A DNA stretch of 61,282 bases from Armatimonadota bacterium (lineage in GTDB: Bacteria; Armatimonadota; Zipacnadia; UBA1398; JAKPQA01), in contig JAKPQA010000250.1 of assembly GCA_029547025.1 (NCBI GenBank), positions 1 through 61,282 on the forward strand, given 5' to 3'. Every line of letters begins with the position of its first letter. Position 1 is the first letter of the stretch. This document shows, piece after piece, positions 1 through 61,282 of the stretch. Under the pieces are notes generated by a model, which was given only the letters and a program-made list of their open reading frames with translations, was not told where the DNA came from and did not search any database. The position numbers and the translations under genes are program-made.

Positions 1-270
1 CCTAAGCCCAATGCCAGAGGCGTATGTCGCATCACCTCTGTAGCCGGGGCTTTAGCCTCGGCTCACAATGGCCTGTAGAGCCACTTCGCGCGAGGCTGAA
101 GCCTCGCCTACGGTTGGGTGTGCGTGGGTGCCGACCCTAAGCCCAATGCCAGAGGCGTATGTCGCATCACCTCTGTAGCCGGGGCTTTAGCCTCGGCTCA
201 CAATGGCCTGTAGAGCCACTTCGCGCGAGGCTGAAGCCTCGCCCACGGTTGGGTGTGCGCGGGTGCCGAC
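1..270. repeat. Two tandem copies of a 135-bp hairpin-containing element
   Basis: Positions 1-135 and 136-270 are two head-to-tail copies of the same 135-bp unit, differing at two positions that I can see. A truncated third start (CCTAAG) follows at 271. Each unit holds two hairpins: an 8-bp stem with one G-T pair around a TTTA loop (43-62 and 178-197), and a perfect 7-bp stem, GCGAGGC/GCCTCGC, around a TGAA loop (90-107 and 225-242). Long reading frames cross this stretch but look like chance frames in GC-rich DNA. The first copy begins at the window edge, so the array may extend to the left. From 271 to 481 I see only the leader of the next gene. The design resembles extragenic palindromic (REP-like) elements. 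Confidence 0.85.
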
Positions 271-481
271 CCTAAGTGCGTGCCATTCGTGGCTGTCACC
301 GGTTTTCGACCGTGTTCTGGCCTCGGCCTGCGGGCACCGCCCGTAGACGCGCTCAGGATGACACCGTTGGCAGCGGGGCGGAGCCGAGGCCGGCCAACCT
401 TCCATCGCCACCCCCAAGGATCCAGCGCCCCCTCCGGCGTAGCTATGTGTGTCTGCTATCCGCGTCAGGAGGCCCGTCACC

Positions 482-3013
482 ATGCGATCCATCATCGCCT
501 GCGCGCCGGTGCTGCTTGTGCTCTGCGGGCTCGGCTGGGGCCAGGACCTGCCGCTACAGCTCTACTCGCTCGTCGAGGGCTTCGAGGGCGACTGCCCGCC
601 GCTCGAGCTCTGGGCCAGCAATGGCAGCGCGCCGGTCATCGCCTTCAACGGGCCGACCGACGAGATGGCTGCCCAGGGCCGCCGTTCGCTCAAGCTCGAC
701 ATCACGCTCGGCGATGGCTCCTACTACTACCTGGGCCGCCTGCTCCGTATCCCGTGCTCGGGCGAGCTGAAGATGAGCATCCGCATCCGCGTGGGCGAGG
801 GGACGACCGCCAGGGTCGGATTCGGCGTGAACATGAACTTCCCCCCGAGCCGCCACAGCGGATGCGGCGCCTTCACTTCTACCGATGGGCCCACCGCAGG
901 TTGGCTCGAGTCGACTTGCGACCTGGTCCAGCGCGGCGCCGATGACTCCGCCATGGTGATGGGGCAGTACACCGGCACGCTGACCGGGAAGGACGTGGGT
1001 GCCTACCTCGATCGCTGGTCTCTGTTCATCTACGGCTCCGCGGGCCAGCGCGCCGTGGTCTACCTCGACGACCTTCGCGTCGAGGGCCGTGTGCCTTCCG
1101 AGGCCGACTACGACCGGTGGCTGCAGGCGCGGTGGGACGCGGCCATCGCCACCTTCCGCCAGCGCGTTCAAGACTGGCGCCAGCGGCTTGACGACGCCGG
1201 CGAGTCGCTGGCCGAACTCGACCAAGCCCTGGCTCAGGCATCGAGGCTCGTGGCTCTCGTTCGCGACCGGCGGCAGCGCGCCGGAGACCTGCTAGCCGAG
1301 ATGGATCGCGACGGCTACGCGTCTCAGGGCCAGATCAGTGAGCTGGAGTCGGCGCTCAGCACCATTCACGCCGGCCCGGCCGCGGTCCGTGTGTTGGCGC
1401 AAGCCATCGAGGCCGGACGGCCCATGCTCGTCAATGCCGCCGGCAACGCGGTCAGCCGCGCGCGGGCCGCGGGCGATCCGGCCCTCCTCCTGCCCGTGGA
1501 AGGTAACGAGCTTGTGTGCAAGGCCTGCCGCGGAGAGACCGAGTCGCTCTCCGCGGTCGTGTCGGCGCTGGCCGGGCTCACAAACCTGCGCGTGGTCGCA
1601 TCGGACTTGCAGGGCCATGTCGGGACCATCCCAGCCTCTGCCGTCGATGTCCGCATCGTGAAGTGGTGGTACCAGGGCGCCAGCGGGTCCATCGGCTACT
1701 CGCCGAAGAAGGCGCTGCTGGCCGAGTTGCTCCTCAAAGACGATGCGCTCGTGCGGGTCGATACCGAGACACAGGACAACCTGCTGCGCAGTACGCAACC
1801 AGACGGCACCATTGAGTACTTGGTCTGCAGCGCCCCCGATAGCTCGGGCCTTGCCGGCGTCCGGCCGGTCGATGCCGCCACGCTTCAGCCGGTCGACCTA
1901 GCTGCCGGGACGAGTCGCGAGTACTGGGTCAATGTGACCGTGCCAACCCATGCGGCTTCGGGCGAGTATATGGGCACACTCACCTTCGCGTGCGACCAGG
2001 GCAGTGCCGAGTTGCCGTTGCGCCTCACGGTCCGGCCGTTCGACCTCGCCCCATCTCGGCTGACCTACTCCATCTACTACCGCGGCTGTCTCTCGCCGGA
2101 CGGGCAGCCGACCATCGGGTCGGAGCTGAAGTCCGACGCGCAGTACTTCGCCGAGATCGCCGACATGAAGGCCCATGGCGTGCTCTACCCGACCAACTAC
2201 CAGGGCATGGGCGATGACCGCGTCGAGCGAGTTCTCGAGCTGCGCGCGAAGGTCGGCCTGCCCAGAGGGAGGTTCTACAACCTGGGCACGGGCGTCGGAC
2301 CCAGGGCGACGCCCGAGGAGCTCGAGGCCATGGTCGGCGACCTGAAGGCGTGGATGGACCTGCTGGCCCCCTATGGGTATGACGAGGTCTACTTCTACGG
2401 CACCGACGAAGCCACCGGTGACGCGTTGACGGCGCAGAAGGCCTCGTGGCGCGCCGCGCAGGAGGCGGGTGCTCGCACCTTCGTGGCCTGCTACCGCGGC
2501 ACGTTCGATGCCATGGGGTCACTGCTCAACTGCGCCGTGTTCGCCGGGGCTCCCGACCCTGAAGAGGCCAGACGCTGGCACTCGGTTGGCTCTGAGGTGT
2601 TCTGCTACGCGAACCCGCAAGTGGGCGTCGAGGACCCGCCGCTTTACCGCCGCAACTTCGGGCTCGTGCTGTGGAAGGCGGGCTTCGACGGCGCCATGGA
2701 CTACGCCTATCAGCACGGCTTCGGGCATGTCTGGAACGACTTCGACGACCACACCTACCGCGACCACAACTTCACCTACCCCACCGTCAACGGCGTGGTC
2801 GGCACCATTCAGTGGGAGGGCTTCCGCGAGGGTGTCGATGATGTGCGTTACGTGACGACGCTGGAACGCGCCATCGAGCGCGCCCTGGAGGCGAAGGGCG
2901 GCCTGGCCGAGCAGGCCCAGGCGTGGCTCAGAAACACTGATCTCGCGTCCGGCGACCTCGACGCGGCCCGCGAGCAGATCGCCGACTGGGTCGTGAAGCT
3001 GCAGGCAGAGTAG
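482..3013 (+). CDS. Secreted glycoside hydrolase-like protein with DUF4091
   Basis: The product is about 843 aa. The ATG at 482 is chosen because AGGAGG lies just upstream and the protein then opens with a clear signal peptide (MRSIIACAPVLLVLCGLGWG, cut near the following Q). Residues from about 25 to 215 look like a beta-sandwich module ending in a VYLDDLRVEG strand, as in carbohydrate-binding domains. An Arg/Glu/Ala-rich helical linker of about 80 residues follows, then a second beta-rich region. The last 250 residues match the DUF4091 pattern: aromatic-rich TIM-barrel-like strands, an LVLWKAGFDGAMDYAY segment and a closing WEGFREGVDDVRYV motif. DUF4091 proteins are presumed glycosidases. 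The substrate cannot be read from the sequence. The protein is probably exported and acts on polysaccharide outside the cytoplasm. Confidence 0.8.
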   Translation: MRSIIACAPVLLVLCGLGWGQDLPLQLYSLVEGFEGDCPPLELWASNGSAPVIAFNGPTDEMAAQGRRSLKLDITLGDGSYYYLGRLLRIPCSGELKMSIRIRVGEGTTARVGFGVNMNFPPSRHSGCGAFTSTDGPTAGWLESTCDLVQRGADDSAMVMGQYTGTLTGKDVGAYLDRWSLFIYGSAGQRAVVYLDDLRVEGRVPSEADYDRWLQARWDAAIATFRQRVQDWRQRLDDAGESLAELDQALAQASRLVALVRDRRQRAGDLLAEMDRDGYASQGQISELESALSTIHAGPAAVRVLAQAIEAGRPMLVNAAGNAVSRARAAGDPALLLPVEGNELVCKACRGETESLSAVVSALAGLTNLRVVASDLQGHVGTIPASAVDVRIVKWWYQGASGSIGYSPKKALLAELLLKDDALVRVDTETQDNLLRSTQPDGTIEYLVCSAPDSSGLAGVRPVDAATLQPVDLAAGTSREYWVNVTVPTHAASGEYMGTLTFACDQGSAELPLRLTVRPFDLAPSRLTYSIYYRGCLSPDGQPTIGSELKSDAQYFAEIADMKAHGVLYPTNYQGMGDDRVERVLELRAKVGLPRGRFYNLGTGVGPRATPEELEAMVGDLKAWMDLLAPYGYDEVYFYGTDEATGDALTAQKASWRAAQEAGARTFVACYRGTFDAMGSLLNCAVFAGAPDPEEARRWHSVGSEVFCYANPQVGVEDPPLYRRNFGLVLWKAGFDGAMDYAYQHGFGHVWNDFDDHTYRDHNFTYPTVNGVVGTIQWEGFREGVDDVRYVTTLERAIERALEAKGGLAEQAQAWLRNTDLASGDLDAAREQIADWVVKLQAE

Positions 3014-3032
3014 GTCGAGCGTCTCGCTCGAC
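3014..3032 (+). terminator. Hairpin immediately after the DUF4091 gene
   Basis: A perfect 8-bp stem, GTCGAGCG/CGCTCGAC, with a 3-nt loop begins directly after the stop codon. There is no T-tract, so it may act as an RNA-stabilising hairpin or a weak terminator rather than a classical one. A second 8-bp stem, CACCGGGG/CCCCGGTG, lies about 10 nt further on. Confidence 0.5.
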
Positions 3033-3140
3033 ACTAGCCGGGCGCACCGGGGACCCGCCACGTCGGAACGCCCCGGTGTTGCCGAGCGTCTCAACTCATG
3101 CTAGAACGACTCTGATGGGCACGATCAGTCCGGGCTCCCG

Positions 3141-4157
3141 ATGAGCCTGTGCATACCGGAGGCGGTCGCGCTGAACCTGGGTGGGCATTCGCGAAGGGAC
3201 TTCCTGAAGGCCATCGCCGGGGCAGCGGGTGCGGCGGTGGCACTCCGTGCGGGGTTATGGGCAGACGCCCAGACGTCCAGCAAGGTGGCCATCGCGCACC
3301 ACTCCAAGGTGGTCACACCCGACGGCGAGCGCGATACTGCAGTCCTTACAGCCATGGTCGACCAGAGCATGGCGGCCCTCACGGGCAAGACCGACGCCGT
3401 AGAGGCATGGCGGTCGCTGTTCGAGCCCACCGACGTGGTGGGCCTGAAGGTCAACTGCCTGGCCGGGTTCGGTCTGTCATCGAGCGTGGCCCTCGTCAGC
3501 GTCCTTACCCGGCGTCTTCAGGATGCCGGCGTCCCCGCGAGCAGCATCATCGTGTGGGAGCGCAGCGACCGGGAGCTCATCCAGGGGGGCTTCGAGGTCA
3601 ACACTGACGGCCCGGGCGTCCGATGCTTCGGCACGAACGGCAAGGTCACGGCCGAGATGAGCCAGGGTCAGTGGAAAGGCGAGGTTAGTCAGATCCTGGC
3701 TGAGCAGATCACGGCCCTCATCAACGTGCCGATACTCAAGGACCACAACCTGTCCGGCGTAGCCCTCTCGCTGAAGAATCACTACGGCTCGTTCGCTCGG
3801 CCGGGTGACTTCCACGCCGACGGGTGCGATCCGTTCATCGCCGACCTCAACGCGCTTCCTCTGATCCGACAGAAGCAGCGCCTGATTGTGTGCGACGCCA
3901 CGGTGGGCTGCTACGAGGGCGGCCCGACGATGAACCCACAGTTCGTGTTCGAGCCCGGAGCTATCCTCATGAGCACCGACCCGGTGGCACTCGACTATCA
4001 GGGCTGGCAGATGATTGAGGCAGCCCGCCAGGCGAACGGTCTGCCGCCCCTCGAGGCGGTGGGCCGGCACCCAAAGCAGATCGACTCCGCCGCCCAGCGC
4101 GGCCTGGGAACCAACGACCCAGCGTCGATGGAAGTGGCCAGGCTCGAGCTCGGATAG
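3141..4157 (+). CDS. Tat-exported DUF362 domain protein
   Basis: The 338-aa protein carries a twin-arginine signal near residues 17-40: S-R-R-D-F-L-K followed by an Ala/Gly-rich hydrophobic stretch. It is therefore probably exported folded. The rest matches DUF362, with the typical VGLKVNC strand, the segment INVPILKDHNLSGVALSLKN and a late LMSTDPVALDYQGW motif. DUF362 proteins are often fused to ferredoxin modules, but no CxxCxxC cluster is present here, so this is the stand-alone form. The biochemical role of the family is not established. No strong ribosome-binding site precedes 3141, so the start is less sure than the family. The gene follows the DUF4091 gene in the same direction and precedes a small gene of unknown function. 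Confidence 0.8.
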   Translation: MSLCIPEAVALNLGGHSRRDFLKAIAGAAGAAVALRAGLWADAQTSSKVAIAHHSKVVTPDGERDTAVLTAMVDQSMAALTGKTDAVEAWRSLFEPTDVVGLKVNCLAGFGLSSSVALVSVLTRRLQDAGVPASSIIVWERSDRELIQGGFEVNTDGPGVRCFGTNGKVTAEMSQGQWKGEVSQILAEQITALINVPILKDHNLSGVALSLKNHYGSFARPGDFHADGCDPFIADLNALPLIRQKQRLIVCDATVGCYEGGPTMNPQFVFEPGAILMSTDPVALDYQGWQMIEAARQANGLPPLEAVGRHPKQIDSAAQRGLGTNDPASMEVARLELG

Positions 4158-4188
4158 CTCCCGCCCGTGCCCAGGAGAGGCACCCGCC

Positions 4189-4608
4189 ATGCCCGAAGTC
4201 CGGCGCTACCCCGTCCGAGCTGATCTCCGGTCTCTCGCCGCCGCCCTCGAGAGCTTCTTCCAGCGCGAGCGGTTCGAGACGCAGTGGTTCGAGCAGGGCG
4301 AAGGCTACCTGGTGACGGCCAAGCGGATGGACACCGTCCGGTTCGCCGTGGGTGTCGGCCGTGAGGCCACCGTTACCCTCATGCCGTCCGGCGAAGGCAC
4401 GCTGGTCACTGTGGACCGCGGCGCCCTCACCAGCCAGGCCGTGGGTGGGGTACTGGGCTATGCCTTGCTGGGGCCCATCGGCATCGGGGCCGCGGGCTAC
4501 GGGGCCTACAAGCGCCACCAACTCGCCGACGAGATCTTCGACGTCATCGAGCGCAGCCTTGCGCGGTCCTCGGGTCTGGCCTCGACGGACGACCTCGATA
4601 TGCCCTGA
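4189..4608 (+). CDS. Hypothetical protein, 139 aa, with a Gly/Ala-rich hydrophobic segment
   Basis: I do not recognise this family. The start at 4189 is supported by an AGGAGAGG ribosome-binding site eight bases upstream. The reading frame is open further upstream, but that part overlaps the DUF362 gene. The first 80 residues look like a mixed alpha/beta domain (RRYPVRADLRSLAAALESFF, then strands). Around residues 80-110 there is a run of Gly, Ala, Leu and Ile (GGVLGYALLGPIGIGAAGYG) that could be a membrane or Gly-zipper segment. The tail is helical and charged. It is convergent with the PcRGLX-like gene, with 48 bases between the stops. A small membrane-associated protein is possible. Confidence 0.7.
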   Translation: MPEVRRYPVRADLRSLAAALESFFQRERFETQWFEQGEGYLVTAKRMDTVRFAVGVGREATVTLMPSGEGTLVTVDRGALTSQAVGGVLGYALLGPIGIGAAGYGAYKRHQLADEIFDVIERSLARSSGLASTDDLDMP

Positions 4609-4656
4609 GCCGGGGCAGCCGGGACAGGGCAGATTCCCGGCGGGCCGCGGAAGATG

Positions 4657-7083
4657 TCAGATGCCCCCGATTCCGGTCGTCGTCTGTTCCGCTACCGCCT
4701 TCTGGTAGGCTCCCGTGCTCCCGAAGCACATGACGAAGGTCTTCGTTGGCACATACACTCCCGGCCACCGGCCCCCAACCGCCTCCATGATCGCCTGGGC
4801 GCGAGCCAGGTACCTATCGCGGTTTGGATGGTCCTTCGGAGCATAGAGGTAGCACAGGGCGAGCACTTCCGAGTGGAAGCATGCCTGCTCGATCCAACGT
4901 GAGGACTCGTCGTCCGGCAGTGTGAGGTACAAGTCGCCGAACCGCATCAGCGTGTCGCGCGTCGTCTCGCAGTCGGTGTCCTCCTCGCCGTTCTCGCGCT
5001 TCATGTCAATGAAGCGCCCGGCGGCCTTGGCGAACAGCGTGCCGCCGAGGCCGGAAAAGGGCTCCTTCACATAGCGGACCATGGCCATTGCGGCATCGTA
5101 GTACTCGCGTTGGCCGGTCATTGCGTAGGCATAGACATGGGTCATCAGGAGATCGCCGATGCCGCGTTCGTCGCCCATCATCATCTCGGTGAACCATGGG
5201 CTGTGGATGGACCAGCCGGCCACCTCGAGGAAGGCCTCGCGGCTCACACGGTCGCCCGTCAGGTAGTAGTGCTGGGCCAAGCTGGCCACATAGCAATGCC
5301 CGGCATTCGGGCCGCCCGAGGCGTACTGGAGCCCGTACCGCTCCGCCTCGCTCGGGTACATGCGGTGAGTGCTGCGGAAGGCTGCCGTGTCGTGGGTGGT
5401 GTGGCTAAAGGGCGCGTGGGCGTAGGCCGCCGCGTCGTCGGCACCCGTGTGGTAGATGCAGATATCGGCGTAGTGCCGTGCCATCACATCGGCCAGCCAC
5501 ATCCAGCGCGGATTCTGTCGACGGATGCCCTGAAGCATCATGGCGTACGTCACGTCGTACTCGTTCCCGAAGTGGCTGATGGGCTGGCGGCCGAAGTGGT
5601 GCTCCGGGAAGTCGCGGATCATCTCGGCCGGCGCGGTCTCGTTGTCGGCGAAGGTGTCGCCGAAGTGCCGCCAGCCGTACTCGTCGATCTGGTCCCACTT
5701 GCTAAAGACGCTCTCGCCGCCGGCAGCCGGCTCGACGAAAGCGTCGCAGGTGGCCTCGAGCGCGGCGAACCGCTCGCGGTCGAGCGGCGCGGAGGGCGCG
5801 AAGGCCCGAGTCGCCAGCACGGCCTCCGGGTCGGGCATCGCATAGAGCGGATGCTGGAAGGCCTCCATACGGTGCTGCACGGCCCCGTCCGTCACCTCAG
5901 CGCCATGGAAGACAAACAGCGCCTCGTGGGTCTTCTGCTCGCCGCCGAGCAGTTCATGTGCGCCCGCGAACTCGCGCGGCCACAGGCCGATGCGAACGCT
6001 ATCGCCGGGTCGCTCGAGGGCCTTCGGGCAGTTCTGCCAGAAGTCACGAACCGAGACCGCGATGCCGCCTGCGCCGTCGCGTCGCGCATGGAGCCAGCCC
6101 TCGGCGCGCTGGCCCTCACCGATCACCTCATCGCCGCCAAAGACGCGGTAGCCTCGGAAGCTCATGGGCACCCGCATGTCCTGGTCGACATGGTTGGCCG
6201 AGTTCCAGTTCGGCCCACCGGAGGAGTCCTGGTAGAGCTTCGTGGCGGCGACAGGCGGCATCCCTCCTCCCACACCCACGCGTGAGGTCCAGGCGCCATC
6301 GGGTAGTGGCACGACCAGCGAGAAGTCCTCGATGAATACCGACCCGCCGGTGCCGAGATCCCAGGTGTTCCCCGGATGCACATGGGCCGCGGGGTTATGG
6401 AGGGTGTAGGTGACTCTCGCCTCGCTCGAGCCCGCCCGGAACTCGATGCGGCACACGTAGTCGGCCAACGGAAGGGGGTCCGCCGGTCCGATGCTGCCGC
6501 GCACGCACAGCACGGCCGCGAGCGGGCCGGCCTGCTCGAACTCGGCCGAGACGACGTCCTCGACCCGCATCGTGCGGGCCCCATCGGCCCAGTCGAGGAA
6601 TGCGCCTCCGCCCAGGGCGATGACGCTCTGCCCGCCGACTTCGACCGAGTCGAACAGGTGAAACCGGCGGGTGTCAATGGTGAACCGCGCGGCACCCGTG
6701 TCGATCGTCGCCACCCCACCGTTGAGTTCGCAGGTCAAGGGCTGCGGCAGAGCAGTGGGCCGGCCCTGGGTCAGCCGGTAGACGGCCCGCCCAGCAGCCG
6801 GCACATCGGCCGCAAAGCGCAGCAACACCCACCGCGGCGTGCCATCACGGAAGGCGCTCGTCGTCTCAACCTGCACCGGCAACGGGTTCCCGCTTGGGCC
6901 GAGCAGAGCCAGCTCCTCCGGCCCGCGGGCGAACCCGTGCACCAGCGGCACGCCGCACGTGACCGGCTCACCCACTCGGTCGAAGGGCAGATCACTGGCG
7001 AGGGTCAGTGTCACCTCGGCCGCGGCGGCTTGCCCGATCGGTGCCCACAGCGTTGCCGCCGCGACGGTGAGCGCTACTCTCAT
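4657..7083 (-). CDS. PcRGLX/YetA-like exo-rhamnogalacturonan lyase-type protein, secreted
   Basis: The product is about 808 aa. The ATG at 7083 is preferred over upstream in-frame ATGs because GAGGGA lies nine bases before it and the protein then starts with a signal peptide (MRVALTVAAATLWAPIGQAA). The N-terminal 100 residues match the PcRGLX/YetA RIFT-barrel style (LPFDRVGEPVTCGVPLVHG). A beta-sandwich region follows, and the C-terminal 350 residues are helix-rich with many His, Trp and Tyr, as in an alpha/alpha toroid (YGLQYASGGPNAGHCYVASL). Enzymes of this type cleave rhamnogalacturonan or related pectic polymers. The exact substrate is inference. It fits the polysaccharide-degrading theme of the window. 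Confidence 0.65.
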   Translation of the reverse strand: MRVALTVAAATLWAPIGQAAAAEVTLTLASDLPFDRVGEPVTCGVPLVHGFARGPEELALLGPSGNPLPVQVETTSAFRDGTPRWVLLRFAADVPAAGRAVYRLTQGRPTALPQPLTCELNGGVATIDTGAARFTIDTRRFHLFDSVEVGGQSVIALGGGAFLDWADGARTMRVEDVVSAEFEQAGPLAAVLCVRGSIGPADPLPLADYVCRIEFRAGSSEARVTYTLHNPAAHVHPGNTWDLGTGGSVFIEDFSLVVPLPDGAWTSRVGVGGGMPPVAATKLYQDSSGGPNWNSANHVDQDMRVPMSFRGYRVFGGDEVIGEGQRAEGWLHARRDGAGGIAVSVRDFWQNCPKALERPGDSVRIGLWPREFAGAHELLGGEQKTHEALFVFHGAEVTDGAVQHRMEAFQHPLYAMPDPEAVLATRAFAPSAPLDRERFAALEATCDAFVEPAAGGESVFSKWDQIDEYGWRHFGDTFADNETAPAEMIRDFPEHHFGRQPISHFGNEYDVTYAMMLQGIRRQNPRWMWLADVMARHYADICIYHTGADDAAAYAHAPFSHTTHDTAAFRSTHRMYPSEAERYGLQYASGGPNAGHCYVASLAQHYYLTGDRVSREAFLEVAGWSIHSPWFTEMMMGDERGIGDLLMTHVYAYAMTGQREYYDAAMAMVRYVKEPFSGLGGTLFAKAAGRFIDMKRENGEEDTDCETTRDTLMRFGDLYLTLPDDESSRWIEQACFHSEVLALCYLYAPKDHPNRDRYLARAQAIMEAVGGRWPGVYVPTKTFVMCFGSTGAYQKAVAEQTTTGIGGI

Positions 7084-7188
7084 GTGGGCGTCCCTCATTC
7101 CATGGCTCGTGGTCGCCACCCCCCCTACCGGGCGGTCTCGCCCTGACGCGGCTCAGCCCTGCTTCTGCTCGGCCGGCAGTCCAGTGAT

Positions 7189-8502
7189 CTAGACCTGCGA
7201 TGCCCGCAGGGCCTGGTCGAGGTCCGCCATGATGTCGTCGGCCGACTCGATGCCCACCGAGAGGCGAACCATGTCCGGCGTGACTCCGGCCTGGAGCTGC
7301 TCATCCTCGGTGAGTTGCTGATGAGTGGTGCTGGCCGGATGGATGACCAGTGTCTTCGCATCGAGCACGTTGGCGAGGTGAGAGCACAGCTTCACGGCAT
7401 CGATGAACTTCCGGCCGGCCTCCAACCCGCCCTTGACCCCAAAGCCGAACACGGCGCCGGGGCCCAAGGGGAAGTAGCGTTGGCTTCGAGCATGGTCGGG
7501 ATGGCTCGGGAGGCCCGGGTAGTTGACCCACGAGACGCAGGGGTGGCTCTCAAGGAACTGAGCCACCTTCCTCGCGTTCTCGGTGTGGGCTCGAGCGCGC
7601 AGAGGGAGGGTCTCGATACCTTGGATGAAGAGGAAGGCGTTGAAGGGCGAGAGGCAGCCACCCACATCGCGGAGGATCCCGGTTCGGGCTTTGAGTGAGA
7701 AGGCAACGCCGCGGATGGCGGCCTGGTCGTGGTTACCGAAGCTGTCCCAGAAACTGACCCCGTGGTAGGCAGGATCAGGCTCGGTCAGCTCGGGGAACCG
7801 GCCGGAGGCCTTCCAGTCGAAATCGCCCTTCTCAACCACGGCTCCGCCGATAGATGTGCCGTGTCCGCCGATCATCTTGGTCAGTGAGTAGACGACCAGA
7901 TCGGCGCCGAAATCGAACGGGTTGTGGATCGGGGGCGGCGTGAAGGTGTTGTCCACGACGAACGGGATGTCGTGGCGGTGTGCAACCTCGGCAATGCCTT
8001 GCAGGTCATCGACGTTGCATCGGGGATTGCCGACCGACTCGACGTACAGCAGCCGTGTGTTCGCATCGATGGCCCGCTCGAAGTTGGCCGGGTCAGACGA
8101 GTCGACGAATCGTGCCTCGATCCCAAAGCGCTTGAGAGGGAATGAGAAGAGCGTGGAGGTGCCTCCATATAGATTGCTGCCCGTGACGAAGTTCTGTCCC
8201 GCCGACGAAAGGGTAGCCACGACCGCGAAGATGGCGGCCTGCCCCGACGCGAAGGTGACGGAGGCCGTCCCGCCATGGAGGGCAGCGAGGCGCTTCTCAA
8301 GCACATCGACCGTGGGGTTCATGATGCGGCTATAGATGAAGCCCGTTTCCTTGAGGGAGAACAGGTTCGCGGCGTGCTCGGTATTGCGGAACAGGTAGCT
8401 CGTGGTCTGGTAGATCGGTACGGCGCGAGACAGTGTATCGGCATCGGGCGTGTGCCCAGCGTGGAGGGCGATGGTATCGACGCCCTGAGGGCGGTCAGAC
8501 AT
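7189..8502 (-). CDS. metY: O-acetylhomoserine (thiol)-lyase / sulfhydrylase
   Basis: The 437-aa cytoplasmic PLP enzyme belongs to the Cys/Met metabolism family. It makes homocysteine from O-acetylhomoserine and sulfide. Visible marks are the YSRIMNPT motif (57-64), the cofactor region SGQAA near 86-90, the Asp of DNTF near 184, and the PLP lysine in YSLTKMIGGHGT (K209). Its length fits MetY (about 430 aa) better than the shorter cystathionine gamma-synthases (about 380 aa). AGGGAG stands six bases before the ATG. No other methionine or sulfur gene is nearby, and I see no SAM riboswitch in the 398-base upstream region. The gene is a single unit on the minus strand. Confidence 0.88.
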   Translation of the reverse strand: MSDRPQGVDTIALHAGHTPDADTLSRAVPIYQTTSYLFRNTEHAANLFSLKETGFIYSRIMNPTVDVLEKRLAALHGGTASVTFASGQAAIFAVVATLSSAGQNFVTGSNLYGGTSTLFSFPLKRFGIEARFVDSSDPANFERAIDANTRLLYVESVGNPRCNVDDLQGIAEVAHRHDIPFVVDNTFTPPPIHNPFDFGADLVVYSLTKMIGGHGTSIGGAVVEKGDFDWKASGRFPELTEPDPAYHGVSFWDSFGNHDQAAIRGVAFSLKARTGILRDVGGCLSPFNAFLFIQGIETLPLRARAHTENARKVAQFLESHPCVSWVNYPGLPSHPDHARSQRYFPLGPGAVFGFGVKGGLEAGRKFIDAVKLCSHLANVLDAKTLVIHPASTTHQQLTEDEQLQAGVTPDMVRLSVGIESADDIMADLDQALRASQV

Positions 8503-8900
8503 GAGTCTCCCTGCTTCCCTGTATGAAGTGCCGCCAAGGCGCGGCGGCTATCCCTCTGTATAGCATCGGTGGCGATAGGGCGTGTTCCTCGGCGCGGCGA
8601 TGAGGCCTGCCTGGCGCAGCCAGGCGGGGGACTTGGGCTGGTTGTGGGTCGAGCCGGACGCGGGGGGCACGGGCGCCAGCTCGGTCCGCGCAGGAAGCGG
8701 CGAACGATCGACGGGAGCGTGCCGTTAGGGCTCGGGGGGCGTCGGCCCGAGCGGGAGAGGCTCGTCGGCCGCGCGCTGGACGGGTATCTGTCGAACAACC
8801 GGGGCCGGAGCGCGTCTTCCTGGCGTGACACTCGGCGCGGGTGGGGGTACGATGCCCGTGGCCGGACGTACGTGCGCGGCACAGAAGGGCGGTAGACACG
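8503..8900. other. Intergenic region between metY and the CBM9-like gene
   Basis: This 398-base divergent region contains no gene that I can support. One clear hairpin lies at 8606-8628: a 9-bp stem with one G-T pair and the core GCCTGG/CCAGGC around a 5-nt loop, without a T-tract. Promoters for both flanking genes must lie here, but I cannot point to convincing -35/-10 boxes. Confidence 0.6.
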
Positions 8901-9926
8901 ATGAGATGGCGAAGGTGGTACCTCCTGGTGGCCGCCGCAGGGCTCACGGTCTGGGGGGCGGCTGCGGCCGAAGAGCCTGAAGCCGGCGTCGCGTACACCA
9001 TACGGGACGTCATCACGATCGCGAGCACCGAGCGAGCGCCCACTATCGACGGCAAGAAAGATGATCTGGCGTGGAACCGGAGCACCAGAATCCCGCTCAC
9101 GGCGCCCGGTTCTGGCGGCCAGGCACCAGCAAATGAAACCATCGCTCAGGTCATCCGTGACGACACCGCACTCTATGTGCTGTTCACGATCGACGACCGG
9201 GGAACAGGGCGGCGAGGTGCTAAGCCACCAGCAACTGCACCCATCTGGGAGCAACATAGTGTCGAGGTGGTCCTCGACCTGGGCGCTGACGCCCGGAGCT
9301 ACCACCACTTCGCCGTCAACGACGACAACCAACAGTTCGCCACAGCCTTCCTCGAGGGGGGAGGTTTCGCCAATCCGGTCCCCCAGGGCTCGTGGTCCTC
9401 GGCGACGGGTCGTTGGGCCCACGGCTGGCTGGCCGAGATCGCGATCCCGTGGTCGACCATTGGGCTGGCCCCCAAGGCTGGGATGCTGCTCGGGATGAAC
9501 TTGATCGCCAATCAGCCGGGCGGGAACGGTACCGTGAGCTACCAAGGCGACCTGTCCAATCTACGGCACCCGGCTGTCGCGGGCGTGGTCGCGTTTGGGG
9601 CCGACTGGGAACCCGACCGCCCCACCCTGAGGATTGTGAGCCTCGACACTGAGGCCGGCCGTTGTGTCGTCACCGTCGAGGCCAAGGGCCGGGCGTATCC
9701 CAGTAGCAACTTCGGCCTCCTCCACCGTCTCACGATCCCCGGACAGCCGCCAGTCGAGTCGATCACGTCCATGAACTTGCGGAATAACAAGACTTCCGAG
9801 GTAACGCTGGGACCGGTACCGATTGGCGAGGCAGGTCCTGCCTCCCTCGTTCTGGCCGCTCGGCGGGGCATGAAGATCATCCGGGTCCTGGCGGTCACGT
9901 TCCCCGTGCACCCAGTGGCCCCGTAG
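8901..9926 (+). CDS. Secreted CBM9-like carbohydrate-binding protein
   Basis: About 341 aa. The ATG at 8901 is taken because the preceding in-frame stretch is Arg-rich and the protein then starts with MRWRRWYLLVAAAGLTVWGA, a signal peptide ending in AAA. From about residue 40 it matches the family 9-like carbohydrate-binding fold found in many glycan enzymes: APTIDGKKDDLAWNRS, then ALYVLFTIDD, VEVVLDLG, YHHFAVN, and AEIAIPWSTIGLAPKAG near residue 200. The last 110 residues form a second, unrecognised beta-rich part. No catalytic domain is visible, so it probably binds sugar or presents substrate to the neighbouring hydrolases. Confidence 0.7.
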   Translation: MRWRRWYLLVAAAGLTVWGAAAAEEPEAGVAYTIRDVITIASTERAPTIDGKKDDLAWNRSTRIPLTAPGSGGQAPANETIAQVIRDDTALYVLFTIDDRGTGRRGAKPPATAPIWEQHSVEVVLDLGADARSYHHFAVNDDNQQFATAFLEGGGFANPVPQGSWSSATGRWAHGWLAEIAIPWSTIGLAPKAGMLLGMNLIANQPGGNGTVSYQGDLSNLRHPAVAGVVAFGADWEPDRPTLRIVSLDTEAGRCVVTVEAKGRAYPSSNFGLLHRLTIPGQPPVESITSMNLRNNKTSEVTLGPVPIGEAGPASLVLAARRGMKIIRVLAVTFPVHPVAP

Positions 9927-9954
9927 ACCAATATGATGACGCGCCGGCGATCCG

Positions 9955-10776
9955 ATGGGTGAGAGTCCCACCTACGCACTGCTGCTTGCCGGATCCGGCG
10001 AGCTGGACGTGCTGGCTGCCACACGAGTGCTGGCTCCGGCGTTGGGGTTGCACACCACCGAAGCGGCGCGGCTGGTGGTCTCGTCGCACGGCGTACCCGC
10101 GACGGAACTCGATGGGGTCCGGGCCCAGCGGATCTTGATGGCACTGGCGGCCCAGGGCGTACCGGCCGCGCTGGTGCCGACCTCGGAGCTGGTGGCGGTC
10201 CCGCAGCCCCATGAGTTCTGCTCGCTGAACTGGGCCGATGCCGAACACCTCGTATCGGCCAACCGCGAGGGCGAGGTTCGCCGGCTGTTGTGGGCGGACA
10301 TCGTCGCGCTGTGCGTCGCGCGTGTCGAACCACCGGTGAGCCGACACGGGAGTCTCGACCAGGTGCTTCCCACCACACCGCTAGCCCGGCTGATGACGAA
10401 GTCCATCCGCGCCTGGGCGGAGAGCGAGAGCGTCCCGAACCGCCCGGGGCTCTCGCGCGAACCCGAGACACTTCTGAGCCTGGTGTCGCGCGACGCCCAT
10501 GACCACGTCGAGCACTGGCGTGCCGCCGCCGAACGCATGTCTTATGCTTGCCTGGGGGACCGCGCCTCGCCGCACGCGGCCACGAACTTCCACGCGGTGG
10601 TGACCGCCCTCCACGCACGGCTGGGCGGGGCCGGCACCAACTTGACCGAGCGCATGATCGCGCAACCCAATCTCTTCCCGTGGCCGGTTGTGGATCACCC
10701 GTCACGGCTCGATCGCCTACTCTTCCGGCTCGTCAACCTGCCGAGGCCGGAACGGGAGAGCCGATCCGTCCGCTGA
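9955..10776 (+). CDS. Hypothetical protein with an L7/L12 C-terminal-domain-like N-terminus
   Basis: The 273-aa protein has no signal peptide. Residues 16-78 (AATRVLAPALGLHTTEAARL, then a Val-rich turn and ILMALAAQGVPAALVP) follow the helix-helix-strand pattern of the ribosomal protein L7/L12 C-terminal domain. That domain also occurs in non-ribosomal proteins as a short alpha/beta module in which paired helices precede a strand made by an aaGa-type segment. The remaining 190 residues are unrecognised, with a possible middle beta region (FCSLNWADAEHLVSA) and a helical C-terminus. The gene is 28 bases after the CBM9-like gene, so the two may be co-transcribed. The function is unknown and the fold call is inference by eye. 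Confidence 0.6.
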   Translation: MGESPTYALLLAGSGELDVLAATRVLAPALGLHTTEAARLVVSSHGVPATELDGVRAQRILMALAAQGVPAALVPTSELVAVPQPHEFCSLNWADAEHLVSANREGEVRRLLWADIVALCVARVEPPVSRHGSLDQVLPTTPLARLMTKSIRAWAESESVPNRPGLSREPETLLSLVSRDAHDHVEHWRAAAERMSYACLGDRASPHAATNFHAVVTALHARLGGAGTNLTERMIAQPNLFPWPVVDHPSRLDRLLFRLVNLPRPERESRSVR

Positions 10777-11019
10777 CACTCGACCGGGCACCCTCGGCCT
10801 CGGCTGAGCGCCACCCGGGGCGACGGCGGTACTCACCGGGTATGCGAGGACCGCCAGCTCAACCGACTGGCACTCGATCCCGAGTGGCCGACCACGACGG
10901 GTGCCCCGCAATGCGCGCAGCCGCGCATCGGGCCGGCAAAGGCGATGCGCCGGGAGTTGGGGAACACGGGGCGATGGGGGGCGGACCGCCCGCTCGTTTC
11001 GCGCCGGTGGGGAGGCGCC

Positions 11020-12675
11020 GTGAGACGACTTCTGGAGCCCTACGCCGCTGACTGGCGGAGCTTGTGCCGGTTCTATGATGTGCCACTCTCGTGCCAGCGT
11101 CTACAGCGGTTGTCGCGCTTCAACGACGCGTGGCGGCAGCGCCTCGCGGAGGTCGATTTCGCGGCTCTCGATGGCGACGGCCAGGTTGACTATCTACTGC
11201 TCCGCAATCATCTGGACCATGAGCGCTTCTTGTTGCAGCTCCAGGAGGAGCGAAGAAGTGAGGTGGCCGGGCTTCTGCCCGCTCTCGGTGAGATCACGGA
11301 TCTCGAGGAATCGCGGCGAGCCATGGCCCACCCGGCACCCGAGCTTCTGGCCCAACGGTTGAGCTCGCTGGCTGACTCGGTCGAGGCGTCGCGACGGCGG
11401 GTCGGGCAAGTCGATGCCTCGGGCCCCTCGCGCAACGAGTGCCATCGAGCTGCGCGAAGCCTCGAGCAGCTGCTCCCCGTGTTCGACTCATGGCATCGGC
11501 ACTACCACGATTTCAAGCCCGAGTACCGCTGGTGGACAGGGCAGCCCTTTGGGCGCGCACGCAAGGCGTTGCGGCGCTGCCTCAAGGACCTTCGCAGCCG
11601 CGCCCGAGGCGGTGCCGGCGAAGACTCGCCAAGATCACTGGTCGGGGATCCGATCGGCCGGCGGGCGCTTGAGGCGGCTCTGGCGCACGAGATGCTCCCC
11701 TATGGCCCCGAGGACCTGGTGAGGTTGGGCGAGCGGGAGCTCGCATGGTGCACCCGCGAGATGGAGCGGGCATCGGCCGAGCTCGGCTACGGGACGAACT
11801 GGCGCCATGCTCTGAACCATGTGAAGGAGCGTCACGTCGCGGTGGGCCAGCAGGACTTGCTCGTGGCCCGCCTGGCGCGCGAGGCTATCGACTTCGTGAC
11901 AACTCGCGACCTGGTGACCGTCGACGACCTGTGTCGGGAGACGTGGTACGTGGACATGATCGACGAGAAAGGCCAGCAGACGCTGCCCTATCAGGGCTAT
12001 GGCGGCCAGAGGCTGCTGGCGTCGTACCCCACGGCCACCATGGACCCGGCGGCGGCGCTCACCAGCTTGCGGAGCAACAACGTTCACTTCAGCCGAGCGG
12101 TCACGCACCATGAACTCATTCCTGGTCATCATCTCCAAGCATATGTGGCCGAGCGGTCAAGAGAGCACCGTGGCATCTTCGCCACCCCTTTCCTCAGCGA
12201 GGGGTGGTGTGTGTACTGGGAGATGTTGCTCTGGGACCTGGGGTACGCACGGGGACCTGAAGACCGTGTGGGCATGCTGTTCTGGCGCATGCACCGGTGC
12301 GCCCGCATCGTGGTATCGCTTCGGTTCCACCTCGGTGAGATGGAACCACCTGACATGGTCGATTACCTGATCGAGCATGTGGGACACGAGCGCGAGGCCG
12401 CTGAGGGGGAAGTTCGGCGGTACATCAGCGACGACTACCCACCGCTGTACCAGTGTGCCTACCTGATCGGGGCGCTGCAGCTCCGGGCTCTCCGGCGCGA
12501 GTGTGTCGACTCCGGGCGTATGTCGGACCGCGTCTTCCATGACGCCGTGCTCCGCGAGAACGCCATCCCCATCGAGCTGATCCGGTCGCGGTTGTTGGCA
12601 CTCCCCCTGACCCGGGACTTCCGCCCGAGCTGGCGATTCGAGGCAAGCGCATTCGAGGGCCACGATGGGACCTAG
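11020..12675 (+). CDS. DUF885 family metallopeptidase-like protein
   Basis: The GTG at 11020 is chosen because GGGGAGG lies five bases upstream. An in-frame ATG at 10945 would add 25 residues but has a weaker site. The product is about 551 aa. Near residue 363 it has the DUF885 signature HHELIPGHHLQ, related to the HEGxPGHxxQ zinc site, followed about 20 residues later by LSEGWCVYWEMLLWDLG, which supplies the downstream Glu. Family members are predicted gluzincin-like peptidases, often lipoproteins. This one shows no signal peptide, so it is probably cytoplasmic. The N-terminal half is helical. The sigma-factor gene starts 94 bases after the stop. Confidence 0.82.
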   Translation: MRRLLEPYAADWRSLCRFYDVPLSCQRLQRLSRFNDAWRQRLAEVDFAALDGDGQVDYLLLRNHLDHERFLLQLQEERRSEVAGLLPALGEITDLEESRRAMAHPAPELLAQRLSSLADSVEASRRRVGQVDASGPSRNECHRAARSLEQLLPVFDSWHRHYHDFKPEYRWWTGQPFGRARKALRRCLKDLRSRARGGAGEDSPRSLVGDPIGRRALEAALAHEMLPYGPEDLVRLGERELAWCTREMERASAELGYGTNWRHALNHVKERHVAVGQQDLLVARLAREAIDFVTTRDLVTVDDLCRETWYVDMIDEKGQQTLPYQGYGGQRLLASYPTATMDPAAALTSLRSNNVHFSRAVTHHELIPGHHLQAYVAERSREHRGIFATPFLSEGWCVYWEMLLWDLGYARGPEDRVGMLFWRMHRCARIVVSLRFHLGEMEPPDMVDYLIEHVGHEREAAEGEVRRYISDDYPPLYQCAYLIGALQLRALRRECVDSGRMSDRVFHDAVLRENAIPIELIRSRLLALPLTRDFRPSWRFEASAFEGHDGT

Positions 12676-12769
12676 GCGCCCGCCAACAGACCTGCCTGCT
12701 CGATCTCGTCAAGAAGCGGCCGAGTCCAGCGAAATGGATTATGGCAGGGAGCATTCAGGGGGGCAGTGG

Positions 12770-13342
12770 ATGGGGCGCTCCGATGCCGACCTGCTAAGGG
12801 CGGTTGGGGCTGGCGACGTGAGTGCCTTCTCCGCCTTCGTTGATCGGCACAAAGACCGGGTCTTCAGCTTTGCCGTCGAAGTGATCGGGAACCGAGCGGA
12901 TGCCGAGGATGCGTCGCAGGAGACGTTTGTCGAAGCCTACCGGTTCGCCCGGCGGTTCCAGGGCGAGGGCTCGGCGGTGGCGTGGCTCCTGGGCATCGCC
13001 TGGCATCGGTGCCTGACCTGGAAGTACCGCTGGCGACGGCATGCCGTCTCGCTGGATGACTTGCCGTCGCCCGAGGGCGTGGTCGGTAATGGCACCGACC
13101 GGCGAGTCGACGATGAGGCTGAGGCGACAGCGGTGCGGCTCGACGTGAGGCGGGCGCTGGCAAAGCTACCGCCGAAGTACCGGGTGCCCGCGCTGTTGCG
13201 GTATCAGCAGGGGTTGAGTCATGAGGAGATCGGTGCGGCTCTGGGTATCAGCCCGGCGACGGCGGCCCAGCGGGTCCACCGAGCCAAGGTCATTCTGCGC
13301 ACGGCACTGCACCATTTGGACCCACGCGCAGGGGGAGGGTGA
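12770..13342 (+). CDS. RNA polymerase ECF-type sigma-70 factor
   Basis: The 190-aa product shows region 2 (LRAVGAGDVSAFSAFVDRHK, then DAEDASQETFVEAYRFARRF) and region 4 with a helix-turn-helix (LSHEEIGAALGISPATAAQR). No region 1.1 or 3 is visible, so it is an ECF (group 4) factor. The ATG at 12770 has AGGGGGG six bases upstream. Earlier in-frame ATGs at 12665 and 12734 are possible, the first overlapping the DUF885 stop. The gene runs directly into an anti-sigma gene, so the pair is translationally coupled. This arrangement usually means that the sigma factor is held inactive until a cell-surface signal arrives. Confidence 0.9.
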   Translation: MGRSDADLLRAVGAGDVSAFSAFVDRHKDRVFSFAVEVIGNRADAEDASQETFVEAYRFARRFQGEGSAVAWLLGIAWHRCLTWKYRWRRHAVSLDDLPSPEGVVGNGTDRRVDDEAEATAVRLDVRRALAKLPPKYRVPALLRYQQGLSHEEIGAALGISPATAAQRVHRAKVILRTALHHLDPRAGGG

Positions 13343-13347
13343 TCGGC

Positions 13348-14202
13348 ATGGACTGCCGTGAGGCACGGCGGTACCTCGGGAGGCCATCTGGACCCGAGCC
13401 GGGCACTGCGCACTGGGCCCGGGCTGAACAGCATGCCGCCGCGTGCCCGGTGTGCCGGGCTTATGTGGAGTCGCTTCAGCGAATCGATGAGATCCTCTCG
13501 GCCTCGCTATGCCCACACTTGGCACCGGCTGATTTCACGGCACGGGTTGTTGAGGCAGTAGCGCGACCACACCAGCCGCGAACGGCGCCAGTGGGCCTCC
13601 GTCCGGCTCTGGCGTGGGCGCTGGCGGCGAGCGCCATTGCGCTTCTGGCTGCCACGGCGACTCAGTGGCGATCAGCCATGGCGCCGTCGGCTGTCGCCAC
13701 GGTTGTGGCCGCCCAGGGCGTCGGGCAGGTGCTGCGGGCGTCGGGGGCTGAGGCCGCGGTCCCGGGCGCACGGATCGAGGTCGGTGACACCATCGCAACG
13801 CAGCCGGGAGGATCGGTGTGCCTGTGCTTCCCCGACCGATCGTGCGTCACGGTGCAGGGCGGTACCATGGTCCGCATCGTTGAGCTTCCCCCGACCCGGT
13901 CTCCGGCCCGGCTGGACTTGGAGCGCGGCCTCATTACCGGCCGTGTTCAGCACGGCCGGGAGATGCTGGTACGGACGCCCTGCGCGACGGCTTCGGCCGA
14001 AGGCACGCGCTTCTGCCTCAACGCGACGGATGAGCAGTCGTGTCTCACCGTCCGAGAGGGCCGGGTGGGACTGGCCAATGACCACGGCCAGGTGCATGCG
14101 ACGGCCATGCAGCACGCCAGCGCGACGCGAACGGCGGCGCCTGAGGCGCCTGTCAGTGCGCCGATCCCCGACTCGGGCGGTCACTGCTCGCGGTCCTTCT
14201 AG
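13348..14202 (+). CDS. Membrane anti-sigma factor with zinc finger and FecR domain
   Basis: About 284 aa. The start is either the GTG at 13339, which overlaps the sigma stop as GTGA, or the ATG at 13348, nine bases after a GGGGGAGGG site. I use 13348. The N-terminus carries a zinc-binding anti-sigma motif, H-x3-C-x2-C (HAAACPVC), with an upstream Cys in MDCREARR. One transmembrane helix follows (LAWALAASAIALLAA). Outside the membrane there is a FecR-like domain (AQGVGQVLRASG, VGDTIATQPGGSVCLCFPD, then a TPCATASAEGTRF strand pair). The inferred role is to bind the preceding sigma factor in the cytoplasm and sense an outside signal. A hairpin terminator follows at 14225. Confidence 0.85.
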   Translation: MDCREARRYLGRPSGPEPGTAHWARAEQHAAACPVCRAYVESLQRIDEILSASLCPHLAPADFTARVVEAVARPHQPRTAPVGLRPALAWALAASAIALLAATATQWRSAMAPSAVATVVAAQGVGQVLRASGAEAAVPGARIEVGDTIATQPGGSVCLCFPDRSCVTVQGGTMVRIVELPPTRSPARLDLERGLITGRVQHGREMLVRTPCATASAEGTRFCLNATDEQSCLTVREGRVGLANDHGQVHATAMQHASATRTAAPEAPVSAPIPDSGGHCSRSF

Positions 14203-14224
14203 CCTCCGGCCTCGCCGAGAGCTC

Positions 14225-14254
14225 GTCAGCGCCCGAGCCAATCCGGGCGCTGAC
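14225..14254 (+). terminator. Rho-independent-type terminator after the sigma/anti-sigma pair
   Basis: A perfect 11-bp stem, GTCAGCGCCCG/CGGGCGCTGAC, with an 8-nt loop is followed by TTCGTTT. It lies 22 bases after the anti-sigma stop codon and fits the end of the sigma/anti-sigma transcript. Confidence 0.8.
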
Positions 14255-14438
14255 TTCGTTTCTGGCTGTCCCCCGACCCGGTGGCGCCGCTAAGGCCAGG
14301 GGCCCGCTCTGCCGATGAGGTAGACAAGAAAGCCCCGCGAGGCCGGGCAGTCGCGTCCGCCTGAGCATGACGTGGTGAACCGGACCACGGCCCAAGCAGT
14401 AGGGTAACGGGGCTGGTAGCTGCGCCCATCGAGTAGTT

Positions 14439-14669
14439 GTGGGTCCCGCCAGTCAGGGAAGTCGATGCCCAGTGGCCATACCCAAGCAGTGCTGCACATG
14501 CCTGAGAGTCTGGGAGCCCGGCAGTGGTACGTCGGGCGCGTGGCTCCCCGCGCGGACGAAGCTCCGCGACGCGACACATACCTACTGCCCCTCGTGCATG
14601 GACCAGCTCCGCCGGTCCTTCGGCGCCTTTCACGCGGCCTTGGGCAAGGCGGCCAAGCCCGTCCCCTAA
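14439..14669 (+). CDS. Small zinc-ribbon protein with CxxC and HxxCPxC motifs
   Basis: The 76-aa frame starts with GTG at 14439. A second GTG at 14472, closer to a CAGGGAAG site, would give 65 aa. It contains C-x2-C (CCTC, about residue 18) and a later THTYCPSCMDQLRRSF. This is the spacing of the short CxxC...SHGxCPxC zinc ribbon found next to or fused with signalling proteins, usually with a Trp or Tyr between the two Cys pairs as here (VWEPG and AWLPA). Its stop shares the bases CTAA with the stop of the convergent metallophosphoesterase gene, the same close packing seen at 38400. It is likely a real small gene of unknown function. Confidence 0.6.
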   Translation: MGPASQGSRCPVAIPKQCCTCLRVWEPGSGTSGAWLPARTKLRDATHTYCPSCMDQLRRSFGAFHAALGKAAKPVP

Positions 14670-15469
14670 GCCGGACGCCGGACGAAGCGATAGCGAGTCA
14701 CCTCGGGCCGGCACCATAGCCGGATAGGGATCTTGCTCGTGCCTGTCCCCCGGCAGACGTAGGCCCAGGTGGTGCCGAACCGGTGGACTCCGCGCGCCAG
14801 CCGTGGGCTGCTGGGCTGCTTGGCCCCTGACACGAGTGGCCCGATCCATGGCAGGCACATCTGCCCACCGTGCGAGTGGCCACAGACGACAAAATCCACT
14901 GCCTCCGCGGCCGCTGCCTTGCGAATGTCGACGCTGTGGGCAAGCAGAAGGCGGAAATGGTCGCCCCGGGTCTGGGCCAACGCCCGGGCCAGGTCATGCC
15001 GATCGCGGGACGGATCGTCTACACCCGCGACCCAGATCTGGTCACCGTCCCTCTCGATGCAGCGGGCCTCATTGACCAACACCTGGGCACCCGTGGCGCG
15101 CATGACTTCGATGAGCGTGGCATCCCTCTCGAGTGCCCTGTTGTCGTTGTTACCCAGGACCACGTAGACGCCCAACTCCGCGCGGGCGGCTGACAGGAGG
15201 GCGCCGACCTCCTGTGTGGCGGTAGACTTCTCGAACAGGTCGCCCGTGAACAGCCACAAGTCGGGGCACTGGCTCGCCACATACTCACACAGCGCCCCGG
15301 CCTTGGGGTGGCCGGGGCGTAGGTGCGTGTCCGTCACCTGGGCCGCGGTCAGTCCGTCAAAGCCCGCCGGGAGCCTGGGCGAAGCGAACTCGACTTCGGT
15401 CTCATCGGCCCATCCGCACATCACCGGGCGAACGGCCACAACACGTGCGGAGGGCAGCCCTCCCCTCAT
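14666..15469 (-). CDS. Calcineurin-like metallophosphoesterase
   Basis: A 267-aa protein starting at the ATG at 15469, seven bases after the isomerase stop. The frame is open further upstream but reads as Arg/Ser-rich nonsense. The metal site is complete: VTDTHLRPG (Asp-x-His), TGDLFEK, LGNNDNRAL (Gly-Asn-Asn-Asp), a His in LLLAHS, and GHSHGGQMCLP. The fold and length match YaeI/YkoE-type phosphoesterases that act on phospholipid or pyrophosphate substrates. The C-terminus ends in basic residues. It is the last gene of the minus-strand cluster that begins at 23333, so it may act on a phosphorylated sugar product, though that is only inference. Confidence 0.85.
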   Translation of the reverse strand: MRGGLPSARVVAVRPVMCGWADETEVEFASPRLPAGFDGLTAAQVTDTHLRPGHPKAGALCEYVASQCPDLWLFTGDLFEKSTATQEVGALLSAARAELGVYVVLGNNDNRALERDATLIEVMRATGAQVLVNEARCIERDGDQIWVAGVDDPSRDRHDLARALAQTRGDHFRLLLAHSVDIRKAAAAEAVDFVVCGHSHGGQMCLPWIGPLVSGAKQPSSPRLARGVHRFGTTWAYVCRGTGTSKIPIRLWCRPEVTRYRFVRRPA

Positions 15470-15476
15470 GAGGCCG

Positions 15477-16319
15477 TCAGCCCGCGACCTTCGACAGCAC
15501 GCTGCGTACGGCCGCCGACGCCTTCCGGGCCGCCTCATCCGCCGGGAGCTTGCTGAGGTCCTTGCTGAAGGTCTCGACCGAGACGGGTCCGTGGTAGCCG
15601 ATGCTCTTGAGCGCCGCCAGGAACGCGGTGAGGTCGATGATGCCCTCGCCGGGCAGGAGCCGCTCAAAGTCCATCTGCTCTGCCACGGGCCGGTCGGGTG
15701 CATCGTTGATGTGCACATGGACGATCTTCTCCGCCGGAAGGGCGGCAATTTCGGCCGCCGTGGCCTCCGAGCAGAACCAGTGAAAGCTGTCGAGCAGTAG
15801 CCCGCAGTGATCGCCGCCGAGCTCCTCGGCCATCTTCAGCGCCTCGGCCATGGTGTACATGAAGTCGTGCGGGCCGGTGCGCGCCGTCTTGGGGCCGACG
15901 AACTCGATGCCGAAGTGAACGTCCTCAGCGCGTAGGATATCCACGATGGGGCGCAGGCGACCGACCACGAAGGCCCAGCGCTGGTCGTAGGGCACGTCCG
16001 AACTCGGCGCGATCCAGGTGCAGGTACGGAGGCACCCACACTCGGCGGCCATGCGGGCCAGGTCGGGCAGGCGCTCTAGGCCGGCGCGGAAGGTGGCCTC
16101 ATCCTGGCGCCATTCGACGGGCAGCCCCCAGGCGCCGAGCTGAACGCCCGACGAGGCGAGGAAGTCCTTGGTTCCGGCCAGCGATCGTTCCTGGACGAGC
16201 TGGACCAGGGACTCGACACTGAACTCGACGGCGCCGAAGCCCGTTCGAGCGGCCAACTGGACGAACTCGGGGAAGGGCAGGCCTCCGCCGGCCGTTGCCC
16301 CGTTCAGGCACGGAATCAT
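15477..16319 (-). CDS. Sugar phosphate isomerase/epimerase (AP endonuclease 2-type TIM barrel)
   Basis: The product is 280 aa. The ATG at 16319 fits a GAGGG site ten bases upstream, while a GTG three codons earlier sits on top of that site. The sequence follows the xylose-isomerase-like TIM barrel: FGAVEFSVES, a Glu in HFGIEFVG, Asp/His in LLLDSFHWF, His/Asp in HVHINDAPD, and a C-terminal Glu in GPVSVETFS. These are the expected metal ligands. Enzymes of this family isomerise or epimerise sugars such as tagatose, psicose or inosose. The gene lies 45 bases downstream of the binding-protein gene, consistent with an operon for uptake and conversion of one sugar. Confidence 0.85.
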   Translation of the reverse strand: MIPCLNGATAGGGLPFPEFVQLAARTGFGAVEFSVESLVQLVQERSLAGTKDFLASSGVQLGAWGLPVEWRQDEATFRAGLERLPDLARMAAECGCLRTCTWIAPSSDVPYDQRWAFVVGRLRPIVDILRAEDVHFGIEFVGPKTARTGPHDFMYTMAEALKMAEELGGDHCGLLLDSFHWFCSEATAAEIAALPAEKIVHVHINDAPDRPVAEQMDFERLLPGEGIIDLTAFLAALKSIGYHGPVSVETFSKDLSKLPADEAARKASAAVRSVLSKVAG

Positions 16320-16364
16320 CTGCAGCACTCCCTCTTGGTCAGCGCCGTGCGGTGCAACCGCCCG

Positions 16365-17411
16365 CTACTCCGTCGGCGGGTTGAGCACTTTCTGGATCTC
16401 CGGCGAGTCTACGTTGTCGCGCGTGACCACGACTGCATCGGTCGGTATGCGCGCGGCGGGCTTCTGACCGGCCATGGCTTTGATGGCGCACTCGACGCCC
16501 TGGTAGCCCATCTTGAACGGGTCTTGCACCACCAGGGCCTCGATAATGCCGTCGCGCAGTGCCTTGACCTCGGGCTCACTGCCGTCGAAGGCGACGAGTC
16601 TCACCTTGTCCTTCAGGCCCCGCTCCCGGATGACCTGAGCAGCGCCGACGCCCGCGGGCTCGTTGGCCGCGAAGATGCCCACGATATCCGGCGTGGCGTT
16701 AAGCATGTTCTCGGTGACCTTGACGGCTTCAGTGGGGTCGCTCTTGGAGTAGAGAACTGCCTCGAGCTTGATGTTGGTGTACTTCTTGATGCCCTCTTTG
16801 AAACCATTCTCACGGTCCTGCGAGCTCTGGGCGGAGGGGTCGAAGGGGATCAGGCCGACCTTGCCCTTCTCGCCGATGGCCTTCGCCAGCAGCTCGGCTG
16901 CCTGCTTTGCCGCGGCCACGTTGTCGGTGGCGACGAAGGAAACGGGGATCGTGGCATCCTCGATGCCAGAGTCGATGGTGACGATGGTGATGCCGGCCTC
17001 CTTGGCCTTCTTCAGCTCAGGAACGAGGGCGCTGGCATCGCACGCCGCCATGACGATCGCGTCGACCTTCTGGGTCACGAAGTTGCGGATGATCTCGATC
17101 TGGCGATCGACCTGGGTCTCGGTCTCGGGGCCCTTCCAAAGGATCTCACAGCCGAACTCATTGCCGGCGGCCTTGGCCCCGGCCTCCACGGCCTTCCAGA
17201 AGCTGTGCGCGGTGCCCTTGGGGACCACCGCGATCCTCTTGCCGGCACCGGCCGCCTTGGTCTTCTCCACATCTCCCTTGACCTGGGCTCCACCGGGAAG
17301 AGGCGGTGGCCCCTCAGGCTGTTGCTCGGACTTGCAGGCCGACAGGCCGATGCCCAGGGCGAAAGAGGCCACGAGCACCACGGCGGCCGAGGCAAACGGA
17401 TGGGTTCTCAC
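16365..17411 (-). CDS. Sugar ABC transporter substrate-binding lipoprotein (RbsB-type)
   Basis: The 348-aa protein starts with GTG at 17411, with GAGGAGG seven bases upstream. It has a lipoprotein signal with lipobox GLSAC, then a Gln/Pro-rich linker. The mature part is a type 1 periplasmic binding fold: RIAVVPKGTAHSFWKAVEAG, then AIVMAACDASALVP, and the hinge pair near GLIPFDP and VRLVAFDGSE. This resembles ribose, allose and galactofuranose binding proteins. The lipobox means it is anchored to a membrane rather than free. It is encoded after the permease and ATPase with a 142-base gap, which could contain an extra promoter or a stem that sets its higher expression. The substrate is unknown. 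Confidence 0.9.
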   Translation of the reverse strand: MRTHPFASAAVVLVASFALGIGLSACKSEQQPEGPPPLPGGAQVKGDVEKTKAAGAGKRIAVVPKGTAHSFWKAVEAGAKAAGNEFGCEILWKGPETETQVDRQIEIIRNFVTQKVDAIVMAACDASALVPELKKAKEAGITIVTIDSGIEDATIPVSFVATDNVAAAKQAAELLAKAIGEKGKVGLIPFDPSAQSSQDRENGFKEGIKKYTNIKLEAVLYSKSDPTEAVKVTENMLNATPDIVGIFAANEPAGVGAAQVIRERGLKDKVRLVAFDGSEPEVKALRDGIIEALVVQDPFKMGYQGVECAIKAMAGQKPAARIPTDAVVVTRDNVDSPEIQKVLNPPTE

Positions 17412-17553
17412 AGAGCATCCTCCTCACCGCACCGTTGGGCCCACGGGAAGCTCGCGTGGAATGGCAAACGGGCGCGGCCGCCTCATGATACTCAGGGGGC
17501 GCATCGGCCGCCAAGGAGGGGACGGTGTTCGGGCGTAGCCCGGCCCTGTGCAC

Positions 17554-18588
17554 CTACTCCTGAAGCGACTTGCGCGCCCGCGCGCGGAGGCGATCGAGGA
17601 ACACGGCGAAGACGATGATGGCCCCCGTGGCGATCTTCTGCCAATACGGGTCCGCGTTACACAGATCGAGCCCATTGGCCACCACGCCGAGCATCAGGGC
17701 GCCGATCAATGTGCCTGCGATCCCGCCCTCACCGCCCATGAGCGACGTCCCGCCGATGACGGTGGCCGCGATGGCCGAGAGCTCATACCACTCAGCCGTG
17801 GTGGGGCTGCCGGCGGAGATGCGGGTGGCCTGGACCAGCCCGGCCAGCCCGGCCAGCAGGCCCATCAGGGTGAAGATGGCCGTCTGGTAGGCCCGGATGT
17901 TGACGCCCGACAGACGCGTCGCCTCGGCGTTGCTGCCCATGGCGTACGTATACCGGCCCATCCGCGTGCGGGAGAGCAGCAGGTGAGCGCCCAATGCGGC
18001 CACGAGCAGGATGAGCACGGGCTCACGGACCTCGCGCCAGGTGCCGACGGCCTCGGCGGTCTTCCCGCCGATGTAGAACGTGCCCCCCATGCAGTTGGTG
18101 AAGGCATCCGGCAACCCTGAGATGTTGACTCCCCCCGCAACACTGAGGGCGAGCCCCCGGGCGATGAGCATGGTACCGAGCGTGACGACGAAGGACGGCA
18201 GCTTGCCGTAGGCCGAGATCAGACCATTGGTTAGCCCGACGCCGCCGCCCACGGCGAGTCCGGCGAGAATGCCCTCCAGCGGGCTGTGACCCGACTTCAT
18301 GGTGACGGCCGCGACCACGCCGGCCAGAGCCGTCACGGCGCCGACCGAGAGGTCGATGCCCCCCGCAATGATGACGAAGGTCTCCCCCAGGGCCAGTATG
18401 CCGAACACCGCCGTTTGCACGCCGATGTTCAACCCGTTCCCCCATGTAAGGAAGTTGCTGCCACGCCACGCGAAGAAGGCGACCACGACGCCCAGGCTGA
18501 GCAGGGGTCCCAGCCGGTCCGCGACGTTCAGGATCGTTCTCCGGTGGGTCCGCCACAGCCCGCCGGCCTCCTGGATGGTCTCGCTCAC
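17554..18588 (-). CDS. Sugar ABC transporter permease (RbsC-type)
   Basis: The 344-aa membrane protein uses the GTG at 18588, which overlaps the stop of the ATPase gene by the four bases GTGA. A longer in-frame start exists but would lie inside the ATPase gene. About ten hydrophobic segments are visible, with the BPD_transp_2 marks GETFVIIAGGIDLSVGAV in the third segment, LPSFVVTLGTMLIARGLAL, and the ATPase-coupling segment SNAEATRLSGVNIRAYQTAI. It forms the membrane channel for the ribose-family importer encoded here. Translational coupling to the ATPase gene supports one complex. Confidence 0.92.
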   Translation of the reverse strand: MSETIQEAGGLWRTHRRTILNVADRLGPLLSLGVVVAFFAWRGSNFLTWGNGLNIGVQTAVFGILALGETFVIIAGGIDLSVGAVTALAGVVAAVTMKSGHSPLEGILAGLAVGGGVGLTNGLISAYGKLPSFVVTLGTMLIARGLALSVAGGVNISGLPDAFTNCMGGTFYIGGKTAEAVGTWREVREPVLILLVAALGAHLLLSRTRMGRYTYAMGSNAEATRLSGVNIRAYQTAIFTLMGLLAGLAGLVQATRISAGSPTTAEWYELSAIAATVIGGTSLMGGEGGIAGTLIGALMLGVVANGLDLCNADPYWQKIATGAIIVFAVFLDRLRARARKSLQE

Positions 18589-20111
18589 GCTGATGCACCC
18601 TCCGCTCCGATGTTTTGGAGAGCCGCGAAGTGCATGATGCGCTCCTGCGTGGCCTCGCACCGAGGCATCTCCGCCACAATGGCGCCCCGCCGCATCACCA
18701 GGATCCGGTCGCTCATCCCCAGCAGCTCGGGCAGGTATGACGACACCATGACGATGGCGGCGCCCTCACGGGTGAGCCGGTTGATCAGCGCATAGATCTC
18801 AAACTTGGCACCCACATCGATACCGCGGGTCGGCTCATCGAACAGGAACACGCGGGCGCGGCTCGCCAGCCATCGCGCGAGCAGCACTTTCTGCTGGTTG
18901 CCGCCGCTGAGACTTCCCGCCGGCTGGGCCGCGTCGCGCAGCCGGATATTGAGCGAGGTGATCTGCTCGCCCGCCAGTGAGGCCTCCCGGCGGCGATCGA
19001 TCAGACCAAGGCGGATGAGCTGAGCCAGGCAGGCCAGAGACACGTTGGCTCGCACGGACAGGTTCAACGCCAGACCGTCGGCCTTGCGGTCCTCGGGTAG
19101 CAGTGCCAGCCCCGCGGCCACCGAAGCGGCAGGTGACCCGGGCGGCACGACCTGACCGCCGACCGACACGGTGCCCGCGTCCGGCGAATCGGCGCCAAAC
19201 ACGGCGCGGACGAGCTCGGTCCGGCCCGATCCGACCAGGCCCGCAACGCCAACCACCTCGCCCGCTCGAACCGAGAACGAGCACGGCGCCAGGACGCCGC
19301 GGCGGGTCACACCATCGACCCGCAAGAGCTCAGCACCCGGCGCCATGGGCTCGCGCAACGGTGCGTCCGAGACCTCGCGACCCACCATCAGCCGGATCAG
19401 TCTGGGAATGTCGGCCTCGGCGCGCGACAGCGTGGCCACGTTCGCGCCATCGCGCAGTACCGTGATGCGGTCGCCGATCTCAACGACCTCCTCCAGCCGA
19501 TGGGAGATGTAGATCACCGCGGTCCCTGACGCCTGCAGGGTGCGGACCACGTGGAAGAGGGTCTCGATCTCCGCCTCAGCGAGCGCAGCCGTCGGTTCAT
19601 CCATGATGACCACCGAGGCACCAAACGATACGGCTCTGGCGATTTCGATGAGCTGCTGCTGGGCGATCCCCAGTTGCTGGACCGGTACACCAAGGGGCAC
19701 GTCGGCCCGAACGCTCTCCAGCGCCTGACGCGACCGCTCACGCATGGTCCTGCTATCGAGCCAGCCGATGCCGGGCACACGTTGCACCTCGCGGCCGAGG
19801 AAGATGTTGGCCTCGGCCGGCAAGTGAGGCGCCAGGTTCAGTTCCTGGTAGATCATGCTGATGCCGGCCTGGAGGGCTTCGTGGGGCGAGCGGAACCGGA
19901 CGGGGTGGCCCCCAAGCTCGAGCGAGCCCGAGTCGGGAGTCTCGGCACCCGCCAGGATGCGCATGAGGGTCGACTTGCCTGCCCCGTTCTCACCGACGAG
20001 AACGTGGACCTCGCCGGGGAGAACGTCGAGGTCCACTTCGTTGAGGGCCACCACGCCGGGGAATCGCTTGGTGACCTTAGCCATCCGTACCGCAGGCGTC
20101 GGCGTGCTCAC
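18585..20111 (-). CDS. Sugar ABC transporter ATP-binding protein (RbsA-type, two ABC domains)
   Basis: The 508-aa protein starts with GTG at 20111, five bases after GGAGG. It has two nucleotide-binding halves. The first has Walker A GENGAGKST (40-48), a signature region LGIAQQQLIEIARAV, and Walker B VVIMDEPTAAL. The second has the degenerate Walker A typical of RbsA (GLVGSGRTELV), an intact LSGGNQQKVLLARWL signature and FLFDEPTRGIDVG. This fused ATPase type powers import of ribose, xylose, galactose and related sugars. It lies 15 bases after the FAD oxidoreductase gene and overlaps the permease gene. Confidence 0.93.
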   Translation of the reverse strand: MSTPTPAVRMAKVTKRFPGVVALNEVDLDVLPGEVHVLVGENGAGKSTLMRILAGAETPDSGSLELGGHPVRFRSPHEALQAGISMIYQELNLAPHLPAEANIFLGREVQRVPGIGWLDSRTMRERSRQALESVRADVPLGVPVQQLGIAQQQLIEIARAVSFGASVVIMDEPTAALAEAEIETLFHVVRTLQASGTAVIYISHRLEEVVEIGDRITVLRDGANVATLSRAEADIPRLIRLMVGREVSDAPLREPMAPGAELLRVDGVTRRGVLAPCSFSVRAGEVVGVAGLVGSGRTELVRAVFGADSPDAGTVSVGGQVVPPGSPAASVAAGLALLPEDRKADGLALNLSVRANVSLACLAQLIRLGLIDRRREASLAGEQITSLNIRLRDAAQPAGSLSGGNQQKVLLARWLASRARVFLFDEPTRGIDVGAKFEIYALINRLTREGAAIVMVSSYLPELLGMSDRILVMRRGAIVAEMPRCEATQERIMHFAALQNIGAEGASA

Positions 20112-20126
20112 TCGTGCCTCCGGAGG

Positions 20127-21512
20127 TTAGGGGCTCTCGGGCTTGGGCTCAAGCACAACTCCATCGGCCATGAGGCGGCGCCGGAGAGCCGTTAGATCCA
20201 CGTCGCGCGGGCTGGCCGAGGCCCGAGCAGCCATGGCCGCGGCCGTGCCGGCCGCCTGACCACAAACAAGGCAGCAGGCCGTATTGCGTGTGCTGTTATG
20301 GGCCACCAGATCCACCGTCATCATGCGCCCCGCGATGAGCATGTTCTCGAGAGCTCTGGGGACCAGTGCTCGGTAGGGGATGCCGTAGGCGCCTGCGTCC
20401 GCCACCACATGCTTTGGGTTGTCAATGAAGCTGAAGCAGCCGATCTGGTCATCGAATGACCGGCCGGTGGTGCAGTCGGCGGCCGTCAGCTCATACTCGC
20501 AATGGGCCGCCCGGGCGCGCCGCTGGCCCACGGAGGGGGCGGCTCCCGCCGGGTAGGCTTCCGAGCACCCTGCCACGTGCCTACGGAAGAACGAGGCCAC
20601 CTCGAACATGCGCCAGCGCAGATCGATCTCGGCTTCGGTCAGTGCGCCGGCATCGAGGCCATCGTTGGGACCGTAGTTGATGCAGTTGCAGCAGGTCAGC
20701 TCGCGCGGCCGCAGGGAGGATGCCAGGAAGTAGGACGGGGCCGGGTCTGAGAGCCCCGCTCCCAGGCGCTGCATGTCGATGCCGATCCGGACCAGATCGG
20801 GCGCAGCCATGCCCGGCTTGGTGGCGTGAGCGAGCTGGGTGATGACGCCGCGGCCCTCGAGGTCGGCCTCCATGGCGGCCAGATCGATGTTGCAGAGACG
20901 GAACGTAAACCCAGCCGAATAGGCGCCGGGGTCACCAGGCCGGAATCGCTCGAAAGGCACGCCGGCATGTGCGGCGAGGTCGCCATCGCCGGTGGCATCG
21001 ATGTAGACTCGGGCGCGCAGCAGACTGCGTCCGGCCTTGTTCCAGACGACCACGCCCTCGACGGCGCCTCGCGTCGAGTGGATCTCGTCGACCACGGTAT
21101 GCAGCAGGAGCCGGACTCCTGCCTCGGTGCAGAGGCGGGCCGCAGCCAGCTTGAAGGTCTCGGGCTCGACCGGCGTCAGCATGGTCACGAAGTCGTCCCC
21201 GCGCTCCATGCGCACATGCCCGACTCCGCCGGCGAGCCGCTGAACCGCGTCGACGAGCTCCTGCCCGATGCCGCCCACGACGCGCATGAGCGGCGCGCCG
21301 CGGTGCGCACCGGCAATGTTGAAGAAGCTATGGAGGCCCGTGGCCCCAGTGACCCCGAGTCCGCCCAGCCATCCGGCCTGCTCCACGAGCACGGTGCGGG
21401 CCCCCATCCGCGCGGCGGCCACCGCGGCCGAGATCCCGGCCATGCCGCCACCCGCCACCAGCACGTCGCAGGGGGCGTACCGCCGCTCGTCGATACTTGG
21501 TAGAACCATCAT
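20127..21512 (-). CDS. FAD-dependent oxidoreductase (FAD_oxidored / family 12 type)
   Basis: About 461 aa starting at 21512 or at the second ATG at 21509, which has GGAGG at the better spacing of five. The N-terminus has the Rossmann motif DVLVAGGGMAGISAAVAAARMG and a following Glu (VLVEQ). The middle has ARVYIDATGDGDLAAHAGVP, and the C-terminus has the second flavin contact ALENMLIAGRMMTVDLVAHN with a CCLVCGQAAGTAAAM end. This matches the FAD-dependent oxidoreductases common in glycan-utilisation clusters of Planctomycetota and Armatimonadota, where the reaction is usually unknown. No signal peptide is seen. It precedes the ABC importer genes by 15 bases. Confidence 0.85.
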   Translation of the reverse strand: MMVLPSIDERRYAPCDVLVAGGGMAGISAAVAAARMGARTVLVEQAGWLGGLGVTGATGLHSFFNIAGAHRGAPLMRVVGGIGQELVDAVQRLAGGVGHVRMERGDDFVTMLTPVEPETFKLAAARLCTEAGVRLLLHTVVDEIHSTRGAVEGVVVWNKAGRSLLRARVYIDATGDGDLAAHAGVPFERFRPGDPGAYSAGFTFRLCNIDLAAMEADLEGRGVITQLAHATKPGMAAPDLVRIGIDMQRLGAGLSDPAPSYFLASSLRPRELTCCNCINYGPNDGLDAGALTEAEIDLRWRMFEVASFFRRHVAGCSEAYPAGAAPSVGQRRARAAHCEYELTAADCTTGRSFDDQIGCFSFIDNPKHVVADAGAYGIPYRALVPRALENMLIAGRMMTVDLVAHNSTRNTACCLVCGQAAGTAAAMAARASASPRDVDLTALRRRLMADGVVLEPKPESP

Positions 21513-21776
21513 TGCCTCCGTGTCTTCTGCCGACTTGTCTGGCCGTGGCCGGGGAGCCACGATGATAAGCCAGCCCCCAAGGCGAGGCAAGGAGCGGGCG
21601 GGCGCACGGGTCGGTGGGCCTTCGTCGACTTCGCTGCATTGGGCGCGCGTCGAGCCACCAAGACCGGAGACCGGTCCGGATCGTCGCAGGGTGAAGGGCT
21701 TCGGCCATTTGCGGTCTCGGCCGTGTCCAACCCCGGGCCTGTGGGCACCGCGCGTTGTCACGCTCTCGACTACGTC

Positions 21777-23333
21777 TCAGGGGCGATGTGTGCCGGTGTC
21801 ATATAGCCGCTCGAACAGCCCCGCGCCGCGAGCGACCGTGTACAGGTCCGTGAACACGCCGTAGAGCCGATCGTAGATGGCCCGGGTCTCGTCGCCGGGG
21901 TCGTAGACGCGCTCGGCGGCTGCATGGGGCGCGAGAAAGGCTTCCAGGCCGGCCAGACGGCCCCCGGCCTCGGTCTCGGCGCGGAGCAACCCGGCCGCCA
22001 GTGCGCCGGTGACGGCGGCGCCGAGCAGCGACCGTTCGTCGAAGCCCAGTGCGCGCACTCGGCGCCCGGTCACGTTGGCCTTGATCTGGTTCCATAGGCC
22101 CGATCGGCCCGGCTTGCCGACCACGACCAGCTCCGCCACCCGGACGCTGTGAGCCTGCTCCATGGCCTCGAGGCAGTGACGGATCCCGTAAGCCACGCCT
22201 TCGAGCACGGCTCGCCCCATGGCGTCACGCGTGGTGGTATCGGTCAGCCCGAAGTAGACGCCGCGTGCGTCGGGATCGTGGACCGGCGAGCGCTCGCCCT
22301 TCAGGTACGGCAGGAACACCAGGCCGCCGGAGCCCGGCGGTACGTCCGAGGCGGCGCGTTCGAGCGCGGCGTAGTCTGCCTCGCCGCAGAACTGCGACAC
22401 GAACCATCTCAGGCAGCCCCCCGTGTACGTCATGGGCGCGATGGAGACATACCGGTCCGGGACGACATGGCCGCAGCAGTAGAGCCGAGGATCATAGGCG
22501 TACCGATCGAGGCACAGCCCGAGAGTGTCGGTGGTGCCGCTCGATATGTAGAAGTCGCCCGGCGCCGTGGCGCCGCACCCCAGGGCGGCGCACAACGTGT
22601 CACCTCCGCCCATGGCGACGGGGATGCCCTCCGGCAGGCCGAGGTGGTTCGCGGCTGGCGCTAGCAGCGCGCCAACAGGCCGGGAGCCCTCGATCAGTGG
22701 AGGAAGCAGGCCGAGATCAATCCCCAGCGCCGAGCACAGTGTGGCAGACCAATGGCCCGCGCGCGTGTCAAAGAGCCCCGTCAGCGAGGCATTGCTTCGA
22801 TCCATACCCCACTGTCCGGTGAGCCAGTGGCCGATCAGCGTGTTGACGTGGCCGACCGTGGTGGCTCGGGCGAATGTTGCCGGCTCGTGGTTACGCAGCC
22901 AAAGCAGGCTCGTGACCGAGGTGGTGCCCGGCGTCAGGGCACTGCCAGTCAGCTGCTCCATGGCCTCGCCAATCCCCGCCAGCCGAATGGCCTCGAGCTC
23001 GGTCTGGCTGCGGCGATCGGAGTAGAGAATGGCTGGACCCAGCGGATGACCGGCCGAGTCGAACGCGATGAGCGCAGGGAACAGCCCACTCACGCCGACG
23101 GCGGCCACCGACCCCAGGCTACTCTCGGCACGGAGAATGCCGATGGCTGTCTCGATCGCGTCCAGCCACGCCGCGGGATCGACCTGCGAGAAGTCCGGAC
23201 GCTCGGGCACCCACTGCGGCTCGTAGGGCACCGAAGCGACACTCGAGAGCAGGCGACCATCGGCAGCGAACAGCGCGGCTCGCACGGCCCCCGTGCCGAC
23301 GTCGATTGCCAGGATGTGCCCCAAGTTCGCCAC
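21777..23333 (-). CDS. FGGY-family carbohydrate kinase (xylulokinase-like)
   Basis: The 518-aa kinase is read from the GTG at 23333. The frame continues upstream but crosses the divergent creatininase promoter region. Two FGGY lobes are visible. The N-terminal phosphate-binding loop is ILAIDVGTGAVRAALF, the catalytic-base region carries MDRSNASLTGLFD, and the C-terminal lobe has MGGGDTLCAALGCG, then LPYLKGERSPVHDPDARGVY and a late VVVGKPGRSGLWNQIKANV. The motif GERSPVHDPDARG is typical of xylulokinase-like members. The gene probably phosphorylates the ketose or polyol brought in by the neighbouring importer. A 264-base gap separates it from the FAD oxidoreductase gene. Confidence 0.85.
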   Translation of the reverse strand: MANLGHILAIDVGTGAVRAALFAADGRLLSSVASVPYEPQWVPERPDFSQVDPAAWLDAIETAIGILRAESSLGSVAAVGVSGLFPALIAFDSAGHPLGPAILYSDRRSQTELEAIRLAGIGEAMEQLTGSALTPGTTSVTSLLWLRNHEPATFARATTVGHVNTLIGHWLTGQWGMDRSNASLTGLFDTRAGHWSATLCSALGIDLGLLPPLIEGSRPVGALLAPAANHLGLPEGIPVAMGGGDTLCAALGCGATAPGDFYISSGTTDTLGLCLDRYAYDPRLYCCGHVVPDRYVSIAPMTYTGGCLRWFVSQFCGEADYAALERAASDVPPGSGGLVFLPYLKGERSPVHDPDARGVYFGLTDTTTRDAMGRAVLEGVAYGIRHCLEAMEQAHSVRVAELVVVGKPGRSGLWNQIKANVTGRRVRALGFDERSLLGAAVTGALAAGLLRAETEAGGRLAGLEAFLAPHAAAERVYDPGDETRAIYDRLYGVFTDLYTVARGAGLFERLYDTGTHRP

Positions 23334-23485
23334 TGCTCGACCACCGCCGGTCAGCCTTTCGGGACGGTGGGTGGACAACCCTTGTGGGCAGGCAATATGC
23401 CCGGGCACCTGGAAGGCACGAGGTGACCGTGCGGGCAGTGGACGCCCCATACCGTCGACCACGTCTTGGGAAGCGGAGGTGCACC

Positions 23486-24382
23486 ATGCGCGAGGTGCGG
23501 TGGGAACGGATGTTCCCCGACCAACTCGAAGAGGCGTTTGCGGAGTGTCCGGTGCTCTACTTGCCGTATGGGCTGTGCGAGCCCCATGGGCCGCAGTGCG
23601 CCCTGGGACTCGATGCACTCAAGGCGCACGCCATCTGCTGTGAGGCCGCGCGAGCCCATGGAGGCATCGTTGCCCCGGCCGACTACTGGCACATCCACGA
23701 GCTGGGTGGTTACGCCATCTGGGCCCGCAAGTTCGTGGGCGAGCCGCCGCACACCTGGGCCACGGCCATGCCCCCGTGGCAGCACTTCCGCAACGTCCTG
23801 TATCACATCCGGACCGCGGACGTGCATGGCTTCAAGGCGGCTCTGCTGGTCACCGGTCATTACGGGCCGAACTGGCAGGACCTCTGCCGCCTGTGTGAGC
23901 TGGTCCAGCCGCGGGTGGGGACTCGGCTGTACGCGCTTCCGGACTTCGAGGCTAACGTGCCTGGCTTCGACAGCGACAACCGAAGCGGGGGCGATCACGC
24001 GGGCAAGATTGAGACCTCTCTGCTCGCCGCGGTCTACCCGGAGTGCGTGGACATGACTCGCATCCCCCCTGCGGATCAAGCCGGGACCCACTTCGCAATG
24101 GGGCCCGACGTCCGTGAGGCCAGTCGGCTCGTGGGCGAGCGGATGGTGGCCGACGAGGTCCGCTATCTCGGCGCCAGGGCCCGCGAGCTGCTGAACGAGT
24201 ACGACCGAGTGCGCCCGGCTCATTCGCTCCGGACCTTTGAGCAGGTGGAGCAGCTGTGGGATGCCGTGGTGCAGCCGGTCTTCCACACGTTCCTCACCAT
24301 GCAGGACGCGTGGGGCGAGCATGAGCCCGTCCCGAGCGAGAGCATCTGGCATGACAACTGGCGAGTGGCGAAGCGCGGATAG
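23486..24382 (+). CDS. Creatininase-family protein (creatinine amidohydrolase type)
   Basis: A 298-aa protein with GGAGGTG five bases before the ATG at 23486. Family motifs are PYGLCEPHGPQCALGLDA near residue 30, TGHYGPNW in the middle, and HAGKIETSLLAAVYPE with its conserved Glu. In characterised members the first metal site reads ExHGxHLPLxTD. Here the second His is Gln, while Glu, the first His and Asp remain. Besides creatininases, the family includes enzymes that open cyclic amides or act on formamidopyrimidine-type substrates, so the substrate is open. The gene diverges from the FGGY kinase and converges on the Gfo/Idh operon. Confidence 0.8.
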   Translation: MREVRWERMFPDQLEEAFAECPVLYLPYGLCEPHGPQCALGLDALKAHAICCEAARAHGGIVAPADYWHIHELGGYAIWARKFVGEPPHTWATAMPPWQHFRNVLYHIRTADVHGFKAALLVTGHYGPNWQDLCRLCELVQPRVGTRLYALPDFEANVPGFDSDNRSGGDHAGKIETSLLAAVYPECVDMTRIPPADQAGTHFAMGPDVREASRLVGERMVADEVRYLGARARELLNEYDRVRPAHSLRTFEQVEQLWDAVVQPVFHTFLTMQDAWGEHEPVPSESIWHDNWRVAKRG

Positions 24383-24433
24383 GCCGGTCCTGGCACCGTC
24401 GTCGCGCGCTCTGGCCCGGCGCATTAGAGCGAC

Positions 24434-24455
24434 GGGGCGGAGCAGGCCCCGCCCC
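24434..24455. terminator. Hairpin between the convergent creatininase and Gfo/Idh genes
   Basis: A perfect 7-bp GC stem, GGGGCGG/CCGCCCC, with an 8-nt loop lies between the creatininase stop and the Gfo/Idh stop, touching the latter's last base. It could serve both converging transcripts. No T-tract is present on either side. Confidence 0.55.
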
Positions 24456-25498
24456 TACGCCGAAGCGCCCAGACGGTCGCGCAGGGCCTGCCACTCGGCG
24501 TCGGTGAAGGTCGTGGGCAGGCTGATCCTCTTCCCCAAGAGAGCCGACTTCTGTGCCGCAAAGAGCGCCTCGACGACCGCGCGGCCCACGGCGAAACGGT
24601 TCAGGTGCGGCGGGCCGCCGTCGAGCCAGTCGGCCACCGCCTGGGTGAAGTCGCGCTGCCCTGCTTGGCCCTGAAGGTCCCAGCTGCTGGCACCCCGCAC
24701 AGGCTCCGCCATGCCGTGGGCCTGGTACCAGTACCCGCGGTTCTGGGTCAGATGCATCCAGCCTGTGGTGCCCAAGAAGTCGAAGTGAAGGTGCATCCAG
24801 AAGGAGTCCTCGCCGGGGGTGCCCACCGCATCGGGGCTGCAGTCGAGCAGAACGCGAACATCCCCGGGGAACCAGTATTCGGCCAACAGGCTCTCGGGGG
24901 CACGGTGCGTGGCCTGATAGTCGGTCTCGTTGATGGTGTGCGCTGTTGCCCACACGGCCTCGGGCCGTGCTTCATCGAGGAACAGCATCAGGAGATCCAT
25001 CAGATGCGGGCCCATGCCCATCATGTTCCCTTTGGTGCTGGCGCGGATGAGGTAGAGGTTCCCGAGCTTGTTGTGAGCGATATCGCGGATGGTCCCATCG
25101 CGGAACTGAGGGTAGTATCGCCTCTGGCAGTTGACGATGATCTCCATGCCGCTTCGCTCGTGAACCCGGACCAGGCCCTCCAGATCGGAGGGCGTCACCG
25201 CCATGGGCTTCTCGACGATGATGGCCTTCACACCGGCCCGAGCGGCACAGTCGGCCTCCCACTCCCGGCGGGAGGGCTGAGTGACCACGTGGACGATGTC
25301 GGGCTGTTCTTCGGCCAGGGCCGTTTCGAAGTCGTCGTACGCTTTTGGGATACCGTACGTGCGCTGGAAGTCCTCTCGCCGGGCAACGTCGAGGTCGCAG
25401 CACGCCACCATCTGCATGCCGCGCAGCCCGGGGTAGACGACCATGTGCTCGCGGGCTCTCGGACCACAGCCCAGCAGCAGGCAGCGGTAGGTTCCCAC
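24455..25498 (-). CDS. Gfo/Idh/MocA family dehydrogenase
   Basis: The 347-aa protein starts with GTG at 25498, nine bases after AGGGGG. The N-terminal Rossmann fold has LLLGCGPRAREHMVVYPGL, CCDLD, IVHVVTQPS and the conserved EKPMAVTPSDLEGLV. The C-terminal alpha/beta domain contains GPHLMDLLMLFLDEARPE, the equivalent of the GxHxxD motif. It likely oxidises or reduces a sugar, inositol or glycoside hydroxyl with NAD(P). It is the last gene of a four-gene minus-strand operon (28956 to 24455), 12 bases after the sialidase-like gene. Confidence 0.9.
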   Translation of the reverse strand: MGTYRCLLLGCGPRAREHMVVYPGLRGMQMVACCDLDVARREDFQRTYGIPKAYDDFETALAEEQPDIVHVVTQPSRREWEADCAARAGVKAIIVEKPMAVTPSDLEGLVRVHERSGMEIIVNCQRRYYPQFRDGTIRDIAHNKLGNLYLIRASTKGNMMGMGPHLMDLLMLFLDEARPEAVWATAHTINETDYQATHRAPESLLAEYWFPGDVRVLLDCSPDAVGTPGEDSFWMHLHFDFLGTTGWMHLTQNRGYWYQAHGMAEPVRGASSWDLQGQAGQRDFTQAVADWLDGGPPHLNRFAVGRAVVEALFAAQKSALLGKRISLPTTFTDAEWQALRDRLGASA

Positions 25499-25510
25499 GC
25501 TTTCATCCCC

Positions 25511-26572
25511 CTACTCCGGCGCCTCCGCCGGCCGGACATCGAGTCGAGCCCACAGGATCCTTGAACCGGGGCCTTCCTCGTAGTAGACCATCAGCACGGT
25601 TCCGTCGGGGAGCTCGCACATGCTCTGGTAGGCCCCGATGCAGGTGTCGATGACCACGTTCTCGCCCCACGTGGCGCCATCGTCGCCACTCACATGAAGA
25701 GACGTTCCCGGAACGCGGTGGGCACAGAGCAGCGCCCCCCGGGACGTGCGGAACAGGTATGGCGCGTGGCCCGTGAAGGCCATGGGTGCCGACGACGTCC
25801 AGCTCAGGCCCATGTCGTCAGAGTACGATTGCCACATCATGGTCTCCGCCCCCGCGTTGGTCCGCATGGCGCACAGGAGGCGGCCACCGGGCAGCTCGAT
25901 GAGGTCGGGCTCATCGTTGTCCGGGTTCGCGGCGTCCACCGGCGTGGGCGTGCTCCAGTTGGCGCCGCCATCGGTGGAACGAATGACGAAGCTCGTGCAG
26001 CGCAGCGGGTCCAGCAGTTCATGGTAGACGGGCATGAGCAGAGTCCCGTCAGAGAGAACCCGGATGGGTGAGCTGCACGCGAAGTGGTCGTTCGCGGTGG
26101 ACTCGATGAGCCGTGGCTCGCCCCATGTCGCTCCGCCATCGTGGCTGAAGGCCAGGTAGATCTCCTTGTAGTTGACGTCGTTGCCCTGGCGGTGCTTCTC
26201 CTGGCCGTGGGTGTATGTGAACCAGTTGCAGATGATCGTGCCATCGGCCAGCTGGACGATGGATGGATCGCGGTCGTCCCATGGCGTGTCGGCGACGATG
26301 GTGGGTGGTTCCCAGGTGCGCCCGTCGTCACGCGAGCGGCAGGCACAGACGCGTGCGCCCTTGGGTAGGCTCTCGCGTGGAAATGAGATGTGGTCATAGC
26401 CGGCGTAGAAGACGCACAGCAGGTCGCCATCCGCCAGGCGGACCACGTCGGGGAACGCCTGGTAGCCCCCAGCCCCCGCGTCGGCACAGACCACGCCTCG
26501 GTCCAGTATCTCGACGGCAAAAGATGTGGCAACTGGGGTGTATGCCGCCGTGATCCAGGGGATCAGAACCAT
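25511..26572 (-). CDS. Sialidase / neuraminidase-like BNR-repeat protein
   Basis: A 353-aa protein from the ATG at 26572, eight bases after GGAGGG. Longer upstream frames are Arg/Gly-rich and less likely. Five Asp-box repeats are visible: SRDDGRTW, SHDGGATW, STDGGANW, SDDMGLSW and SGDDGATW. They are spaced as in a six-bladed sialidase propeller, with an early VVRLADGDLLCVFY blade. The catalytic Tyr/Glu pair cannot be fixed by eye, so related non-sialidase glycosidases remain possible. No signal peptide is obvious, which points to cytoplasmic action on an imported glycoside. It lies between the deacetylase and dehydrogenase genes. Confidence 0.8.
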   Translation of the reverse strand: MVLIPWITAAYTPVATSFAVEILDRGVVCADAGAGGYQAFPDVVRLADGDLLCVFYAGYDHISFPRESLPKGARVCACRSRDDGRTWEPPTIVADTPWDDRDPSIVQLADGTIICNWFTYTHGQEKHRQGNDVNYKEIYLAFSHDGGATWGEPRLIESTANDHFACSSPIRVLSDGTLLMPVYHELLDPLRCTSFVIRSTDGGANWSTPTPVDAANPDNDEPDLIELPGGRLLCAMRTNAGAETMMWQSYSDDMGLSWTSSAPMAFTGHAPYLFRTSRGALLCAHRVPGTSLHVSGDDGATWGENVVIDTCIGAYQSMCELPDGTVLMVYYEEGPGSRILWARLDVRPAEAPE

Positions 26573-26710
26573 GGTGTTCGCCCTCCAGGGAGGCGCTCCA
26601 GGCCCGGTTCCGCGGCCGCGCACAGCGTGCCGGATGGTGTCCGTCGCACTGCGGGCCCCTTCCATCCGGCCGCTGGTTGATGCGCACAGGGTATTCGGGC
26701 TCTCGCTTGC

Positions 26711-27559
26711 CTAGCTGAACTTCCTGACCCGCTCGAGTACCTCGGCACGGAACCGCTGGATGTGTTCATCCAGGAGGGCCGCGGGGTCCATCTGGTCATC
26801 GCGGATGAGCGGCGTGAGATCCATCCCGAAGGCCAGGCTCAGAGCCTCGTCGACACCGTGCGACGCGAAGTAGGTCGCATTGGCGCGACGGCGGCCCATG
26901 GTGGCCAGGTCATAGCGCTTCCCGCCGCAGATCTGGGAGTCGAACACCCCCAGCAGCGCCGCGGCGAGGTTCTCGTGGGCGCTGACGTCGAAGCCGACCT
27001 TGTCGGCATCGGCCATCCAGTCGAGATCGCGCCAGACCTCACAGCCATAGAGGACCTCAGGCCGGGCCTCGGCGGGTAGTTCGCGCAGGGCGCGGATCGT
27101 CCGCAGGGCCACACCCACGTGGGTATCATGCTTGTCGGCCAGGTTGTGGGTGTAGATGACCTGGGGTCGGGCCACATCGATGATGGCCTTCAGGTCCTCG
27201 ACCAGTGCGGGGTTGGAGGGATCCTTGACCCCTGAACTCGGATAGTCAAGCAGTGCCTGGGCACCGTACTCGCCGACCACAGCTGCCTTCTTCTGCTCCT
27301 TGCGGCGCACGACTTGCATCTGCTCGTCGGTGTAGTCCGCGTAGAGGTCATCGCGCGGGCTCCCGCTGCCGTTGGTGCAGGTGATCGCGCAGTACCACAG
27401 GTCGTCGCGCCCGAAGCACTTGAGGATGCCGTCGTACGTCATGATCTCGAGGTCATCCTGATGCGCCGCGATGCCCATATGGGTGGTGCGCTTGAGCGCC
27501 GCGTCGACCGGCAGTCCGTCGGGCACGAAGATCTCGGCGGTTGCGTTGTGTAGCTTCAT
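26711..27559 (-). CDS. PIG-L / LmbE family deacetylase
   Basis: The 282-aa protein starts at the ATG at 27559, six bases after AGGGGAG. The zinc-binding AHxDD motif is AAHQDDLEIM (H33, D35, D36), and the second metal motif is HNLADKHDTHVGVALRT, equivalent to HPxDxHxDH. Family members remove acetyl groups from N-acetylglucosaminyl compounds such as mycothiol or bacillithiol precursors, GlcNAc-PI or diacetylchitobiose. The next gene, coding for a ROK protein, ends 11 bases upstream, so the two are probably co-translated. In this operon the enzyme may deacetylate an imported N-acetyl sugar. Confidence 0.87.
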   Translation of the reverse strand: MKLHNATAEIFVPDGLPVDAALKRTTHMGIAAHQDDLEIMTYDGILKCFGRDDLWYCAITCTNGSGSPRDDLYADYTDEQMQVVRRKEQKKAAVVGEYGAQALLDYPSSGVKDPSNPALVEDLKAIIDVARPQVIYTHNLADKHDTHVGVALRTIRALRELPAEARPEVLYGCEVWRDLDWMADADKVGFDVSAHENLAAALLGVFDSQICGGKRYDLATMGRRRANATYFASHGVDEALSLAFGMDLTPLIRDDQMDPAALLDEHIQRFRAEVLERVRKFS

Positions 27560-27570
27560 GGTGGCTCCCC

Positions 27571-28956
27571 TTAACCAATGGCCGGCAGGCTGGCCGCGGC
27601 GATGGCTTGACCGACGCGCCGGCTCCGCTCGTCCGGAAGGCTGACCGTGATGCGGGCAGCCAGCTCCGGGAACTCCTCACCCAACACCCGATTGGCGCGG
27701 TCGATGATGAGCTGACCGCCCGCACCTGAGGTGACTCGCCCCAGGACTAGCACATGCTTGAGTTCGTAGAAGTCCGCGTAGTGGGCGATGGCGTATCCCA
27801 GGTAGGAACCAATGGACTCGTAGATCGGCGGGACACGCTCGTCGCCCGCCGCCATCAGGTCCTGGACGGCCTTGAGCTTCTCGGCGGGGGTGGCCCAGGC
27901 CGAGAGGTCGATGCCGGCGGCGGGGGCCAGCCGGATTACACCCGTCTGGCACAGGTACTGGCTGCCCACGCCGCGGTCCCCGGACCATTCGTCTACGGCG
28001 GCCTCCGGCTGGTAGTCGAAGGGCACGAAGGCGAGTTCGTTAAGCCAGCCGGTTACGTTCCCCTCGGGAGTGACGTAGCCGCCCGCCTCTGAGGAGCCCA
28101 TGGCGATGCCGAGCACCGGGTTGTCCTCGAGGGACATCGAGCCCGCCAGGGCCGTCACCTCACCATCGTTGATGACCTCGAGTGGCACGCCGAGCTCCTG
28201 TCCGATGCGAACGAACATGCCGGCAATCTTCGCATCGAAAAGGTCCTTGGGTATGCCGCGGAACAACGAGGCCACGCGGACGCGGTTGTTGATGTAGACG
28301 CCCGCCGAGCTGCCTCCGATGGCGTCGACTCGAGGCAGGTGGGCCATGGCCATCTTCAGGCCTTCCATGATCTTCTCGTAGTGGTAGTCGGGATCGGTCT
28401 GCTCGCGCGGATGCCAAACGATCTCGTCACTGAAGACGGACTCGCCATCAATGACCGCGGCGATCTTGTAGTCGCTGGCGCCGAGGTCGAAGCCGATGCG
28501 GCACCCCTCGAGGTGACGGCCCAGGGGCGCCGTGGCCTCCTGGGTGTCCGGCACCCGATCGGCGTCGGTGACGTCGACGGTGAAGGGCTTCTCGTAGACG
28601 CCGCCCATGAACTCGTGATCAAAGGCCCGGGGGCCCGAAGGGGAGTAGACCTGGCGGATGTGCTCACCGATGCCGTCGGGTCCGCCGATGATGACTCGCC
28701 AGCCACCACGCTGCCACAGCAGGGTCTTGACGATGCGCTCGGCGTACTCGAGATTGGCCTCGTGCTGGGGCCCGCCCGGAGCAACGGCCGTGGTGCGGTA
28801 CGTGGAGATCGATCCATCGCCCCGCTCGAGGGCGATGGCCAAGGGTGCGGACTTGCCTGCGGCTTCGGCGGCCTGCCGCAGAGCGCGGTTGGCCAACGCA
28901 GCCGGGCGAAAGCGCGGATCCAGAGGGGGAGCCACGGCTGGGGTGGGAAGTTGCAT
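27571..28956 (-). CDS. ROK-family sugar kinase-like protein
   Basis: About 461 aa from the ATG at 28956. A longer frame exists but starts with unlikely residues. After an N-terminal extension of about 150 residues, the ROK fold begins with IGFDLGASDYKIAAV, the phosphate-binding loop with DxGxxxx in modified form. It continues with GSSAGVYINNRVRVASLFRG and VINDGEVTALAGS, which correspond to the central sugar-contact regions. The usual ROK zinc motif (GHxxxxxxxxxCxCGxxGCxE) is not visible. It may therefore be a kinase with a changed metal site or a non-repressor ROK sensor. It heads the ROK-deacetylase-sialidase-dehydrogenase operon. Confidence 0.7.
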   Translation of the reverse strand: MQLPTPAVAPPLDPRFRPAALANRALRQAAEAAGKSAPLAIALERGDGSISTYRTTAVAPGGPQHEANLEYAERIVKTLLWQRGGWRVIIGGPDGIGEHIRQVYSPSGPRAFDHEFMGGVYEKPFTVDVTDADRVPDTQEATAPLGRHLEGCRIGFDLGASDYKIAAVIDGESVFSDEIVWHPREQTDPDYHYEKIMEGLKMAMAHLPRVDAIGGSSAGVYINNRVRVASLFRGIPKDLFDAKIAGMFVRIGQELGVPLEVINDGEVTALAGSMSLEDNPVLGIAMGSSEAGGYVTPEGNVTGWLNELAFVPFDYQPEAAVDEWSGDRGVGSQYLCQTGVIRLAPAAGIDLSAWATPAEKLKAVQDLMAAGDERVPPIYESIGSYLGYAIAHYADFYELKHVLVLGRVTSGAGGQLIIDRANRVLGEEFPELAARITVSLPDERSRRVGQAIAAASLPAIG

Positions 28957-29044
28957 GGGTCGTTCACTTCTCTCATCACGGAATCCGGGCGCTGCCTGCG
29001 AGACCCAGCGATGCCACACAGGGGCCTCACACGGCCCGCCACAG

Positions 29045-30403
29045 TCAGCCGGAGCAGTCAGTGTTCGCCGGGCGATCCCGAGGACCTTCGTCGGATCCGG
29101 GCGGAATCACTCCGGGAAGTCCCGGAGGACGGATCCCTGCGAGTCCTTCGTCGGATCCGAACGGCCGGTGACTCGAGCTTCGGGCGGCGATCGAGCGTCC
29201 CGCCAGCTGGCCGACGAGGGCTTTGGCTTGCGCTGCCCAGGGACTGCCGGGGAAGCGGGCGAGTAACGCTTCCAACGCCTCCTTCGCCATAGCGTGGTCG
29301 CCGGTGTGCTCGAGGCAGGTCACACCGATCTTCATGAGGGCGCTCTCGACCTCGGCATCGGCATGGGGATAGTGGGTCAGGATCTGTCGGCATACCATGA
29401 TCGCCGCGTCGTACTGGCCCATGGTTTCGTAGCAGGCGGCCACGGCCAGATGGGTGGACGGCGGAAGCTCATCGAAGGAGTGGGCCTTCCAGAACGCGAC
29501 GTAGGCCTCCACAACGCGCCGGCGGTCGCATGCGCCAAACAGGCTCCGGATGGCCATGTCGTAATGCCGAGCTGCCTTCTCAGGGTACTTGCACGCGCGA
29601 TCCAGCTCGAAGGCCAGGCGGAAGTTCGCCTCGCCGTCAGTGGGGTTCTGCTCGACCATATCCAGGAGCTCCTCTAGCAGCTCATGGCGCTCGGCCTGCG
29701 AATGGATCTTGCGCTCGATGACCACAGACCGCTTCGCCTGTCCGAGTCCGCCGGTGAAGAGACTTATGAGTGCACCGGAGAGGAACCCGCCGACGTGTGC
29801 CCAGTGGGCCACCTGGTCCACGCCTGCGGAGGTGAATGAGTTGAGCAGCCCTGAGCGCACCTCCCGGCCGATGAAGAAGCCGAGCAGAATGGCGGTGGGG
29901 AACTGGACCCGGTGGCGCCCCCAGAGGCGCAGGGGCGTTCGGTAGAACCGGACGGCGAAGATCCCGAGAACCACCGACACGGCGCCGGAGGACCCGACGG
30001 TGGGCGCCGTGGCATCGAATCCCGCCAGGGAAGCAACGCCGTAGTGCATGAGGCATGCCCCGATGTTGCCGACCACGTACACCGTCAGGAAGCGCCCGTA
30101 CCCGAGAGACTGCTCCACGGCTGGGGCGCAGAGGTAGAGCATCAGCATGTTCCCGGCGACGTGAAGGGGACTCACGTCGTGCAGCCACATCATCGTAAGC
30201 GCGCTGAGTAGGGTCTGGTACCAGGGCACGCCCTCGCCAAAGCGAAAGCCCAGGGCCATGTAGACACGTTCAACACCGGCCGGGCCGCGGGTCGCGAGCA
30301 CCATCAGCATCACGGCGTAGGCGAAACCGTTCGCCATCACGATGCCGTAGGTGACCCATGGCACAAAGGGAGCTGGCATGCCAGGTATCTCGCGGCGCTC
30401 CAT
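29045..30403 (-). CDS. Rhomboid-family intramembrane serine protease with C-terminal TPR region
   Basis: The 452-aa protein has six or more hydrophobic segments in its first 220 residues. The rhomboid marks are HVAGNMLMLYL (H81, N85), the catalytic GSSG (S139) and AHWAHVGGFLSG with the catalytic His at 203. After residue 220 the protein becomes soluble. It has TPR-like helical pairs (EANFRLAFELDRACKYPEKA, then THLAVAACYETMGQYDAAI). The last 50 residues are low-complexity and are encoded by a repeat element at 29085-29159. It likely cleaves membrane proteins and uses the TPR part for recruitment. It diverges from the molybdenum hydroxylase genes across a 162-base region. Confidence 0.88.
   Translation of the reverse strand: MERREIPGMPAPFVPWVTYGIVMANGFAYAVMLMVLATRGPAGVERVYMALGFRFGEGVPWYQTLLSALTMMWLHDVSPLHVAGNMLMLYLCAPAVEQSLGYGRFLTVYVVGNIGACLMHYGVASLAGFDATAPTVGSSGAVSVVLGIFAVRFYRTPLRLWGRHRVQFPTAILLGFFIGREVRSGLLNSFTSAGVDQVAHWAHVGGFLSGALISLFTGGLGQAKRSVVIERKIHSQAERHELLEELLDMVEQNPTDGEANFRLAFELDRACKYPEKAARHYDMAIRSLFGACDRRRVVEAYVAFWKAHSFDELPPSTHLAVAACYETMGQYDAAIMVCRQILTHYPHADAEVESALMKIGVTCLEHTGDHAMAKEALEALLARFPGSPWAAQAKALVGQLAGRSIAARSSSHRPFGSDEGLAGIRPPGLPGVIPPGSDEGPRDRPANTDCSG
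29085..29159 (-). repeat. Hairpin flanked by 15-bp direct repeats inside the rhomboid 3' end
   Basis: Two exact copies of CCTTCGTCGGATCCG (29085-29099 and 29145-29159) flank a perfect 7-bp stem, CTCCGGG/CCCGGAG with a 4-nt loop, at 29110-29127. The element encodes the low-complexity GSDEG-containing tail of the rhomboid protein, which suggests a mobile or duplicated extragenic element that entered the coding end. Confidence 0.7.
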
Positions 30404-30565
30404 GGGCGCATGACCACTCCTCGGCCCGAGCTTTCACCGCACGCGACCGTGCATCCTGCGGCAGTGGCGACGGGCCGAGCATCCGATCAGACGCGGCAGG
30501 AGATCGGACGGGCAGAGGGAACCGTGTGCCTGCGCGTATGAGGGCAGCCCGAGGGGGAGTGCGCC

Positions 30566-31459
30566 ATGGCACCGGTGGAGCTCCTGACTCCAACGTCCTG
30601 GTCCGAGGCGGCCTTGTTGCTGCAGGAGTCGCCCGAGACAAGTGCCGTCTTGGCGGGCGGGACCGACTTGATGTCGCGGACCTTCATGGGCAAGGTGAGT
30701 CCGGCACCTCGCCGACTGGTGTCCCTTCGCGCCATTCCCTCCATGGGGACGATCTGGCGTGCCGACGATGGCTCGCTTCACCTGCATGCGCGGACGACGC
30801 TCGCGCAGATTGCGGCGGACCCGGCCGTCCGCGAGACTTACCCTGCGCTTCACGAGGCATGCACTCGGATTGGTTCGCCGCAGATTCGAGCGCGGGCCAC
30901 GCTGGTTGGCAACGTGTGCAGCGCCTCGCCGGCGGCCGATGGCGCGGTGGCCGCTCTCTGCTTCGGCGGGACTGCCGAGGTTGTCGATGACCACAGTGCG
31001 TTCGATGTGCCCCTCGTGTCCTTCTTCACCGGGCCGCGCACCACGTGCCTCAAGCCGGGGCAGATCGTCCGGGCTCTTCGGTTCCCGCCGCCCTCGCCTC
31101 GCAGCGGCAGCGCCTTCCGGCGAGTCGGCACCCGCCGCGCCATGGACTGCGCAGCGGTCATCCTCGCCGCATCGGTGGCTCTCGATGCCGCAGGGCGGAT
31201 TGAGAGCGCCGAGATCGCCCTCGGGTCTGTGGCGCCCACCCCCATCCGGGTCACCGAGGCGGAGACGCGCCTGCTGGGCCAGGCGCCCCTCCCGGCCGGC
31301 TTCGCCGAGGCGGCTCGCATCGCTTCGGCGACGTGTGACCCCATCTCGGATATTCGCGCCTCGGCCGAGTACCGACGACAGGTCGTGCGCGGCGTGTTGC
31401 CCCTGGTCCTTCAGCAAGCCGCCGAGCGGGCCATGGCGGCGGAGAGGCAGGGAAGCTAG
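30566..31459 (+). CDS. Molybdenum hydroxylase FAD-binding subunit (CoxM/XdhB-like)
   Basis: A 297-aa protein with GGGGGAG six bases before the ATG at 30566. The flavin site is VLAGGTDLM (28-36) with GNVCSASPAADGAVAAL (from 115), both standard for the FAD subunit of xanthine dehydrogenase, CO dehydrogenase and related hydroxylases. The C-terminal CO_deh_flav_C part has SAEIALGSVAPTPIRVTEAE. It transfers electrons from the 2Fe-2S clusters of its partner to FAD and then to NAD or another acceptor. The next gene begins with the base after its stop, so the two must work together. Confidence 0.92.
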   Translation: MAPVELLTPTSWSEAALLLQESPETSAVLAGGTDLMSRTFMGKVSPAPRRLVSLRAIPSMGTIWRADDGSLHLHARTTLAQIAADPAVRETYPALHEACTRIGSPQIRARATLVGNVCSASPAADGAVAALCFGGTAEVVDDHSAFDVPLVSFFTGPRTTCLKPGQIVRALRFPPPSPRSGSAFRRVGTRRAMDCAAVILAASVALDAAGRIESAEIALGSVAPTPIRVTEAETRLLGQAPLPAGFAEAARIASATCDPISDIRASAEYRRQVVRGVLPLVLQQAAERAMAAERQGS

Positions 31460-34159
31460 ATGGCCACCTTGGTGCTGCATCTCCGCATCAACGGCGTCTT
31501 CCGGCAAGTCCCGGTGACACCGACGGACACGCTCCTCTGCGTCTTGCGCGACCGGCTGGGCCTCACAGGCACCAAGCGAGGGTGCGGTGAGGGCGAGTGC
31601 GGCGCGTGCACGGTGCTGTTCAACGGCGAGGCGGTCTGCAGTTGCCTCATCCCCGCCGCCGAGGCCGAAGGCGCCGATGTCATCACGATCGAGGGTCTCG
31701 CCGATGGCATCCGGCTCCATCCCATCCAGCAGGCCTTCGTGGACGAGGAGGCGCTGCAGTGCGGCTACTGCACGCCGGGCATGGTGCTGGCAGCCAAGGC
31801 GCTGCTCGATCGGGTCCCCAACCCGACAGAGGACGAGATTCGCACCGCGCTCTGCGGCAATCTCTGCCGGTGTACGGGTTACACGCAGATCGTCCGCGCC
31901 GTCCAGCGCGCGGCAGCCGTGTTGCGGGGTGAGACGTTGGGCGCCGGCCCGGGCCCGGTTCGTGCGGCCGTTGGTGAGCCTGTGGAACGTATCGGGGCCC
32001 GCGAGAAGGTGACCGGGCGGACCGTGTTCGCCGGCGACATGCAGCTCCCGGGCATGCTCCACGCGGCGGTGGTCCGGAGTCCGCACGCTCATGCCGAGAT
32101 CGAGTCGATCCGCACCGAGGAAGCGCTGGCACTGAACGGTGTGCGGGCGATTCTCACTGCGGCGGACCTGCCAGACGTGCGCTTTGGCCTGCTGGCGGCC
32201 GATGAGCCCATCCTGGCGGTCGACCGCGTCCGTTACGTCGGAGACCGCGTCGCCGTGGTGGCCGCGGTCGATGCCGAGACCGCCCTGGAGGCCGCTCGCC
32301 GGGTGAAGGTGCGATACCGCCCGCTTCCCGCCGTGCTGTCGGTCGAGGAAGCAGCGCGCGATGGATCGCCACTGGTTCACCCCGGTGTCGATGGGTTCCC
32401 CGGCGGCGCATTCGGCATGGAGCTCGTGCTCGACGGCAACCGGTGCTATGAAGAGGAGACCGTCGATGGCGATGTGGATGCCGCCTTCGAGCACGCCGAC
32501 GTGGTGCTGGACGAGACATACCGCACCGCCCCTCAGCACCAGGCATCCATCGAGCCGCACGCGGCCGTGGCGGCACCCCGGGGGGACGGTGGAGTCGCCA
32601 TATGGACGTCGACCCAGGCTCCTTTCATCGTCCGCCAGGGGGTCGCAGCCTACCTGGGACTGCCCATGTCGCAGGTCCGCGTGGTCGCCATGGAGACGGG
32701 AGGGGCTTTCGGTGGCAAAGTCTCCGTCTTCATCGAGCCGATGGTCGCCGCGCTGGCGCTCAAGACCGGACAGCCCGTGCGGATGGTCTACTCGCGCCAA
32801 GAGGAGCTCGAAGACGCACGCCCCCGGTCGGCTACGGTGATCCGCGTTCGCACGGCTGCCCAGGCCGATGGTACGCTGCTCGCTCGTGAGGTGGACTTCC
32901 TCGCCGACAGCGGCGCGTACGCCGACTGGACTCCAGCCGTGGTAAACAGCTCACTCCGGGCTTGCCGTGGCCCATACCGCGTCCCGAATCTGCGGGCCAA
33001 GGGCGCCGCCGTCTACACCCACAAGTTCAACACGGGCCCCTTCCGTGCGCCGGGCTACCCCCAGCTCACCTTTGCTCTCGAGTCGCACATGGATGAGTTG
33101 GCCGCCAAGCTGGGCATGGATCCCATGGAGTTGCGGCGCAAGAACCTGCTCCGGAACGGAGAGAAGACCTTCTCGGGTACCGAGCTCAAGACCGATGTCC
33201 TCATGCGCTGCTTCGATACCGTGACGAAGGCCATCGCCGATGATCCGGCCGATGAACCGCATACCGCATGGGGTCTGGCGTGCGGCGAGTGGGAGATTGG
33301 CGGGTTCCCCGCCAGTGCCCTGCTCAAGGTGAACGAGGACGGCACGGTGTCGCTCTCGGTAGGCTCCACCGACCTCACGGGGTCACTCACATCCATCGCC
33401 CAGGTGGTGGCCGACGAACTGGGGATCGAGATGACCGAGCTCTCGGCCTCGTGCATCGACACCGACACATCGCCTCTCGCGCCGCTGAGCGGCGGCAGCA
33501 TGGTGACCTACAACATGACCCATGTGGCGCGGGAGGGCGCCAAACAGCTGGCGGACGAGCTCAAGAAGCGGGCCGCCACCGCCCTCGAGGCCAAACCGTC
33601 GCAGATGGAGGTCTCCGGCCTGAAAGTTCGCCTGAAGAAGGATCCGAGCAAGTCGGTTTCGTTCGCCGGCCTGGTAGCGAACGAGCCAGCCGGCATCACC
33701 ATCACCACCCCGGCGCTGCCTGCAACGCACTCGTTTGCCGTCCATGCGGTCAAGGTGAGCGTCTCACCGGAAACGGGCGAAGTGCGCGTGCTGCGTGCCA
33801 TCAGCGCGCTCGACTGCGGCAAGGCCATCAACCCGAACATGGTCAAAGGGCAGATGTGCGGCGGGCTGGTCCAGGGCCTGGGCGAATGCCTCTGGGAGGA
33901 GATCCGGTTCGACGGTGAGGGCCGCGTCGCCAACATCGGATTCGGCGATTACCGCCTGCCGACCGCCGCTGACGTGCCGGAGATCGAGTGCCACATCGTC
34001 GAAGGCGAGACGTCGACCAGCCGGGGCCACGGCTGCAAGGGGGTCGGCGAGCCGGCCCACGTCCCGGCGTTGGCGGCCGCCGCCAATGCGGTGTGTGCCG
34101 CCATCGGCCGTCGCATCTATGAAAGCCCGCTGAGCCCGGAGCGTATCCTCGGCGCCTGA
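31460..34159 (+). CDS. Fused 2Fe-2S / molybdopterin-binding hydroxylase (xanthine dehydrogenase type)
   Basis: An 899-aa fusion whose ATG directly follows the stop of the FAD subunit. Residues 1-160 are the iron-sulfur subunit: plant-type cluster Cys 42, 47, 50 and 62, and the second cluster with Cys 101, 104, 136 and 138 (CGYC and CRC). From about 175 it is the molybdenum subunit, starting AREKVTGRTVFAGD, with GGAFGGK in the middle and the catalytic-Glu motif KGVGEPAHVPALAAA (E864). Separate subunits are more usual in XDH-type operons. The substrate cannot be read. Aldehydes, purines or other N-heterocycles are possible. No cofactor-insertion gene is next to it. Confidence 0.9.
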   Translation: MATLVLHLRINGVFRQVPVTPTDTLLCVLRDRLGLTGTKRGCGEGECGACTVLFNGEAVCSCLIPAAEAEGADVITIEGLADGIRLHPIQQAFVDEEALQCGYCTPGMVLAAKALLDRVPNPTEDEIRTALCGNLCRCTGYTQIVRAVQRAAAVLRGETLGAGPGPVRAAVGEPVERIGAREKVTGRTVFAGDMQLPGMLHAAVVRSPHAHAEIESIRTEEALALNGVRAILTAADLPDVRFGLLAADEPILAVDRVRYVGDRVAVVAAVDAETALEAARRVKVRYRPLPAVLSVEEAARDGSPLVHPGVDGFPGGAFGMELVLDGNRCYEEETVDGDVDAAFEHADVVLDETYRTAPQHQASIEPHAAVAAPRGDGGVAIWTSTQAPFIVRQGVAAYLGLPMSQVRVVAMETGGAFGGKVSVFIEPMVAALALKTGQPVRMVYSRQEELEDARPRSATVIRVRTAAQADGTLLAREVDFLADSGAYADWTPAVVNSSLRACRGPYRVPNLRAKGAAVYTHKFNTGPFRAPGYPQLTFALESHMDELAAKLGMDPMELRRKNLLRNGEKTFSGTELKTDVLMRCFDTVTKAIADDPADEPHTAWGLACGEWEIGGFPASALLKVNEDGTVSLSVGSTDLTGSLTSIAQVVADELGIEMTELSASCIDTDTSPLAPLSGGSMVTYNMTHVAREGAKQLADELKKRAATALEAKPSQMEVSGLKVRLKKDPSKSVSFAGLVANEPAGITITTPALPATHSFAVHAVKVSVSPETGEVRVLRAISALDCGKAINPNMVKGQMCGGLVQGLGECLWEEIRFDGEGRVANIGFGDYRLPTAADVPEIECHIVEGETSTSRGHGCKGVGEPAHVPALAAAANAVCAAIGRRIYESPLSPERILGA

Positions 34160-34204
34160 CGAGCCCGCGGGCCGGTCCGGCATGCCTCCCAAAGGAGCCG
34201 TCCC

Positions 34205-36808
34205 ATGGCACTTGGCAGCCTCATCGCGCTTCTGGCAGTGAACGCCACAGGGGAGGTGCGGGAGTACCTCGGTTCGCCGACCCTCTACGTCAACGGCCAG
34301 CCCGCCGTGCCCCTGGTGTTCTTCGGTTGGGCGGGAGGACCCGGGCCCCAAGTAGTGCAGCTGGCACCCGAATGGCGCCAGTTTCACGTCACCTTTGTGG
34401 CCCCGGAAGATGCCGACGGCCCGGCGGGCGTGCACTTCCGCATGGGCGGAGGCCCTCCGGGAACGGTCTGGGTGGATGACCTCCGCGTCTACCAGGGCGA
34501 GTTCCGTGAGAACCCACCCGAGAGCCTGCTCAGACAAAGCAGCTTCGAGGGCACGCGGGATGAGGTGGCTGCGGCGTGGAGCATGTTCCAGGCGGAGTAC
34601 GCGGGCGCGGACGCATCGTGGGAGCTCGATCGCACGGACGCTGTCGAGGGTAAGCAATCGCTGAAGGTCACCATCCGCAACTCCGGCACCAATACCATGC
34701 ACATCCACTTCTTCCAGTCCGGGCTGCGTGTCCGGAAGGGAGACACGTACACCTACTCGCTGTGGATGAAGTCGGCCGAGACGCGTACCGTCGACTTCAT
34801 GGCCCTGCACATCGGAGAGCCCTGGACCATCTACCACTCTCCCAGCGCCGGCCCCTACGCCAGCCAGGTGCGTCGGTCGGCCGCGGCCGGGGTGCACATC
34901 CAGTCCTTCGGCATTGACATGCCGTGGCCCAGGCCGGGCGAGGAGCCCGACTGGCGCGGCGTTGATGACCCCATCGACCTGACGCTGGCCAACGACCCCG
35001 ACGCGCTACTGCTGCCTCGCTTCGGCTGTGGCCCGCCCGGCTGGTGGCTCGAAGAGCACCCTTCAGAGCGGATGCTGTTCTCCGATGGCCAGACGGCGTC
35101 GTGGTCCATGGCTTCCGCGCTCTGGCGAGCCGAGTTTCCAGAGCATCTGAGGGCCCTCGTGCGGCACTGTGAGGAGAAGTACGGCCACCACATGCTCGGA
35201 TACCATCCGTGCGGTCAGCACACCGGCGAATGGTTCTACGAGCGCTCGTGGGAGCCTGTGCTCAGCGACTTTTCCGAACCCATGTCGGCCGGCTTCCGTG
35301 CCTGGGCTGCCACCAAGTACCGGACTGACGAGGCCCTGCGCACGGCCTGGGGCGACCCCGCCGCCACCGTCCGCCACATCAGGATCCCGACGGCCGAGGA
35401 GCAGCAGCGCACGACGCTCGGACTGTTCCGCGACCCCGTGCGCGAGCGCAAGGTCATCGACTACTTCGAGTACAAGCAGCTCGCCATGGAAGAGCCCCTC
35501 GAGCAGATGGCCCGGGTCATCAAGGACGAGACCGAGCGGCAGAAGCTGGTCGTCTTCTTCTACGGCTACTTGTTCGACATGCACGGCATCCCCATGGGGC
35601 CGCAATCGAGCGGGCACCTGGCCATGGCGCGGATGCTGCGCTGCCCCGACGTCGACGTCCTGACCTCGCCCATCTCCTACCTCGATCGCGAACTCGGCGG
35701 GGCGGGCCTGTTCATGAGCGCGGTCGATAGCGTCCGGGCGGCGGGCAAGCTCTGGCTCAACGAGGACGACACGCGCACCTACCTCACGCCCGAGGACTCT
35801 GGCTTCGGCCGTGTCGACACTCCTCAGGGCACCTTCTGGGTCCATCAGCGGAACTTCGCGCAGCTGCTGCCCCGCCGCCTGGCCTGCTGGTACATGGATC
35901 TGGGCGGCATCGGCTGGCTCGACGGCCAGGACCTATGGGACAACATCGCTCGGTTGCGAGAAGTGTACGAGGACCGGCTTCCCACACCGGCCACTTTCGC
36001 CCCCGAAGTGGCCGTGATCGTCGATGAGGTCAGTCCCTTCTACACCCAGTGCACCAGCGCGCTGCACTCGCCGCTGGTCTACCAGATGCGTAGCCAGATG
36101 GCCCGGCTCGGGGCGCCGGCGCGGATCCACCTGCTGAGCGATCTGGTCGAGGGGCGTGTTCCCCGAGCCAAGGTCTATGTGTTCCTCAACTGTTTCCACC
36201 TGAGTGACACGGCGCGGCGGGCGATCAGCCGCACCACGGCCGGCCGGGCGGCCATCTGGTTCTACGGCGGCGGGTTCCTGGGCGACGACGCGGCCCCGGT
36301 CACGGCAGAGGGCGAGTTCGAGCGGCGGATGAGCGACGCCGTGGGCTTGCCGCTCCGCCGTACCGTTGTCCAGCCCGGCATAGCTCGACTCGTCGAGGAC
36401 GACCGCAGTATCGGCACTGACCTCACACTGGAGCCCTGCTGGGCCGTGGACGAGGGCGCCGGGGCGGAGGTCATCGCCCGCTACGCCGACGGCTCGATCG
36501 CCGCGGCCTGGCGCCAGACGCGTGAGGGGCTGCGCGCCTATGTGGGAGCGCTGCACTGCCCGGCCAGTGTGCTGCGCCCCCTGCTTCGACGGGCCGGCGT
36601 GCATCTGTACGCCACCAGCGATGACGTGGTGCTGGCCGATGACCGCTTCCTGGGTCTCGCCGCCACCAGTGCGGGGGCGAAACGGATCCGACTCCGGCGC
36701 CCGGCCACGGTGATCGACCTCCTGAGCGGCGAGGTCCTGGGGGCGAACGTCGACGGGTTCGAGCTCACCATGGCCCTGGGCGAGACGCGCCTGTTTGGCC
36801 TGCGGTAG
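34205..36808 (+). CDS. Large GH-A/GH42-like glycoside hydrolase with beta-sandwich module
   Basis: 867 aa with AAAGGAG upstream of the ATG at 34205. The start MALGSLIALLAVNATG is signal-like but short. The first 220 residues read as a lectin or CBM sandwich (VHFRMGGGPPGTVWVDDLRV, then VEGKQSLKVTI). A TIM-barrel region follows with RALVRHCEEKYGHHMLGYHP, ending in a GEW motif, and later WLNEDDTRTYL. These are the usual places for the acid/base and nucleophile Glu of GH42-like enzymes, though I cannot prove the pair. The C-terminal 150 residues resemble the trimerisation and beta-domains of such enzymes. It probably hydrolyses beta-galactosides or related glycans outside the cytoplasm. Confidence 0.65.
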   Translation: MALGSLIALLAVNATGEVREYLGSPTLYVNGQPAVPLVFFGWAGGPGPQVVQLAPEWRQFHVTFVAPEDADGPAGVHFRMGGGPPGTVWVDDLRVYQGEFRENPPESLLRQSSFEGTRDEVAAAWSMFQAEYAGADASWELDRTDAVEGKQSLKVTIRNSGTNTMHIHFFQSGLRVRKGDTYTYSLWMKSAETRTVDFMALHIGEPWTIYHSPSAGPYASQVRRSAAAGVHIQSFGIDMPWPRPGEEPDWRGVDDPIDLTLANDPDALLLPRFGCGPPGWWLEEHPSERMLFSDGQTASWSMASALWRAEFPEHLRALVRHCEEKYGHHMLGYHPCGQHTGEWFYERSWEPVLSDFSEPMSAGFRAWAATKYRTDEALRTAWGDPAATVRHIRIPTAEEQQRTTLGLFRDPVRERKVIDYFEYKQLAMEEPLEQMARVIKDETERQKLVVFFYGYLFDMHGIPMGPQSSGHLAMARMLRCPDVDVLTSPISYLDRELGGAGLFMSAVDSVRAAGKLWLNEDDTRTYLTPEDSGFGRVDTPQGTFWVHQRNFAQLLPRRLACWYMDLGGIGWLDGQDLWDNIARLREVYEDRLPTPATFAPEVAVIVDEVSPFYTQCTSALHSPLVYQMRSQMARLGAPARIHLLSDLVEGRVPRAKVYVFLNCFHLSDTARRAISRTTAGRAAIWFYGGGFLGDDAAPVTAEGEFERRMSDAVGLPLRRTVVQPGIARLVEDDRSIGTDLTLEPCWAVDEGAGAEVIARYADGSIAAAWRQTREGLRAYVGALHCPASVLRPLLRRAGVHLYATSDDVVLADDRFLGLAATSAGAKRIRLRRPATVIDLLSGEVLGANVDGFELTMALGETRLFGLR

Positions 36809-36838
36809 AATGGCTCCCGTCTAGCCAATGCACTGGAA

Positions 36839-36867
36839 GACCGTGGGGCGCTGGCCGCCCCACGGTC
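36839..36867 (+). terminator. Strong hairpin between the GH42-like gene and the phosphoesterase-PHP gene
   Basis: A perfect 12-bp stem, GACCGTGGGGCG/CGCCCCACGGTC, with a 5-nt loop is followed by GTTT. It sits 30 bases after one gene and 18 bases before the next. The close spacing means the ribosome-binding site of the next gene follows directly. Confidence 0.8.
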
Positions 36868-36885
36868 GTTTGACGGGAGCTGCTC

Positions 36886-38403
36886 ATGTCCGGCGCCGAA
36901 CCGCGGGGCGCGCTGAATCTGCTCGTCCTGGCCGACCTGCACTACATCCACCATGCCCGCCACCAATGCGGAGTTCCCCAACGCCGAGCTGATATGGGGC
37001 TCGAGTTGGTCACGCGCGCCGTTCGTCGCGCCCGGCGCATCGCGGACATCGACGTCATCGTCCTCCTCGGTGACCTCGTCGACAACGGCTGGGCCGAGGG
37101 GGCCGAGCGCGACCTGGCCGAGCTGCGAGACGCCCTCGAGAAGCCAGGCCTGCCGGTCATCGTGGTGCCCGGCAACCACGACGGCCCGCCCGAGCGCGTT
37201 CGGGCCGTCTTCGGCGCCGAGACGGGCGTCGGCCAGATCGCCGGCTACCAGTTCGCCACGTTTGCGGACACCTATGGCCCCGGCGACCGCTGTGTGCGTC
37301 CGGTGGCAGACCTGGTGCACACGCTGTGCCGCGCGCGTCACCAGGCCGACCAGCCCATCATCGCGCTCCAGCACAACCCGGTCCATCCGCCCATCGAGAG
37401 CGCCTACCCGTACATGCTCGAGGAGCGCGCCCAGGTCATGGAGCTCTATGCCGAGTCGGGGGTCGCGCTCTCGCTCAGCGGGCACTACCATCCAGGGCAG
37501 CCACCGACGGTAGTGCGCGGCGTCACCTATGCCACATGCCCGGCGCTGTGCGAGGCGCCATTCCGGTTCATGCTGGTCCGTATGGAGGGCCGGCAGGCGA
37601 ACGTCGAGACCCTGTCGCTGGCCATGGACCCTGAAACCGGACTCGTGGACCACCACTGCCACACTCACTATGCGTACTGTGCCCAGGACATCACGGCCGA
37701 GAAGGTGATCGCCCGGGCGCGGGACATGGGCCTGGCGCGAACTCACCTGACGGAGCACGCCGGACAGCTCTACATGGCGGCCGATGACTTCTGGAAGGGT
37801 GCGTTCGTCACGGATCCTGACCTGTGGATCCGCGCGCGCGCCGAGCGCAACCGGATGCCAGCATTCCGGGCGGAGATCGGGCCCCTGCGTCGCCCCGAAG
37901 TCCGCTGGGGACTCGAAGTGGAGTGCGATGGCCTCGGCCGCCTGACACTGGCCGATGAGGACCGCGAGGGCTGGGATGTCCTCGTGGGGGCCCTGCACTA
38001 CCTGCCTGCTACGGTCGGCGCCGGCGCGATGGACCCGGCGCGGCTGACCCGGGAGTTTATGACATTCTCCGAGCATCTCCTCCGGCAGGGCGCCCAGATT
38101 CTGGCCCACCCGTTCCGCATCATCCGAAAAGCCAAGGTACCCGTGCCGGAGTGGCTGTTCGCGCCGCTGGTCGACATGCTGGCCAGCTACGGCGCGGCGG
38201 CCGAGCTGAACTTCCACACGAACCAGCCCGACCCACGGTTCTTCGCGGCGTGCCTCGAGCGCGGAGTTCGGATCTCGCTGGGCAGCGACAGCCACGCCAT
38301 GTACGAGGTGGGCGACTTCGCGCCACACCTACGGCTGCTGGAGGACATCGGCGTCACCCGGGACCGGCTGCCGGATGTGCTGTTCGGGCTCTCGGCCTCC
38401 TAA
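36886..38403 (+). CDS. Metallophosphoesterase fused to a PHP domain
   Basis: 505 aa with GGGAG upstream of the ATG at 36886. Residues 1-240 carry a complete calcineurin-like site: LADLHY (D17, H19), GDLVDN (62-63), GNHDG (96-99), H163 in LQHNP, and SGHYHPG (199-202). Residues 250-505 are a PHP domain: VDHHCHTHY with DxHxHT at 255-260, LTEHAG, LAHPFRIIRKA, and SLGSDSHAMY near the end. Both metal sites look intact. The two phosphoesterase folds are normally separate. Here they may act in sequence on one phosphorylated molecule or on nucleic acid. The stop shares CTAA with the convergent rmlA stop. Confidence 0.88.
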   Translation: MSGAEPRGALNLLVLADLHYIHHARHQCGVPQRRADMGLELVTRAVRRARRIADIDVIVLLGDLVDNGWAEGAERDLAELRDALEKPGLPVIVVPGNHDGPPERVRAVFGAETGVGQIAGYQFATFADTYGPGDRCVRPVADLVHTLCRARHQADQPIIALQHNPVHPPIESAYPYMLEERAQVMELYAESGVALSLSGHYHPGQPPTVVRGVTYATCPALCEAPFRFMLVRMEGRQANVETLSLAMDPETGLVDHHCHTHYAYCAQDITAEKVIARARDMGLARTHLTEHAGQLYMAADDFWKGAFVTDPDLWIRARAERNRMPAFRAEIGPLRRPEVRWGLEVECDGLGRLTLADEDREGWDVLVGALHYLPATVGAGAMDPARLTREFMTFSEHLLRQGAQILAHPFRIIRKAKVPVPEWLFAPLVDMLASYGAAAELNFHTNQPDPRFFAACLERGVRISLGSDSHAMYEVGDFAPHLRLLEDIGVTRDRLPDVLFGLSAS

Positions 38404-39464
38404 GGCAACTCCGCTTGGCTCTGATCGGCGAGCACGAACTTGTAGCGAGCCGGGAGGCGGTTGCGGCGGGACAAGACCACCTGGTTCCCGAGAAGGCTCG
38501 AGTCGATTCTCTCGGTGGCATCCTCGACCACACACTCGCTCAAGAGGATGCTGTACTCGATGTCGGAGTTCACGATCCGAGTCTTGGGACCGATCGAGGT
38601 ATACGGCCCGATGTACGATCCCTCCACCTCGCAGCCCTCGGCGATGATGACCGGCCCGCGCAGATGGCTGCGGCGCACCGTGGCCCCTTTCTCGACGTAG
38701 ACGCGGCCCTCGATGACGCTCTCGGCGTTAATGTCCCCGTGGACGCCCGGTTCGAGTTCCTCGAGCAACCGGCGGTTGAGGTCGAGCACGTCTTCGGGTT
38801 TCCCGGTGTCCTTCCACCAGCTCTCGATCTCGTACTTGCGGACCTCGAGGCCGGCGTCGATCAGCCCCTGAATGGCGTCGGTGATCTCCAGCTCGCCCCG
38901 AGCGGAGGGGGGAGTCCGCTCGATGCTGTCGAAGATCTCAGGACCAAAGGCATAAACGCCCACGATGCAGAGGTTGCTCGGAGGGTCTTTGGGTTTCTCG
39001 ACGAGCCGCACGATGCGGTCGCCGTCGACCTGGGCCACCCCATAGCGAGAGGGATCGGCCTCAGGGCTGAGCAGAATCTGCCCAGCGGAGCGGGCATTGG
39101 CGAAGTCGGACACGAACCGCCCAATGCCGCCGTGGATGAAGTTGTCGCCGAGGTACACCACGAACCGGCTGTCGCCTACGAAGTCCCGCGCGACGCGGAC
39201 GGCGTGCCCGAGGCCCAGCGGGCGCTCCTGTGGGATATAGGTCACGCGGCAGCCGAATCGGGCCCCGTCGCCCACGGCATCACTGATCTGCCAGCCCGTG
39301 GCGCCGACGACGATGCCCAGATCGGTGACCCCAGCATCGGCCAGCGCCTCGATGGCATAGAAGAGTATGGCCTTATTGGCCACGGGGATGAGGTGCTTGG
39401 CGCCCGTGTGGGTCAGCGGGCGGAGACGCGTGCCAGCCCCGGCACATAGCACGATGCCCTTCAC
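38400..39464 (-). CDS. rmlA: Glucose-1-phosphate thymidylyltransferase, long form
   Basis: A 354-aa protein from the GTG at 39464, seven bases after GGGAGG. Upstream in-frame codons look non-coding. The nucleotidyltransferase site is IVLCAGAGTRLRPLT, a variant of GGxGTRLxPLT, followed by KHLIPVANKAILFYAI, GLGHAV, LGDNF and EKPKDPPSNL. The C-terminal 100 residues form a left-handed beta-helix (VEKGATVRRSHL, VEGSYIGPYTSIGPKTRI) as in the long-form RmlA type. It makes dTDP-glucose for surface glycan synthesis. No other rml gene is adjacent. Confidence 0.88.
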   Translation of the reverse strand: MKGIVLCAGAGTRLRPLTHTGAKHLIPVANKAILFYAIEALADAGVTDLGIVVGATGWQISDAVGDGARFGCRVTYIPQERPLGLGHAVRVARDFVGDSRFVVYLGDNFIHGGIGRFVSDFANARSAGQILLSPEADPSRYGVAQVDGDRIVRLVEKPKDPPSNLCIVGVYAFGPEIFDSIERTPPSARGELEITDAIQGLIDAGLEVRKYEIESWWKDTGKPEDVLDLNRRLLEELEPGVHGDINAESVIEGRVYVEKGATVRRSHLRGPVIIAEGCEVEGSYIGPYTSIGPKTRIVNSDIEYSILLSECVVEDATERIDSSLLGNQVVLSRRNRLPARYKFVLADQSQAELP

Positions 39465-39616
39465 AGTGGTGCCTCCCTGCGCGGCACGGTCGGAGCCCGC
39501 CGCGACTGCCATTACGTTCTACCACACTTGCTCGATACCCGCTCACACGGCGCGGGCAGGGAGGACCCCCGGGGGGCACGAAAGGTGCCGTGCACGCTGA
39601 CTTGGGGGGATGAGCG

Positions 39617-42418
39617 ATGGGTCGGGCGGTCGCTGCGGCGCTCGTCGCGTCGGGCACGATCGGGCTGATCACCTCGGGGGCCCTGGCCCAAACCGATGCT
39701 CCATTGGATGACTTCGAGCGTGAGAACGGACCGTCATGGTCATTCAGCAACGGTCCCGAGTTTCCTGGGGCGTCCGGGCACTTCGAGCGCTCCCCGGACG
39801 CCGCCCACTCCGGGGCGCACGGCGGCCGACTCTACTTCGACTTCTCGGCCGGGGGTGCCTATGTGCAGGCCACCGTCGGCCTCCCCGCGGAGCCTCCGGC
39901 CGGGGCCGTCGAGCTGTTCGCACGCAAGACCGTCACCAACTCGATCACCGTCCGTGCGGTCGACCAGCAAGGCCAGACGTTCCAGAAGACCTTCAACTTC
40001 CCTGAGGGCGACTGGCGCCACTTGCGCATCCGCATGGATGGCTGGAGCCACCACTGGGGCGGACCCAATGATGGCGTGTTCCACGGGGCCGCCAAGGCGC
40101 TGGGCCTGCTCGTCGAGCGCGGGGAGGCGACCACCGGATCGGTGGATTTCGACGATCTGACCATCGTGCCCGCGGCCCATCCCGCCGAGTCGGCGCGTTC
40201 CATCCATGAGTACGTGGTCGCGCGTTTTGGGCCCGAGGAGGGATGGGGCTTCTGGGTATCCGGACCGGCAGGCGGCACCCAGCGGGACGGCGGACGCGTC
40301 CAGTATGACTTCTCCCTGGGCGCCTCTGAGCTCCACTTGGGCAACGACGAGGCTCTTCTGGGCCGACCCGTGTCACTGAGGCTGAGAGTACGCAGCGATG
40401 GTTCTGGTCACGCGGTACGGATGAACTTGGGCTCGCACTTTCAGAGCTTCTGGCGCACGCTCGGCACGCTCGACGAACCCGGAGAGATGGTGCTCGAGGC
40501 CCCTCTGGGAGGCATGACCGAATGGGAGCATGGGGGTGGGGAGAATGACGGTGTCGTCCGTCTTCCGCTTCGCCTGCTGAACTTGAGCCTGGCGCGCCGC
40601 GAAGGCGGGCCCGAGCGGGGCGACATAGAGTTCCTCGAACTGAGTGTTCAGACCGATGTCCCGCCGGACCGCCTGCTGTTCCCTCTGGCCCGGGGGCCTG
40701 CCGCCGCCGGTGATCCCTTCCGGCTGACCCTGCGCAGCCTGGCTGCAGAGCCTTCGGATGCCCGGGTGACCTGCTCGCTGCGCGACTTCTCTGGACGTGT
40801 CCTCAGGACGGAGGAGCACGCGATGACGCTGCCCGCGTCGGCCCAGCCCGTCGCGCTGCAAGTCCCCGCCGATGTGGCCGACGTTCCCTTCCTCGAGGCC
40901 GAGTTCCGCATCCAGGCTCCGGGTCAGAAGCCGGCCACGGCGGCCGCGTGCTGGGTCATGCCGTGGCCGGATGAGGGCAGCGCCGAGCTCGATCCCGCGT
41001 CGCCGTGGGGGATGGGGCTCTACCTCTACCGCTACGGCGGCGACGCCGCCGGGCTGGCTCAGATGGACCGCGCGGCGGCCCTGGCGCGAGCCGCGGGAGT
41101 GAAGTGGACCCGCGAGGAGTTCCAATGGCACCGCATCGAGCCGCGCCCCGGCGAGTTCGACTGGACCTTCTACGACGCGCTGGTCGACACGGCCACTCGG
41201 CACGGCATCAGCGTCTATGGTCTCATCGCCTATTGGTCCTCCTGGACCCAGCCCTACACCGATCAGGGGGTCGAGGACTACTGCCGGTTCGTTCGTGCCC
41301 TGGTCGGCCACTACAAGGACCGCATCAAGCACTGGGAGATCTGGAATGAACCCAACATCTTCTTCTGGAGTGGCCCGAAGGAGCTCTACTTCACTCTGCT
41401 CGACCGCGCCTACGCCGCGGTGAAGGACGTAGACCCCGAGGCCGTCGTCTTCGGGTGCTCAACCGCCGGCATCGACCAGGACTTCATCCGGAGGACTATG
41501 GAGGCCGGGGCGCGCTTCGACGGTCTCACGATCCACCCCTACCGCGCGGTACTGGACGATCTGGGTTTCCAGCAGGAGCTCCGTCAGGTGGCCGACCTCG
41601 TCGCAGCCGCAGGACCTGCAAAGCCGGTATGGATCACCGAGATGGGTTGGCCCACTGAGGTCGGCGCGACCAGCGAACGCGACCAAGCTAACCTCCTGGC
41701 GCGCTGCTACGTGGGCGCGGTGGCATCGGGGACCGTCGGCAACGTGTCGTGGTACGATTTCCGTGAGGACGGCTCGAACCCGTACTACAACGAGCACCAC
41801 TTCGGCATCGTCCGGCAGGACTTCTCACTCAAGCCCGCCTACCGTGCTGCCGCCAAGGTGTGCCGTACGCTCGCCGGCCTGCGGCCGACCGGCGTCGAGG
41901 AGTGGGGCGCCAAGACGCTCGCTTACCGGTTCAGCGGGGCCGAGCGCAGGGTGATGGTCATCTGGGCCACTCGAGCTCCCGTCGTCCTTGGCCTGCTCCG
42001 GTCCGCTGATCTGCGCATCACGGATCTGATGGACCAGCCGCTGGCCCCGTGTCCGCTGGGCGGCGGCGTCGCATTGTCCCTTTCGCCGGGGTGCCCCGTC
42101 TTCATCGAGTGCGCCGAGCCGGTGATCGGGTCCGTCACACCGCTCAAGCTCGTGGCCGAGAAGTCGGCTCTGGAGCCTGGCGCTGCCACCCGGGTAGTCC
42201 TCGAGGCCGGAGACCTGGAGGTGGCGGACGCTGCATTCACGTGGGACCTACCTCCCGGCTGGCAGATCGCGGCCGATGGGCCACTGACCTGGCGCCTTCT
42301 CGCCGCCCCCGATGCCATCGATGGCGCGTATGATGTCAGCGCCACACTCGGCCTCGAGGCCGGCGAGCTTCCGGTTCGGCTCCGCATTCGCGTGACACCG
42401 GCCATCATCGAGATCTAG
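39617..42418 (+). CDS. Secreted GH-A clan glycoside hydrolase (GH5/GH39-like) with CBM-like modules
   Basis: 933 aa with a signal peptide (MGRAVAAALVASGTIGLITS then GALAQ). Residues 30-190 and 200-330 look like two beta-sandwich modules (LDDFERENGPSW, VDFDDLTIVP). The TIM barrel starts near 450. It has GVKWTREEFQWHRIEPRPG, the acid/base Glu in HWEIWNEPN (E578) and the nucleophile in ITEMGWPT (E675), 97 residues apart, as in GH39/GH5 enzymes. The C-terminal 200 residues form a further beta domain. It likely cuts a plant or microbial beta-glycan outside the cell. The promoter region is the 150-base divergent gap with rmlA. Confidence 0.85.
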   Translation: MGRAVAAALVASGTIGLITSGALAQTDAPLDDFERENGPSWSFSNGPEFPGASGHFERSPDAAHSGAHGGRLYFDFSAGGAYVQATVGLPAEPPAGAVELFARKTVTNSITVRAVDQQGQTFQKTFNFPEGDWRHLRIRMDGWSHHWGGPNDGVFHGAAKALGLLVERGEATTGSVDFDDLTIVPAAHPAESARSIHEYVVARFGPEEGWGFWVSGPAGGTQRDGGRVQYDFSLGASELHLGNDEALLGRPVSLRLRVRSDGSGHAVRMNLGSHFQSFWRTLGTLDEPGEMVLEAPLGGMTEWEHGGGENDGVVRLPLRLLNLSLARREGGPERGDIEFLELSVQTDVPPDRLLFPLARGPAAAGDPFRLTLRSLAAEPSDARVTCSLRDFSGRVLRTEEHAMTLPASAQPVALQVPADVADVPFLEAEFRIQAPGQKPATAAACWVMPWPDEGSAELDPASPWGMGLYLYRYGGDAAGLAQMDRAAALARAAGVKWTREEFQWHRIEPRPGEFDWTFYDALVDTATRHGISVYGLIAYWSSWTQPYTDQGVEDYCRFVRALVGHYKDRIKHWEIWNEPNIFFWSGPKELYFTLLDRAYAAVKDVDPEAVVFGCSTAGIDQDFIRRTMEAGARFDGLTIHPYRAVLDDLGFQQELRQVADLVAAAGPAKPVWITEMGWPTEVGATSERDQANLLARCYVGAVASGTVGNVSWYDFREDGSNPYYNEHHFGIVRQDFSLKPAYRAAAKVCRTLAGLRPTGVEEWGAKTLAYRFSGAERRVMVIWATRAPVVLGLLRSADLRITDLMDQPLAPCPLGGGVALSLSPGCPVFIECAEPVIGSVTPLKLVAEKSALEPGAATRVVLEAGDLEVADAAFTWDLPPGWQIAADGPLTWRLLAAPDAIDGAYDVSATLGLEAGELPVRLRIRVTPAIIEI

Positions 42419-42444
42419 GGTACGAAACGACAGGAGCGAGGCGC

Positions 42445-42825
42445 ATGAGACGACCGTCTGCGGGGCAGCACTGGGCTGTCGTCAGCCTGCTGGTGCTATC
42501 GGCGATGATTGCCGGATGCAGTTTGCTCGGCAATGACCCGGCGCAGATGTCGCTAGGCCTTGAGGGCCAGCTGGCGCCCTATCAGCTACGCGTGGGCGAG
42601 GAGGCGGGGCTAGTGTGGCAGGTGCGCTCGAGCTCCGGAGCGTCACTCCACTACTCCAGCGACGCCTTCGCATTCGGGTCGTCGTCGAGCACCATCGCGA
42701 CGATCGAATACTCGGGCGATAGAGACCCGTACGTCCGCGCCCGCAGGGCCGGCGAGTGCACCATCAGCGCGGTTCTCATCGACGAGGGAGTATCGGGGAG
42801 CTTCGTTCTGACCGTGCTGCCGTAG
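42445..42825 (+). CDS. Small lipoprotein of unknown function
   Basis: A 126-aa protein with GGAG and GAGG sites before the ATG at 42445. The signal ends with lipobox IAGC near residue 25 (LSAMIAGCSLL). The mature part is about 100 residues of beta-strand character (APYQLRVGEEAGLVWQVRSS, ending VSGSFVLTVLP), similar to a small immunoglobulin or Big-like domain. No family is recognised. It lies 27 bases after the large glycosidase and 38 bases before the AAA ATPase, so all three may be one transcript. Confidence 0.75.
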   Translation: MRRPSAGQHWAVVSLLVLSAMIAGCSLLGNDPAQMSLGLEGQLAPYQLRVGEEAGLVWQVRSSSGASLHYSSDAFAFGSSSSTIATIEYSGDRDPYVRARRAGECTISAVLIDEGVSGSFVLTVLP

Positions 42826-42862
42826 GCGGCGGCCGTGTCACTTCGCTGGAGGCGGTGTTCTG

Positions 42863-44674
42863 ATGCCCGAGATCCCCCAGCCGCCCAGCGCGGCGCCCGA
42901 AGCCGAGAAGCCTGCCCCGCCGGTCCTGCCCGAGTGGGCCGAGCATATCCGCTCGAGCTTCATCTCATCAGCCGCGGTGCAGTTCCTCATCCATGGTGTC
43001 ACCGATCTGGTGCCTCTCAACGGCGAATACCTGTCGGTGCGTCAGTTCCTCTATCGGGCCTTCTGCCGAGGCAAGAAGGTGGTTTTCTACGATATCAGTG
43101 AGGGTTTCCACTACCCTGGCCCCGAGCATGAGGTTGTGTTCCGGCGATTCCTTGACGTGTTCCTGACGCGGAACCCGGACTTTAGGCAGGTCTCGCTGTT
43201 GGCTCCTCAGCACGCGCTCCCAGTGCTCGAAGAGTTCCTGCTCATGCACAATGGGGCCGTCGCTGTCATCGAATACGGCGAGAAGGTCGTGCCCCAGAAA
43301 GAACACCGCTTCATGAGCTTCGACGAGAAGCAGGCCCTGACCACGCTCCAGCGCTGGGCTTCGGACCCGCGGCTCCTCCGAAAGAACAACGCCGTGTTCC
43401 TGGTGGCCCACACACTCGCCGAGGTGCACGAGGAGCTATACTCGGGCACGTCGCGTGTCGAGGTCGTCGAGGTGCCGCTGCCCGATGAGGCCGAGCGCCT
43501 CAAGTACATCTCGTACCTTCTCACCACCCCGGAAGCCGAGTTCCCCGACACCCGTACCGACCAGTCCTCGGAGGCCTCCCCCAAGCCGCTGCGCCTCCGG
43601 CTTGAGATGGAACCTGCCGTGCTGGCCAAGGCCACGAACGGCCTGAGCTACGTACAGATCGCCAACATGCTCCGGCGCGCTCGCCAGAGCGGCGAACGTG
43701 TGGGCCACGGCATGGTCACTCGCTGGAAGCGCCGCTCCATCGAGGCCGAGCTCGGCGAGTTGGTCGAGTTCGTGCAGCCCGAGGTCGGCCTCGAGGCCCT
43801 GGCGGGGATGGACCAGCAGAAGGACCTCCTGCTCCGAGTGGCCCAGGCCATGCGCGAGGGGCACCGCCGCGTCGTTCCGCAGGGCATCATGCTTCTCGGG
43901 CCACCCGGCTGCGGGAAAACATTCTGCATGGAGTGCTTCGCCCACGACTGTGGGATCCCGTTCCTCCGGCTCGGGAACATCTTCTCGCGCTACGTGGGAG
44001 CTACCGAGGCCAATCTGGAGAAGCTGCTCCACTGTCTGAATGCGCTCTCGCCCGTTTTCGTCTTCATCGACGAGTTCGACCAGTCGTACGGGCGCCGCGT
44101 GACTAGTGAGGGCGATAGCGGCGTCTCGCGCCGCGTCTTCGCGATGTTCAACGCGTATCTGTCGGACTCGAGCCGACAGGGCCGCGTGCTCATCGGTGCG
44201 GCCTCGAACCGGCCGGACCTCATCGACCCATCCACACTCCGGGCGGGGCGGTTTGACCTCAAGATCCCCTTCTTCCTGCCGGATGACGCCACGCGGTCCC
44301 AGATCCTCGAAGTCACTTACAGGACGCTGAGGATCGATCACCGCATTGAGGACTTCGCCGGTCCGGCCCAGGCAACCCGCGGCTACTCCGGGGCGGATCT
44401 GAGGGAGCTCGTGCTCCAGTCGTTCCGGCTGGCCACATTCGAAGGTCGGCGACGGGTCATGCAGCGCGACCTGGATGCCGCGGTGGCCGACTACATCCCG
44501 CCGGTCCGGTCGGACCCGGAGATGGTGCGGTTCATGGAGCTGCTGGCCGTGTCGGGGACGACGTCGAAGAGACTGCTCTCACCCGAGCACCAGGCACTCA
44601 TCGACAGCGGCCGGCTTCAGGCCGAGATCGATGACCTTCGCCAGCGGGTCTCACAGCGCGGCGCGACGATGTAG
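42863..44674 (+). CDS. AAA ATPase (Ycf46-like two-domain type)
   Basis: 603 aa with GGAGGCGG before the ATG at 42863. The C-terminal AAA module is complete: Walker A GPPGCGKT (about 346), Walker B VFVFIDEFDQ, sensor 1 GAASNRPD and arginine-finger region RAGRFD, then a lid helix SGADLRELVLQSF. The first 270 residues lack a Walker A but have alternating strands and helices (KKVVFYDISEG, AVAVIEYGEK, NAVFLVAHTLAEVHEEL) that look like a degenerate first AAA fold. This layout resembles Ycf46-type proteins of cyanobacteria and other bacteria, whose role is uncertain. It is convergent with jag, 14 bases apart. Confidence 0.75.
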   Translation: MPEIPQPPSAAPEAEKPAPPVLPEWAEHIRSSFISSAAVQFLIHGVTDLVPLNGEYLSVRQFLYRAFCRGKKVVFYDISEGFHYPGPEHEVVFRRFLDVFLTRNPDFRQVSLLAPQHALPVLEEFLLMHNGAVAVIEYGEKVVPQKEHRFMSFDEKQALTTLQRWASDPRLLRKNNAVFLVAHTLAEVHEELYSGTSRVEVVEVPLPDEAERLKYISYLLTTPEAEFPDTRTDQSSEASPKPLRLRLEMEPAVLAKATNGLSYVQIANMLRRARQSGERVGHGMVTRWKRRSIEAELGELVEFVQPEVGLEALAGMDQQKDLLLRVAQAMREGHRRVVPQGIMLLGPPGCGKTFCMECFAHDCGIPFLRLGNIFSRYVGATEANLEKLLHCLNALSPVFVFIDEFDQSYGRRVTSEGDSGVSRRVFAMFNAYLSDSSRQGRVLIGAASNRPDLIDPSTLRAGRFDLKIPFFLPDDATRSQILEVTYRTLRIDHRIEDFAGPAQATRGYSGADLRELVLQSFRLATFEGRRRVMQRDLDAAVADYIPPVRSDPEMVRFMELLAVSGTTSKRLLSPEHQALIDSGRLQAEIDDLRQRVSQRGATM

Positions 44675-44688
44675 GGGTGCGGCCCCAG

Positions 44689-45168
44689 CTAGTCTCTAGG
44701 CGAGATGACGAGGACCCGGGCGTCGCCTTCACCCTCGCTGTATGTGTACACATCCGGGTGATCCGCCAGCGTCAGGTGGATGATCCGCCGTTCGTACGCA
44801 TGCAGTGACTCGAGCAACGCCTCCCGGCCCGTCGCCTTCACGCGCTGCGCCAGCTCGATGGCTCGAGCCTGGAGGGACTCGGCACGCCGCGCCCGGTAGT
44901 TCTCCGCGTCAACCACCACCCGAGAGTGGGGGCCGTGGCGCCGGCTAACGATCACACTCACCAGCAGCTGCAGTGCATTCAGCGTATCGCCGTCCCGACC
45001 GATGACTGTACCCAGGTCCGAGTCCGAGGATACGTCGAGGGTGATCTGGCCCTCGCCATCGACGTGGGCCGAGACGGTGCATTCAATGCCCATGCGGTCC
45101 AGTATCCCCTGCAGCGCTTCCCGGGCCGTCTCAGCCGCCGTGCTCGCACTGGTCTCGATGTCACTCAA
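44689..45168 (-). CDS. jag: Jag/KhpB-type RNA-binding protein (KH + R3H)
   Basis: A 159-aa protein that appears to start with TTG at 45168. No in-frame ATG or GTG fits, and AGGGG lies ten bases upstream. The KH domain holds GTVIGRDGDTLNALQ (about 53-67), where GxxG is GRDG. The R3H domain ends the protein (AYERRIIHLTLADHPDVYTY). The usual N-terminal Jag_N part is missing, so this is the short form. It binds RNA and is normally co-transcribed with yidC, which it follows here. It is the last gene of the rpmH-rnpA-yidD-yidC-jag block. Confidence 0.9.
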   Translation of the reverse strand: MSDIETSASTAAETAREALQGILDRMGIECTVSAHVDGEGQITLDVSSDSDLGTVIGRDGDTLNALQLLVSVIVSRRHGPHSRVVVDAENYRARRAESLQARAIELAQRVKATGREALLESLHAYERRIIHLTLADHPDVYTYSEGEGDARVLVISPRD

Positions 45169-45250
45169 TGCTCAGTCGCCCCTGTGCTCTCGATCGTGCG
45201 GAATCGCCAGCGCCCTGCGAGGGGCGTGGCCCAAACCACCCACGCCCCGG

Positions 45251-46735
45251 TTAGGATCTGGACTTGGGGGGCGGGATGGATGGCTTGCGGCGTGCGGCGG
45301 CTCGTCCCTTGCCGCTGCTAAGCTTGTTCCCTCGTGCCGGCGCATCGATCACCGGTCCATTGCCGCGACCGTCCTCGCGCTTGGTGACAAACCGCTCCAA
45401 CCAACCTGAGCCGCCGCTCGATAGGCGACGGGCTGGTGCCGGCGCCCCGTGCCGGCCCGGTCCCAGGTCTTCGGGCTTCGGGCCAGGATACGCCTTGTTC
45501 ATCCACACCTGCTGCGCCGTTCCCAACACGTTGAACGCCGCCCAGTAGAAGATGAAGGCCGCCGGGAACGTCCGCAGCACCAGAAACAGGAAGGCCGGCA
45601 TCATGTAGGTCATCATCCGCTGCGTGTTCTGCTGCTGCGGGTCGGTGGCCGGCGGTTGCGGCGTCAGCTTGGTCGACGCGATCATGCTCACCGCGTAGAT
45701 CACCAACAGGGGCAAGTCCGGCCTCGACAGATCGGTGATCCAAAGGAAACTGCCGTTCTCAAAGTGGTACGAATATAGCCGAATCGCGTAGTAGAGGTAG
45801 AAGATGAAGGGGAGCTGGATGAGCTGAGGCAGGCAGCCGCCCATCATGCTGATGCCGCTCTCTTTCATCAGCTTGGACTGCTCCTGCATGGCCTTCATCT
45901 GGTCGTTGGCGTACTTCTTCTTGATCTCCTCGATCTGGGGCTGAATGCGGGCCATCTTGGCCTGCATGGTCTTCATCGCGACCTGGCCCCTGATGGCCAA
46001 CGGGAGAGAGACAACCTTCACGATGATGGACACCAGCAGTAGCGCCATCACATAGGAAAGTGGCTGCTTCGCGCCGCCGCAGATGCGCACCAGGGTATCG
46101 AGGAGGCGATAGCCGAAGCGCGAGTTCACGTAGGGTTCCACGGCCTTGCCCGACTCGATCAGCGCGCGGCGTTCCTCCCACATTCCCGAACCGTCGTCCG
46201 AGGGAACCCACACCGACCGATGCTCGAACGCCAGCCCGCCCAGGAGCTTCACCATCTTCTTCCGGTGCCGGTCATCCCCCTGGGACACGTGTCTACCGTA
46301 GATCACACCGGCCCAGTACGTGGCATGGGCGGCCCAGGGACTCGCTCGGTGCTGGGCGGCAAACTGCTCGTAGGTCTGTGCCGCCTTCTCATAGTCGAGC
46401 TTCGCGTCGTAGTCACCGGCGGCCTCGCGGATCTGGGCCATCTCGATGTACCCCAGGGCCAGCAGTATCTGTGCCCGCTGCCCTTCGGGGCCCATGCGAT
46501 TCTGCTCGGTGGCCAAATACTGGCTGAGCGCCGAGACACGCGCTTTGGGGTCGGGCTCCGCCGCGATCTTGTCCACGGGAGAGGATACCGCGGCCTGCTT
46601 GGTGGCCTCGGCCTGCTGTTGCTCCATCTGCTTCTTGCTCTGGATGGACATCCACATCAGGAAGCCCCAGATCGGCAAGAGCATGAGAAGCATGGTGAGG
46701 CGTTGCTGTCTGTTGTTCCGTGATGGTTGAGTCAT
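45251..46735 (-). CDS. yidC: Membrane protein insertase YidC/Oxa1 with helical-repeat ectodomain
   Basis: 494 aa. The first hydrophobic segment (LTMLLMLLPIWGFLMWM) begins near residue 14. About residues 60-160 are a soluble, Ala-rich helical stretch (RAQILLALGYIEMAQIREA, then a pattern of tetratricopeptide style). The insertase core starts near 220 with LVSIIVKVVSLPLAIRGQVA and its functionally important Arg. It continues with MKTMQAKMARIQPQIEEIKKKY and three further membrane segments. The basic C-tail ends in SKS-like residues. YidC inserts proteins into the inner membrane. The helical ectodomain differs from the beta-sandwich P1 domain of proteobacterial YidC. Confidence 0.92.
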   Translation of the reverse strand: MTQPSRNNRQQRLTMLLMLLPIWGFLMWMSIQSKKQMEQQQAEATKQAAVSSPVDKIAAEPDPKARVSALSQYLATEQNRMGPEGQRAQILLALGYIEMAQIREAAGDYDAKLDYEKAAQTYEQFAAQHRASPWAAHATYWAGVIYGRHVSQGDDRHRKKMVKLLGGLAFEHRSVWVPSDDGSGMWEERRALIESGKAVEPYVNSRFGYRLLDTLVRICGGAKQPLSYVMALLLVSIIVKVVSLPLAIRGQVAMKTMQAKMARIQPQIEEIKKKYANDQMKAMQEQSKLMKESGISMMGGCLPQLIQLPFIFYLYYAIRLYSYHFENGSFLWITDLSRPDLPLLVIYAVSMIASTKLTPQPPATDPQQQNTQRMMTYMMPAFLFLVLRTFPAAFIFYWAAFNVLGTAQQVWMNKAYPGPKPEDLGPGRHGAPAPARRLSSGGSGWLERFVTKREDGRGNGPVIDAPARGNKLSSGKGRAAARRKPSIPPPKSRS

Positions 46736-46772
46736 CGGGGTAGGGTATCAACCGCCTTGGTGGAGGCGAGCG

Positions 46773-46994
46773 CTACGGCACCGGATCGTGCCCTCCTCGA
46801 CAGAACGGGTTGCAGCGCACAATGCGCCACATGCCCAGGGCCAGCCCCTTGAGGACACCGTGGCGCTCGATGGCCTGGATGGCGTACTCCGAACAGGTCG
46901 GCACGAACCGGCAGCACCGGGGCAGCAGTGGGGACACGATCCGCTGGTAGATGCGGATGGGCAACACCGCCGCCCGACGGACCCATCGGCACAC
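46773..46994 (-). CDS. yidD: Membrane protein insertion efficiency factor YidD
   Basis: A 73-aa protein starting at the GTG at 46994, 19 bases after the rnpA stop; this start gives the usual family length. The full signature is present: [35 protein letters not shown], and [14 protein letters not shown] at the end. YidD helps YidC insert membrane proteins and lies between rnpA and yidC, its conserved place. Longer in-frame readings exist but start inside rnpA. Confidence 0.93.
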
Positions 46995-47013
46995 GCCGTC
47001 CTTCAGGGCCGCA

Positions 47014-47391
47014 TCACCCCTCGCGCTGACGGAACCGCACTCGCCCTCGCCCCGCGCTCGGGGCGAGGCCGGTCCGGCCCAGCAGCTCCAAGGCCGCCGC
47101 CCGAAGCTCCCAGAACGTAGCGTCACGCGCCGGAGGCAGTGCTGCGAGCACAAAGTCCGCTCCCCCGACGCCGCCCGTGCATTCCTGTCGAACGATCTCG
47201 CGCAGACGGCGCTTGAGCCGATTGCGGCAGACCGCGCCTCCGACCTTAGCGCTAACGACCACAGTGAACCGGACGCCTGCCTCCGTGGGCCGAGGGAGGA
47301 AATACAGCCGCAGGAGGCGACCGCGGTGCAGTGTACCGTTCCGAAACACCCGTCCGATATCGCGAGTCTTCCGCAGTCGGCCGGTCACCAC
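47014..47391 (-). CDS. rnpA: Ribonuclease P protein component
   Basis: A 125-aa basic protein starting with tandem GTG codons at 47391. It has the RnpA pattern: [14 protein letters not shown] at the start, [20 protein letters not shown] in the middle (the RNR motif that binds RNase P RNA), RLREIVRQ, and a final helix. With the catalytic RNA it cuts the 5' leader from tRNA precursors. It follows rpmH by 41 bases, the standard order. Confidence 0.93.
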
Positions 47392-47432
47392 GGCACCCCG
47401 TCACCCGACCATCCGGGCACAGCGCCGTGCCG

Positions 47433-47567
47433 CTACGCCGACAGGCGCAGTCGCCCCTTCAGGCGCCGCCTCTTGAGTACACGCCGGCCACCCGTACTAC
47501 TCATCCGCTGCATGAAACCGTGACGCCTCTTGCGGCGCAGGCGGTTCGGTTGGTAGGTCCGCTTCAT
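47433..47567 (-). CDS. rpmH: Ribosomal protein L34
   Basis: A 44-aa protein on the minus strand, starting at the ATG at 47567. It begins [20 protein letters not shown] and ends with a basic [13 protein letters not shown], the standard L34 sequence and length (44-46 aa). A promoter at 47626-47654 drives it. It is the first gene of the rpmH-rnpA-yidD-yidC-jag block. Confidence 0.97.
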
Positions 47568-47625
47568 GGGTTACTCTCACAAAAACGCGCCCGCGGGGGC
47601 ACCGGGGCGCAGGATAGATGGACGC

Positions 47626-47654
47626 ATCATACCACACCGCCACATCACGGGCAA
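47626..47654 (-). promoter_or_regulatory. Sigma-70-type promoter for rpmH
   Basis: Read on the minus strand, a -35 box TTGCCC (47654-47649) is separated by exactly 17 bases from a -10 box TATGAT (47631-47626), preceded by TGG. Transcription would start near 47620, giving a leader of about 52 bases before the rpmH ATG. Confidence 0.75.
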
Positions 47655-47901
47655 GGCGGGTGCGTCCGTCGGGAGCCCACTGCCATGGCGCCCTCTGGCT
47701 GCGGTGCGCGGGTGAAGATGGCGAGGGCCAGGCCGCGACAGACGGAGGATGGCCCAGGCCATGCCAGCACGTGACACGTACCTTGGCGCAACCATCCAGG
47801 GCCAGGGGTCTTGCTCCGTCATCCGCCAGCCCAGCGCGTCATGTGCGAACGCGCACCGCCTGCCGTCCGAGTACGGCACGCCCGTCACCGCGCATCCCGT
47901 T

Positions 47902-48177
47902 TCACCCGATGGTAGCACCGCACCAGAACCCGAGGGGGACGGCGCCGGGGAGGCGCTCCCATATGAGGGCGCCGCGCGGCCAGCCCCCCAGGCCCTCGCC
48001 GCCCGCAGTCCCCCGCAGGGCCCGGTCCGCCGAGGGCGCCACGACGACAACTACAGCCACCAAGCCAGCCACTTCGGCGCATGGACACCACGGGCCGCAG
48101 GTGTTCGTGACCACGCTCCCGCCGGGCGCCTGGATCATCCGCAGCCGGTGCTCGCAGTCCCAGCTCATCGTGGTCAC
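47902..48177 (-). CDS. Possible small Cys-rich membrane protein
   Basis: A 91-aa reading frame starting at the GTG at 48177, eight bases after AAGGGGGG. An ATG three codons later is the alternative. The first 27 codons after that ATG all end in G or C, as real genes here do, though later codons vary more. The protein starts MSWDCEHRLRMIQAPGGSVV, has a Cys group CGPWCPC and a short hydrophobic run VAGLVAVVVVVAP. I do not recognise it. It would lie upstream of rpmH in the place where dnaA or oriC is often found. The gene is uncertain and could be a chance frame. Confidence 0.4.
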   Translation of the reverse strand: MTTMSWDCEHRLRMIQAPGGSVVTNTCGPWCPCAEVAGLVAVVVVVAPSADRALRGTAGGEGLGGWPRGALIWERLPGAVPLGFWCGATIG

Positions 48178-48646
48178 GCCGTGAGCCCCCCTTCCTATGG
48201 GCCGTGGATGAGCGCGCGATCCGGCGGGTCGGGAGACGACACCGAAACAGGATGTGAAGGATGCGCCGGATGAACCCAAGACAGGGCCGACCTGGGCCCT
48301 CGCATCGTGTCCGTTCCGGCCATCCTGTTCGATACCCCTCACGTTGCTCTTGGCGCTTGCGGCCACGCCACACGGGACCCGGCCCGCCCCAGCCCCAAAC
48401 ACCCATCCCCGGCCGCCCGCCAACCAGGTACCTCCCGGAATCCTGCCCAGACGGCTTAGTCGTTACATGGGTAGTCATCGGTATGGGCTGCCGTTGGCCG
48501 CGCCACCCCGGCCCTGGGTGCCGCCATCGGTCGCGCGCCGTGCGATCGAGACTGGGTGCGCCCCCGCCCCTAGCCAATCTGGGCCGGCTAACCGATAATG
48601 ACCCTCCGCAGTTGCGCCACGGAACGGACCAGGGAGAGATGGCTAT
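48178..48646. other. Intergenic region upstream of the Thi4-type gene
   Basis: This 469-base divergent region contains no gene I can support. A longer minus-strand frame across it is Arg/Pro-rich and reads as noise. There is no CTGAGA...ACCTGA pattern of a TPP riboswitch and no cluster of TTATCCACA-like DnaA boxes. Confidence 0.5.
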
Positions 48647-49435
48647 ATGGCGCTGTTTGCCCCGGTGCAAGAGAGTGATATCACTCGGGCGATCATCGAG
48701 CGCTCGATGAAGGACCTGCTGGCGATGACTCCCACCGATGTGGTCATTGTCGGGGGCGGACCCAGCGGGTTGGTGGCGGCCAGGGATCTGGCCTCCCAGG
48801 GTGTTCGCACAGTGATCTTCGAGGCGAACAACTACCTCGGCGGTGGGTTCTGGCTCGGCGGCTACCTGTTCAGCCATCTCACGGTCCGCGCCCCGGCCCA
48901 CGAGATGCTGGCCGAGGTGGGCGTCCCGTATGAGGAGTACGCCCCGGGCCTGTACACGGCGCTGGCTCCGCACTGTGTGGCCAAGTTCATCGGTGCGGCG
49001 TGCGATGCCGGCGCGATCGTCATTGGCATGACCATGGTCGACGACGTGTGCGTCCGCCAGGACAACCGCGTGGCCGGCGTGGTCATCAACTGGAATCCGG
49101 TCCGGTACCTGCCCAAGGCCATCGCTGCCATCGACCCCGTGTCGGTCGAGTGCCGGCTGGTCATCGACTGCACTGGGCACGACGCGCGGGTCTGCCAGTG
49201 CCTGGCCCACCGCGGGCTGCTCGAGCTCAAGGGCATGGGAGGCATGTGGGTCAACGAGTCCGAGGATGCCATCGTCGAGCAGACCGGTGAGGTCCATCCC
49301 GGGCTCATCGCGGCCGGCATGGCCGTGTCTACCGTGTACGGCGTGCCTCGGATGGGGCCGACCTTCGGCGGCATGCTGCTCTCTGGCCGGCGCGCCGCAC
49401 AGCTCGCAATGGGGATCCTCGAGCGCGACGCCTAG
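48647..49435 (+). CDS. thi4: Thi4-family thiazole synthase-like protein
   Basis: 262 aa with AGGGAGA eight bases before the ATG at 48647. The FAD/NAD-binding N-terminus is VVIVGGGPSGLVAARDLASQ, with FEANNYLGGGFWLGGYLF. The Thi4 core has VVINWNPVRY, then AIDPVSVECRLVIDCTGHDA, and the C-terminal MGPTFGGMLLSGRRAAQLA. These enzymes make the thiazole half of thiamine from NAD and glycine. Eukaryotic forms use a Cys as sulfur donor, and many archaeal forms have His there and use sulfide. By my alignment (two residues before the DP pair) this protein has Ala161. No other thiamine gene or riboswitch is nearby. Confidence 0.85.
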   Translation: MALFAPVQESDITRAIIERSMKDLLAMTPTDVVIVGGGPSGLVAARDLASQGVRTVIFEANNYLGGGFWLGGYLFSHLTVRAPAHEMLAEVGVPYEEYAPGLYTALAPHCVAKFIGAACDAGAIVIGMTMVDDVCVRQDNRVAGVVINWNPVRYLPKAIAAIDPVSVECRLVIDCTGHDARVCQCLAHRGLLELKGMGGMWVNESEDAIVEQTGEVHPGLIAAGMAVSTVYGVPRMGPTFGGMLLSGRRAAQLAMGILERDA

Positions 49436-49476
49436 CGGCGCCGCAGAGCAAAGCGGGCGGAGGCCGGCGCCACCGA

Positions 49477-50730
49477 TCAGCATGACACCGCGTCGACCGC
49501 CTGCTCCTTGCTCCGCAGGTCCGCCACCAGCCACAGTGCGGCCACGAGGGCGAAAACCACGTACCCACCCGCGGCGGCCGAGAGCGGTGGACGTGTGCTG
49601 CCCGCCACCTCCGCCCACTTCCCGACGCCCCACAGCGCGGGCACGCTCAGCAGAGTGGTGGTCCCGGCTAGGCCGAAGACTGTGGCGAAACGATCCGGAA
49701 ACCGCTGCGCCACGAGCCCCATGAGGGCCGGGTATTCGAGGCCGGAGAACAGACACGCCAGCACATAGCCGCCAAAGGTCAGCAGGTATGTGTCGGACTG
49801 GATGGCCGCGAACAGAATGGGACCCGCGATGAGGCCCGGCACGATGGTCAGTGTCCGACGGCCCACCTGATCGGGCAGCATTGCGAGTCCCAGTCTCCCG
49901 GCCAGGTAGGCTGCGTTGTAGAACGAGAGGATCCAGCCCGGCGGCAGGGGGTGCTCGTCGAAGGACGCCGTCAGGTGTCGCGTGATCCATGAGTACAGCA
50001 CGTTGTCCGACAGGCCATGGGCGGCAGCCAGAAACGCAACGATACCCACCGCCGTCAGCGGCACACCGTTCAGGGCCCAGCCCCGCCGCAAGCGAGGCGT
50101 GTCAGCAGCCCCCTGGGCCGTGCTCAGCGATGCCACCCGATCGACCGGCGAGGCGAAGCGCATCAGCCAGAGCGCGAGCCCAGTCAGCAGGAGCCCCACC
50201 AGGACGAAAGGGGCGGCCATCATCACGCCGAACGACATCCGGCCGGCCTCGTGAAGGCCCTGGATGTACGCCACCGGGTAAGGCAACAGGATACCGGCCG
50301 CCGCCCCCGTGACCAGCAGGGTCGTGAAGCTCCCTCGGCGCCGCTCGGGAAACAAGGCCGGCAGTAGGCCCCCGCATGCCACATTGGCGGCGCTGCACCC
50401 CACCCCTGCGAGAGCCAGGCCAGCATAGAAGACGGCCAGCACTGAGGGCGCGGCGCACAGGTAATAGCCAGCCGCCGTGACCCCCGTGGCCACCGACAGG
50501 ATCCGGACCCGCCCCCAGCGGTCAGCCAGCCATCCGGCCGCTGCCGCGCCGAGCGTCCCACCCACCATGCTGACCGACAGCAGTAGGCCTAGCCGCTTGG
50601 GCGAGAGGCCGAACTGGCACTCGAGCACCGGCGCGAGGATTGGGATCGCGGTCACATGGTAGATGCTTAGCGCAATGACCGACAGGGCCAGAACGGCCAG
50701 GCGCCGCCGGCCGGGAAGAGGCGTGGTCAT
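49477..50730 (-). CDS. Major facilitator superfamily transporter
   Basis: A 417-aa protein with about twelve hydrophobic segments. The first loop motif is GWLADRWGRVRIL, the MFS A-motif between helices 2 and 3, and the middle loop is basic (TPRLRRGWALNG). The second half repeats the pattern with LPDQVGRRTL. The substrate is unknown. A sugar or organic acid is likely since its start lies only seven bases after the stop of the GH99-like gene. It converges on the Thi4 gene. Confidence 0.88.
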   Translation of the reverse strand: MTTPLPGRRRLAVLALSVIALSIYHVTAIPILAPVLECQFGLSPKRLGLLLSVSMVGGTLGAAAAGWLADRWGRVRILSVATGVTAAGYYLCAAPSVLAVFYAGLALAGVGCSAANVACGGLLPALFPERRRGSFTTLLVTGAAAGILLPYPVAYIQGLHEAGRMSFGVMMAAPFVLVGLLLTGLALWLMRFASPVDRVASLSTAQGAADTPRLRRGWALNGVPLTAVGIVAFLAAAHGLSDNVLYSWITRHLTASFDEHPLPPGWILSFYNAAYLAGRLGLAMLPDQVGRRTLTIVPGLIAGPILFAAIQSDTYLLTFGGYVLACLFSGLEYPALMGLVAQRFPDRFATVFGLAGTTTLLSVPALWGVGKWAEVAGSTRPPLSAAAGGYVVFALVAALWLVADLRSKEQAVDAVSC

Positions 50731-50737
50731 CGGCGAA

Positions 50738-53464
50738 CTAGTCCATCTCGAGGCGGATCGAGTCCACCTCGACCTGGACGCCTGGCTGGTTCGCCGGATC
50801 CAGCCGCAGCGACGTGATCATGCCCCGCCAGCTGGCCGTGTCGCCCACGCGGATGCGGTAGTCGTGGAACTGCCCGTCGGCGATGACCTCGAATCGCACG
50901 CTGGTACCCTCGGTGGCGGCACCTCGGGTTGTGCTCCAGAACAGCTGCGCCTCATCGCTGTGGCTCACCCGCATGCGGATGACGGCGAACGGGTACCGAC
51001 TAGCCCTGGCATGAGTCTGGGGGCCGAAGAAAGCCGGATCGCTTGTGGTTGTCGTCGAGGTGAGCACTCCATCGACGACCCGCACTTCGCCCAGGCCCAT
51101 GGTCGAGCCCCAGCCCTGGTCGGTGCCGTCGTCGAAATCCCACTCGGCCCGGACCGCCACGGGAGGTAGATCATACGGTCCGAGACCCACGTCCTTCGGC
51201 GTCAGGTCCACATGCTCCCGAGCAGCCCGGGTGAACACGTTGCGGATGGCGTCGAGGTAGCCGAAACCGAACTCGCGGTGCGGGCCGATGTACGATCCCT
51301 CGCCCCACTCGTTCCACGCCTCGACGATGCACATGCGCCGCGCCGGATCCGGCTCGGTGGCATCCAGAAACGCCCTGGCGTCGCGACAGTGCTGCTCGAA
51401 CTTCTCGGGCGTCCGGCTGTGCAGAACCAGAGCCTTGTTGCCATGCCACGGACGCGAGTCCCACCCGCCGCTCAGCACCGGGATCTCGCGGAGGATCCCC
51501 TTCTCTGCCGTGGCCTCCCACAACGCCTGGTACCCCGCGGTGTTCTCCTCATACGGGAAATACGTGCGACCGTTGGCGTTCAGTCCCGGGTAGTTGTAGC
51601 CCGACACGGCATCGTAACCCTCATCGGCCAAGCGCCGCAGCTCTCCCTCGGACGTCGCGGCCGTGCATGCCACCATGTAGATGCCCGGGATGCCATTCTC
51701 CCTGCACAACGCGTCCATCGCCTCGAAGGCCTGGGCGACGCCGTCGCTGCCCAGGTCGTTTCGCAGGCGGTCGACGGAGAAGATCACCATCACGGGCTTG
51801 CCATCCACGCGCAAGTACTCGGGCCGCTTGAAGTAGTTGTCAATCCAGTACCGAGTCACATCAAGACAGTCCTGGTGTGAGCTCGAGCCCTCCGGGTTGT
51901 GGTTCGCCCACAGCAGGCAGAACTTCAGGTACTCATGGTAACGGCTGTTCATGTAGGCCCCGTGCAGCCAGTGCTCGAGGCTCCGGGCGCCCTGGCTCCA
52001 GTACCAGTCGACGACGAAGAACGACACCCCGTGCTCGACCGCCCACTTGATCTGCCAGTCGGCGATCTCGGGTAGGCTCTCGTCATACCACCCGAGCACC
52101 GGCTTGCGCTCGGGAAAGGTCTCGATGGGATTCCAGCGGCTGCGGGCGTGCCAGCCCGGGAAGTAGTACACACCCACCTGGTAGTCCGTCGCCACCGGCT
52201 CGGGCACGGGGACGTGCTCCGCCTTCGGCACATCGGGCTTGGCGGTGAACTCCAGCGTCGCCGTCCGAGTCACGGCCGGCTGCCCGGGCGCGCGCAGCTC
52301 GAGAGTGGCCTCGCCCCTCAGCGGCCGGTCGGCCCTCACCATCCATCGCGGCTGGGCGGGGAAGCCATACTCGACTTCGTCGAGCTCGCCGGGCGCTTCC
52401 TCCATGGTGACGCCTTCAGGCAGCGCGATCCGCACCGTGACGCCCCGCGCGACCTCACCGCCCTCGTTGGTGATCACCGCCGCGAGAGGGCACTGCTCGC
52501 CTGCCCGGTTCACCACGTCATCCAGGCCGAACCAGCCAACCTGCAGATCGGGCGGGCCGATGGCATCTGCCGCGGCCTCGATGGACTCGATCCGTACGGT
52601 GGCACCCTCGACGTCAACCGGCCGCAGGGCCAGCGCGATGATGTGCCCCCGCCACCCTGCGCTCGAACACGCCTCGATGTTGTACACGTGTGGACGACCG
52701 TCGGGGCGGACCGGGAACACGACTCGCTGCAACCCGTTAGCCTCGTCGCTGGCGAACACGAGCTCGCCCCGTGCGCCCCTGTCGAGGCTCATCCGCACCG
52801 CGACCACGGGGCTCTCATCGGCCGCGAACCGCACGGGCGGCCCCAGGAGCAGGGAATCGGGCGCGTGCGAAGTGTACTCGAGCGCGTCATCCGTCGCCCG
52901 GACCGCGGCCTGCTCCGTCTGCCACCCGAGCGTGTCCCGGGCGAAGCGCCACTTGGGCTCGACCGGCTCGCCTGTGGGCCCGCTGTCGACGATGCGGATC
53001 GCGTCGATGGCGAACTCCCCCTCGCCAGGTAGATCGAGCCGGAGCCGAATGATGCGCTTCTCCGCCTGCCAGAAGGGACGGACGCGGTATGACCGCACCT
53101 CATCGCCCCCGATGAAGTCGATCCCGAAGTGCTTCTCCGGCGAGAACCCACCATACGGGGTGTCGAGCGTGTTCGTGTAGAACACCTGCCCCGGGCCGCT
53201 CTTCGAGAGCCGGGCGCGAATCTCGACCTGCTGCCACGGCGTCGCCTCGAAGTCGAGAGGCGGACTCGTGATGAACGGGTCCCAGTCGGTGATGCGGCCC
53301 GAGAGCATGCCGTCAGCGACTCGAGCACCGGCTGTATGCCCGTTGGGCTGCCAACCTTGCGGATCACCGGGTGCGTCGAAGGTCCACTCGGCGATAACGC
53401 GTTCCCCCTGGGCATGGGCGCAAGCTGCCAGCCCCAGTATGAGCAAACTGAGCTTCGCAGACAT
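50738..53464 (-). CDS. Secreted GH99-like (WbsX-type) glycosidase with CBM-like modules
   Basis: About 908 aa from the ATG at 53464. A signal peptide is seen (MSAKLSLLILGLAACAHA). The first 380 residues are beta-sandwich modules (EWTFDAPGDPQGW, WRFARDTLGWQTEQA). The barrel starts near residue 450 with VGVYYFPGWHARSRW. It continues with DWQIKWAVEHGVSFFVVDWY, and the late WNEWGEGSYIGPHREFGFGY, the GHWbsX/GH99-like signature. A last sandwich module (AEWDFDDGTDQGWG) closes the protein. Family members cut alpha-mannose or rhamnose-containing glycans. The MFS gene follows at once, so release and uptake may be linked. Confidence 0.83.
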   Translation of the reverse strand: MSAKLSLLILGLAACAHAQGERVIAEWTFDAPGDPQGWQPNGHTAGARVADGMLSGRITDWDPFITSPPLDFEATPWQQVEIRARLSKSGPGQVFYTNTLDTPYGGFSPEKHFGIDFIGGDEVRSYRVRPFWQAEKRIIRLRLDLPGEGEFAIDAIRIVDSGPTGEPVEPKWRFARDTLGWQTEQAAVRATDDALEYTSHAPDSLLLGPPVRFAADESPVVAVRMSLDRGARGELVFASDEANGLQRVVFPVRPDGRPHVYNIEACSSAGWRGHIIALALRPVDVEGATVRIESIEAAADAIGPPDLQVGWFGLDDVVNRAGEQCPLAAVITNEGGEVARGVTVRIALPEGVTMEEAPGELDEVEYGFPAQPRWMVRADRPLRGEATLELRAPGQPAVTRTATLEFTAKPDVPKAEHVPVPEPVATDYQVGVYYFPGWHARSRWNPIETFPERKPVLGWYDESLPEIADWQIKWAVEHGVSFFVVDWYWSQGARSLEHWLHGAYMNSRYHEYLKFCLLWANHNPEGSSSHQDCLDVTRYWIDNYFKRPEYLRVDGKPVMVIFSVDRLRNDLGSDGVAQAFEAMDALCRENGIPGIYMVACTAATSEGELRRLADEGYDAVSGYNYPGLNANGRTYFPYEENTAGYQALWEATAEKGILREIPVLSGGWDSRPWHGNKALVLHSRTPEKFEQHCRDARAFLDATEPDPARRMCIVEAWNEWGEGSYIGPHREFGFGYLDAIRNVFTRAAREHVDLTPKDVGLGPYDLPPVAVRAEWDFDDGTDQGWGSTMGLGEVRVVDGVLTSTTTTSDPAFFGPQTHARASRYPFAVIRMRVSHSDEAQLFWSTTRGAATEGTSVRFEVIADGQFHDYRIRVGDTASWRGMITSLRLDPANQPGVQVEVDSIRLEMD

Positions 53465-53514
53465 GTCACACCGTCCTTTGGCAGTCGATCGCCGATGCGA
53501 GTGCAAGTCCGTCA

Positions 53515-54162
53515 CTAGGGCTCAAACCTTCCCGGCTTGCGTTCGGGTAGGGGGGTGGGGCGTCCGGGCTTGGCTTTCCAGATCCACTGCTTCCGCTCGG
53601 CCGGCTCGTAGTAGTGCCACCCATCGGTAGGAAGGGGGGGCGTGTGGCGTCGTCCGAAATAGATCTGCCCCAGGTCGAGCAGCTCGCCCGTCTCATCCTG
53701 TGCGCAGAGGTCGATCTCGGCCCCACAGATGGACTCGGGGCCAGTCTCGGGCGAGCGTTCGCTGCGCGTCTGCACCGCGACGACCGCGGGTTGCGACACC
53801 TCATACTGGCCGAGTCCCGGGTCAGTCTGGACACGCAGGTGCCAGATCCGTCCCACCGGGGTCTGCGTCATCTTCTCCTCGAGACGCGTCCACCGGTACC
53901 GGCCAGCCTTGGCGGTGGGGCAGCAAGGGCCTTTAGTCTGCTCGGGTGTTCCGCCCACCGTGGACGGCTCCGCCGGGGCTGCCTTCGCCTGAGGGTGCGG
54001 CTCCGGACGCGATGATCCGTTCCCCCCAACCATGCGAGACACCCGCGAGTCGCTCCTGCCTGCGGAGGGGCCGGGGCCCGGTCGCTTGCAGCCGGCTAGA
54101 GACCAAGTGAGCTCCATAGCAGCCATGATGGCGAGTGCGATGGCCAGGAGACGCATGGTCAT
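53515..54162 (-). CDS. Lipoprotein of unknown function
   Basis: A 215-aa protein beginning with a signal and lipobox (MTMRLLAIALAIMAAMEL, then LAGC). The next 60 residues are Pro/Ser/Gly-rich and unstructured. The last 120 residues are a beta-rich domain (GRYRWTRLEEKMTQTP, VGRIWHLRVQTDPGLGQYEV, SQPAVVAVQ). No family is recognised. It diverges from the pseudopilin gene at 54437 and is followed by the GH99-like gene, 50 bases away. Confidence 0.7.
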   Translation of the reverse strand: MTMRLLAIALAIMAAMELTWSLAGCKRPGPGPSAGRSDSRVSRMVGGNGSSRPEPHPQAKAAPAEPSTVGGTPEQTKGPCCPTAKAGRYRWTRLEEKMTQTPVGRIWHLRVQTDPGLGQYEVSQPAVVAVQTRSERSPETGPESICGAEIDLCAQDETGELLDLGQIYFGRRHTPPLPTDGWHYYEPAERKQWIWKAKPGRPTPLPERKPGRFEP

Positions 54163-54436
54163 GGGGTCGCCCTTCGGCTAGTTGGTTCGCGGCTCAGAAC
54201 GCGGCAACCGCAGGCCCTTTCGGCCAAAGTCCTCGGCCATCCTCTCGGCAAAGGACCCCCGACTCCTGAGCTCAGGATTCCTGCAGGCGATTCGCCGGAT
54301 GAGCAGGAAAAGCACTCCCCACGGTGAACCATAGTGACCAGATGTGTTTTCTGTGCGGCGCGGCGGAATGTCGGCACGGTAGCGGTGTCTTTCATCGTCT
54401 GATAGCGCTGTCAGTGGTAGAAAGTGGAGGGTAGCG
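54163..54436. promoter_or_regulatory. Divergent promoter region between the lipoprotein and pseudopilin genes
   Basis: A 274-base region with no gene. It holds a 12-bp palindrome, CCTGAGCTCAGG (54265-54276). Next to it is a nested hairpin, CCTGC...GCAGG, enclosing GGCG/CGCC. The pseudopilin ribosome-binding site GGAGGG is at its right end. Exact -35/-10 boxes are not clear. Confidence 0.5.
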
Positions 54437-55150
54437 ATGCGACGAAGAGGATTTACGCTCATCGAACTTCTTGTGGTTATCGCGATTATCGCGATTCTTG
54501 CGGCCATCCTATTCCCCGTGTTCGCCAAGGCGAGAGCCAAGGCACGCCAGTCCTCGTGTCTGTCCAATGTGAAGCAGATCCTGCTGGCCTTCGCCCAGTA
54601 CGCTTCCGACAACGACAGCTGCTATGGTGCCTGGCCCACGCGGTGCTGGGGCCAGGGAGACTATCCGCCGTTCCACGCACAGCTCATGCCCTACTGCAAG
54701 AATGCGCAGATGTTCGCATGCCCATCCCAGACGCGCGACAGCTACTTCAACGGGTGCTTCAACGCCGCGTGGTATGTGCCTTTGGGCTATGGCTACAACG
54801 AGTACATTGGGCATGCCGGAATGGGGACGTCCTCCGGTGCCATCCGTGAGGACACCTGGAAGGTGCCCGCCCAGACTCTGCTCGTGGCCGATTCCATGTG
54901 TGGCATGATCTGGGGGACCAACAACGCGGGTGTCATCCACCGCGTCGCTTGGCCCGACCACGACAACATGGGCGGTGCCTGGTGCAATATGATTAATAAT
55001 GCACCGAACACCCTGGAGCGGTACACCCGGCACAACGGCGGATCGAACATCGGGTTCATGGACGGACATGCCAAGTTCCGCACCGCCCTGCAATGCAAGC
55101 AGTATCCGTGGGGCGATATCGTCGTGGACAACGGCCAACAGCCAACGTAG
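54437..55150 (+). CDS. Type IV pseudopilin-like protein with H-x9-DG motif
   Basis: 237 aa with GGAGGG six bases upstream. The prepilin signal is [18 protein letters not shown], cleaved after Gly, with Glu at +5. The following [20 protein letters not shown] is characteristic of Armatimonadota-like pilins. The C-terminus has [17 protein letters not shown], the H-x9-DG motif of DUF1559-type secretion pseudopilins. It contains ten or so Cys in the mature part. Such proteins form part of a type II secretion-like or surface system. It is followed by a small lipoprotein gene 86 bases away. Confidence 0.93.
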
Positions 55151-55181
55151 AGCCCGTGCGCGGGCCGTCGTGGCATCGAAT

Positions 55182-55210
55182 GGGCGGAGCTTCGTGGGAA
55201 GTCTCCGCCC
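55182..55210 (+). terminator. Hairpin after the first pseudopilin gene
   Basis: An 8-bp stem, GGGCGGAG/CTCCGCCC, with a 13-nt loop lies between the pseudopilin stop and the small lipoprotein start. No T-tract follows, so it may only reduce read-through or protect the upstream mRNA. Confidence 0.45.
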
Positions 55211-55236
55211 CACTTCGGAAGGCAGGTCTTGCCGGA

Positions 55237-55458
55237 ATGCGTGTGGCAGTGTTGCTGTGCTGTGTGGTGCTGGTTCTCTCCCTGGTCACGGCGAGCGTGG
55301 TGGGCTGCAAAGGGGGCAATGCATCCACCGACCCGAACGCCAAAGAGGCCAGCCGGCAGAAGGCCCTCAAGCAACAGGACGAGATGAAGAACATGATGAA
55401 CAACATGAAAAAGCAGGGCGTCTCCCAGCCCAACGAGGGAGCCGCCCAGGGCGGGTAG
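55237..55458 (+). CDS. Small lipoprotein, 73 aa
   Basis: Starts at the ATG at 55237. The ribosome-binding site is weak, but the signal peptide is clear: MRVAVLLCCVVLVLSLVTAS, then lipobox VVGC. The mature part is 50 residues, polar and helical, with KALKQQDEMKNMMNNMKKQG and a Gly-rich end. No family is recognised. Its place after a pseudopilin is matched by the lipoprotein before the second pseudopilin at 59770. A strong hairpin terminator follows. Confidence 0.7.
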   Translation: MRVAVLLCCVVLVLSLVTASVVGCKGGNASTDPNAKEASRQKALKQQDEMKNMMNNMKKQGVSQPNEGAAQGG

Positions 55459-55484
55459 CGTACCGCCTGGTGGACATCCGGACG

Positions 55485-55520
55485 ACTGCCCGGCGCCCCT
55501 TCGGGCGGGTGCCGGGCAGT
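55485..55520 (+). terminator. Strong terminator after the small lipoprotein gene
   Basis: A perfect 10-bp stem, ACTGCCCGGC/GCCGGGCAGT, encloses a 16-nt loop with its own short CCC/GGG pairing, followed by TGTG. It ends the pseudopilin-lipoprotein transcript and separates it from the RNA candidate that follows. Confidence 0.75.
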
Positions 55521-55581
55521 TGTGCCGTGTGGGGACAGAAAAGTGTCGAAAACCCCTCAAACGATCCCGGTCGGTGCGCGA

Positions 55582-55587
55582 TATACT
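55582..55587 (+). promoter_or_regulatory. -10 box (TATACT) before the structured RNA candidate
   Basis: TATACT stands about seven bases before the first stem of the RNA candidate. No convincing -35 box is seen 16-18 bases upstream (the closest is AAACGA), so an alternative sigma factor may be used. The orphan sigma-factor gene downstream would be one candidate. Confidence 0.45.
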
Positions 55588-55593
55588 CCTGTG

Positions 55594-55862
55594 AACGGTA
55601 CGGCTCCCCTGAGGGGAGCGCAACTCGATACCGCTGGTGGGGACCGCTCGGATGCCCCACCTACTAGCGCTGGTTCGGCACTGGAGTGATCTGGAACATG
55701 CGCGACGTTCCCGGCCAGCGCGGAAAGGACACCAGGGCCCATGACTACTGCGATCGATCGCACTATGGCCGACGGCACGCGAATGCCGTTGAGGCTCGAC
55801 CGACTACCCCGCATGTGCTCTAGCAGGCGGCTTCATCGCAAGGCTCCGCTAGACGCGGGTAG
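55594..55862 (+). ncRNA. Candidate structured RNA with at least seven stem-loops
   Basis: Between a terminator and a sigma-factor gene, this 269-base stretch folds into a chain of perfect or near-perfect stems. They are CGGTA/TACCG (55596-55633) around GCTCCCC/GGGGAGC; GGTGGGG/CCCCACC (55636-55661); GCGCTGG/CCAGCGC (55667-55721) with inner GGAAC/GTTCC; a palindrome TGCGATCGATCGCA (55749-55762); ACGGCA/TGCCGT (55772-55789); and CTACC(C)CGC/GCGGGTAG (55804-55862) enclosing TCTAGC/GCTAGA. A -10-like box precedes it. It matches no tRNA, tmRNA, RNase P, SRP or riboswitch signature that I know. A 62-codon frame (55741-55929) crosses it but ends in low-complexity sequence. It could be a regulatory small RNA or a leader of the sigma-factor gene. 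Confidence 0.5.
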
Positions 55863-56016
55863 TTCGAATCTCATCGCGGACCGGCGCCCGGGTGTCCCAC
55901 AAGCCCTTCTCGGTCCCCCAGCGGAGTAGCCGCGGGGACCCCCCTCCGGGTCACTCGGAACCACCGGGCCGCAGACCAGACGACAGGCCCAGGTTCGAGA
56001 GAGTGAGTGACCCACG

Positions 56017-56565
56017 ATGAAGTCCACGGTACAGCGTGCCCGAGCCGGCGATCCCGAAGCCCGCGAAGCAGTGGTGCGGTGCCTGACGTCCCGGGTGAAC
56101 TCCTGCAGCCGATACTACTCACGCCGCTGCGGCGTTGATGTCGACGACCTGCGCCAAGAGATGTGGCTCGGCATCTTCGAGGCCCTGCAGCGTGTCGATG
56201 TATCGATCGGCGACCCCGTCCAGTACCTGTTGTCACACGGCCGGTTCGCGCTCCTGACCTCCCTGCGCCGGCGCCAGAAGGACAACCCGGGGCCTGATGA
56301 GGCGGCCGAACAGGTGCCGGTGGATGGGTCCCTCGAGCGGTCCGTCATCGACGGCCAGGTCGTGCAGACCTTCGTCAGCTCGCTGGACACGACGGCCCAT
56401 CGCATCGTGTCGTGCCTGCTCCAGGGGCACTCGCGGTCCGAGACGGCCAAGCTGCTGGGGTGCACGCCGGCTAACATCACCTACCACCTGCGGCGAGTCG
56501 AGTCGAGCCTGAGCGCTCTCCTGGCCGCGGAAAGCCGAGCCGCCTACGCCGGCGGAGCCCGCTAA
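56017..56565 (+). CDS. Orphan sigma-70-family factor
   Basis: A 182-aa protein whose upstream bases are GAGAGTGAGTGACCCACG. Region 2 is RYYSRRCGVDVDDLRQEMWL then GIFEALQRVDVS, and region 4 is a helix-turn-helix, HSRSETAKLLGCTPANITYH. The middle linker is longer and more charged than in most ECF factors, and no anti-sigma gene follows. It could be controlled by the structured RNA upstream. It is convergent with the GH5-like gene. Confidence 0.75.
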   Translation: MKSTVQRARAGDPEAREAVVRCLTSRVNSCSRYYSRRCGVDVDDLRQEMWLGIFEALQRVDVSIGDPVQYLLSHGRFALLTSLRRRQKDNPGPDEAAEQVPVDGSLERSVIDGQVVQTFVSSLDTTAHRIVSCLLQGHSRSETAKLLGCTPANITYHLRRVESSLSALLAAESRAAYAGGAR

Positions 56566-56573
56566 CTTCGCAC

Positions 56574-56604
56574 GCCGGGGGTCGCGCGCCGTGCGGCCCC
56601 CGGC
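56574..56604. terminator. Hairpin between the sigma factor and GH5-like genes
   Basis: An 8-bp stem, GCCGGGGG/CCCCCGGC, with a 15-nt loop lies between two converging stop codons and probably serves both transcripts. No T-tract is seen. Confidence 0.5.
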
Positions 56605-56634
56605 CGGGCCCGCGGGGCGCCCTGGGGGGGACCC

Positions 56635-59604
56635 CTATTCCGCCCGCTCCATCCGCACGGCCACGTCGCGCATCAGGTCCGGTGCGCGGAGCACGAGCTG
56701 ACCCCCGGCAGCCGCCAGCGTCTCGCGTTGAGTCACCTCGGCGTTGAACGTGTTCCACCACTCCACCCGCCACGCGCCATCGGCGGGAACGGGCACCGTC
56801 ACGCGCAGGGACGTGAGCACCGCCGGCGCCCTGCCCTCGAACTCGGTACGCCACGTGCTCTGTCGGTTGTGGAGCCACAGCAGGATCAGACGGTCGCTCG
56901 ACAGTCCGATGGCGTTCACGTCCGGGAACCGGCTGCTGCGGTAGGCGGGGAGACGGATCCAGGGGATCTGGAGCCAGTCCCCCTCGGCGTTGGTGATGCT
57001 CAGCGTGTGTTCGCCCTCCGGCACCTCGATCGGGATGTCCTCATCGTACCGGCAGTTCCAGATCCCGTACTCGCTGAGCCACCTGGCCTCCTTCCACGGT
57101 CCCTCGCCCATCTCGCCCGTGAGCAGCTCCCGGTCGACCTTCAGCTCGCCATCGAGCCGGATCTGCAGCCGGGCCCGGTTCGAGACCGTTCCGAGCCGGA
57201 CGATCACCGTGCCCGCCGTGGGCATGTTGAGGTGCCAGGTCTGCTCCTGGTTGAGCTCCTTTGGGTCGGCGCGGAAGGGGCTACCGATGGTCCGGGCCAC
57301 CGGACCGCCCTCTACCTCGCCGTCGGGGCGCACCGTGTACTCGGCTGAAGGTGTTGCCCCCCACTCGATCGCCGAGGGAACCTGCAGGTCGCTGAAGGTC
57401 TCCGGCGTGCCGGGAGGGAGCTCGATGCTCACGCTCGTCAGGGGCTCGAATGCGGTGTGCGCCCAGTCGATGGTGTCGGCGAAGCGACGGACGGGCGTCA
57501 GGATGTGGTACAGGTCGTTGGGATGGACATAGCCATCCCAGTACCACAGCATAGCCGTCCCGGCGGCCCCTGACAGCGCGGCGGCCCATGCTCCGTTGTG
57601 CATGTTCAGCCCCGTGCCCTTGGGATCCCACTTGCCATCGTAGGTCTGCCAGTCGATGCCGAACTCGGCCAGCAGATAGGGCTTCCCATAGGCGCGGTGG
57701 TTGCCGACTTCAGATGCAATCATCGGCGTGAAGTCCGCGACGTTTCCGGCCGACCCGTACATGTGCGACATGGTGAAGTCCACATCCGGGCAAGCCCACG
57801 TGGTCGCGTCGCCATACGTAGTACTGACCAGACGCCCGGTGGGGTCGTGCTGCTTGAGGTAGGCCGCCATCTCGGCCACCCACGCAACCTGGTCCGGCGT
57901 GGGCGACACCTCGTTCCAGAACTCCCACGCGAACACATGGGTCGAGTAGCCCCAGCGGGCGATGAGGTAGCGCAGGCGCTGCTGGTAGAGTTGCCGCGCC
58001 TGTGGACTCGTCCAGAAGTCCCCCGGCGTGGCGCACGGGCCACCATTCGCCGCGTTGTAGGGGTTGCTGATCCACGAGCCCTCATTGAAATAGCCGCCCT
58101 CGGTGAACTCGCCGAAGGTGCCCAGGCACAGCATGAGGTAGACGCCGTTGGCCTCGCCCATCCGGATGATCTCGTCCAGACGCCAGGCGTTGTCCTGTGC
58201 GTACCGGCCGAGCCCCAGGTAGGCGCCCATGCCGCCTTTGGGTGTCGGCTGAGGCATCCACTCCTGTCCCTTCTCGTTGAACGCGAGCCACAGACGCGCC
58301 CAGTTGCCGCCCGCCGCGCCAAGGCCTCCAAGCCACGCCCGATAGTGGGTCAGCGCCTGATCATTCCACGACCAGCAGACGTTCTCGCCCACGGCGAAAT
58401 ACGGCTGGCCGTTGTCGAAGGCGAAATACCGTGGCGATGCGGCGGCCACGCGAACAAACCCGGGAGCGCCGCTGGGTCTCGCGGTCACCCGAACCGGCTC
58501 CGACCGGACGGTGCGGTCGCCGTCCCGCACCACCAGCACCAGGCTGTGCTCGCCCGGCTCCATGGGAGTGAACCGAACGCGGAAGTCAGGGGAGCCGTCG
58601 CGAACCAGGGCCTCGCTGTCGCCGCGCATCTCGAGCCGTAGGGGAACGTAGTAGAACCCGGGCACCACTCGCACCCTTCCGTCGGGTGCCGTGACCTCGG
58701 CGTCGACCCGGATGTCCTCAGGGTCGAAGGGGTTCTCGTAGGTCGCCTCGAGGTCGGCGCGGATCTCGACGTGCGAGTACACATCGATCTCGGCCCTGTC
58801 GAGGGTGACGGCGCCCAGCTTCAGCGCCCGGTGGTCGGTCATGTCTAGCCCGGTCAGGGACGACTCCCTGATGGCCTGCGCGTCCTCGGCGATACCCTCG
58901 GCCGTGTCCGCGGCCAGAACTAGCCCGAGGCGTACCGGTTCGTTGGCCGCCAGCCGTCCGGACCCGACGGTTGTCATGAGCCTGAACCACGGCTTGTCCC
59001 ATTTCCGGTCATCCTGAAGGCCCACGCGGACGCCCGAGGGTGTGATGCGCAGCGCCGTGCCATCGCCGGCCACGAGCCCAAGCCACTCCAGCGATGCGCC
59101 GGGGAGGAACCAGTAGTGTTCCGGGTCACACTCGGCCGGACATTCCGCCTCGATCACAGACTCCAGCCGCGCCCCGACATACCGGGTGCGGCCGGCGTGG
59201 AGATCCGCCGGGATCCGCCCGCTGAGCAAGACGGTCTCGATGGGCAGGTCCACCAGGGGAGTCAGCTCGTACTCGAGGGCGACCCTGTTAGCCCCAACAC
59301 GCACCGTGGCCCGCAGACGCCACTGGGGCGGCTGCGCGCTGTCAACGATGGTGTACGACTGCCCGTCACCGGTTGCCTCGACTGTCACGTGGGCGGGGTC
59401 GGCCTGGTGTTGGTCACCGTAGCTGCCGTCCCACCCGGGACGGATGATCGCCACACCCAGGTCGCGCAGGAACACGGTCTCGCCCACGCGGAGCGTCGTG
59501 ACCTCGCCGCGCGGGCCCACTTCGGCTGCGAGCTCGGGCGCGGCTCCGGCCGAGCAGCGGGCCAGACTCACCAGCGCGGACACGAGCGTGAGTCGGAACA
59601 CCAT
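56635..59604 (-). CDS. Large secreted GH5-like glycoside hydrolase with DUF5060-like N-terminus
   Basis: About 989 aa from the ATG at 59604, eight bases after GAGGTG. A signal peptide opens the protein (MVFRLTLVSALVSLARCSAG). The first 400 residues are beta-rich, ending in a domain like DUF5060 and its relatives (GEHSLVLVVRDGDRTVRSEP). The TIM barrel begins near FVRVAAASPRYFAFDNGQPY. It has the acid/base Glu in FAWEFWNEVSP and the nucleophile Glu in LLAEFGIDW, as in GH5-type mannanases and related enzymes. The C-terminal 230 residues are further beta-sandwich modules. It likely cuts a mannan or other beta-glycan outside the cytoplasm. Confidence 0.8.
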   Translation of the reverse strand: MVFRLTLVSALVSLARCSAGAAPELAAEVGPRGEVTTLRVGETVFLRDLGVAIIRPGWDGSYGDQHQADPAHVTVEATGDGQSYTIVDSAQPPQWRLRATVRVGANRVALEYELTPLVDLPIETVLLSGRIPADLHAGRTRYVGARLESVIEAECPAECDPEHYWFLPGASLEWLGLVAGDGTALRITPSGVRVGLQDDRKWDKPWFRLMTTVGSGRLAANEPVRLGLVLAADTAEGIAEDAQAIRESSLTGLDMTDHRALKLGAVTLDRAEIDVYSHVEIRADLEATYENPFDPEDIRVDAEVTAPDGRVRVVPGFYYVPLRLEMRGDSEALVRDGSPDFRVRFTPMEPGEHSLVLVVRDGDRTVRSEPVRVTARPSGAPGFVRVAAASPRYFAFDNGQPYFAVGENVCWSWNDQALTHYRAWLGGLGAAGGNWARLWLAFNEKGQEWMPQPTPKGGMGAYLGLGRYAQDNAWRLDEIIRMGEANGVYLMLCLGTFGEFTEGGYFNEGSWISNPYNAANGGPCATPGDFWTSPQARQLYQQRLRYLIARWGYSTHVFAWEFWNEVSPTPDQVAWVAEMAAYLKQHDPTGRLVSTTYGDATTWACPDVDFTMSHMYGSAGNVADFTPMIASEVGNHRAYGKPYLLAEFGIDWQTYDGKWDPKGTGLNMHNGAWAAALSGAAGTAMLWYWDGYVHPNDLYHILTPVRRFADTIDWAHTAFEPLTSVSIELPPGTPETFSDLQVPSAIEWGATPSAEYTVRPDGEVEGGPVARTIGSPFRADPKELNQEQTWHLNMPTAGTVIVRLGTVSNRARLQIRLDGELKVDRELLTGEMGEGPWKEARWLSEYGIWNCRYDEDIPIEVPEGEHTLSITNAEGDWLQIPWIRLPAYRSSRFPDVNAIGLSSDRLILLWLHNRQSTWRTEFEGRAPAVLTSLRVTVPVPADGAWRVEWWNTFNAEVTQRETLAAAGGQLVLRAPDLMRDVAVRMERAE

Positions 59605-59769
59605 GGCGGCAGCACCTCGCGGTGGCGATCCCTCGCCGAGTATGTCCGTTTGCCCTTCGCCGCACCGCTGCCCGCACTCCTGCGTCATTCATAGGAAGGC
59701 GGGCGAGGCGCGGTGACGAACCGTGCAGATGCGCGCGAGGGTCGTGACAGAAAGGTGGGTCTCCTGCCC

Positions 59770-60417
59770 ATGGTTCGCAGCCGATGGTCCCAGCCATGCG
59801 CCGTTCTCGCCCTTGCAGCTCTACACGCCGGATGTGGTCCGTCGGCCCCAGTGGTGCCCGACGCCTATGCCAGTGGCTGGGTGCTCGTTCTTGAGAACGC
59901 CCAGGGCTGGCCGCAAGAAGGCTTCACCTTTGACGTGTTCCGCGACGGCTCGGCGGCCACCAGTCTGGGAGCCGTTGGGGCCTGTAGCCCCACGGGTCAG
60001 CTCGCGCTCAGCTTCATGGGCTGGCAGGGTGACGCGGTCACGGGTAGTGTGGCTCTCCAGACCAACGGGACCGGTACCGGCACCTGGAGTCGCACTGGGG
60101 CCCATGCGGCATCGGGTACCGCGCGCCTGACCCGGCAGTGGGACACGGCCTTCGCGGGCAACTACCAGCTGGTGTGGGACGGCGATATGACCACCGCAGC
60201 GTCGGTTACCATCAGCGCCGACGGGGTCGTATGGATGGGTGGCCTGGGCACGGGGGTCGTGGGCAACGGCGGCACCGTGGCCATCGCACTGCGCCAGAGC
60301 CAGGCGGCGGGTGGTGGGCCCGTCGTCCTGACCGGAACCCTCACGGCTGGAGGGGCCAGCGGGACGTACTGCACCGACACGGGCGGAACAGGCACCTGGC
60401 GGCTGGACGCAGTCTAG
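59770..60417 (+). CDS. Lipoprotein of unknown function before the second pseudopilin
   Basis: About 215 aa from the ATG at 59770. An earlier in-frame ATG at 59713 would break the signal peptide. The lipobox is LHAGC. The mature part is Gly/Thr-rich beta repeats ([20 protein letters not shown], then [11 protein letters not shown] and [15 protein letters not shown]), suggesting a beta-sandwich or beta-helix. No family is recognised. Its stop is only 19 bases before the second pseudopilin gene, so they are probably one operon. Confidence 0.7.
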
Positions 60418-60436
60418 TGGGGCGGGGGGGCTGGTG

Positions 60437-61042
60437 ATGCATCGGCGTGGGTTCACCCTCATTGAGCTCCTCGTCGTCATCGCCATCATCGCCATCCTGG
60501 CCGGGATCATCTTCCCGGTGTTCATGAAGGCGCGCGCCAGGGCCCGCCAGTCCTCGTGTGCCAGCAACATGCGCCAGCTCGCCACGGCCTTCGCGCTGTA
60601 CGTCACCGACTGGGATGACACCTATCCCGGCGCCACCAACGGCACGCCCGGCAGCGGAGTCTACGGCGGCTGGGTGTGGTACGCGGCCTTCGGCCAGCCC
60701 GGACAGGGCTACTTCGACGTCACCCGCGGCGCCCTCTTCGCCTACACGAGGAACGCGCAGATCTACACCTGCCCGGATGATCCCAGCGGGAGCGGCTGCA
60801 CCTACGAGGTCAACGGCTTCCTGCGCTGGCAGCGCCTCGGCGTCGTCGACCGGAGCTCCGAGACGCTGCTTCTGATCCCGGAGGACGACCATGGGACGGC
60901 CAACGATGGCTACTTCGACGTCCCGGCTGGCGACTACCCCTGCCCCCGGCACAATGAGGGCATCAACCTGGCCTTCGCCGACGGGCATGTGAAGTGGCGG
61001 AAGTGGACGCGGGAGCAGGTTCATGGCGCGTGCCGGCCTTAA
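60437..61042 (+). CDS. Second type IV pseudopilin-like protein with H-x9-DG motif
   Basis: 201 aa from the ATG at 60437. A GTG three bases earlier is possible. A G-rich GGGGCGGGGGGG lies upstream. The prepilin signal is [18 protein letters not shown], then [20 protein letters not shown]. The C-terminus has [17 protein letters not shown], again the H-x9-DG motif. It is similar in design to the pseudopilin at 54437 but has different middle loops, so the two are paralogues. It probably belongs to the same secretion or surface system. Confidence 0.93.
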
Positions 61043-61282
61043 GTGGTGCGTGGGCCTACCGCCGGCTCTTGGTCGGGCGACTCTGTCTCGCGAAGGTCGC
61101 GCGGAGCGCCTGGTCCGCAGCAGCAAGGCGTGGCAACGGCGCGGGGCAGGAGGCCTGCGGGCACGAAGCGCATGGCCCTCGCGCCACCGCGTGTCGAAGG
61201 GGGTCTTCGGGAGCGCGGACTTCAGTCCGCCCGGCTCGCTCGACGGCCCTCGATGGGCCGGCGAGCGCCATGGCGTGGCCGG
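61043..61282. other. Right end of window, no gene seen; contains a TGAA-loop hairpin
   Basis: The last 240 bases contain no gene I can support. At 61215-61230 there is a perfect 6-bp stem, GCGGAC/GTCCGC, around a 4-base loop that reads TGAA on the minus strand. This is the same loop as in the hairpins of the left-hand tandem element. Confidence 0.6.

Follow-up and report, generated by a model that had tools for sequence, protein, structure and literature searches.

The window analysed here, a 61,282-nt stretch of DNA from an Armatimonadota bacterium, carries on its plus strand, at 56017–56565, a gene for a 182-residue sigma factor preceded by a long leader. The product of this gene matches Sigma70_r2 above the Pfam cut-off and TIGR02937 (sigma70-ECF) at its cut-off score, while the Pfam matches to sigma4 fall under the cut-off; the ECF sigma factors found in the PDB span both domains of the protein. 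Its AlphaFold model (pLDDT 87.5) consists of two helical domains with a disordered linker, residues 95–108, between them. With sigma2 and sigma4 as its only domains and a length within the range of about 160–200 residues, the protein is of the ECF type. An adjacent cognate anti-sigma gene is usual, though not universal, for such factors, yet none follows the sigma gene in the window or in the listed relatives, the neighbours of which are diverse (judged from open reading frames, not all of them via Pfam). Both the reality of the sigma gene and its lack of a following anti-sigma gene, as given in the original prediction, are thus confirmed. Upstream of the leader lies a DUF1559/N-methylation prepilin-like gene of the FPVFAKAR type (54437–55150), ordinary in Armatimonadota. 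The elements of the locus are as follows.

55556–55562, plus strand: divergent −35-like element CTCAAAC (consensus TTTAGCA), 16 nt before the −10 element; the spacing fits, the hexamer differs
55579–55587, plus strand: −10 element CGATATACT of the sigma/leader promoter, fitting the family −10 C[GT]ATA
55594–56016, plus strand: 5′ leader RNA of the sigma gene, about 423 nt, start inferred; fold z −2.26
55603–55619, plus strand: perfect hairpin GCTCCCC-TGA-GGGGAGC near the 5′ end of the leader, from the sequence and the centroid structure
55722–55729, plus strand: Shine-Dalgarno sequence GGAAAGGA of the leader uORF; relatives use GAAAGGAGG in the same role
55741–55929, plus strand: putative leader uORF, 62 codons, a length that fits its class (34–64 codons in relatives)
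55884–55894, plus strand: candidate antiterminator strand GCGCCCGGGTG, beginning 46 nt before the uORF end (class position −32 to −44)
55948–56013, plus strand: long imperfect hairpin before the sigma start, with outer stem GGGTCACTC/GAGTGACCC and inner stem CCGGGCC/GGCCC
55962–55972, plus strand: candidate terminator-arm strand CACCGGGCCGC, at +32 from the uORF end
56017–56565, plus strand: ECF-type sigma factor gene, 182 aa (sigma2 and sigma4), identified by Pfam/NCBIfam, a family HMM score of 217 bits, AlphaFold and PDB matches

The 5′ part of the leader had drawn attention as a dense series of stems. Five non-overlapping perfect stems of at least 5 bp are present in 55594–55862, compared to 2.2 ± 1.2 in dinucleotide shuffles, a count attained by 2.5% of the shuffles and by 8.8% of all 269-nt tiles across the GC-rich window. 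The stems are real and modestly above chance, but seven consecutive ones, as originally described, were not confirmed, and the view that they would not be expected even with high GC was too strong. For the mechanism proposed below, many of these local stems probably play no role. Folding of the entire leader (55590–56016, plus strand) yields a minimum free energy of −192.7 kcal/mol with a z of −2.26, whereas the minus strand of the same region is unremarkable (z −1.14). The absence of a known RNA class was borne out, with no Rfam family found at gathering scores in the window, at E ≤ 1 in the region, or in 20 related loci. The leader contains GTTCGA words that resemble a T-loop, although a search of it for tRNA and tmRNA found none. 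A nucleotide search with the leader DNA in 60 relatives returned the self-match only. As for the strong terminator that was described upstream of the stems, the hairpin at 55486–55519 is strong indeed, but it lacks a run of U residues, and a terminator scan detected none with a U tail.

A search with an alignment of 26 sigma homologs (E ≤ 1e-15) placed the family in 65 of 291 Armatimonadota genomes, normally with one copy per genome, and the score of 217 bits with the family HMM puts the sigma of the window clearly inside it. Its nearest homolog found (genome G005, locus L004) is 47% identical. A MAG named Chthonomonas calidirosea is among the carriers of the family, with its homolog at L080. 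The single protein had no match in the named collection but the alignment did; the matches are almost all from Armatimonadota MAGs, and the few that bear other names are weak. Judged from these searches, the homologs form a distinct, Armatimonadota-specific family of the ECF type, of which, and of its leader, no description was found in the open-access literature (most subscription journals lay outside that search). Two loci of one family of genomes, L012 and L021, have a gene for an RsgA-type GTPase directly downstream of the sigma gene, and in L012 a separate promoter motif accompanies the GTPase gene. On the minus strand of L004, a second open reading frame with a very strong Shine-Dalgarno sequence (AAGGAGGAGG) lies about 150 nt before the sigma gene and overlaps the sigma start by about 50 nt, which suggests translational coupling in that lineage.

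Leaders were read upstream of the 65 homologs. They share a promoter, TTTAGCA-N16-C[GT]ATA, which is perfect in 34 of the 65, has at most one miss in 46 and at most two in 55; the score is at least 10 in 55 of 65, and the spacer is nearly always 16 nt long. The copy in the window is divergent: the −10 element, the 16-nt spacing and the uORF have been kept and the −35 element has changed. The −10-like box of the original prediction is present as CGATATACT at 55579–55587. The promoter as a whole scores 7.5, a value equalled by half of the shuffles, and its exact form TCAAAC-N16-CGATA has no second copy elsewhere in this genome.

Downstream of the promoter, after a median of 73 nt, the family leaders (median length 320 nt, compared to about 423 nt in the window) contain a Shine-Dalgarno-led uORF of 15–64 codons, with a median of 29. 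The best Shine-Dalgarno pairing is −9 kcal/mol or stronger in 47 of 55 leaders and in 6% of shuffles. In close relatives, the start, the Shine-Dalgarno sequence and the frame of the uORF are kept and the indels come in multiples of three, but the peptide changes freely, with nonsynonymous changes dominating, so what seems to count is that the uORF is translated, not which peptide results. A function that depends on the sequence of the leader peptide is thereby ruled out as a general rule. Tiny open reading frames with similar PAPxAGRR ends are nevertheless found in L161 (around 1620) and about 450 nt upstream of sigma in L015 (MEYVTPAPEAGRRR and LIKSLSPAPGAGRR, respectively), loci of two different families; both frames sit behind GGAGGTGGGTG and may encode a conserved leader peptide. 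In the window, the frame 55741–55929 could have proved to be a conserved protein instead of RNA; a Pfam search returned no match for it, yet it stands at the position of the Shine-Dalgarno-led uORF of the family and belongs to the system, so a part of the presumed structured RNA is probably translated. Its ATG follows GGAAAGGA at a somewhat long distance of 11 nt, and 87 nt separate its stop from sigma, compared to 92–126 nt in most relatives of the class and a longer distance in L004.

Between the uORF stop and the sigma gene, 32 of 57 leaders have a U-tailed hairpin of −14 kcal/mol or stronger, where 9.4 would be expected; such a strong terminator is absent from 25 of the 57. The end of the uORF is significantly complementary to the 5′ arm of the terminator in 11 of 38 loci (binomial P 1.7e-6), compared to 1–2 of 38 for the control regions (5′ leader, first half of the uORF and sigma coding sequence). 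Both strands vary between clades and still retain their complementarity. Such covarying pairs are CTCGTGGC/GCCACGAG, CTCGCGGCC/GGCCGCGAG, CACCTGGGC/GCCCAGGTG (in the closest relative of the window), CCGGCAGC/GCTGCCGG and CCGGTAGC/GCTACCGG, and the clade pairs CCTGCTCG/CGAGCAGG and CGGCGGTT/AACTGCCG are also still complementary. In most families, the antiterminator strand begins 12–22 nt ahead of the uORF stop, under the terminating ribosome. In the class to which the window belongs, this strand is located 32–44 nt ahead of the end of the uORF, with the terminator arm 26–32 nt past that end; with the antiterminator about 40 nt before the stop, a ribosome that terminates there might by itself fail to cover it. 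L004, the nearest relative of the window, retains both terminator and antiterminator in a leader that is also unusual. As read from the sequences, the anatomy of the family leaders is that of ribosome-mediated transcription attenuation. The suggestion of a cis-acting leader that controls the sigma gene has thus held up, with promoter, uORF, and terminator and antiterminator found in the same place in homologs across the phylum.

We therefore regard it as likely that 55594–56016 is transcribed as the 5′ leader of this Armatimonadota-specific sigma gene of the ECF type and acts as a ribosome-mediated attenuator that senses stalled ribosomes. The dedicated promoter, TTTAGCA-N16-C[GT]ATA, probably recognised by the sigma factor itself, would start a leader with a short uORF. 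Ribosomes reaching the end of the uORF would cover the antiterminator strand, allowing the terminator downstream to form and keeping sigma silent, whereas an early stall or failed initiation would leave the antiterminator free to pair with the 5′ arm of the terminator, permitting read-through into the sigma gene. The sigma factor would then amplify its own promoter and switch on genes of ribosome rescue and drug efflux, such as hflX. Autoregulation, the direction of the response and an inducing signal in translation stress, by which the sigma factor is predicted to be induced, are what we infer from this arrangement.

The mechanism of the copy in the window is derived from that of the family, and its continued operation there is presumed. 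The place of the terminator in relatives is occupied in the window by the hairpin 55948–56013 (−33 kcal/mol, z −2.8, equalled in stability by 1.2% of shuffles), which has no U-tract and whose outer stem, GGGTCACTC/GAGTGACCC, spans the ribosome-binding region of sigma. The last step is therefore probably translational, through sequestration and release of this region, or else independent of a terminator. Alternatively, the copy may have decayed or been rewired, in which case the sigma factor would still belong to the family, attenuation by its leader would be lost, and the stems would be incidental structure of GC-rich DNA. The lost −35 element and the missing U-tract would agree with such a loss, as would the pairing of 55884–55894 with 55962–55972, which taken on its own is not significant (p 0.13–0.26), and a stem density modestly above that of tiles of the same window. 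We nevertheless consider decay unlikely, since the uORF has been kept with its Shine-Dalgarno sequence and class-typical spacings, the ribosome-binding site of sigma lies under a stable hairpin (z −2.8), and L004 keeps terminator and antiterminator, even if its leader is unusual too.

The attenuator might also respond to one condition only, either scarcity of a particular aminoacyl-tRNA or a single nascent-chain ligand, rather than to stalling in general. Classical attenuators, such as those of trp and his, sense specific conditions of this kind and provide a precedent, the 3′ ends of the uORFs often have S-P-R-x-G-like codons, and endings of the form SWQV..PxPGDT recur in the class of the window. 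However, no run of codons and no peptide is common to the family, nonsynonymous changes dominate, and the element GCCTCGTTTCGG is read in two different frames (in L015 on one hand and in L020 and L045 on the other), which suggests selection on the RNA strand. The candidate targets are also genes of ribosome rescue and efflux, with no biosynthetic pathway among them, and a specific signal of this type appears improbable to us, more so than decay of the window copy. Least credible by far is a free-standing small RNA or a ligand-binding riboswitch that lies ahead of sigma by chance, to which the fold z of −2.26 and a uORF without a protein family match would lend themselves, but which is opposed by the lack of an Rfam match, by an RNA sequence that is unconserved even among relatives of the class and unmatched as DNA in 60 relatives, and by the persistence of promoter, uORF, terminator and sigma as the conserved unit; the free regulatory RNA of the original prediction is given up on these grounds.

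The promoter motif was searched genome-wide in 40 sigma-positive genomes. Outside the sigma promoters, the count of matches was close to that of the reversed-pattern control and uninformative as proof of a regulon, so the regulon appears small and single matches may be due to chance. Matches are located upstream of hflX, upstream of mutS2 in several genomes and, in individual genomes, upstream of genes for RsgA-type GTPases, exporters of the MATE, ABC and MFS types, and GNAT acetyltransferases. A motif scoring at least 10 within 450 nt upstream of hflX was found in 13 of 42 sigma-positive and in none of 30 sigma-negative Armatimonadota genomes (Fisher P 4e-4, an approximate value because genomes within a family are not independent), and the score is at least 11 in nine of the 42. 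Promoter sharing with hflX thus joins the sigma family, its promoter, its uORF and the terminator/antiterminator pattern of the relatives among the features supported by sequence comparison. For mutS2, a good motif (at least 11) is present in four genomes, all of one family. With a motif in 1–2 of 28 cases, rqcH was ruled out as a core member. In the genome of the window, the family promoter was found upstream of none of hflX, mutS2 and rqcH. In both L149 and L171, the family promoter motif lies some 36 nt ahead of the start of a conserved protein that begins with MIIPI. In L162:1500–1830 (G055) and L161:1500–1800 (G046), genes for RsgA-type GTPases have the family promoter and a short Shine-Dalgarno-led uORF ahead of them, with a U-tailed hairpin in addition in L162 (ACCGCAGGCACAGCACATTGCCTGCGGTTTTTCG); genes of the regulon may therefore carry second attenuators.

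ECF sigma factors with a cognate anti-sigma, such as SigE and CnrH, share with this family the sigma2 and sigma4 domains and probable autoregulation from a dedicated promoter. Unlike in those systems, no anti-sigma gene adjoins the sigma gene here, and the leader RNA appears to replace the anti-sigma as the off switch. WhiB7/WblC of Actinobacteria is an autoregulated factor behind a uORF attenuator, induced by translation-targeting antibiotics, and its regulon includes functions of drug resistance and HflX, which splits stalled ribosomes (PMC7157823). The present system resembles it in that one regulator gene would stand behind a uORF-based transcription attenuator and a promoter that is presumably positively autoregulated; hflX may belong to the regulon here as well, given the motif at this gene in 13 of 42 sigma-positive genomes, although not in that of the window. 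It differs in its phylum and in its regulator, an ECF-type sigma factor instead of an Fe-S protein of the WhiB type that acts together with the housekeeping sigma, and the induction of the Armatimonadota sigma by translation stress is a prediction. The rli80 attenuator of Listeria, which controls hflXr, likewise combines a short uORF, mutually exclusive terminator and antiterminator, and stalled ribosomes, and turns on a ribosome splitter of the HflX type (PMC6310831). In that case the attenuator acts directly on hflXr, whereas here it would act on a sigma factor whose promoter motif occurs at hflX, and a conserved RLR motif was not noticed among the Armatimonadota uORFs. At topAI-yjhQ of Escherichia coli, a uORF also serves as a sensor of translation stress, responding to several ribosome-targeting antibiotics, but what it controls there is a toxin-antitoxin operon, with no sigma factor (PMC12121999). 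The system described here thus works like the WhiB7 and rli80 attenuators and is a member of neither.

On a wider view, for which we see about even chances, the sigma factor would respond to translation stress across the Armatimonadota and be switched off by its own leader RNA, a uORF attenuator, in place of an anti-sigma protein; with a regulon of ribosome rescue (HflX, MutS2 and RsgA-type GTPases) and drug efflux, it would be an independently evolved sigma counterpart of WhiB7. If so, in many members of this little-studied phylum a short reading frame would detect blocked ribosomes, and a dedicated sigma factor would relay the signal. The logic of WhiB7 would then be found in another class of regulator, which would suggest that such circuits arose more than once. 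The promoter signature would serve for finding the regulon, the leader would represent an RNA-based alternative to anti-sigma control, and a function would be assigned to a hitherto uncharacterised sigma family, one identified purely from sequence.
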